Origin: Candidatus Kapaibacterium sp.
GTDB taxonomy: Bacteria; Bacteroidota; Ignavibacteria; Kapaibacteriales; WFXC01
Assembly (NCBI GenBank): GCA_015490805.1
Contig: WFXC01000045.1
Span: 1-36,589 of the forward strand
Direction of reading: 5' to 3'
Length of the DNA: 36,589 nucleotides
The notes under the pieces are model-generated. The model did not search any database and had not been told where the DNA came from. It was given only the letters and a program-made list of their open reading frames with translations. Positions 1 to 36,589 of this stretch are shown here, piece after piece. Both the position numbers and the translations under genes were made by a program. Every line of letters begins with the position of its first letter. Position 1 is the stretch's first letter.

Positions 1-1764
1 CGAGGGATCGATCACTTCCAGTCGAAAGCGGATCTGTCGCCAGTACCCTTCGCCGCGGTTTTCCAGCACCGGTGGCGAGATCATTCGGAGGCGGTAGTTA
101 TAGGACCGATCGCTGAGCAGTTCCACTCTGCTGATGCCGGTATCTTCGTATGGCAGATCGAGGGAATCATCACGGGCGGTAATGGTAGCGATGCCGCAGC
201 TATCCTGCCGCTGCAGCCGTGGCGCTTCCGTGTCCAGCTTCCCCAATCGGTTCCACGCCATCAGCGTGTGCCCGTATTTATTCGGTAAGTCCGGAGCCCA
301 CAGCCCTGCCAGTTGTAGCCCGACGGGCACCGGACTTTCCACCCACTGTACTCCTTCATCCACTGACAACCGTACTGCCCAGTAATCCGTCCCCGGCACC
401 CGCTGCCATAACGACTGCGGCGATAGCTCCTTCAACTCCCGACCATTGTACCGAACCTTCCCCACTATATCCATATCCCCTCCGGCTGCGATCAGCAGGT
501 TCGCTACCAGCCGGGTCGTCACATCTTCCCACTGATATCCCACCTGCTCGCACAGATACTGCTCCACCGGGATTGCCCACAGAAACACTGCTGCATCCCC
601 CACTCCGCCGTACTGTACCAGCATAAAAGGGCGATCTGCTTCCCAGACCGCATACCCTTCGATGAACTCCTGCAGGTTGCCCCCTTTGACATATTCCATA
701 AACTCCCCTGCCCGTCGAAGCAGTCCCGACCATTGTCCTTTCAACTGCCCGCTCTGCGGATCGTACCACCGCACGGTAAAGAGGGTGTTGTCTTCCAGCG
801 CAACAACCCGGTAGTTATCGCCGCTGTAGATGGGTCCCCCAGGGTGATTTTCCAGCGGTCCGCGACTCCGCAAAGCGCGGGTAATGTACCGCTTCCCCCA
901 CACCCCCTTCGGCGGGAGCATCTCCGCTATTGGCTCCCCACGAAACTCTGCTACGTGCCGATATGGCAAATACGCTTCTGCATTGTAGCTTATTACTCCT
1001 ACCGGCTGACTGGCGACGATTTCTGTTCCGGTAATATCCAACTCCCCCGGATTCCCATTTTCATCCAGGCTCAAACCCAGGCTACAAAAATCCAGCACTT
1101 CGCCTGCATTGAGAGTAAACTGGAAGCTTTTGCCCCAATCTCGGGGAAACACCACCTGCTGATCCTGCCCATTGATCCGCATCCATCCCCGCCCGTGCCC
1201 TCGAAGACGAATCTGGACACTGGTTCCCCCTTCCTTCCCGATCACGTAAAATCCCTGCGCAGGAGGAGATGCCACATCGGTTGAGTAGTCCGTCCGAAAA
1301 GAATCGTAATATCCCGCAAAAACGTAATGTTGTCCCCACACTGTCACTGGATAAGCAACATACGAACTAACAAGTTGCTTCCCTCCCCACACGGTGACAA
1401 CAACTGGTTTCGAGCTCCGAATTCGTATTGCTGTGTAGCTGATTTTTCCTATCTGCTCGTGAACATCCAGAAGCGGAAGTTCCCGATCCGATGAAAGCTC
1501 TCGAACTTCCCCTGTTTGCAACCGAAACGGCGGCATCTGCCAGCCTAAGGCGGGAATATCGATTCTAACTTCCGTATTATCTTGCAAACCCAGTATGCTG
1601 AGTTTTAACTTCCAATGCGTATCCCCTTCTGGAACCACCCGTACCCAGAACTCCCGGCCAGCATATGCATTGCTCGTCGCCAATTGACAACCCAATAGTT
1701 CTGCCTTCAATCCTAAAATTCCACACAACCACCACAGCAGAATCCATATCCATTTCTTGCTCAT
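1..1764 (-). CDS. IgGFc-binding-like secreted surface protein (3' end cut by window edge)
   Basis: I translated this frame by hand: it is open for 588 codons from ATG at 1764 to the window edge, so the C-terminus is missing. The start has a strong ribosome site (AAGGAGGAG, 1769-1777). The N-terminus is a signal peptide (MSKKWIWILLWWLCGILG), so the product is exported. The mature protein begins with an AGREFWVRV segment and later has VASQPVGVISYN, EMLPPKGVWGKRY and YRVVALEDNTLFTV, the pattern I associate with the IgGFc-binding N-terminal domain of bacterial surface proteins. After about residue 515 a second module starts (DTEAPRLQRQDSCG), resembling the repeated Ig-like modules of large FCB surface proteins. 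It lies 34 bases behind the secreted-protein gene at 1799 and is probably co-transcribed with it. A role in adhesion is inferred from the family only. Confidence 0.8.
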   Translation of the reverse strand, partial: MSKKWIWILLWWLCGILGLKAELLGCQLATSNAYAGREFWVRVVPEGDTHWKLKLSILGLQDNTEVRIDIPALGWQMPPFRLQTGEVRELSSDRELPLLDVHEQIGKISYTAIRIRSSKPVVVTVWGGKQLVSSYVAYPVTVWGQHYVFAGYYDSFRTDYSTDVASPPAQGFYVIGKEGGTSVQIRLRGHGRGWMRINGQDQQVVFPRDWGKSFQFTLNAGEVLDFCSLGLSLDENGNPGELDITGTEIVASQPVGVISYNAEAYLPYRHVAEFRGEPIAEMLPPKGVWGKRYITRALRSRGPLENHPGGPIYSGDNYRVVALEDNTLFTVRWYDPQSGQLKGQWSGLLRRAGEFMEYVKGGNLQEFIEGYAVWEADRPFMLVQYGGVGDAAVFLWAIPVEQYLCEQVGYQWEDVTTRLVANLLIAAGGDMDIVGKVRYNGRELKELSPQSLWQRVPGTDYWAVRLSVDEGVQWVESPVPVGLQLAGLWAPDLPNKYGHTLMAWNRLGKLDTEAPRLQRQDSCGIATITARDDSLDLPYEDTGISRVELLSDRSYNYRLRMISPPVLENRGEGYWRQIRFRLEVIDPS

Positions 1765-1798
1765 CGCGCTCCTCCTTTTCCCCTGAGCGATGTTCTGC

Positions 1799-3349
1799 CT
1801 ATGGTAAGGTATCCTGGCAGGCTTGAGATCCTATAATCAACGCCCCCTTCTCCAACTGCAGATCCATTTCCCGCACCTGCCCTTTCACCACTTCTATCAT
1901 CTCCTCATACATCAGCACCTTCTCCTGATGACTGTCCAGCAATAACTCAAAACATCCATCACCCACCTTCGCCGGTTTGCCAAACTGTATCCGCCCCTCC
2001 GTTCGCCACAATGTTGCTTCATCCCTCCAATATCCCAGCAAATACAGCGCCGTGTCCTTCACCTCCATATGCCGCAACCGCTCTACATACACCATCTGGT
2101 TCTGATATCGCATATACCAATGCCCCTCCATCATATACACCCCGTGTCCCTGCCATCCCTTCCGGTACTGCCCAAACCAGTACTGCCCCCGATCCTCCGT
2201 CCATCCACTATCCCGCCGCGTCCCCACTACACTCACATAATCCCACATCGTGTCCGCTACTACCCACGTCTGCACATCCTCATACCGATCATACTCCGCC
2301 TTGCCCCCCTCGGCACTGCTGGCGTGATTCAATGCATACTCCAGCGTCACCTCCCCACTGCTCAACTGCATCAACTCCCCGCCGTAAATCGCTGGAAAAA
2401 CCGTCTGCGTCGTTACCCCAATGTCCCGATTCCCCCAGCCTACACTCACCACATATTCCTTCCCCGTTGCCGGCTCCTCCACTATCCGCACCTTCCGAAA
2501 CTCCACACACTGATCCCGATAGTCCGTGTACACCCCGTTACTCAGCGGTGCCCCGCTGCCCGCATCAAACAACACCATCCATCCCTGCTGCCGCTCATTC
2601 TCACACGGCGCTGGCGGTAATCCGATCCCAAACCGTGTCACCCGACTCCCTGCCAGAATCCCTCTCCCCTGACCGTCAATCCATAGATCCCAGTTCCACA
2701 ACGGCGATTTGTCGTGATCCGGCGTCACAATATCCCGATAGATCATCACCCATTGCACTGTCCCTCGATCATCAATCCCCAGCACAAAGGCATCCTGCTC
2801 ATCGGCTCGCCTCGCATACCCTCCAATCACATAGTGATCCCGCCACTGATCAATCTTCGTCGGTACCACTATCTCATACGGCTGCCCCTGCGCATCCTGC
2901 AACTCCAGCCGCTTTGCCCATTGTACCCGTCCGCCGGTGTCCACCCGTGCTACGATCAGCATTGTATCCAGCATCACGTATTGCACCCCAGCTATGCAGT
3001 ATCCCCGTCCATCGAGGCTACGCACCACGCTCCGCCCTTCCAGATTCGTTTGATTCACATCCCGAAGCCGCACAAACCGCAGCACGGAAGCAGATCCGTC
3101 CACTTCATACACGTGGATTTCAGAGGGACCAGAGACAGGAAACAGATTCAGTCCCACAATCACATCGGCAACAACGGCAGGCGTACGGAGATCGAAATCT
3201 CGAACAACACCACTACCTCCAGAACCACCAGATCGAAGCTCTAGGCGCCACACATCCAGTTGGGCTAACAGCGGGAGGGTCATCGCAAACAGGAGTGTGT
3301 ACACACACACACACACACGATTTGCAGAAAATGTTTTCGCTTTTGTCAT
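1799..3349 (-). CDS. Secreted beta-propeller-like protein with microsatellite in its signal peptide
   Basis: This is a protein of 516 residues if it starts at ATG 3349, which has AAGGA seven bases upstream; an in-frame upstream codon at 3394 would lie inside the probable promoter. The signal peptide runs to about LPLLAQ (residue 30). Its VCVCVY stretch is encoded by a nine-unit dinucleotide repeat at 3301-3318. The body contains repeated blade-like segments such as IVARVDTGGRVQWAK and FVLGIDDRGTVQW, each preceded by a YVIGGYA-type strand. These resemble SBBP-type beta-propeller repeats, in which a secreted protein repeats a G-D-A-F-V...W unit. I see no C-terminal sorting domain, lipobox or membrane anchor. 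The function is unknown. Its neighbour is the IgGFc-like surface gene, so a cell-surface or extracellular role is likely. Confidence 0.8.
   Translation of the reverse strand: MTKAKTFSANRVCVCVYTLLFAMTLPLLAQLDVWRLELRSGGSGGSGVVRDFDLRTPAVVADVIVGLNLFPVSGPSEIHVYEVDGSASVLRFVRLRDVNQTNLEGRSVVRSLDGRGYCIAGVQYVMLDTMLIVARVDTGGRVQWAKRLELQDAQGQPYEIVVPTKIDQWRDHYVIGGYARRADEQDAFVLGIDDRGTVQWVMIYRDIVTPDHDKSPLWNWDLWIDGQGRGILAGSRVTRFGIGLPPAPCENERQQGWMVLFDAGSGAPLSNGVYTDYRDQCVEFRKVRIVEEPATGKEYVVSVGWGNRDIGVTTQTVFPAIYGGELMQLSSGEVTLEYALNHASSAEGGKAEYDRYEDVQTWVVADTMWDYVSVVGTRRDSGWTEDRGQYWFGQYRKGWQGHGVYMMEGHWYMRYQNQMVYVERLRHMEVKDTALYLLGYWRDEATLWRTEGRIQFGKPAKVGDGCFELLLDSHQEKVLMYEEMIEVVKGQVREMDLQLEKGALIIGSQACQDTLP
3301..3318. 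repeat. (AC)9 dinucleotide microsatellite inside a signal-peptide coding region
   Basis: Nine perfect AC units on the plus strand (GT on the coding strand) encode part of the signal peptide of the secreted protein at 1799-3349. Gain or loss of one unit shifts the frame and would switch the gene off; three units would keep the frame and add or remove two residues. Confidence 0.95.
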
Positions 3350-3391
3350 TTTGTAATCCTTGAAATTGTGAAACGAACTAACAGTGTGAGA

Positions 3392-3399
3392 CAAATATA
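3392..3399 (-). promoter_or_regulatory. Probable Bacteroidota-type -7 element for the surface-protein operon
   Basis: On the minus strand the sequence is TATATTTG, an exact match to TAnnTTTG, 42 bases before the ATG at 3349. No TTG lies 19 bases further upstream, so only the -7 half is convincing. Confidence 0.45.
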
Positions 3400-3440
3400 C
3401 AAAAAATTCCGGACACAGGCAAGACCGTCGAAGAGGGTTC

Positions 3441-3538
3441 GAGAGCGCACATTTCAGCGTGCATTCACCGGGAACGCACCCCCTTAGGGTGCATTTTCTT
3501 TGCCGACGAAAGTCGGCGCTCCCAGTCGGCGCTCCCGG
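3441..3538. repeat. Composite palindromic repeat, inverted orientation, with extra partial copies
   Basis: Here the repeat family lies in reverse orientation. A partial copy (GCGCACATTTCAGCGTGC) comes first. A full unit follows at about 3468-3525: a GTGC/GCAC hairpin, then the GCCGAC/GTCGGC hairpin, ending in GCGCTCCCAG. A short duplicate of the end (TCGGCGCTCCCGG) follows. It fills most of the gap between acnA (ends 3595) and the next minus-strand gene (starts 3349). Confidence 0.85.
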
Positions 3539-3594
3539 CGAGGGATTCCTTGCAGTGCTGGCTATCGCGCCGCACCCCTTTCTGGATGCACCGG

Positions 3595-6417
3595 TTATCG
3601 GCAGCGATGGAGAAACTGGCGCAGCACGTACTGTAAGATGCCGCCGTGGTGGTAGTATGCAATTTCAATTTCGGAATCCAGACGCGTCAGCACCTCGAAT
3701 TCCACTGTCGATCCGTCCGATTTCCGCGCAACGACTCGCAGCCGTTTACCGGGTGTCAGCCCCTCTGCTATTCCCTCAATGTCGAAGATCTCATCTCCCT
3801 GCAAGCCCAGATGCTCTGCGGATTGGCCTTCCAGAAATTGCAGCGGTAACACACCCATACCGACCAGATTGCTCCGGTGGATCCGCTCGAAACTTTCTGC
3901 AATCACCGCCTTAATGCCCAGCAACGCTGTTCCTTTTGCCGCCCAATCGCGTGAGGAACCGCTGCCATACTCTTTGCCAGCAATGACCAGCAAAGGAATG
4001 TTGTTTTCTTTGTACTTCATCGCTGCTTCATATACGGTCATCACCTCACCGGTTGGATGGTAGCGGGTCCACCCGCCTTCTCGATCTACCAGTCGATTCC
4101 GCAACCGCACATTTGCAAATGTTCCCCGGATCATCACTTCGTGATTACCACGCCGCGAGCCGTAAGAATTGAAGTCTTTCGGCTGCACCCCGTGAGCGAT
4201 CAGGTATTGTCCCGCTGGAGAATCCGGAGGAATAGCCCCTGCCGGGGAAATGTGGTCCGTCGTGACGGAATCGCCCAGTAGCAGCAACACGCGTGCGTTG
4301 CGAATGTCCTGCAATGCTGGTGGTTCTTCCGGCAGATCGTGGAAAAACGGCGCTTCCCGAATATAGGTCGAATTCGGATCCCATTCGAACAATTCGCCGG
4401 TGGGTGCCGGCAACTGCTGCCACCGCTCATCGCCATCGAAGATGGTGCGATACGTTTGGCGGAAATCGTTGGGATCGAGCACGTCGTGCATCAGATCGCG
4501 AATTTCTTCCATCGTGGGCCAGATATCCCGCAAGTAGACCGGCTCCAGATTGGGATCATATCCGATCGGTTCAGTGGCAAAATCGATATCGATTCGCCCC
4601 GCCAGCGCATACGCTACCACCAGCAGCGGTGAAGCCAGGAAGTTCATTTTCACCAGCGGGTGGATTCGCGCTTCAAAGTTCCGATTTCCAGATAGCACGG
4701 AGGCAACGACCAGATCATAGTCCTGCACTGCCTTTGCAACCGGTGCCAGCAACTGTCCGCTATTACCGATGCAGGTTGTACAACCATAGCCGACCACGTG
4801 GAAACGCAGGGCTTCCAGGAAGGGCATCAGTCCCGATCGTTCCAGGTACTGCGTCACCACTTTGGAGCCGGGCGCCAGACTGGTTTTCACCCACGGCTTC
4901 ACTTCCAGCCCTCGTTCCACCGCTTTCTTTGCGACCAACCCTGCTCCCAGCATCACCGATGGGTTCGAAGTGTTGGTACAACTGGTAATTGCCGCAATGA
5001 CGATGGAACCATCACTCAGCAAGAACTCATCATTCCCAATCCGAATCTCCACGGACCGCAATCCAGCAGCCGTCTGCTCCGGTTCGATTTGCACTTCGGC
5101 TGGCACCTGCACTGCCACAGGCTGCACCGTTCCACCATTACTGGCACCACCTTCATCTGCCCACTGTTCCAGTTCCGGCACCGTTTCCTCCTGCCACGGC
5201 ATTCGCTGCTCCAGCGGCACATACTGACGTCCGTATCCATCCTGCAGCAACTGAATGAAAGTTTGTTTTGCTGCTTTCAAGGCAATGCGATCCTGGGGGC
5301 GTTTCGGACCAGCGATCGAGGGTTCAACGGTAGAAAGATCCAGCCGGAGAACGTGAGTGTACTGAATCTGTTCATTCCCCGACCGCCAGAGAAGATTTTC
5401 TTTTGCATATCGTTCCACCAGATCAATGTGTTCCGGTGGTCGAGCAGTGCGTCGCAGATACTCGAGAGTCTGATCATCCACCGGGAAATACGTGATGGTA
5501 CACCCAAATTCCGGAGACATATTGGAAATCGTTGCCCGATCCGGAACGGTGAGGGTCTTCAAACCATCGCCAAAGACCTCGACAAATTTTCCGACAACGC
5601 CGTAGCGGCGCAACAATTCAGTAATCGTCAGCACCAGATCCGTTGATGTGGCGCCCTCTGGCAACGAACCGGTCAGTTCCAGACCAATGACCTGCGGCAC
5701 CAGCATATAGATGGGCTGTCCGAGCAATGCAGCTTCTGCTTCAATGCCGCCGACGCCCCAGCCGACGACCCCGATCCCATTGACCATCGGCGTGTGACTA
5801 TCCGTTCCGACCAGCGTATCCGGGAATGCCAGCCCGTCGCGGTGAATCACCGTTTGCGCCAGGTACTCCAGATTCACCTGGTGACAGATTCCCATTCCCG
5901 GCGGTACAACGCGATAGTTCGAAAACCCTTTTTGTGCCCACTTGAGCAACTGATACCGCTCCCGATTGCGCCGGTACTCAAGCTCTACGTTCTTGCTGAA
6001 AGCATAGAGCGTGCCGAAATATTCCACCTGTACCGAGTGATCGATGATCAGATCAGTCGGAATGAGCGGATTGATGTCTTTTGGCGGACATCCCTTGCGC
6101 GCATACTCTGCCCGGAGCGATGCCAGATCCACAACCGCAGGCACGCCGGTAAAGTCCTGCATTAAAATGCGCGCCGGTTTGTACGGCACTTCTTTCTGCG
6201 GTGGTTGCGGCTGCCAGTTCAGCAGCGTTTCGATGTGCTCGCGGGTAACACCAAATCCGTCGTAATTGCGCAGCGTGTTTTCCAGCAAAATCCGGATGGA
6301 AAAGGGCAAGGACTCAATCGAGTATCCCTGATCTGCCAGTGCTTTTAAGCTATAGTACTGCACCGTCCCTGCGGCTGTTTCCAGCGTTTTTCGGATACCA
6401 AAAATATCTTCCGCCAT
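3595..6417 (-). CDS. acnA: Aconitate hydratase (AcnA type)
   Basis: This cytosolic TCA-cycle enzyme interconverts citrate and isocitrate through a [4Fe-4S] cluster. At 940 residues it is slightly longer than typical AcnA (about 900). The three cluster cysteines are visible: Cys480 in ITSCTNTSNPS, and Cys546 and Cys549 in GYGCTTCIGNSG. The aconitase core precedes them (TLVGTDSHTPMVNG around residue 205), and the swivel domain follows (GDSVTTDHISPAGAI, SYGSRRGNHEVMIRG, YGSGSSRDWAAKG). A stretch rich in Gln, Glu and Pro just before Cys480 accounts for part of the extra length. It lies 85 bases downstream of the solute-binding lipoprotein gene, in the same direction as icd, so all three may be one transcript. 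No strong ribosome site is visible; GGGGG five bases before the ATG is the closest. Confidence 0.97.
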   Translation of the reverse strand: MAEDIFGIRKTLETAAGTVQYYSLKALADQGYSIESLPFSIRILLENTLRNYDGFGVTREHIETLLNWQPQPPQKEVPYKPARILMQDFTGVPAVVDLASLRAEYARKGCPPKDINPLIPTDLIIDHSVQVEYFGTLYAFSKNVELEYRRNRERYQLLKWAQKGFSNYRVVPPGMGICHQVNLEYLAQTVIHRDGLAFPDTLVGTDSHTPMVNGIGVVGWGVGGIEAEAALLGQPIYMLVPQVIGLELTGSLPEGATSTDLVLTITELLRRYGVVGKFVEVFGDGLKTLTVPDRATISNMSPEFGCTITYFPVDDQTLEYLRRTARPPEHIDLVERYAKENLLWRSGNEQIQYTHVLRLDLSTVEPSIAGPKRPQDRIALKAAKQTFIQLLQDGYGRQYVPLEQRMPWQEETVPELEQWADEGGASNGGTVQPVAVQVPAEVQIEPEQTAAGLRSVEIRIGNDEFLLSDGSIVIAAITSCTNTSNPSVMLGAGLVAKKAVERGLEVKPWVKTSLAPGSKVVTQYLERSGLMPFLEALRFHVVGYGCTTCIGNSGQLLAPVAKAVQDYDLVVASVLSGNRNFEARIHPLVKMNFLASPLLVVAYALAGRIDIDFATEPIGYDPNLEPVYLRDIWPTMEEIRDLMHDVLDPNDFRQTYRTIFDGDERWQQLPAPTGELFEWDPNSTYIREAPFFHDLPEEPPALQDIRNARVLLLLGDSVTTDHISPAGAIPPDSPAGQYLIAHGVQPKDFNSYGSRRGNHEVMIRGTFANVRLRNRLVDREGGWTRYHPTGEVMTVYEAAMKYKENNIPLLVIAGKEYGSGSSRDWAAKGTALLGIKAVIAESFERIHRSNLVGMGVLPLQFLEGQSAEHLGLQGDEIFDIEGIAEGLTPGKRLRVVARKSDGSTVEFEVLTRLDSEIEIAYYHHGGILQYVLRQFLHRCR

Positions 6418-6502
6418 CGTTCCCCCGTTTCTATGGTTTCACTTGCTTCCGGTCAGATTGCAAAGACAATCAACCACTGGCGCCTATTGCATCACTCGAT
6501 GT

Positions 6503-7753
6503 TCAACGGCGACGTTGCGCAATTTGCACTGCCTGCTGCTGTGCCTGCCGCAACGCTTCTGCTGCCGTCTGCTTACCGTACAACACCTTCGTAACCGCTT
6601 CTTCGAACAGACGTTCAAACTCCAGCCACTGCGGATGCACCGGCGTCATTCGGGCAAAGCGCAACTGCTGCGCGAAAACGGCACGCCCCGGTACCGTCGC
6701 AAAGTACGGGTCAGCAAAGGTTGCAGTATCCGCAGGGAATCCGGCGGAGCTTACCAGCTTGCAGAATTGCAATGCAACGTCGGCGCTGGTCAGATACCGC
6801 ACCAACTGAAGCGCCAGGCGAAACTGCTTTGTCGATTTTGCAATCGCCAGATATTCGCCTCCGGCAAAGGAGCGACTTTCGCCGCCTGGCATCGGCGGTA
6901 CCAGCGCAAGGCGGTAGCGCAACGACGGATTTTCCTTCGGTATCCGATCCAGCAGCCACGATCCGGAAATCCAGAAACCGATTTTTCCCTGGATAAACAG
7001 ATCATCCAGTCGCCGCTGCGTTTCCACCAGTCCTACCTTTGCAAACTGGACATATCGCTCCACCGCTTCAATGTTTTCCGGTCGATCGAAGGTCGGAAAT
7101 CCGGTACTATCCAGCAGTTCCCCGCCATTACTCCACAGAAACGGCAAAACTTTCTTGTACAACCGGTGGGGATCGGCACCATTGACGCCGGTGCCATAGG
7201 CGTCGGGCAACTGCTGCACTGCCTGCGACTGCGCATACCATTGATCAACATCCGCTGGCGGCTGCGTCGACACACCCGCTTCCTGCAGCAATGAATCGTT
7301 GAGGAACAAAACCCGGGTATCGACCACCCACGGGACAGCATAGGTTTTCCCCTCCCATTGGGCAGGTGGATGGGTGAAGGGCAGAAAACGGGCAAGATCG
7401 ACCGAATCGCTCAGATCCGCCAGTACGCCGGCAGCGGAAAACTGCGCAACCCAATCAGAACCCAATTCCAGAACGTCTGGAGCGGTGCCAGCGTTAAATG
7501 CTGCAAAGAGCTTGGCTTTCCCATCATTCCAGCTCAACTCGCTCAACTCAACCCGGCATTGATACTGCTGCTCGAACTGTCGAACAATGGTCTGGATTGC
7601 CGACCGCTGGGCTGGTTCCGACCAGAAATGCCAGAATCGAACGGTTGGAAGAGAGGATTGCGGCTGCTCCGTCCCACAGTGTGCGAGAAGGAGTGCCGCA
7701 ATGATCCAGCCGCTGAGTTTCGCAATTGCTGCAACACGTTGCCTGCTGCTCAT
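6503..7753 (-). CDS. Sugar-type ABC solute-binding lipoprotein (MalE-like family 1)
   Basis: This is a 416-residue extracytoplasmic binding protein anchored as a lipoprotein: a hydrophobic stretch ends in a lipobox, LLLAHC, with Cys26 as the lipidation site. The body matches the family 1 solute-binding fold: [20 protein letters not shown] near the start, [15 protein letters not shown], then [22 protein letters not shown] and a conserved GSWLLDRIP segment. Its ATG (7753) overlaps the icd stop codon in ATGA, so the two are probably translationally coupled. No permease or ATPase gene for this protein is in the window, so its transporter must be encoded elsewhere or it serves another purpose. The ligand is unknown; the family usually binds sugars or sugar-like molecules. 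Confidence 0.88.
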
Positions 7754-9024
7754 CCGGTCATACGTTCGATAATGGCAGAGCCAAATTCCGAGGTACGCAC
7801 TTCCGTTGCCCCTTCCATCAGCCGGGCAAAGTCGTAAGTCACAATCTTATCCTGAATCGTTCTTTCCAGCCCCTGAATGATCAGATCGGCTGCCTCATTC
7901 CATCCCATATAGCGCAGCATCATCTCCCCTGAGAGGATGACAGAGCTGGGATTGACCTTATCCAGTCCGGCGTACTTGGGCGCCGTGCCGTGCGTTGCTT
8001 CAAAGATCGCATAGCCAGTCTCGAAGTTGATATTCGCACCGGGAGCGATGCCAATGCCACCAACCTGTGCTGCCAGCGCATCACTGATGTAGTCGCCGTT
8101 TAGATTCAGGGTGGCAATGACATCGAACTCTGCCGGTCGCGTGAGAATCTGTTGCAGGAAAGCGTCGGCAATAGCATCCTTGACCAGCAGTTTCCCTTCC
8201 GGTTGCCCATTGCAATCTTCCCAGGTGCACGCAACATCGGCAAATTCGGTTCGCACCAGCTCATAACCCCAATCCCGGAAACTCCCCTCGGTGAATTTCA
8301 TAATGTTGCCTTTGTGCACCAGCGTTACTGATCGACGCTGATGCTGCAACGCATACCGGATTGCTGCTCGAACCAGCCGCTGGGATCCGGGTTTGGAGAC
8401 CGGCTTAATCCCGATGCCCACCTGATCCGGCGCTTCTTCACCAAAGCGAATTTTTTTGTATTCCTCCGGGAAATGCGTTCGGAACAGCTCCATAAATTTG
8501 CGTTGCTCCTCGGTACCAGCTCGAAACTCAATGCCGGCGTAAATGTCTTCGGTGTTTTCCCGAAACACCACCATATCCACCAGTTCCGGATGCTTCACGG
8601 GTGAAGGAACGCCGGGGAAGTAGCGAACAGGACGGAGGCAAACGTACAGATCCAGTTTTTGCCGCAGTGCCACGTTGATAGAACGAATGCCGCCGCCCAC
8701 CGGTGTTGTCAGCGGACCTTTGATAGCAATCACATACCCCCGAATCGCTTTCAATGTATCTTCCGGCAACCACACCGGCTTGCCATACACCCTATTAGCT
8801 TTCTCGCCTGCATATACCTCGAACCACACAATTTTGCGAGCTCCTCCGTACGCTTTCTCGACCGCTGCATCGAACACTCGCTGCGCAGCCGCCCAGATAT
8901 CCGGACCGGTGCCATCCCCTTCGATAAATGGAATGATCGGAAAGTCCGGCACATTGAGCGTTCCATCACTGTTGACCGTAATCTTCGCCCCTTCTGCTGG
9001 CGGCACTAACTTTTCGTATTCCAT
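7750..9024 (-). CDS. icd: Isocitrate dehydrogenase (NADP-dependent)
   Basis: This TCA-cycle enzyme oxidises isocitrate to 2-oxoglutarate. The 424-residue sequence follows E. coli Icd closely: [21 protein letters not shown] at the N-terminus, [13 protein letters not shown] with the serine that AceK phosphorylates in E. coli, and a C-terminus ending [15 protein letters not shown] rather than NAD use is indicated by HGTAPKYAG (Lys-Tyr) and by VTYDFAR (Tyr and Arg four apart), the residues that hold the 2'-phosphate. I chose ATG 9024 over a codon nine residues upstream because AAAGGGTGG precedes it at good spacing and the family starts here. It is first in the icd, lipoprotein, acnA run. The upstream gap holds the composite repeats and no clear promoter. 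Confidence 0.96.
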
Positions 9025-9408
9025 CGATCCACCCTTTCCGTTGAACCACACTTGCTTGCGCCCCTTTGCAAACTACAAAATTGCAACTTTTCCAGCAGAC
9101 GATGGGCAGAATCGTGCCGGCGCTGCGTATCGGAAGCAGGACAGGGAAACTGTGGACTGAGAGCGCCGACACTGGGAGCGCCGACTTTCGTCGGCAATGT
9201 TTATGCACACTGAAGTGTGCGCTCCCAGTAAACAGGAAAGGCCGACTTTCGTCGGCAAGAGAATGCACGCTAAAGCGTGCGCTCCCAGGTATGCTGAAAT
9301 GTGCATTTCTGGCGCACGCTCCGGCTGCACCTTGCTACGGCGCTTTTCGGGGAGAGCGACTGCATACTGAATAGTGCACAGTTCAGGATGCCGATAGCGT
9401 TCGGCGCA
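9025..9408. other. Intergenic region between ispG and icd, mostly repeats
   Basis: This 384-base gap has no credible gene. Its central part (9161-9330) is the composite repeat cluster. The 130 bases next to icd should hold its promoter, but only imperfect TAnnTTTG matches are seen there. Confidence 0.7.
9161..9330. repeat. Cluster of two full composite palindromic repeats plus fragments
   Basis: Unit 1 (about 9172-9228) starts CTGGGAGCGCC, continues with the GCCGACTTTCGTCGGC hairpin, then TGCACACTGAAGTGTGC, and ends GCTCCCAG. Unit 2 (about 9241-9288) repeats the two hairpins as GCCGACTTTCGTCGGC and TGCACGCTAAAGCGTGC, but lacks the left outer arm. Base changes in the second hairpin are compensated (A-T to G-C), which suggests the fold is what is kept. 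Degenerate pieces flank both sides. Confidence 0.9.
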
Positions 9409-10530
9409 CTACTGATTTTGCTCAGGCTCGAACTTTTCGATTTCTTCCAGCAGCGCCGGGATGATTTCCTCCTCTTTCAGCCGGCGCACAACTTCGCCCT
9501 TCCGGTACAGGATTGCCACGCCACGACCGGCAGCAATGCCAATATCCGCCTCGCTGGCTTCGCCCGGTCCATTGACCACGCATCCCAGCAATGCGACCTT
9601 AACCGGCTTTTTGATCCCTTTAACTGCTTCCTCTAACTGGCGGGTGATAGCAAACAGATCGATGTCCAGCCGACCACAGGTGGGACAGGCAATAATTTCC
9701 ACGTGGCGCTGGGCAAGTTCCAGCGAGCGGAGGATTTCCTTTCCCACTTCCACTTCCTGCTCCGGCTCTGCTGTCAGCGACACCCGGATGGTATCTCCAA
9801 TGCCTTCCGCCAGGAGGGTGCCGATGCCCACAGCCGATTTAATGGTTCCAGTGCCGGGAAGTCCCGCCTCGGTAACGCCCAGATGGAGCGGGAAATCGGT
9901 TTTCTGCGCCAGAAGCCGATAGGCTTCGATCATCAAACGCACGCTGGTGGACTTGACCGAGATGACGATATCGTCGAAGCCGAAATCCTGCGCAATTTCC
10001 ACGTGGCGCAGCGCACTTTCCACCAGTGCTTCAGCCGTTGGATAGCCATATTTTTCCAGCAGATCCTTCTCCAGCGATCCGGAGTTGACGCCGATGCGAA
10101 TCGGGATGGAGCGTTCCTTCGCTCGCTCCAGCACCTGCCGAATCCGCTCCCGATTCCCAATGTTACCGGGATTGATCCGCACCTTGGCAACGCCAGCTTC
10201 GATCGCTTTGAGTGCAAAAACGTGGTTGAAGTGAATATCTGCAATGACCGGGATCGGCGAGCGCCGCACAATTTCCCCAATGGCTTCGGCTGCATATTTA
10301 TCGTTGACCGTTACCCGGATCAGATCAGCACCTGCTTCGGCACACCGCTGAATCTGGGCAACAGTTGCTTCTACATCTGCTGTCTTGGTCTTGGTCATTG
10401 TCTGCACACTGATCGGCGCTCCGCCACCGATGGGCACATCGCCGACCATCACCTGCCGGCTCTGCCGACGTGGAAAGGGACGGACTACCGCTTCCTGCTG
10501 TCCATTACCAACCACGGGTATTTCGATCAT
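9409..10530 (-). CDS. ispG: 4-hydroxy-3-methylbut-2-enyl diphosphate synthase
   Basis: IspG catalyses the penultimate step of the MEP isoprenoid pathway, reducing methylerythritol cyclodiphosphate to HMBPP with a [4Fe-4S] cluster. The cluster ligands are visible: Cys282 and Cys285 (ACPTCGR), Cys317 (LLGCVVNGPGE) and the nearby Glu324. The TIM-barrel N-terminal part carries PIGGGAPISVQTMTKT and ADIHFNH. At 373 residues it is the short, two-domain form as in E. coli. Bacteroidota, Chlorobi and plants usually have a long form with an inserted domain, so this is unexpected for the lineage inferred here. GGAGG five bases upstream sets the ATG at 10530. It lies 18 bases behind the rhomboid gene and is probably in the same operon. 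Confidence 0.97.
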   Translation of the reverse strand: MIEIPVVGNGQQEAVVRPFPRRQSRQVMVGDVPIGGGAPISVQTMTKTKTADVEATVAQIQRCAEAGADLIRVTVNDKYAAEAIGEIVRRSPIPVIADIHFNHVFALKAIEAGVAKVRINPGNIGNRERIRQVLERAKERSIPIRIGVNSGSLEKDLLEKYGYPTAEALVESALRHVEIAQDFGFDDIVISVKSTSVRLMIEAYRLLAQKTDFPLHLGVTEAGLPGTGTIKSAVGIGTLLAEGIGDTIRVSLTAEPEQEVEVGKEILRSLELAQRHVEIIACPTCGRLDIDLFAITRQLEEAVKGIKKPVKVALLGCVVNGPGEASEADIGIAAGRGVAILYRKGEVVRRLKEEEIIPALLEEIEKFEPEQNQ

Positions 10531-10548
10531 CTGTCCTCCGCACTTATC

Positions 10549-11499
10549 CTACAACCGCTTGCTGGCTTCATACAAAATGCGTTTTTCCTCATCGGTCAGA
10601 CTCTGATAGCCTTCCCGCTGGAGTTTATCCAGAATGCGGTCGACCTCATTTTCCAGTTGGCGTCGCTGTTCTTCTTCCAGCGGCTCTTCCAGCTTTTCCT
10701 CCGGCGAATAGACCCGGAACCACGATGGGGTTTCCGCCGGCGGCGGTGCCGAGGTGGTCACCTGGTAGCGAGGCGGTGGTGGAAGCGGACCATAGAAAAG
10801 CCGCCGGGGCAGGACTTTTTCCAGCACCCGCTCCGCCACTGGTAAAATACCGAACCGGTCGCCATACCGCAGCAAGAACCAGCCGAACAGGGCGCCACCA
10901 ACGTGCGCAAAGCGGGCAACGTTTCCACCACTTCCTGTCACTCCTAATACCAAATCCAGAATGATGTAGCCAAAGATCAAGATCCGAGCTGGAATGGGGA
11001 AAAACAGAGGGAAGACGATGACCAAGCGATTCGGGAAATGCAAAGCAAATGCCAAAAGGACGCCGTAAATGGCACCGGAGGCTCCAATGGTCGGCGCCGG
11101 CTGCGAAAACAGCGGTGAAATCAACACGTTCGCTATGCCTGCACCGATGCCACAGAGCAGGTAGTACGCCAGAAATCGTTTTGATCCCCACTGCTGCTCC
11201 AGCTCAACGCCGAACATCCACAGGATGAACATATTCATAAAGATGTGCCAGAAACCACCGTGCAGAAACTGATAGGTAATAAGTTGCCACAGGTACACAT
11301 AGAGATTGGGAAATGCTGTTGCCAGTGGCTGCAAGCCAAAATACTGGACAACGTACCACTCAACCGGCACTCCTCCAATGGTCAAAAAGCCCAGGAACCA
11401 GTTGACGGTGACAAAAATCAGGGCATTGGTCAAAATCAACGCTTTGATCACCGGGGGCATCGAACCAAACAGCCCGGAGCGCGCACCAAACATATTCAT
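10549..11499 (-). CDS. Rhomboid family intramembrane serine protease
   Basis: A 316-residue polytopic membrane protease. The catalytic serine is Ser141 in the GASGAIYG motif of one helix and the catalytic histidine is His199 in ARFAHVGGALFG. His80 and Asn89 in the FLHGGFWHIFMNM stretch complete the usual oxyanion-site residues. About six hydrophobic segments lie between residues 18 and 215. A soluble C-terminal tail follows: a proline-rich linker, then a short helical module (EVDRILDKLQREGYQSLTDEEK) of the kind seen at the end of many Bacteroidota rhomboids. AGAGGA eight bases before ATG 11499 is a reasonable ribosome site. Its substrate cannot be told from sequence. It precedes ispG by 18 bases; the pairing may be positional only. 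Confidence 0.93.
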   Translation of the reverse strand: MNMFGARSGLFGSMPPVIKALILTNALIFVTVNWFLGFLTIGGVPVEWYVVQYFGLQPLATAFPNLYVYLWQLITYQFLHGGFWHIFMNMFILWMFGVELEQQWGSKRFLAYYLLCGIGAGIANVLISPLFSQPAPTIGASGAIYGVLLAFALHFPNRLVIVFPLFFPIPARILIFGYIILDLVLGVTGSGGNVARFAHVGGALFGWFLLRYGDRFGILPVAERVLEKVLPRRLFYGPLPPPPRYQVTTSAPPPAETPSWFRVYSPEEKLEEPLEEEQRRQLENEVDRILDKLQREGYQSLTDEEKRILYEASKRL

Positions 11500-11578
11500 T
11501 CAGGAATTCCTCTTTGCCTCACCGTTGCCGTTTATGACGTGACTTTTCGGTCGTTGTTGTTTAAAAAAAATCCCTGCG

Positions 11579-12574
11579 CTATGGCGGCGACTGGACACTG
11601 CGCTGCCGCAACTGTGCTGCAAGGGTACGAAAGACGGCCTGTACTGTATCCGCATTATCTGCGGTGAAGCGGCGGCGGTGTTCAGCAATCGGTTTTCGCT
11701 CCGTCCCATTCAGGCGAACCAGCTGGAGCGTTGCTTCTGCCTCCCAGGGAGTCAACAATCGAATTGCCCCCATCACCGCCAGCGGAATGCCGGCATCAGC
11801 AAGGAGTTGCCATTCTTCTGGCGTTGGAGGATTATAGTTCTCCACGCCCAGCAATCCACCCCGCCGGTAAAGCGAATCCCTCGAATCCAGATCGAAAACG
11901 ACCCAGTGGTTCGAATGGGCAAGCTCCTGAACGATCGCAGCGCTCACCCGATAAGACAGCAGGATCTTTTCTGCATAGATCTTCCAGCGTGCGGCATACG
12001 GAGACGGCAGGAACGCAATGCCGAGGACGACAATGGGATCGGCAGGCAAACGATAGGCATCAGCACGTGTCACGTGCGCCATCGGCTGCGGCAGTGCTGC
12101 TGCCATTGCGCGAAACAGCGCATCATAGTACGCTGGCAATGGAATCCACTGTCCTGCCGCCGTTTGATACCGAATAATGCCGTATCCAGTGCCCGTATCC
12201 CGGCGGTTATTCCGCCACTGAACGATGGCACGACATCGCACCACGCGGTGAATGCGACCGAAATGGAGCTGTAGCATTCCATCTGTCAGGGAATCCGGAC
12301 GCAACACGAACCGGAGATTGGGTGTTACTGAATCAACAACCTGCATCAGGTGCGTGATGGCAGGCACTGAAACCAGCGCTGCCGCCGCAGGGCTTAGATG
12401 GAGCGTGTCCAGTGCCAGCACCAGCCGCGCGGTGTCGCTTCTCTCCTGTGCTATCCGCTGCGGATGCTGCTCCGGCGATGGGGAGCAGGCGATCAGGGCA
12501 GTGCATAGCAACAGAACGCCCCAGAACAATTGTGGGAAAATTCCTACAAATGGTTGGGAATTCTTCCCTTGCAC
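11579..12574 (-). CDS. Uncharacterised lipoprotein, possibly CsgG/FlgO-like fold
   Basis: I do not recognise a named family. The frame is open from 12814, but the first 80 codons run through intergenic repeats and look non-coding. I place the start at GTG 12574, which gives a clean lipoprotein signal ending LIAC (Cys30) and a product of 331 residues. A TTG start 15 codons later is also possible. The C-terminal half has the order seen in CsgG/FlgO-type outer-membrane lipoproteins: an invariant-looking QELAHSNHWVVFDLDSRDSL, then PPTPEEWQLLADAGIPLAVMGAIRLL, then a strand ending VRLNGTE. That resemblance is by eye and weak. No ribosome site is obvious. The next minus-strand gene, rhomboid, begins 79 bases downstream. 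Confidence 0.6.
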   Translation of the reverse strand: MQGKNSQPFVGIFPQLFWGVLLLCTALIACSPSPEQHPQRIAQERSDTARLVLALDTLHLSPAAAALVSVPAITHLMQVVDSVTPNLRFVLRPDSLTDGMLQLHFGRIHRVVRCRAIVQWRNNRRDTGTGYGIIRYQTAAGQWIPLPAYYDALFRAMAAALPQPMAHVTRADAYRLPADPIVVLGIAFLPSPYAARWKIYAEKILLSYRVSAAIVQELAHSNHWVVFDLDSRDSLYRRGGLLGVENYNPPTPEEWQLLADAGIPLAVMGAIRLLTPWEAEATLQLVRLNGTERKPIAEHRRRFTADNADTVQAVFRTLAAQLRQRSVQSPP

Positions 12575-12610
12575 ATCCGCCGGAGTCAGCCGTAAGTTTG
12601 CATTTGGAGA

Positions 12611-12653
12611 AACGGAGGGCACTCCCTGCGTATGAACGGAGGGCACTCCCTGC
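12611..12653. repeat. Two tandem copies of a 19-base palindromic repeat
   Basis: AACGGAGGGCACTCCCTGC occurs at 12611-12629 and, identically, at 12635-12653, a 24-base period. Each copy contains the near-palindrome GGAGGGCACTCCC. This is a different family from the composite repeats. Confidence 0.9.
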
Positions 12654-12701
12654 CCCTGTGTCCATAGATGTTGGTTCTTCCCCTGGGAAATCTCACCACC
12701 G

Positions 12702-12723
12702 GCAGGCGGCGGAAGCCGCCTGC
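12702..12723. repeat. Perfect 9-bp hairpin with GGAA loop
   Basis: GCAGGCGGC and GCCGCCTGC enclose GGAA, followed on the plus strand by TTTTGTT. It would be a terminator only for plus-strand transcripts, yet both neighbouring genes are on the minus strand. I therefore list it as a palindrome of unknown role, perhaps another dispersed repeat. Confidence 0.7.
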
Positions 12724-12984
12724 TTTTGTTCATCCCCTGCCATCGCAGCCTCAGGTGCCAGAATACGCAAAACACTGCCTTTGCCCTCCATTCGCTGCTA
12801 CATTCTTCCGACACACACTCATCTCCCCTTTACACTCTTTGCAGAACCCGACGGTGTGGCAACCCAATCCTCTGAAAGTGATGCTCACTGTGGACGAGCA
12901 TCGAGCAACACGCCCCTCCTGACAGGAAGCACTGGCGAGCAGCAGAGTACTCAAATCCAGCAGCAACAGCTTTTGGACCGGTAA

Positions 12985-13377
12985 TTATCGGGACTTCGCT
13001 GTCTTCGCCCGAATTTGCTTTTCGGTCAGATTGCGCAGATAGTACAGGCGAGCCCGACGCACCTTCCCTTTGCGAGTCACGCGAATTGCCTGCACAAACG
13101 GGGAGCGAACTGGAAAAATTCGTTCGATGCCGATGCCATCGGAGAGTTTCCGAACGCAGAAGGTTTCGCCCATTCCGCTACCGCGGCGGTAGAGCACGAC
13201 TCCTTTGAAGGTCTGAATCCGTTCCTTATCCCCTTCGACAACCAGCACATCCACTTCTACCTGATCACCGGGACCAAAATCCGGAATTTCCACTGGCTGC
13301 CCGTTGTTCTTCTCCTTCCGGAACTCTTCTGCCGTCTCCATCGCCATTGCCTGGACCAGATCCAATGGGTTGTTCAT
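12985..13377 (-). CDS. rplS: Large ribosomal subunit protein bL19
   Basis: A 130-residue ribosomal protein that sits at the interface of the two ribosomal subunits. The family core is intact: [40 protein letters not shown], a [14 protein letters not shown] segment and the basic C-terminal run [18 protein letters not shown] seven bases before the ATG is a good ribosome site. It follows the GlmU-like gene by 85 bases in the same direction. The usual bacterial partners (rpsP, rimM, trmD) are not next to it. A TAGTTCTG sequence at about 13433-13440 could be a weak promoter of its own. Confidence 0.97.
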
Positions 13378-13462
13378 TGCCCAACTCCTTTTGTTCCTTG
13401 CTTGCTATTTTCCAGAAACCGCTAATGACGATCAGAACTATTCTCCATTGGGCAGCCACTTC

Positions 13463-16421
<2,959 letters not shown>

Positions 16422-16556
16422 GGGATAAAAGGCTAACCGCAGGGACATTCTCTTCGCCTGCTCCTCCTGCGCTTTCTGGAAGCAGCAACGGGGCTGCATC
16501 GGCATCTGCTGGCTGATAACATCTAATCCACGGATTTTCCGTAATTTCGCTTTTTG

Positions 16557-16572
16557 ACGAAATTCGTACGAA
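16557..16572. promoter_or_regulatory. Overlapping palindromes upstream of nuoG, possible operator
   Basis: ACGAAATTCGT (16557-16567) overlaps the perfect palindrome TTCGTACGAA (16563-16572), followed by another CGAA. This lies 17 bases before the nuoG ATG, a natural place for a regulator site. TAATTTCG at 16542-16549 is one base off the TAnnTTTG promoter element. No regulator gene is nearby. Confidence 0.35.
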
Positions 16573-16588
16573 CGAATCTGTGCGCCAA

Positions 16589-18418
16589 ATGCCAACGATC
16601 TACATTGACGGGAAACCTATTGAAGCGCGCGAAGGACAGAGCATTCTGGAAGCCGCCTTAGAACACGGCATCGAGATTCCCCATTTTTGCTGGCATCCAG
16701 CAATGTCGGCACCAGCAAATTGCCGCATTTGCCTGGTTAAAGTGGGAATGCCGCGGCGCAAGCCCGACGGTTCTTTTGAAACAGATGAGAATGGCAATCC
16801 CGTCATCCAGTATATGCCCAAACTCCAGCCCTCGTGTCGGTACCCGGTCAGTGAAGGGCTGCACGTGCTGTTCCAGGTACCAGAGGTCATCGAATCCCAG
16901 CACGCTGTGATGGAATTTCTCCTGATTAACCATCCACTGGATTGTCCCATTTGCGATGAAGCGGGAGAATGCAAGTTGCAGGAGTACGCGTATTTCTACT
17001 CCCGTGGAAAAAGTCGATTTGTGGAAGAAAAGAATCACAAGCCGAAGCACGTGATCTGGGGACCGAATGTGATTTTTGATGCAGAACGATGCATTTCCTG
17101 CTCCCGGTGCATTCGATACGCGGATGAAATTCTACACGATCCGGTCATCGATTTTGTCGACCGGGGCGATCACGTAACCATCGAACTCTTTCCAGGGACC
17201 CAGTTTGATAATCCCTACTCAATGAACGTCATCGAGCTGTGCCCGGTTGGCGCACTGACCAGCCGCGACTTCCGCTTCAAAGCCCGGGTGTGGGAAATGA
17301 GCTTCACACCATCGGTCTGTCCCGGTTGCGCCCGCGGGTGCAATATGTATGTTGGGGTTCTCCAAAATCAAATTCTGCGTCTCCAACCTCGAACCAATAT
17401 GTACGTGAACCAGTACTGGATGTGCGATGCGGGGCGGTTGACGCAGTATCCGTTTGTTAACGAAAACCGCATCGATAAACCGCTGGTGTGTACCGAAAAT
17501 GGAACGCTGACCGAAGTTTCGTGGGAAGAAGCCCTGAATGCTTTCTGGAACAAACTCCAGAGTGTCGATGCGAAGGAAATCGGCATCGTTGTTTCCGGTA
17601 TGCTGACCAATGAAGATGCTTTTGCCCTGCGGCGATTCATCCAGGAGTACATTCCCGCCGCTACTGTGATGCTGATGACCGTTGAGGATCCGGAGTTCGA
17701 AGATGATTTCCTGCGCGTCCGGGATCGGCGTCCGAATACCCGAGGCGTGCAGACCATACTGGGCGATTTTCTGGCTTCTCTCTCAGTGGAGGAATTCCGG
17801 GAAAAAGTGGAATCGAAGCAACTGAAGCTGGTGTGGGTCATCGGTGAAGATCTGGAGCAGGTGTGGAGCGAAGAAGGACGCAGGATCGCCGACGGTGCCG
17901 ACACACTGATCGTTGCCGCTTCGAATGCGTCACCGACCACCCAAGTTGCTGATCTGGTGCTCTCGCTGGCAACGTATGCTGAAATGGAGGGAACCTTCAC
18001 GAACATTGATGGGCGTGTCCAGCACTTCATTCCAGCACTGACGACCGCAGAACGTCCGTATCGGTGGGGAATGAAAGCGAGCCGCTGGGATAAAATGGGA
18101 GCGTGGAACGATCGCTGGAGTCACGGTCCCCAGCGACATTGTCGACCGCTGTGGCAGATTCTGAGTGCTACTGCCAGCATCGCCGGACATTCGTGGAACT
18201 ATCGGAAAGCAGCCGATGTCTTCGCTGATCTGTCGCAAACGGTCGAAGGATTTGCTAAAATGACCTATGCGCTGCTGGATGAGCGGCGCGGCATCCCGCT
18301 GGGGAAAGTTGATGAACCAGAACCGCCGGTCTTTCACTATGACTCTCATCGACTCAAGCCAGAGTCGGAAGAATACCGATACGTGCAGGTGTACGACAAA
18401 GCGGAACAATGGTGGTAA
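16589..18418 (+). CDS. nuoG: NADH-quinone oxidoreductase subunit G
   Basis: This is the peripheral-arm subunit of respiratory complex I that carries electrons between Fe-S clusters. The cysteine motifs are visible in order: FCWHPAMSAPANCRICLVKV with SCRYPV (2Fe-2S), HPLDCPICDEAGEC (His-ligated 4Fe-4S), CISCSRCIRY with ELCPVGAL (4Fe-4S), and CPGCARGC with a later Cys in WMCDAGR, the N7 cluster that many bacteria have lost. At 609 residues it is much shorter than E. coli NuoG (about 900), so the C-terminal molybdopterin-oxidoreductase-like part is reduced. ATG 16589 gives the family start MPTIYIDG; GTG 16580 is an in-frame alternative and no ribosome site favours either. It leads a nuoGHI operon; nuoH starts 7 bases after its stop codon. 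Confidence 0.93.
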   Translation: MPTIYIDGKPIEAREGQSILEAALEHGIEIPHFCWHPAMSAPANCRICLVKVGMPRRKPDGSFETDENGNPVIQYMPKLQPSCRYPVSEGLHVLFQVPEVIESQHAVMEFLLINHPLDCPICDEAGECKLQEYAYFYSRGKSRFVEEKNHKPKHVIWGPNVIFDAERCISCSRCIRYADEILHDPVIDFVDRGDHVTIELFPGTQFDNPYSMNVIELCPVGALTSRDFRFKARVWEMSFTPSVCPGCARGCNMYVGVLQNQILRLQPRTNMYVNQYWMCDAGRLTQYPFVNENRIDKPLVCTENGTLTEVSWEEALNAFWNKLQSVDAKEIGIVVSGMLTNEDAFALRRFIQEYIPAATVMLMTVEDPEFEDDFLRVRDRRPNTRGVQTILGDFLASLSVEEFREKVESKQLKLVWVIGEDLEQVWSEEGRRIADGADTLIVAASNASPTTQVADLVLSLATYAEMEGTFTNIDGRVQHFIPALTTAERPYRWGMKASRWDKMGAWNDRWSHGPQRHCRPLWQILSATASIAGHSWNYRKAADVFADLSQTVEGFAKMTYALLDERRGIPLGKVDEPEPPVFHYDSHRLKPESEEYRYVQVYDKAEQWW

Positions 18419-18424
18419 AGTGCA

Positions 18425-19465
18425 ATGGAACTGCTGGTTGATTTCCTGATCGGTTTCCTGAAAGCTCTGATCGTTCTCTTCCTGGTTATCCTGCCGGGCG
18501 CTTCTGGCGCTGTGTATTTTGAACGCCGAATTGCCGCCTGGATCCAGATGCGGATTGGTCCCAACCGCGTAGGACCATACGGATTGCTCCAGCCGATTGC
18601 TGACGTGATCAAGTTGATTTTCAAAGAAGACATTATCCCGGCAGCAGCAGACAAGCGCTTTCATTTCTTAGCGCCGCTGATCTCGATCACCATCACGGTT
18701 GCCGTGTTTGCAGTCATTCCTTTCGGGCACTACGTTGTCATTAATGGTGAACCGGTATATCTGGGCGTCGCGCCCAACGTCCACGTCGGCATCCTCTACG
18801 TGCTGGCAATGACTTCGATGGGTGTTTACGGATTGACCTTAGCAGGATGGGCATCGAACAATAAATATTCTCTTCTCGGAGGGCTGCGCTCCTCAGCGCA
18901 GATGATCTCCTACGAACTGGCGATGGGACTTTCGATCGTTGCCCTGCTGATGGTTACCGGGACACCAAACTTGATGGAAATTGTGGAGCAACAGGCAGGC
19001 TTGCGGTGGAATGTACTCTACCAGCCGCTGGGTTTCCTGATTTTCCTGGTCGCTTCCTTTGCAGAAACGAACCGGACACCATTTGACCTGCCAGAAGCAG
19101 AACCGGAACTGGTCGGCGGTTACCATACCGAATACACCGGGATGAAATTCGGAATGTTCTTCTTAGCAGAATACGGCAATGTCATCGCTGCATCGGCAAT
19201 GATGACCACGCTGTTCTTCGGTGGCTGGCAGGTGCCGTTTCTTCCAGAACTGCTGGGATTACAGGAAGGATCGGTTGCGCTGGCACTCCTGCAAATTGCC
19301 AGCTTCACCATAAAAGTTGCCATTTTCGTCTTCTTTTTCATCTGGGTGCGGTGGACCGTCCCCCGCTTCCGGTATGATCAATTGATGCGGCTGGGATGGA
19401 AAGTGCTCTTTCCACTGTCGCTGGCAAATGTTTTGATCACCGGGCTGGTTATGTTGATCAACTAA
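18425..19465 (+). CDS. nuoH: NADH-quinone oxidoreductase subunit H
   Basis: This membrane subunit of complex I forms much of the quinone site at the junction with the peripheral arm. At 346 residues it has the expected eight or so hydrophobic segments. Family signatures are present: RIGPNRVGPYGLLQPIADV near the N-terminus, then FAETNRTPFDLPEAEPELVGGYHTEY, and the late RWTVPRFRYDQLMRLGWK. It starts 7 bases after the nuoG stop codon and ends 15 bases before nuoI, so the three are surely co-transcribed. Nothing looks truncated or unusual. Confidence 0.97.
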   Translation: MELLVDFLIGFLKALIVLFLVILPGASGAVYFERRIAAWIQMRIGPNRVGPYGLLQPIADVIKLIFKEDIIPAAADKRFHFLAPLISITITVAVFAVIPFGHYVVINGEPVYLGVAPNVHVGILYVLAMTSMGVYGLTLAGWASNNKYSLLGGLRSSAQMISYELAMGLSIVALLMVTGTPNLMEIVEQQAGLRWNVLYQPLGFLIFLVASFAETNRTPFDLPEAEPELVGGYHTEYTGMKFGMFFLAEYGNVIAASAMMTTLFFGGWQVPFLPELLGLQEGSVALALLQIASFTIKVAIFVFFFIWVRWTVPRFRYDQLMRLGWKVLFPLSLANVLITGLVMLIN

Positions 19466-19480
19466 GAGCTTAAAGCAGCG

Positions 19481-20011
19481 ATGAACGTGAATCAACCATC
19501 GGAACGCCAAAAAATGACATTCTGGGAGAAGCTGTATCTCCCGGAAATCGCCAGGGGACTGGGCATCACCTTCAAAATGCTCATTGGTCCGAAAATGACC
19601 ATCCAGTATCCGGAGGAAAAATATCATCCCGGCGGCTACTATCGAGGACGACCCGTCTTAGTGCTCGATGAGGATGGAGAGCGATGCGTCGCCTGCGGTC
19701 TGTGCTCTCGCGTGTGCCCACCACTGGCGATTGAAGTGCGGGCGGGCGAAACGGAACGGGAAAAAGAACGGTATCCGGTGAAGTTCGAGATCAATATGCT
19801 CCGGTGCATCTTCTGCGGCTTATGTGAAGAAGTGTGCCCCGAAGAAGCGATCGTGATGAGCAAAGATCTGGAAATGGTTTTTGAAAATCGGGAAAGTGCA
19901 ATTCTTGGCAAAGAAAAGCTGCTGGTTCCCGTTGCGCAGCTTCAGGATCGGCTGGAATACCTTCGAATGCATCAATACTACGAACCCCCTGCAAGAGTCC
20001 AGGACGCATAA
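19481..20011 (+). CDS. nuoI: NADH-quinone oxidoreductase subunit I
   Basis: A 176-residue TYKY-type subunit that carries clusters N6a and N6b and passes electrons towards the quinone site next to NuoH. Its two 4Fe-4S motifs are [20 protein letters not shown] and [20 protein letters not shown], each with a fourth cysteine followed by proline. The segment upstream ([18 protein letters not shown]) is typical of the family. It follows nuoH closely. No nuoJKLMN or nuoA-F genes follow, so the complex I genes must be scattered in this genome. Confidence 0.97.
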
Positions 20012-20025
20012 CCGCTTCCCGGTCA

Positions 20026-20982
20026 ATGCACGTTGAAACGGTCGACCATCCCCTGATTCTCCTGCACGGTGGAGCCGGAGCAATTCACGAAGATACGCCA
20101 CGCGCACGACAGCGGAATGAAGAGCGAGAAACGGTGCTGGGATCGATTCTCCGTGACGCAGCTACCCGGTACCAGCAGGGCGATTCTGCACTGGATCTTG
20201 TTGAATTCTGCGTTCGGGCAATGGAAGACTCACCGCTATTTAACGCTGGCATTGGTTCGGTGCTGACAGAGCAGGGATGGGTGGAAATGGACGCTTCGAT
20301 TATGGACGGAGCAACGCAGAAAGCAGGAGCGGTTGCGCTGCTGCGCCGGCTTCGTCATCCCATCAGCGCCGCCCGGTTTCTGATGGATCATTCTCCCTAC
20401 GTTTTCCTTGCCGGACCAGACGCTGAGCAATGGTTTGTTGATCAGGGACTGGAGACGATCGAGCCGGCGCGTCTCATTACAGCGGAACGAAAGCGGCAAT
20501 GGGAAAAAGCTACCGGTCGACAACTGGACCACTCGGCTGAATCCGGTATGGAGCCAACGCAAACCGTTGGAGCTGTGGCGATCGACCGGGCAGGAAATCT
20601 GGCAGCAGCAACCTCGACCGGAGGAATGATGCGGAAAGCAGCAGGACGGATTGGAGACTCTGCGCTCATCGGTGCCGGAACATTCGCTGATAACCGCAGT
20701 TGCGCCGTTTCTACAACAGGGGAAGGCGAATTCTTTATCCGCGGCACCATTGCTGCTGCGGTTCACTGCTCCGTCACCCTGCAACGCCGATCTCTCCAGG
20801 ATGCTGTCGTGCACGCGCTGGAACATCTCCAGTCTCTTGGTGGCAATGGCGGATTGATTGCTTTGACCCCATCAACGGGGGTTTTCGCATTTACAACCGC
20901 TGGTATGTACCGCGCCTATCTGACCGGGGACCAACGAATTTTTGTCGGTAGCCTCCAGCAATTGCGGGAATTTTCCCCGTAA
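20026..20982 (+). CDS. Isoaspartyl peptidase / L-asparaginase (N-terminal nucleophile hydrolase)
   Basis: This enzyme matures by cutting itself before a threonine that then acts as the nucleophile; it removes isoaspartyl residues from damaged peptides and hydrolyses asparagine. The signatures are PLILLHGGAGAI at the start, GSVLTEQGWVEMDASIMDG, and Thr180 in TQTVGAVAID, followed by ATSTGGMMRKAAGRIGDSAL and IGAGTFADN, the usual substrate-site run. At 318 residues it has normal length. There is no signal peptide, so it is cytosolic. It starts 14 bases after nuoI, in the same direction, and may ride on the nuo transcript although nothing links it to respiration. No ribosome site is visible before ATG 20026. 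Confidence 0.93.
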   Translation: MHVETVDHPLILLHGGAGAIHEDTPRARQRNEERETVLGSILRDAATRYQQGDSALDLVEFCVRAMEDSPLFNAGIGSVLTEQGWVEMDASIMDGATQKAGAVALLRRLRHPISAARFLMDHSPYVFLAGPDAEQWFVDQGLETIEPARLITAERKRQWEKATGRQLDHSAESGMEPTQTVGAVAIDRAGNLAAATSTGGMMRKAAGRIGDSALIGAGTFADNRSCAVSTTGEGEFFIRGTIAAAVHCSVTLQRRSLQDAVVHALEHLQSLGGNGGLIALTPSTGVFAFTTAGMYRAYLTGDQRIFVGSLQQLREFSP

Positions 20983-20994
20983 CGCCAGTTCCCG

Positions 20995-21756
20995 TCATAT
21001 CGCTTCCATCGGATACAGCACCGGACGACTGGGGGCAGCATCCAGCGCAAAGGCGGGAACCTGAAGTTCCAGCATATAAATGCCATCGGCAATGGCGTTT
21101 GGCACATATACCATCTCGGTGATCGTAGCATTGCGACGCGGCTGCTCTGGATAATGCCAGAATGCCCGGTGTGCCAGCAACTTTCCTCCGTCATCCTCTC
21201 GATCCATTGAGGGAAGGTCGATCAGGAGATGTTGAATACCGAAGTCACGGAAGAAAGCAGCGGTTTCCGGTAGTACATACGGTGGGTTGGTCCCCGAATA
21301 CTGCCGGGTCAGCTTCTCATCTCCGTTGGGCAAGGTACGAACGACCACCGCTTCGATGCCTTCCTCCAGCGGTGGAAGATCGTCGACCGCAATGACCTGA
21401 TCACCGTTGGGCAACCGCCGGGGCTGTACACTGATCAGTTGGGCGATAAACAAAAAACAGGTGAGGGTTTCTGCAATGGTCAAAGGCTCTGCAGTGATGT
21501 GTCCCAGACACTCAGTGTGCGTGCCATTGCCGTGCGGATTGAACGTTACATCCTGGCAATTGCAGGATCCACCCTGAGCAACACTGCCAACAAACGAACC
21601 AATTCGTACCGGTTGAAATTCCGGCTGGCGGAGAAAAAAGGCATTGGGCACCGCCCCGTCTGCTCGTAAAGGGATAGCGATTGACAACGGTTGTGTCCGC
21701 TGCACCTGCCACTGCTGTCCCCGCCACCGAATCCACACCTCCATCATATCCGGCAC
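20995..21756 (-). CDS. Cyclase-family metal-dependent hydrolase (kynurenine formamidase-like)
   Basis: A 253-residue member of the cyclase/arylformamidase family. The zinc-binding signature appears as FNPHGNGTHTECLGH, a variant of HxGTHxDxPxH with glutamate and Cys-Leu-Gly in place of Asp-x-Pro. A second conserved block is IDLPSMDREDDGGKLLAHRAFW. The family includes kynurenine formamidase (KynB) and several other amide hydrolases, and no kynurenine-pathway gene is in the window, so I do not name a substrate. The first codon is GTG 21756, with ATG 21747 and 21744 as alternatives. GTG 21756 comes one base after the ABC stop codon, so the gene is probably the last in the transcript that starts at the ABC gene. 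It converges with the asparaginase. Confidence 0.82.
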   Translation of the reverse strand: MPDMMEVWIRWRGQQWQVQRTQPLSIAIPLRADGAVPNAFFLRQPEFQPVRIGSFVGSVAQGGSCNCQDVTFNPHGNGTHTECLGHITAEPLTIAETLTCFLFIAQLISVQPRRLPNGDQVIAVDDLPPLEEGIEAVVVRTLPNGDEKLTRQYSGTNPPYVLPETAAFFRDFGIQHLLIDLPSMDREDDGGKLLAHRAFWHYPEQPRRNATITEMVYVPNAIADGIYMLELQVPAFALDAAPSRPVLYPMEAI

Positions 21757-21757
21757 G

Positions 21758-23566
21758 TTATGAATCTGACACCTCCGCGGTCATTCGCCGCTGAAGACGC
21801 TGGCGAATACGATCCAGATTGATGTCGGGAATTGCCGAGATGAGTCGGCGGGTATACGCTTCTTGCGGATTTCGGTAGATTTCATCCGCATCGCCCAGCT
21901 CAACGATTTTCCCCGCATTCATCACCGCAATTCGGTCACTGATAAATTTGACCACGCTCAGATCGTGCGAAATGAAGATGTACGTGAGATTGAACTCCTC
22001 CCGAAGCTGCACCAGCAAATTCAGCACCTGCGCCTGAACGGACACATCCAGTGCAGAGACGGATTCATCGCAAATGATGAACTTTGGACGTAACAGCAAG
22101 GCACGGGCAATACAGATTCGTTGCCGCTGTCCCCCGGAGAATTCGTGAGGATAATGGTAAAAATGGCGTTTTTCCAATCCCACCTTCTCCAGCAATTCAA
22201 ACACGTATTCCTGCCGCTCCTTTTCGGAATCAAAAATCTGATGCACTTCCAGCACCTCCATCAGGGCGCTGCCAACGGACAGGCGGGGATTCAGCGAACT
22301 GTAGGGATCCTGAAAGATGATCTGCATATCCCGCCGCAACTTCCGAAGCTCCGCTGTATCCAGTGCTCGTACATTTTTGCCATCGAAGATCACCTCACCA
22401 TCTGTTGGTTCGATCAGGCGCAAAATTGCCCGTCCTGTGGTCGTCTTTCCACACCCCGACTCCCCTACCAGACCCAGGGTTTCACCGGGTTTCACATCGA
22501 ACGTAATGCCATCCACTGCTTTGACATATCCTCGAATGCGACTAAACACGCCGGTGCGGATCGGGAAATACACCTTGAGATTGTTCACCTGCAAGATCGG
22601 CTCTCGCTCTGCCAGCATCTGCCGCCGCTGTGCGATTTCCTCCGGCGTCATTTCCACCTGTCGCAGTGCCTCTTCCACTGTGATATGCTGCTTTTCCACA
22701 ATCTGACCATCCGGGGTCTCCTCCATAAAATTCCAGATGGTCGGCAAAATGCGCAGCCGGCGATCCAGTCGGGGACGGCAAGCGATCAGCCCTTTGGAGT
22801 ACGGATGCTGCGGGTTCTCAAAAATTTGTAAGACCGAACCCTGCTCCACAATTTTGCCCTTGTACATCACGATGACATCATCGGCAATGTCAGCAACCAC
22901 GCCCAGATCGTGCGTGATGAAGATGACACTCATCTGGTGCTTCTCCTGCAACTCTCGCATCAACTCCAGAATAGTTGCCTGCACCGTTACATCCAGGGCA
23001 GTGGTTGGCTCGTCGGCGATCAAAATATCCGGATTGCAGCTCATCGCCATTGCAATCATTACCCGCTGCTTCTGTCCACCAGAGAGTTGATGTGGATACT
23101 GGCGGGCGATAACTTCTGGCCTCGGTAACTGCACCTCTTCCAGCAACTTGATCGTTCGCTCATACGCCTCTTCTTTACTCACTTTCTGATGGAGCAAAAT
23201 CGCTTCCATAATCTGGTCACCACATCGGAAGACCGGATTGAGCGAGGTCATCGGCTCCTGAAAGATCATTGCGATCCGATTACCCCGATAGCGCCGCATT
23301 TCCTCTTCGGAAAGCGACAGCAAATTGACGGCTGTCCCATCTCGGTGATGAAAAATAATTTCTCCATCGGTAATTTCGCCCGGCGGCGACGGGATCAATC
23401 GCATAATGGAAAGAGCGGTAACGGACTTCCCAGATCCAGATTCGCCTACAATCCCAACGGTCCGCCCCCGTGGTACGGTGAAACTAATATGATCCACGGC
23501 TCGAACAACTCGTCCACCGCTTCGGAACTCGGTTGCCAAGTTCCTGACCGTTAACACTGGCTCCAT
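21758..23566 (-). CDS. Fused double-ATPase ABC protein, oligopeptide/dipeptide transporter type
   Basis: This is two complete ABC ATPases in one 602-residue chain, like DppD joined to DppF. The first half has Walker A GESGSGKS (residues 41-48), signature LSGGQKQR and Walker B ILIADEPTTALD. The second has GESGCGKTT, signature FSGGQRQR and IICDESVSALD, where the usual proline is serine. Each half carries the peptide-type tail (the first ends near RPRLDRRLRILPTI). The protein would power import of oligopeptides, dipeptides or nickel. No permease or binding protein is adjacent, so it is an orphan here. It has its own promoter in the 71 bases after guaA. Confidence 0.93.
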   Translation of the reverse strand: MEPVLTVRNLATEFRSGGRVVRAVDHISFTVPRGRTVGIVGESGSGKSVTALSIMRLIPSPPGEITDGEIIFHHRDGTAVNLLSLSEEEMRRYRGNRIAMIFQEPMTSLNPVFRCGDQIMEAILLHQKVSKEEAYERTIKLLEEVQLPRPEVIARQYPHQLSGGQKQRVMIAMAMSCNPDILIADEPTTALDVTVQATILELMRELQEKHQMSVIFITHDLGVVADIADDVIVMYKGKIVEQGSVLQIFENPQHPYSKGLIACRPRLDRRLRILPTIWNFMEETPDGQIVEKQHITVEEALRQVEMTPEEIAQRRQMLAEREPILQVNNLKVYFPIRTGVFSRIRGYVKAVDGITFDVKPGETLGLVGESGCGKTTTGRAILRLIEPTDGEVIFDGKNVRALDTAELRKLRRDMQIIFQDPYSSLNPRLSVGSALMEVLEVHQIFDSEKERQEYVFELLEKVGLEKRHFYHYPHEFSGGQRQRICIARALLLRPKFIICDESVSALDVSVQAQVLNLLVQLREEFNLTYIFISHDLSVVKFISDRIAVMNAGKIVELGDADEIYRNPQEAYTRRLISAIPDINLDRIRQRLQRRMTAEVSDS

Positions 23567-23603
23567 TCTGCTCTTCGCTTTTTATACCGCTTGCTCAACT
23601 CTG

Positions 23604-23633
23604 CAAAGTTACAAAATGTTGCGGGTTTACCAA
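23604..23633 (-). promoter_or_regulatory. Complete TTG-N19-TAnnTTTG promoter for the fused ABC gene
   Basis: On the minus strand TTG (23631-23633) is followed by 19 bases and then TAACTTTG (23604-23611), an exact match to the Bacteroidota sigma-A consensus. It lies 38 bases before the ATG at 23566, just after the guaA stop codon at 23638. Confidence 0.75.
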
Positions 23634-23637
23634 CCGG

Positions 23638-25176
23638 TTACTCCCACTCGATCGTCGCTGGCGGTTTGCTGGACACATCGTACACCACCCGGTTGATTCC
23701 GTCCACCTCGTTAATAATCCGATTTGCAATGTTTGCCAGGATATCGTGCGGGAATGGATACCAATCAGCAGTCATCCCGTCCACGCTCCGAACTGCCCGA
23801 AGGGCACACACATACTGATAGGTCCGCTCATCCCCCATCACGCCAACGGAACGGACGGGCAATAAAACGGCAAATGCCTGCCAGATTTCTGGATAGAGCC
23901 CGTGTTTCCACAACTCTTCGGTAAAAATGGCATCGGCTTCTCGCAAAATGTGAAGCCGCTCTGGCGTCACTGCGCCGGGAATACGGATCGCCAGTCCCGG
24001 TCCGGGGAAGGGATGGCGGTACAAAAACTCCTCCGGCACGCCCAGTTGTTTTCCTACCGCCCGAACTTCATCTTTGAACAATTCCCGGAATGGTTCTAAC
24101 AACTGGAGTGCCATCTTCTCCGGCAATCCACCAACATTGTGATGGGTCTTGATGACTGCCGATGGTCCCTTAAACGACACCGATTCGATGACATCGGGAT
24201 ACAATGTTCCCTGCGCCAGCCATCGCGCCTGGGGAATGGACTGCGCATACTCTTCGAAAACCTCGATGAAGGTGTGCCCGATAATTTTGCGCTTTTGCTC
24301 CGGATCCGTCACTCCTTCCAGCCGCTCCAGAAAAATTGCCGAAGCATCAATGAAATCCAGTGGAATGTGAAAATGCTGGCGAAACAGCTCGACAATTTGC
24401 TGACTCTCATTTTTCCGCATCAATCCAGTATCGATATGGACGCAATGGAGTTGCTGACCAATGGCGCGATGGATCAGCACCGCTGCCACGGTCGAATCGA
24501 CCCCACCACTGACGGCGCAAATAACGTGATCCTCCCCTACCTTCTGGCGAATAGCCGCAAGCGATTCTTCCACAAAGGACTGTGGGGACCAATCTCCCCG
24601 GCACTGGCAGATGCGGAACAAAAAATTCCGGAGCATTTCCTTGCCGTACGCGGTATGGTGCACTTCCAGATGGAATTGCACTCCCCAGATCTGCTTTGGT
24701 CGATTTCGGATCGCAGCAATCGGCGCATTGGCAGTCCGGGCAATAATCTCAAATCCTTCCGGCAGTTGTTGCAGAGCGTCGGCGTGGCTCATCCACACGG
24801 CTGTTGGTGAAGGGATAGACCAGAACAGATCAGAATGATCGAGAATTTCCAACTCTGCTCTGCCATACTCCCGGCGAGCAGCCCGATCGACCACACCACC
24901 GAACAAATGCGCAATCAACTGCAAGCCATAACAAATGCCCAGAACTGGCACCCCCAGAGTGAAAATCCGCTGGTCGGGCAGCGGTGCATCGGGAGCATAG
25001 ACACTGCGCGGACCACCGGACAGAATCACACCTTTGGGCTCAAGTGCCTGCAACGCTTCAAATGGAAGATGAAATGGATAAATCTCCGCATAGACGCCGC
25101 ATTCCCGCACTTTCCGTGCAATTAACTGGGTATACTGCGATCCGAAGTCCAGAATCACAATCCGTTCGTGTTTCAT
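23638..25176 (-). CDS. guaA: GMP synthase (glutamine-hydrolysing)
   Basis: GuaA converts XMP to GMP with glutamine and ATP, the last step of guanine nucleotide synthesis. The N-terminal glutaminase domain starts [18 protein letters not shown] and has its catalytic cysteine in LGICYGLQL. The PP-loop of the ATP-pyrophosphatase domain is [12 protein letters not shown], and the C-terminal dimerisation domain ends in the typical [10 protein letters not shown] chose ATG 25176 over GTG 25188, because GGAGCGGGGA directly precedes it. This gives 512 residues, a usual length. Upstream it diverges from the response regulator gene, and downstream the ABC gene has its own promoter. Confidence 0.97.
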
Positions 25177-25378
25177 TCCCCGCTCCACGATTGTCGCAAA
25201 AGGGACGTGTAAACGGACGAAGGACTGCGTTCGTTCACCCCCGATCCTCCTCCGTGTTTCTTTGCGTGACCCTACCGGCTTTCACCGAAAGCGCGGACAG
25301 GAAAATTTCCTATCTCTCCTTCCGTCACTAAGGAACGATGGGGAGTTGGAACCATGCTCAACTGAGAGCTCAAACCTG

Positions 25379-25774
25379 ATGGCACGATGGAAAATTCTTA
25401 TAGCGGAAGATGATCCGATTAGTTTTAAACTGCTGAAATGGCTGCTACAAAAACTTCTTTCCGACGATCAATATGAACTTCTCTGGGCACAAGATGGTGC
25501 TGAGTTGGTTGAACAGACGCTCGAAACCCATCCAGATGTGATCATCACCGATATTCGGATGCCCAAAGTGGACGGATTAACAGCGCTGGAGCACATTGCC
25601 GAAAAACTTGCGCCGGATTCTGAACTTCCCAAAATTGTCATTACCAGTGCGATCGACCTGCCAGATCTTTCATCACTGGCAGAAACCTTTCAGAATTTCG
25701 AGGTCATCCCTAAGCCTGTGGAGGTTGCTAAGCTTTCTGCTGTACTGCGGAAACTGCTTGCCACCGCAGGATAA
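25379..25774 (+). CDS. Single-domain CheY-like response regulator
   Basis: A receiver domain alone, 131 residues, with no output domain. The acidic pair (Asp11, Asp12), phosphoacceptor Asp58 in VIITDIRMPKVDG, Ser90 and Lys112 are all in place. The frame reads further upstream, but the receiver fold begins at MARWKILIAEDD, so I set the start at ATG 25379. Only a poor ribosome site is visible. It is divergent from guaA and convergent with the ECF sigma factor gene. Two REC-histidine kinases lie 1.7 to 4 kb away and are possible partners. A phosphorelay with them is inference only. Confidence 0.9.
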   Translation: MARWKILIAEDDPISFKLLKWLLQKLLSDDQYELLWAQDGAELVEQTLETHPDVIITDIRMPKVDGLTALEHIAEKLAPDSELPKIVITSAIDLPDLSSLAETFQNFEVIPKPVEVAKLSAVLRKLLATAG

Positions 25775-25845
25775 TCCCTTTTCCTTGCCAAACCGTGCTC
25801 TGAAGGAACAACTGACAATCCCAAGTGTCACCAGCACCTTACTGG

Positions 25846-25939
25846 AAGCTCCCGACTGGGCGCGCCGACTTCAGTCGGCAAAAAGTGCGTCCTAAAGGGT
25901 GCGTTCCCAGTAAACGCACACTAAAGTGTGCGCTCCCGG
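25846..25939. repeat. Composite palindromic repeat between a response regulator and a sigma factor
   Basis: Full unit at about 25856-25910: CTGGGCGCGCC, the GCCGACTTCAGTCGGC hairpin, a degenerate second hairpin (GTGCGTCCTAAAGGGTGC) and GTTCCCAG. A further second-hairpin copy (GCACACTAAAGTGTGC) follows, ending GCTCCCGG. It sits between two convergent genes, where it could help stop both transcripts. Confidence 0.87.
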
Positions 25940-25990
25940 TAGGAAGTATGCGTTCCTATGCGAGGGACACTGGCACTCCCGATAGCTTGT

Positions 25991-26602
25991 TCAGGTTTTA
26001 TTTTCCAGCTCCGAGGAAGCCTGCTGCTGAAATCGCCGGGCAAAGTCGGGGTATTGCATCAGTTGCTTAAACATTTCCTGCCGGGCACGATGAAGTCGTG
26101 ACCGCACCGTCCCGATGGGAATACCCAACAACTCACTCAGCTCTTCATACGAAAACTCTTCGATTTCCCGCAGGAGTAAAATCTCCCGATACTCCGCTGG
26201 CAATTTCATCAAGGCGGAAAAAATCTCATCGCTGAAAAGCTCCCGATAATGCGATTCGGTCCACTGCTGAACTGGTAATGATATGCCATTTTTGACACGC
26301 TGATCGCCACTGTGAAGTTCTTCCGAAAAACTTTCAGTGGGATGATCTGCTTTCCGCTTTACCCAGTTAAGAAAAGTGTTTTTGAGAATCTTAAACAACC
26401 ACGCCCGCATATTCTGATCTCGATACCGCTCTGCAGCCTGCGTCACTTTGAGGTAGGTCTCCTGAACCAGATCTCGTGCTGTATCCCGATCCTTACTAAG
26501 CGCCAGGGCATAAGCATAAAGATCTTGCATAAAAGTCAGTGCCGTCTGAAGTACCACGTCCCGCTGTGTTTTCCCGGATTCACCTTTGCGTTCCAACTGC
26601 AT
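25991..26602 (-). CDS. ECF-type RNA polymerase sigma factor
   Basis: A 203-residue sigma-70 family factor of the extracytoplasmic-function group. Region 2 is LSKDRDTARDLVQETYLKV with RAWLFKILKNTFLNW, which contacts the -10 element. Region 4 is the helix-turn-helix EEFSYEELSELLGIPIGTVR, followed by SRLHRARQEMF. I start it at ATG 26602. The frame continues upstream, but that part overlaps the TPR gene and carries no family sequence. It lies 70 bases behind the TPR gene and may share its promoter. No anti-sigma factor gene (zinc-binding or membrane type) is adjacent, so its control is unclear; the TPR protein is one candidate partner. Confidence 0.93.
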   Translation of the reverse strand: MQLERKGESGKTQRDVVLQTALTFMQDLYAYALALSKDRDTARDLVQETYLKVTQAAERYRDQNMRAWLFKILKNTFLNWVKRKADHPTESFSEELHSGDQRVKNGISLPVQQWTESHYRELFSDEIFSALMKLPAEYREILLLREIEEFSYEELSELLGIPIGTVRSRLHRARQEMFKQLMQYPDFARRFQQQASSELENKT

Positions 26603-26672
26603 AGGCACCACTATTTGTTGCTGATAACGGGTTACAACACCTGCATACACTGCTCCTTTTGTTGAACAATCC

Positions 26673-27020
26673 CTAAGAAACAGAGTCTTCCAGCTTACGA
26701 TGAATCCGTGCCAGCGCCTGCCGAATCTTCTTGCTTTGTTCTTGGTCACCTGCCTGCTCTGCAAGATCCAGAGCAACCAGTAAGTCCTGTACCGCCTTTT
26801 CAATCTCGCCCCGCTCCTCCAGCAGCAGCGCCCGGTGATAGTATGCCGGGAAAAGAGCTGCGTCGACCTGAATTGCTAAATCCCATTCATGCAAAGCACC
26901 GGTAAAATCACCAATCGCGAATTTGCCTAAACCACGTTGCAGATGCTGCATCGCCGACACCGGTTTTTGCGACTTAAAAAGCTTCTCTCTGAGCTTTTTC
27001 CACCATCCCATAAACGGCAC
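26673..27020 (-). CDS. Small TPR-repeat protein
   Basis: A 115-residue soluble protein with two to three tetratricopeptide repeats. One repeat is visible as LGKFAIGDFTGALHEWDLAIQVD and the next as FPAYYHRALLLEERGEIEKA, followed by a third, partial one and a basic C-terminal helix. Such repeats usually bind other proteins. GTG 27020 has AGGAG five bases upstream and is preferred over ATG 27011, which would be too far from it. It precedes the ECF sigma gene by 70 bases, and an exact TATCTTTG element lies upstream. It may regulate the sigma factor, but that is inference from position. Confidence 0.75.
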   Translation of the reverse strand: MPFMGWWKKLREKLFKSQKPVSAMQHLQRGLGKFAIGDFTGALHEWDLAIQVDAALFPAYYHRALLLEERGEIEKAVQDLLVALDLAEQAGDQEQSKKIRQALARIHRKLEDSVS

Positions 27021-27129
27021 CTTTTCTCCTGACTGGCTCGAGCTACGAATTTACGGAAAATCCGAAGATTAAGCAATGCCCCAATTCTCACAACAAGCTT
27101 CTTGGAATAAAAATTATCGATCACGGCAG

Positions 27130-27137
27130 CAAAGATA
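27130..27137 (-). promoter_or_regulatory. Probable -7 element for the TPR-sigma operon
   Basis: TATCTTTG on the minus strand, an exact TAnnTTTG match, 109 bases before GTG 27020. No TTG lies 19 bases upstream of it. A leader of about 100 bases would result. Confidence 0.35.
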
Positions 27138-27189
27138 CAAGCTCTTCTGTGTCCTTGTTCTTCTCTTAGCAAGAGTCAAACGTCGTCCC

Positions 27190-27405
27190 TCAGCAGAGGT
27201 TTCTTCTCACTTCTCGGATCTTTAATGAGGAAAACGTCTTCTTTGCTCTCACCGCGAACCGATTACCAGATCCTTCGCGTTCTCCAAAAACATACTCATT
27301 CGAGCGGAAAATGATGCTCTTGCCAGCCACTGCTTTCTGTCCTTTCTCGTATGAGACTACGACATACCATTTCACTCGAAAATCTTCGGCAATTCGCACA
27401 CCCAA
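27190..27405 (-). CDS. Possible small protein or gene remnant, unknown
   Basis: I do not recognise this 71-residue frame. Unlike most antisense frames here it is not rich in Pro, Ser or Cys, and it reads like a folded protein (FRVKWYVVVSYEKGQKAV). The start would be TTG 27405, with no ribosome site and no promoter seen. It could equally be the end of a decayed gene or chance. Confidence 0.2.
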   Translation of the reverse strand: MGVRIAEDFRVKWYVVVSYEKGQKAVAGKSIIFRSNEYVFGEREGSGNRFAVRAKKTFSSLKIREVRRNLC

Positions 27406-27438
27406 TTAAGGAAGGTATAGCTCGTTCAACCGCAATAC

Positions 27439-28632
27439 CTAAGCCCCAGAAGCAGATCGATAGACAGTGCTACGCCATCGGCGAGAGGTTGTCCCCCCCC
27501 CCTCTCTCTCTTTTTCTTCTACTATTGGAATCCAAACTCTCACCGTTGTACCTCCATTAGGAGTATCTCCCACCTCCAGCCGTCCACGATGAAAATCTAA
27601 CAACAACAAGGCAATAGCTAATCCTAATCCCAACCCTTGCTGCTCTCGCTCCTTGCGCCCAAACTGGACAAATGCTCCAATTTGCTCCCACTGCTCAACC
27701 GTCATTCCTTCCCCGTGATCCCGAATGACAACTCCGTAGTATTCTCGGTCTACTACATCGGTGACTTCAACTATGCTTCCAGGTGACGAAAACTTAAACG
27801 CGTTATCCAAAATCTCAACGAGAATCTTTTGCCAATGTTGGTAACCAATAGCAATGGGAACAGTATGTGACAAGCTCAATTGTAAATCCGATTCTCGCTC
27901 ATACCGCCGGGCAACCATCACTGCCGCATTGACGACTACCTCCTGAGCACAGGAAGTTACCTCTTGGCGCATCTGCTGCTGCAAAGCTTCATCCTGTTCA
28001 ACTGCTCGCAACTGAGCATATGTCAGGAGATTTTCCATCAAACGCTCTAGGCGCTGGGAGGCGTGTAAAATCTCAGTGCCAATTTCCTGAATTTCATCAC
28101 ACTTGAACACTACTTCCTGTCCCGACACTTGTGTTATCATCTTTGCATATCCCTTGATTCCGTTGATCGCTGTGCGGAATTCGTGGGGCAAAGCATAAAA
28201 GACAACGTCCCGGATATATTCCAGCTTTTCTTCGACCTGCCGTTGAAACTGTCGATGGCGCTCCAAAAGTCGATTCACTGCTCTGACCAGCTCATAATTT
28301 TTGAACGGTTTAGTAATGTAATCATCCGCTCCCATTTCCATCCCACGGCGAATATCTTCCCGCTCACTATGGGCTGATAGTAAGATCACAGGCACTGTGG
28401 ACAATGTTTGGGTCTGTCGAATCGCTTTTAACAACTCCAGCCCCGATCGTTTTGGCATCGCGACATCCGCAATAATAAGATCGGGACGCTCCGATAACGC
28501 CTTCTGAAGTCCTTCTTCTCCGTCCTGAGCTTCAATAACTTCGTAACCTTCCAATCGGAGTAGCAAAGAGACATTCATTCGCACCACCGGCAAATCATCG
28601 ACGATTAAAATTTTCGGCTTTGGTGTTTCCAT
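27439..28632 (-). CDS. REC-histidine kinase, downstream copy, with G10 tract near its end
   Basis: A 397-residue soluble protein with a receiver domain first (Asp56 in DLIIADVAMP, Lys108) and then a histidine kinase: dimerisation helix with His150 in ALPHEFRTAINGIKGY, N box EILDNAFKFSS, G1 box DHGEGMT and G2 box GLGLGLAIALLL. The H box lacks the usual proline after HEFRT. Its ATG follows the stop codon of the upstream kinase at 28633 directly, and the two proteins are close copies, so this is a tandem duplication read as one operon. After the last conserved strand (VRVWIPIVEEK) the coding strand has (GA)4 and G10 and then a tail unlike its paralogue. That tail changes if the tract gains or loses one base. 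Confidence 0.9.
   Translation of the reverse strand: METPKPKILIVDDLPVVRMNVSLLLRLEGYEVIEAQDGEEGLQKALSERPDLIIADVAMPKRSGLELLKAIRQTQTLSTVPVILLSAHSEREDIRRGMEMGADDYITKPFKNYELVRAVNRLLERHRQFQRQVEEKLEYIRDVVFYALPHEFRTAINGIKGYAKMITQVSGQEVVFKCDEIQEIGTEILHASQRLERLMENLLTYAQLRAVEQDEALQQQMRQEVTSCAQEVVVNAAVMVARRYERESDLQLSLSHTVPIAIGYQHWQKILVEILDNAFKFSSPGSIVEVTDVVDREYYGVVIRDHGEGMTVEQWEQIGAFVQFGRKEREQQGLGLGLAIALLLLDFHRGRLEVGDTPNGGTTVRVWIPIVEEKEREGGGTTSRRWRSTVYRSASGA
27493..27502. repeat. C10 homopolymer (G10 on the coding strand) near the end of a kinase gene
   Basis: Ten consecutive C on the plus strand, followed by (TC)4 and T5. It is inside the coding frame of the kinase at 27439-28632. Such a run is prone to slippage during replication and also to sequencing error. 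Confidence 0.9.
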
Positions 28633-29778
28633 TTAAGCGTTGCTTTTCTCTCCGTCCAACATCGGAGCTATCGGCATTGCAATTCGCACTGTCGTTCCAC
28701 CATTAGGAGTATCCGAAAAAGCTAACACCCCGTGGTGAAATTCCATCAGCAGCAAAGCAATTGCCAGCCCCAATCCCATTCCCTGTTGTTCATACTGCTG
28801 CCGTCCAAATTGGACATAGGGAGCTATCTGCTCTCGTTGCTCCGGCGTCATTCCTCGCCCCTGATCCTGTACGATAACCACATAGTCATTGTCCTCCACA
28901 GCATCGCGAATGCGCAACCGACTGCCAGGCGGAGAAAACTTGAATGCATTGTCGACCACTTCATAGAGGATCTTGTGCCAGTGATGATACTCGATTGCAA
29001 CTGGAACATCGTGATTTAACACCAACTCCAGATCCTTTTCCCGCCGATACTGCAATGCCAGGGACAAAGCAACATCACCTACGACCTCTCGCGCCGGATC
29101 AGTTACCTTCTGCCGCATTTGATACAGCACTTCCTCATCCTCAGCAACCGATTGCAACTGAGCATAGATAATAAAATTTTCGACCAATCGATGCAATCGG
29201 GATGCGGCTGTACGAATCGCTACTCCGATATCCCGAAGCTCCTCATAGGACATCGGTTCACCATTGCCCAAGCCCTGAATCAAGAGCTCTGTATACCCTT
29301 GGATTCCATTGATAGCTGTGCGAAACTCGTGGGGCAAGGCGTAAAACATCACATCCCGCAACTGCTGAAGCTTCGCCTCAATGCTCTTACGAACCAATTC
29401 TGATCGCTTGAGCAATCGCCGAACCGCTCCCAGCAATTCCTCGCTGGTAAAGGGCTTCGGCAGATAATCATCGGCTCCATATTCCATCCCCCGTCGTATA
29501 TCCTTCCGCTCCGTTTGTGCCGATAACAGAATAAAGGGGACCGTTGACAATGATTCCGACTTCCGAATGCGTCCTAATACTTCTAACCCTGACAACTTTG
29601 GGAGAAGAATGTCACAAATGATCAGATCTGGTTGCTCTGCGAATGCTTTGTGCACCGCTTCTTCCCCATTAACTGCCTCGATCACCTCCCATCCTTCTAA
29701 CTTCAGCAACGTCGCAATGTGATGTCGAACCATTGGTGAATCTTCGGCAACCAAGATTCTCACAGTTGTCTGAGACAT
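28633..29778 (-). CDS. REC-histidine kinase, upstream copy
   Basis: The 381-residue paralogue of the kinase downstream of it, with matching positions throughout: phosphoacceptor Asp56 (DLIICDILLP), Lys108 (LPKPF), His150 in ALPHEFRTAING, N box EVVDNAFKFSP, G1 box DQGRGMT and G2 box GMGLGLAIALLL. There is no membrane segment or sensory domain, so the receiver must be the input. The protein ends PIAPMLDGEKSNA shortly after the last kinase strand, without the odd tail seen in the copy downstream. It is the first gene of the pair, probably transcribed from the TAACTTTG element about 35 bases upstream. Signals may come from a kinase elsewhere, and its target could be the CheY-like protein at 25379; neither is shown. 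Confidence 0.92.
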   Translation of the reverse strand: MSQTTVRILVAEDSPMVRHHIATLLKLEGWEVIEAVNGEEAVHKAFAEQPDLIICDILLPKLSGLEVLGRIRKSESLSTVPFILLSAQTERKDIRRGMEYGADDYLPKPFTSEELLGAVRRLLKRSELVRKSIEAKLQQLRDVMFYALPHEFRTAINGIQGYTELLIQGLGNGEPMSYEELRDIGVAIRTAASRLHRLVENFIIYAQLQSVAEDEEVLYQMRQKVTDPAREVVGDVALSLALQYRREKDLELVLNHDVPVAIEYHHWHKILYEVVDNAFKFSPPGSRLRIRDAVEDNDYVVIVQDQGRGMTPEQREQIAPYVQFGRQQYEQQGMGLGLAIALLLMEFHHGVLAFSDTPNGGTTVRIAMPIAPMLDGEKSNA

Positions 29779-29812
29779 ACGCCCTGAACCTATACACCGA
29801 ACCCACAGAGAG

Positions 29813-29820
29813 CAAAGTTA
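29813..29820 (-). promoter_or_regulatory. Probable -7 element for the tandem kinase operon
   Basis: TAACTTTG on the minus strand, identical to the element of the ABC gene at 23604-23611, 34 bases before the ATG at 29778. TTG triplets lie 13 and 26 bases upstream rather than 19, so the -33 part is uncertain. Confidence 0.45.
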
Positions 29821-29887
29821 CAAAAAAGTACTGCAACAGTGACGTACAACATCACCGTTCCATTGCGCACTTCCTCCATCAGCGTAG

Positions 29888-32638
29888 TTACCTTTTACCA
29901 CAGGGTTCAAACCATTCTGTCCACACTTTCACTGGAACGGAACAATGCTGTTGTAGTGCCAGAGCGCAGGAAGCGCTAGTGGTGTACAGCCACCGAATGG
30001 TTTTCGGTAATTCCAATTGCTGGATCGCAGCACGCGGTAATTCCGGAAAGCGGATGCCGCGATCGCCTGCCATTCCACAACACTGCGTAATAATTGCAGC
30101 GGGAACATAGCGCTGAAGCTGCTGATATATTTCGGGGAAGTGAGGACTTTGAACAATCCCACACGCCAGGTGAACTGCTACATGTTCCAGCGTCCCCGAT
30201 GGTGTACCGTGTTGCAGCAAATACCACTGTGCATCCTGAATCGGATACTTCGGCATCCGTTTCTGCCAGTGCGCTGCGCAGGCACTGTGGTCGATCAGCA
30301 TTTCAACTGCTTTCCCTTCGTCACTCCTGAACGCCCCATTTTGATACGGGAAGTGCCGCTCCAACTGCTGAAGAGAAAATTCCCGAATCCATCGTGCAGC
30401 ATCGGGTAAGCCGCGGGAATCAAATACCAGCCCACAACAGAATGGTGTCTGCGTCCAGATCCCCACAGCTCGCTGCTGTAGCGCCATAATCCGGGCAACC
30501 TGGACCGGCAGCGGCGCTGGTGTGCCACTCACAAGGCGCGAAGGACACGAGGGCAGAATCACGGTATCAAGATCACCCTCGGAGAATGACGTCTGTAACT
30601 GCTGCCTGCGAACTGGCTGGATCACCGATAGCCATTGTCGCGCTGCTGCCGGGAGCAATGCTGCCACCGGCGTTTTCGCTATTCCTTTTGCCGCCTTTAT
30701 CCCCCATCGAATCACCGTCTCTGCCGCAGCAAAATGCTTTGCGATGTGGACGGCAAGCCGTTGCTTCCATCCTGACTGCCGCTGCTGCCGCTGCTGCAAC
30801 ACAAAAGCACCAATGTCGATATCCAGTGGACACAGCACGGAACAGAGATGATCCGTGGCACACGTCTGATCAACAGCATACCGGTGTACCCTGCGCAACC
30901 GTTGCTGACCGGTTTGTGACAAATACTGCCATTCTCTGGCAAGCTGAATGCGCTGGCGCGGCGTGAGCGTGAGACTCCGACTTGGACAAATGGATTCACA
31001 GAAGCCACATTCGGTGCATTGATCAACTTCTGGCGACACTGTCGGAAACCGTTTGAGATTTTCACAATGCACCCTGACATTGGTACTCAAGACCACGTCG
31101 GGATTCAAAATGCCCGCAGGATCGAACAGGGTCTTGATCTCCCACATCAATTGCGTTAATTCCTCACCCCATTCTGAAGCAACAAACGGAGCAATGTTTC
31201 GCCCTGTGCCGTGCTCTCCCTTCAACGCTCCACCAAATCGATCAACAACCAGTCGTACCAGATCCTGCATAAATCGATCGTACCGTCGAACCGCATCTGG
31301 CTGCTGAAGATCAGGAGTGATGACAAAGTGCAAATTCCCGTCCTTTGCGTGCCCAAAGATAATAGCGTTATCATAGCCGTGATCAGCAAACAATTGCTGC
31401 AATGCTGCTACCGCCGCTGCTAATCGGTCGATGGGGAACACCACATCCTCGATAATGAGTGTCGTTCCCGGCGGGCGCTGTCCACCAACAGCGGGATACA
31501 ATCCCTTGCGCAAATTCCAGAGTTGTGCCCGCTGATACTCATTCTCGCTGACCATCAGTCGCCACAATCCGGGAAGTGATCGAAGACGCTGCGCAATGGC
31601 GGCACTCTTCTGATCCCGCTCCGCCGCTGTTGTCCAGCCGAATTCCACCAACAGCGCTGCCGACCGCCGATCGGGAACAGTCTCCAGCCCAAACTGGTGC
31701 AGTGCGGCTGTCATCTGCTGCAAGCAGGCAGCATCCATCAACTCCAGCGCTTCCGCATCCTGCAACTGCGGGATCACCGCTGCTGCTGCTTCGATCGATT
31801 CAAAAATCGCCAGTGCTGTCAATGGAAATGGTTTGATCGGAATCGTTTCCAGGCTCGCTTCCGCAATAAATCCCAGACTTCCTTCAGAACCGATGAGCAA
31901 ATGGGCAACAATATCCACGGGACGCTGGAAATCCAGAAGTGCGTTCAAACTATAGCCCGTTGTGTTTTTCTGCCGGTATCGGGAACGAATCACCTGCTGC
32001 CAATCGGGACGCTCCTGCAATCGCTGCCGCAGATCCACAATTCCTTCGTAAAGCGCCGTTGCCTGCTGTTGCAGTTGGCTCTCTGCTTCTGGATCCGCCG
32101 TATCAATGACCGTTCCATTGGGCAGCACAAAGGTCATTGCACGCAGCGTGTGGTATGCATTATGCCGCACCCCGCAGCACATCCCACTGGCATTATTCGC
32201 CAGAATGCCGCCCATCAGACAGAAGTTGATCGAGGCTGGATCTGGCCCGATTTTTCGCCCATACCGTCGCAATCGCTGATTCACTTCGCCGGCTCGAACA
32301 CCGGGCTGGAAACGCACTGTTGCTCCTTCATCTTCAATGGACAGACGGGTCCAGTAGCGTCGGACATCCACAATCACCCCACTGCCCACTGCTTGTCCGG
32401 ATAAGCTGGTTCCTGCTGCCCGAAACGTCAGCGGCACCTGCCAGCGATGGGCAAAGCGGAACAATGCCTGAATCTCTGCAATGGACTTCGGGAAAACGAC
32501 GCCCAGTGGCACAATGCGGTAGGCGCTGGCATCGCGAGCATAGGCAAGGCGGGTAAGAAGATCCCCGGCAACCTGTTGGGGACTCAGTATTTTTTGCAGC
32601 TCAGCGATCAGTGCGTCCGTACGTCGTTGCAATCGCAT
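29888..32638 (-). CDS. FAD-linked oxidoreductase with C-terminal Fe-S domains (D-lactate/glycolate dehydrogenase type)
   Basis: A 916-residue fusion of a GlcD-like flavin oxidase with a GlcF-like Fe-S protein. The FAD-binding part is seen in VPLTFRAAGTSLSGQAVG and LMGGILANNASGMCCG; the substrate half has IIFGHAKDGNLHFVITPD and GEHGTGRNIAPF. The ferredoxin part has CTECGFCESICPSRSLT and CATDHLCSVLCPLDIDIG. The cysteine-rich electron-transfer part follows, with ACGIVQSPH and QCCGMAGDRG. Proteins of this type oxidise D-2-hydroxy acids such as D-lactate or glycolate and feed electrons to the quinone pool or a cytochrome; the substrate here is not known. I start it at ATG 32638. The TTG nine codons upstream would lie within the probable promoter. 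No operon partner is seen. Confidence 0.93.
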   Translation of the reverse strand: MRLQRRTDALIAELQKILSPQQVAGDLLTRLAYARDASAYRIVPLGVVFPKSIAEIQALFRFAHRWQVPLTFRAAGTSLSGQAVGSGVIVDVRRYWTRLSIEDEGATVRFQPGVRAGEVNQRLRRYGRKIGPDPASINFCLMGGILANNASGMCCGVRHNAYHTLRAMTFVLPNGTVIDTADPEAESQLQQQATALYEGIVDLRQRLQERPDWQQVIRSRYRQKNTTGYSLNALLDFQRPVDIVAHLLIGSEGSLGFIAEASLETIPIKPFPLTALAIFESIEAAAAVIPQLQDAEALELMDAACLQQMTAALHQFGLETVPDRRSAALLVEFGWTTAAERDQKSAAIAQRLRSLPGLWRLMVSENEYQRAQLWNLRKGLYPAVGGQRPPGTTLIIEDVVFPIDRLAAAVAALQQLFADHGYDNAIIFGHAKDGNLHFVITPDLQQPDAVRRYDRFMQDLVRLVVDRFGGALKGEHGTGRNIAPFVASEWGEELTQLMWEIKTLFDPAGILNPDVVLSTNVRVHCENLKRFPTVSPEVDQCTECGFCESICPSRSLTLTPRQRIQLAREWQYLSQTGQQRLRRVHRYAVDQTCATDHLCSVLCPLDIDIGAFVLQQRQQRQSGWKQRLAVHIAKHFAAAETVIRWGIKAAKGIAKTPVAALLPAAARQWLSVIQPVRRQQLQTSFSEGDLDTVILPSCPSRLVSGTPAPLPVQVARIMALQQRAVGIWTQTPFCCGLVFDSRGLPDAARWIREFSLQQLERHFPYQNGAFRSDEGKAVEMLIDHSACAAHWQKRMPKYPIQDAQWYLLQHGTPSGTLEHVAVHLACGIVQSPHFPEIYQQLQRYVPAAIITQCCGMAGDRGIRFPELPRAAIQQLELPKTIRWLYTTSASCALALQQHCSVPVKVWTEWFEPCGKR

Positions 32639-32661
32639 CCACCGTTCCCATATTCTCCGGT

Positions 32662-32669
32662 GCAAAATT
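32662..32669 (-). promoter_or_regulatory. Probable -7 element for the FAD/Fe-S oxidoreductase
   Basis: TAATTTTG on the minus strand, an exact TAnnTTTG match, 23 bases before ATG 32638. It gives a short leader and argues against the upstream TTG start. No TTG at the 19-base spacing. Confidence 0.4.
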
Positions 32670-32734
32670 ACGCCTTCCAGCGCAACTATTCGCCCGCCGG
32701 ACAGACAAATGGAATGGCACTACCACAATTGCTA

Positions 32735-32818
32735 GGAGTGCCGATTTCAGTCGGCAAAAAGCTGGGAGCGCCGACTTTCAGTCGGCATCTTTGCACGTCT
32801 AAGGGCGTTCGTTTCCAG
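32735..32818. repeat. Composite palindromic repeats, degenerate copies
   Basis: A first GGAGTGCCGATTTCAGTCGGC fragment is followed by CTGGGAGCGCCGACTTTCAGTCGGC, and then by a decayed second hairpin (TGCACGTCTAAGGGCGTTCG) ending in TTTCCAG. This copy looks old compared with the others. Confidence 0.8.
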
Positions 32819-32825
32819 CGCAATC

Positions 32826-32880
32826 TGTAGGGGCGAAGCGGTGCTTCGCCCACGGGCGACCCATCAAGTCGCCTCTACAG
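32826..32880. repeat. Second repeat family: GTAGGGGCGA outer palindrome with two inner hairpins
   Basis: Outer arms CTGTAGGGGCGA and TCGCCTCTACAG pair imperfectly. Inside them are the hairpins GGGCGAAG/CTTCGCCC and GGGCGAC/GTCGCC. A second GTAGGGC fragment follows at 32889. I recall similar GTAGGGGCGA repeats as widespread in other bacterial phyla, including Chloroflexi and Cyanobacteria. Confidence 0.75.
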
Positions 32881-32913
32881 GTGGAGCTGTAGGGCTGATT
32901 GAATGCGCCATAC

Positions 32914-33054
32914 CGGGAGCGCCGACTTCAGTCGGCAAAAATGCACACTGAAGTGTGCGCTCCCAGTAAATGCACCCTAAAGAGAGCGGTCCCTGTAAAT
33001 GCACGCTGAAGCGTGCGCTCCCAGTAGCTGGAGCGCCGACTTCCATCGGCAACA
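32914..33054. repeat. Composite palindromic repeat cluster next to the rRNA operon
   Basis: A full unit at about 32914-32970 (CCGGGAGCGCC, hairpin GCCGACTTCAGTCGGC, hairpin TGCACACTGAAGTGTGC, GCTCCCAG) is followed by two more second-hairpin copies, one decayed (32971-32994) and one intact (GCACGCTGAAGCGTGC). A first-hairpin copy (GCCGACTTCCATCGGC) closes the cluster. Spacers of GTAAATGCA between copies suggest growth by tandem duplication. Confidence 0.88.
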
Positions 33055-33167
33055 ACGGGAGAAATGCGTTTCAGAAAGACACCGGGTAAGGAAATCAATA
33101 CCAGGAAATTTTTCCAGTGGATGAGCAATTCGATCGCAGGAAAGGGATAAAAGGGATAAATGGGCAT

Positions 33168-33174
33168 AAAAAAA
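33168..33174 (-). terminator. T7 run directly after the 5S rRNA
   Basis: In the rRNA the terminal 5S helix (GGGAAGG with CCUUCCC) is followed at once by seven U. The 5S end helix and this run together have the form of an intrinsic terminator for the rRNA operon. Confidence 0.5.
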
Positions 33175-33294
<120 letters not shown>

Positions 33295-33311
33295 AAAAAA
33301 TTTTATGGGAT

Positions 33312-33377
33312 GGTGGTAAGGCACGCGGTGAGCAGGCAAGGGGCAGAGAGATCCGCTACAAGAGCCATCCAGCCGAA

Positions 33378-33385
<8 letters not shown>
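33312..33385. repeat. 3' arm of a long 23S processing stem
   Basis: This flank of the 23S gene is complementary to 36271-36352 on the other side. The inner 53 to 55 bases pair with few mismatches (including AGCAGGCAAG at 33331-33340 and CCGAAGCGGCAAG at 33373-33385). An outer block, GGTGGTAAGGCAC, pairs with 36340-36352. Confidence 0.8.
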
Positions 33386-36270
<2,885 letters not shown>

Positions 36271-36277
<7 letters not shown>

Positions 36278-36352
36278 CTTCGGCGGATGACTCTTGCGCA
36301 GATCTCCCTGCCGCTTGCCTGCTCTGTAAGGCACCCGCTGTGCCTTACCACC
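36271..36352. repeat. 5' arm of a long 23S processing stem
   Basis: Complementary partner of 33312-33385. The innermost 13 bases (36271-36283) pair perfectly with 33373-33385 and include helix 1 of the mature 23S. Confidence 0.8.
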
Positions 36353-36440
36353 CCAATTTTCAAAGAGCTTTCACACTTGTGCTTTTCCGTTTCGGAATGC
36401 AGTTTAGGGGGCAGGGGTCGAGGCAGGAGATGGTCCATAG
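36278..36440 (-). other. 16S-23S internal transcribed spacer without tRNA genes
   Basis: Only about 160 bases separate the two genes. I looked for tRNA-Ile and tRNA-Ala and found neither. Much of the spacer is the 5' arm of the 23S processing stem (to 36352), including a local 9-bp hairpin at 36326-36348 (GTAAGGCAC and GTGCCTTAC around a 5-base loop). Confidence 0.85.
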
Positions 36441-36589
36441 AAAGGAGGTGATCCAGCCGCACGTTCCCGTACGGCTACCTTGTTACGACTTAGCCCCAGT
36501 CGCCGGGTGTGCTGTGGGCGCCTCATCGGCGACTTCGAGCACCCCCGACTCCCATGGCTTGACGGGCGGTGTGTACAGAGCCCGGGAAC
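36441..36589 (-). rRNA. rrs: 16S ribosomal RNA, 3' end only
   Basis: The last 149 bases of the gene are present; the rest lies beyond the window. On the minus strand it contains GTACACACCGCCCGTCAAGC, AAGTCGTAACAAGGTA and the terminal GGATCACCTCCTTT with an intact anti-Shine-Dalgarno sequence. This fits the purine-rich ribosome sites seen before several genes here. Confidence 0.97.

Follow-up and report, generated by a model that had tools for sequence, protein, structure and literature searches.

REPs are thought to be copied by a single-strand transposase, and terminator and stabiliser roles are known for them. Under the refined definition, a REP begins with the 5' tetranucleotide GT[A/G]G (PMC3686654; PMC6006769) and has its palindrome directly downstream of that tag (PMC3686654); the anatomy of BIMEs and REPINs has likewise been described (PMC3116915; PMC2817692; PMC3733652). 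The repeat considered here lies in a stretch of 36,589 nucleotides (the window) from the genome of a Candidatus Kapaibacterium sp. (G000; 2.67 Mb in 48 contigs), a genus represented in the comparisons also by G001 and G002. It is best explained, at a probability of roughly 0.8, as a GGAG-tagged REP/BIME population, copied, we infer, in the RAYT manner, with the cognate enzyme likely of the RGYLPH class.

The repeating unit is 24 nt long, with a head, CTGGGAGC, followed by a 7-bp hairpin of the form GCNNNCT-TY-AGNNNGC, and it occurs genome-wide in G000 and also in G002. At one mismatch or fewer, the full 24-mer CTGGGAGCGCNNNCTTYAGNNNGC has 378 copies in G000 and 322 in G001, versus 0 for the reversed control in each, and GCCGACTTNNGTCGGC has 140+155 matches in G000, again versus 0 for its reversed control. 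The first-pass annotation had suspected a REP/BIME-like element with many genomic copies, and these counts bear it out well beyond the few copies of the window. A looser count gives about 700 units in G000, a rough estimate taken from approximately 1.21 Mb of the 2.67 Mb in stretches picked partly because they contain matches. The commonest stems in an 814-kb sample were GCCGACT (42), GCACACT (24), GCCGGCT (22), GCACGCT (21), and GCACCCT (14), each matched by its perfect complement on the opposite arm, and they fall into two classes, A with CGR (CGA, CGG) and B with ACN (ACA, ACG, ACC). Among 395 genomes sampled across the phylum, this genus alone carries the unit as a repeat family, and no Rfam family matched over the window repeats. 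Single units lie further from the consensus than clustered ones (3.8 vs. 1.8); single REPIN relics are likewise more decayed (PMC3116915).

Clusters of one shared plan had been reported for the window. There are four of them, or five when the last is counted as two (3439-3525, 9157-9288, 25856-25939, and 32732-32786 plus 32913-33050), and the units at 9172-9195 and 9205-9228 are exactly as first described. The units are as follows, with the head given before the hairpin.

3439-3462, plus strand: class B unit, degenerate, TCGAGAGC then GCACATTTCAGCGTGC
3468-3492, plus strand: class B unit with a 1-nt insertion, CCGGGAAC then GCACCCCCTTAGGGTGC, read directly
3502-3525, minus strand: class A unit, CTGGGAGC then GCCGACTTTCGTCGGC
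9157-9170, plus strand: truncated unit, head CTGAGAGC and GCCGAC only
9172-9195, plus strand: class A unit, CTGGGAGC then GCCGACTTTCGTCGGC
9205-9228, minus strand: class B unit, CTGGGAGC then GCACACTTCAGTGTGC, inverted partner of 9172-9195, fold also computed
9233-9256, plus strand: class A unit with degenerate head CAGGAAAG
9265-9288, minus strand: class B unit, CTGGGAGC then GCACGCTTTAGCGTGC
25856-25879, plus strand: class A unit, CTGGGCGC then GCCGACTTCAGTCGGC
25887-25910, minus strand: class B unit, CTGGGAAC then GCACCCTTTAGGACGC
25916-25939, minus strand: class B unit, CCGGGAGC then GCACACTTTAGTGTGC, in 29-nt tandem with the unit at 25887-25910
32732-32755, plus strand: class A unit, CTAGGAGT then GCCGATTTCAGTCGGC
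32762-32786, plus strand: class A unit, CTGGGAGC then GCCGACTTTCAGTCGGC, loop 1 nt longer, read directly
32913-32936, plus strand: class A unit, CCGGGAGC then GCCGACTTCAGTCGGC
32943-32966, minus strand: class B unit, CTGGGAGC then GCACACTTCAGTGTGC
32972-32995, minus strand: class B unit, degenerate
33001-33024, minus strand: class B unit, CTGGGAGC then GCACGCTTCAGCGTGC
33027-33050, plus strand: class A unit, degenerate

Elsewhere in the window, 27439-29778 holds two adjoining paralogous response-regulator/histidine-kinase hybrid genes (75% identity over the best DNA stretch), and 33176-36589 holds an rRNA operon on the minus strand, in whose 16S-23S spacer no tRNA gene was found.

What is conserved is the pairing in each hairpin and, in the head, the sequence itself. 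Across 323 units, standard base pairs are formed at stem positions 3, 4, and 5 in 90, 91, and 86% of cases; with shuffled partners the figures are 47, 46, and 59%, and the remaining pairs are nearly invariant. Across 202 distinct doublets both hairpins outscored all 500 shuffles, by paired cells as well as by double-change cells, which upholds the earlier claim that stem changes are compensated between copies; these counts are inflated by copies of common descent, the main stem types being sub-families rather than independent events. In the head, GGGAG is the most strongly kept part, with the A present in 314 of 323 units and the preceding Gs in 295-314, and the GTAG tag was absent among the 323 units.

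The same annotation had suggested that the clusters can fold as a three-way junction and that this fold, rather than the letters, seems to be kept. The first statement is true of the 59 nt at 9171-9229, which fold strongly as described (DNA -19.7 kcal/mol, z -6.0; RNA -35.2 kcal/mol, z -7.6; 0 of 200 shuffles as good), but not of every copy: the doublet at 9231-9289, with its degenerate head, formed no outer stem in the fold prediction, and 32912-32969 prefers one long hairpin. The second statement does not extend to the whole fold. Outer arms of the 202 doublets pair at 0.895, versus 0.893 when shuffled (112 of 500 shuffles reach this value), with 24 double-change cells versus 18.6 expected (reached by 36 of 500), and in a separate permutation test on 166 doublets partner heads paired no better than re-dealt ones (0.896 vs. 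0.898). Because partner heads vary independently, the stem of the three-way junction is not conserved as a helix; the outer arms pair because both inverted units share one head, and not from selection on the fold. A three-way-junction RNA or cruciform selected over its whole 59 nt, for which the folding of 9171-9229 speaks, should covary in all three helices, of which the outer shows no covariation, and tandem and head-to-head arrangements of units are common besides. That explanation is largely refuted and now scarcely credible; the large fold is mostly a by-product of two hairpin units placed side by side with their heads outward.

What is strictly kept between neighboring units is a rule of class and strand. 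Among 322 adjacent pairs in the three genomes, a tally that takes in only units typable on both arms, 214 join A and B on opposite strands and 107 join two units of one class on one strand. The sole exception places A and B on the same strand, and no pair has a single class on opposite strands. A looser tally that uses the 5' arm alone gives more exceptions, and all but one disappear once both arms agree in class. Tail-to-tail neighbors are separated by 6-10 nt, head-to-head neighbors by 4 or about 17-20 nt, and tandem neighbors by 5 nt. The units stand in inverted or alternating orientation in doublets and clusters, as expected of BIMEs and REPINs. Class A and class B units pair heads outward across the 6-10-nt spacer as a hetero-REPIN or BIME, and intergenic clusters would grow from such doublets. 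One possible reason for the hetero-only rule is that inverted doublets of a single class, which would form near-perfect 24-bp palindromes, are lost, as has been suggested for other REPs (PMC3733652). With 0 same-class inverted doublets, the near-absolute rule offers a clean data set on heterodimer preference.

Called genes contain only 20 of 340 units though 83% of the sample is coding, the calls coming from a home-made gene caller that places 18 clusters in called ORFs, several of them probably spurious. High copy number and extragenic placement, the general marks of a REP, are both present. Convergent gene pairs hold more clusters between them than expected (23 of 62; odds ratio 4.7, p = 9e-6), and a T-rich stretch follows the B hairpins (mean of 3.05 T in 7 nt). 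Both would suit units that act chiefly as two-way transcription terminators or stabilise mRNA 3' ends, are selected for that role, and are spread by recombination. Such an account is nonetheless very unlikely: divergent genes flank 9 of the 62 clusters, the polarity between co-directional genes (19 A-sense, 9 B-sense; p = 0.09) shows no significant bias and leans against B as the terminator, turnover between sister species is fast, and same-headed REPs sit at RAYT genes in other genomes (see below).

Clusters do turn over between species. Unit numbers usually differ at the orthologous sites of G001 and G002 (about 91.5% identity), and 32 of 54 synteny breaks relative to the sister species fall on clusters, only 1 of which has unchanged content. 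At the site of the 9157-9288 cluster, G001 has eight to ten units versus four in the window, between flanks of 92-97% identity. A/B polarity is the same at 16 of 16 comparable orthologous sites, and no clean empty site, new insertion, or insertion site with a target duplication was found when G000 was compared with the sister species. Slippage or recombination would expand and contract clusters in this manner while preserving the A/B strand rule. It should be noted that further repeat families are interleaved with clusters in spacers of the genus (e.g., L228, L036, and L101), of the types CCCTCTCCC...GGGAGAGGG and GGACAACC...GGACAAGCC.

Consistent with the first reading, no transposase is present in the window. 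The accompanying suggestion of a RAYT elsewhere in the genome is supported, with a correction as to its repeats. The PF01797 profile finds nothing in the genus, and a reading of the genome as free of RAYTs was set aside because NF047646 detects divergent RAYT-like genes: G000 and G002 have two each, and G001 has one that is short and matches weakly. The G000 genes (C44:112480-112992 and C38:1210-1530; NF047646 at E 1e-10 to 1e-9) carry HUH (NHIH), WQRNYYE, and Y..ENP motifs. However, they are not flanked by GGAG repeats: no GGAG unit of either class was found within about 1.1-1.5 kb on either side of the RAYT-like genes of the genus. A partly degenerate GTAGGGGCGACC-type palindrome is read through inside 3 of the 5 genes (G000:C38, G002:C23, and G002:C109), and the C44 gene of G000 contains a related GGGGCGACG / GGGGCGACGCATGCGTCGCCCCTAC palindrome in its reading frame; internal REPs have been reported for RAYT subclass 2.4 (PMC6006769). 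From these internal palindromes, the cognate repeat of the genus RAYT-like genes is probably a GTAG family, which is also present in the window at 32825-32880. There it forms another REP-like element, CTGTAGGGGCGAAGCGG...GTCGCCTCTACAG, which has two inner hairpins between GTAG tags; GTAGGGGCG occurs 46 times in the 1.21-Mb sample. Movement of GGAG units in trans by the two G000 genes, the sole such genes found there, would draw on their motifs and profile matches and on the tolerance of some RAYTs for tag changes (PMC8266576), but the lack of GGAG units within that 1.1-1.5 kb and the palindromes pointing to the GTAG family make it unlikely. The RAYT-like genes of the genus also abut restriction-modification genes, namely hsdS in L304 (G000:C44, ~112.4-113.0 kb), hsdM in L301 (G000:C38, ~1.1-1.9 kb) and, by sequence likeness, in L305 (G002:C23), and a candidate methylase without family-search support in L303 (G001:C80).

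Same-headed REPs do stand beside RAYT genes in other genomes, of a type unlike those of the genus and marked by an RGYLPH motif (the RGYLPH class; alignment A1). In G041 (Planctomycetota), a gene that passes NF047646 is bracketed by five exact-head REPs and one degenerate REP on one side and three REPs on the other. In G005, from the same order as the window's genome, 8 of the 9 copies of CTGGGAGCRCCGNC lie within 600 bp of a RAYT (E 5e-85). They belong to two oppositely oriented stem classes; being in frame within coding sequence and confined to a single side of the RAYT, they are neither extragenic nor a full bracket. RAYTs at three loci in G042 are flanked by TTGGGAGC, ACCGGAGC, and GTCGGACC repeats, and one RAYT locus in G043 has the same hairpin plan but a GTAG tag. 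A REPtron, a RAYT gene flanked by REPs, is thus found with both sides occupied in G041, with one in G005, and not in the genus, and a search of G000-G002 with alignment A1 found no full-length RGYLPH-class RAYT. Many clusters assemble well within contigs, so REP-flanked RAYT genes should assemble too; the RGYLPH-class enzyme appears to have been lost from the genus or left unassembled. A rule that all RGYLPH RAYTs use GGAG was rejected, as elsewhere in the GTDB class most members of the wider RAYT class have GTAG repeats or lack any that can be recognised.

As separate observations, repeats that follow the unit plan but have different stem triplets (AGG, AGA, GGA, CGG) occur in G041, G042, G043, and G045 (L122, L155, L167, and L131), genomes of Planctomycetota, Limisphaerales, and two further bacteria. 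RAYT/Y1 transposase domains also lie in frame inside long DNA methyltransferase frames at L309 (G005:C1:142080-142667), L316, L318, L319, L320, L322, and L326, the host frame being DUF1156 in G005 and an Eco57I-type restriction-modification methylase at the six other loci. Their position is alike, about residues 580-680 of the frame examined and ahead of the Eco57I domain, and the G005 REPs too are read through in frame within the methyltransferase.

The same-headed REPs beside RGYLPH RAYTs, in Planctomycetota and in the same order, support RAYT-type mobility of the GGAG population, as judged from gene neighborhoods. The basic unit would then be a 24-nt REP, CTGGGAGC plus a TY-loop hairpin, whose GGGAG head and hairpin a RAYT-type HUH tyrosine transposase would read in single-stranded DNA, cutting near the unit and pasting copies elsewhere; the likely cognate enzyme would be the RGYLPH-class RAYT, which in relatives adjoins same-headed REPs and in the genus appears lost or unassembled. 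Against this stand the GGGAG tag, the want of a cognate RAYT in the genus and of a clean new insertion between species, the GTAG or unrecognisable repeats of most of the wider RAYT class, and the one-sided, in-frame placement of the REPs in G005. A wider proposition is possible, if rather doubtful: that several phyla (Kapabacteria, Planctomycetota, and others) have a class of GGAG-tagged REPs with a RAYT sub-class of its own, and that in this genus several hundred hetero-doublets persist and turn over in three species without that transposase, via host recombination or a heterologous RAYT. A GGAG-tagged family with matching-tag RAYTs in other phyla would widen the REP definition, usually GT[A/G]G; natural tag variants could test substrate choice by domesticated transposases; and the view that REPs decay after the loss of their RAYT could be tested on a large population that lacks its enzyme.

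Compared with known systems, the repeat resembles BIMEs (the Y/Z REP mosaics of E. coli) and REPINs in its short intergenic REPs of alternating orientation, its head-outward doublets of two stem types, its higher clusters, and its more decayed singles. It differs from these GTAG elements in its GGGAG tag, the lack of a bulge, a hetero-only rule that is near absolute, and a cognate RAYT not found in the genome. It shares with the GTAG REP superfamily (Di Nocera 2013; PMC3733652) 6-9-bp stems, 2-nt TY loops, compensatory stem sub-families, HH, TT, and HT dimers, heterodimers, and a preference for convergent and unidirectional spacers. These likenesses would invite its placement in an ordinary, already catalogued GTAG-type family, which is quite unlikely because GGGAG is conserved and GTAG absent, the second tag base being G and not T, and because no mention of GGAG as a REP tag was found in the literature searched. 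The palindrome directly downstream of the tag, with its 7-bp covarying stem and 2-nt TY loop, conforms to the REP definition (PMC3686654), whereas the GGAG of the head departs from GT[A/G]G; the repeat is therefore a GGAG-tagged variant that works like a REP/BIME and not a member of the GTAG superfamily. The RGYLPH-class REPtrons of G005, G041, and G042 share the head CTGGGAGC or close variants and the same hairpin plan and, in G005, two stem classes in opposite orientation; they differ in holding the transposase, in their stem triplets, and, in G005, in having only about 9 copies.
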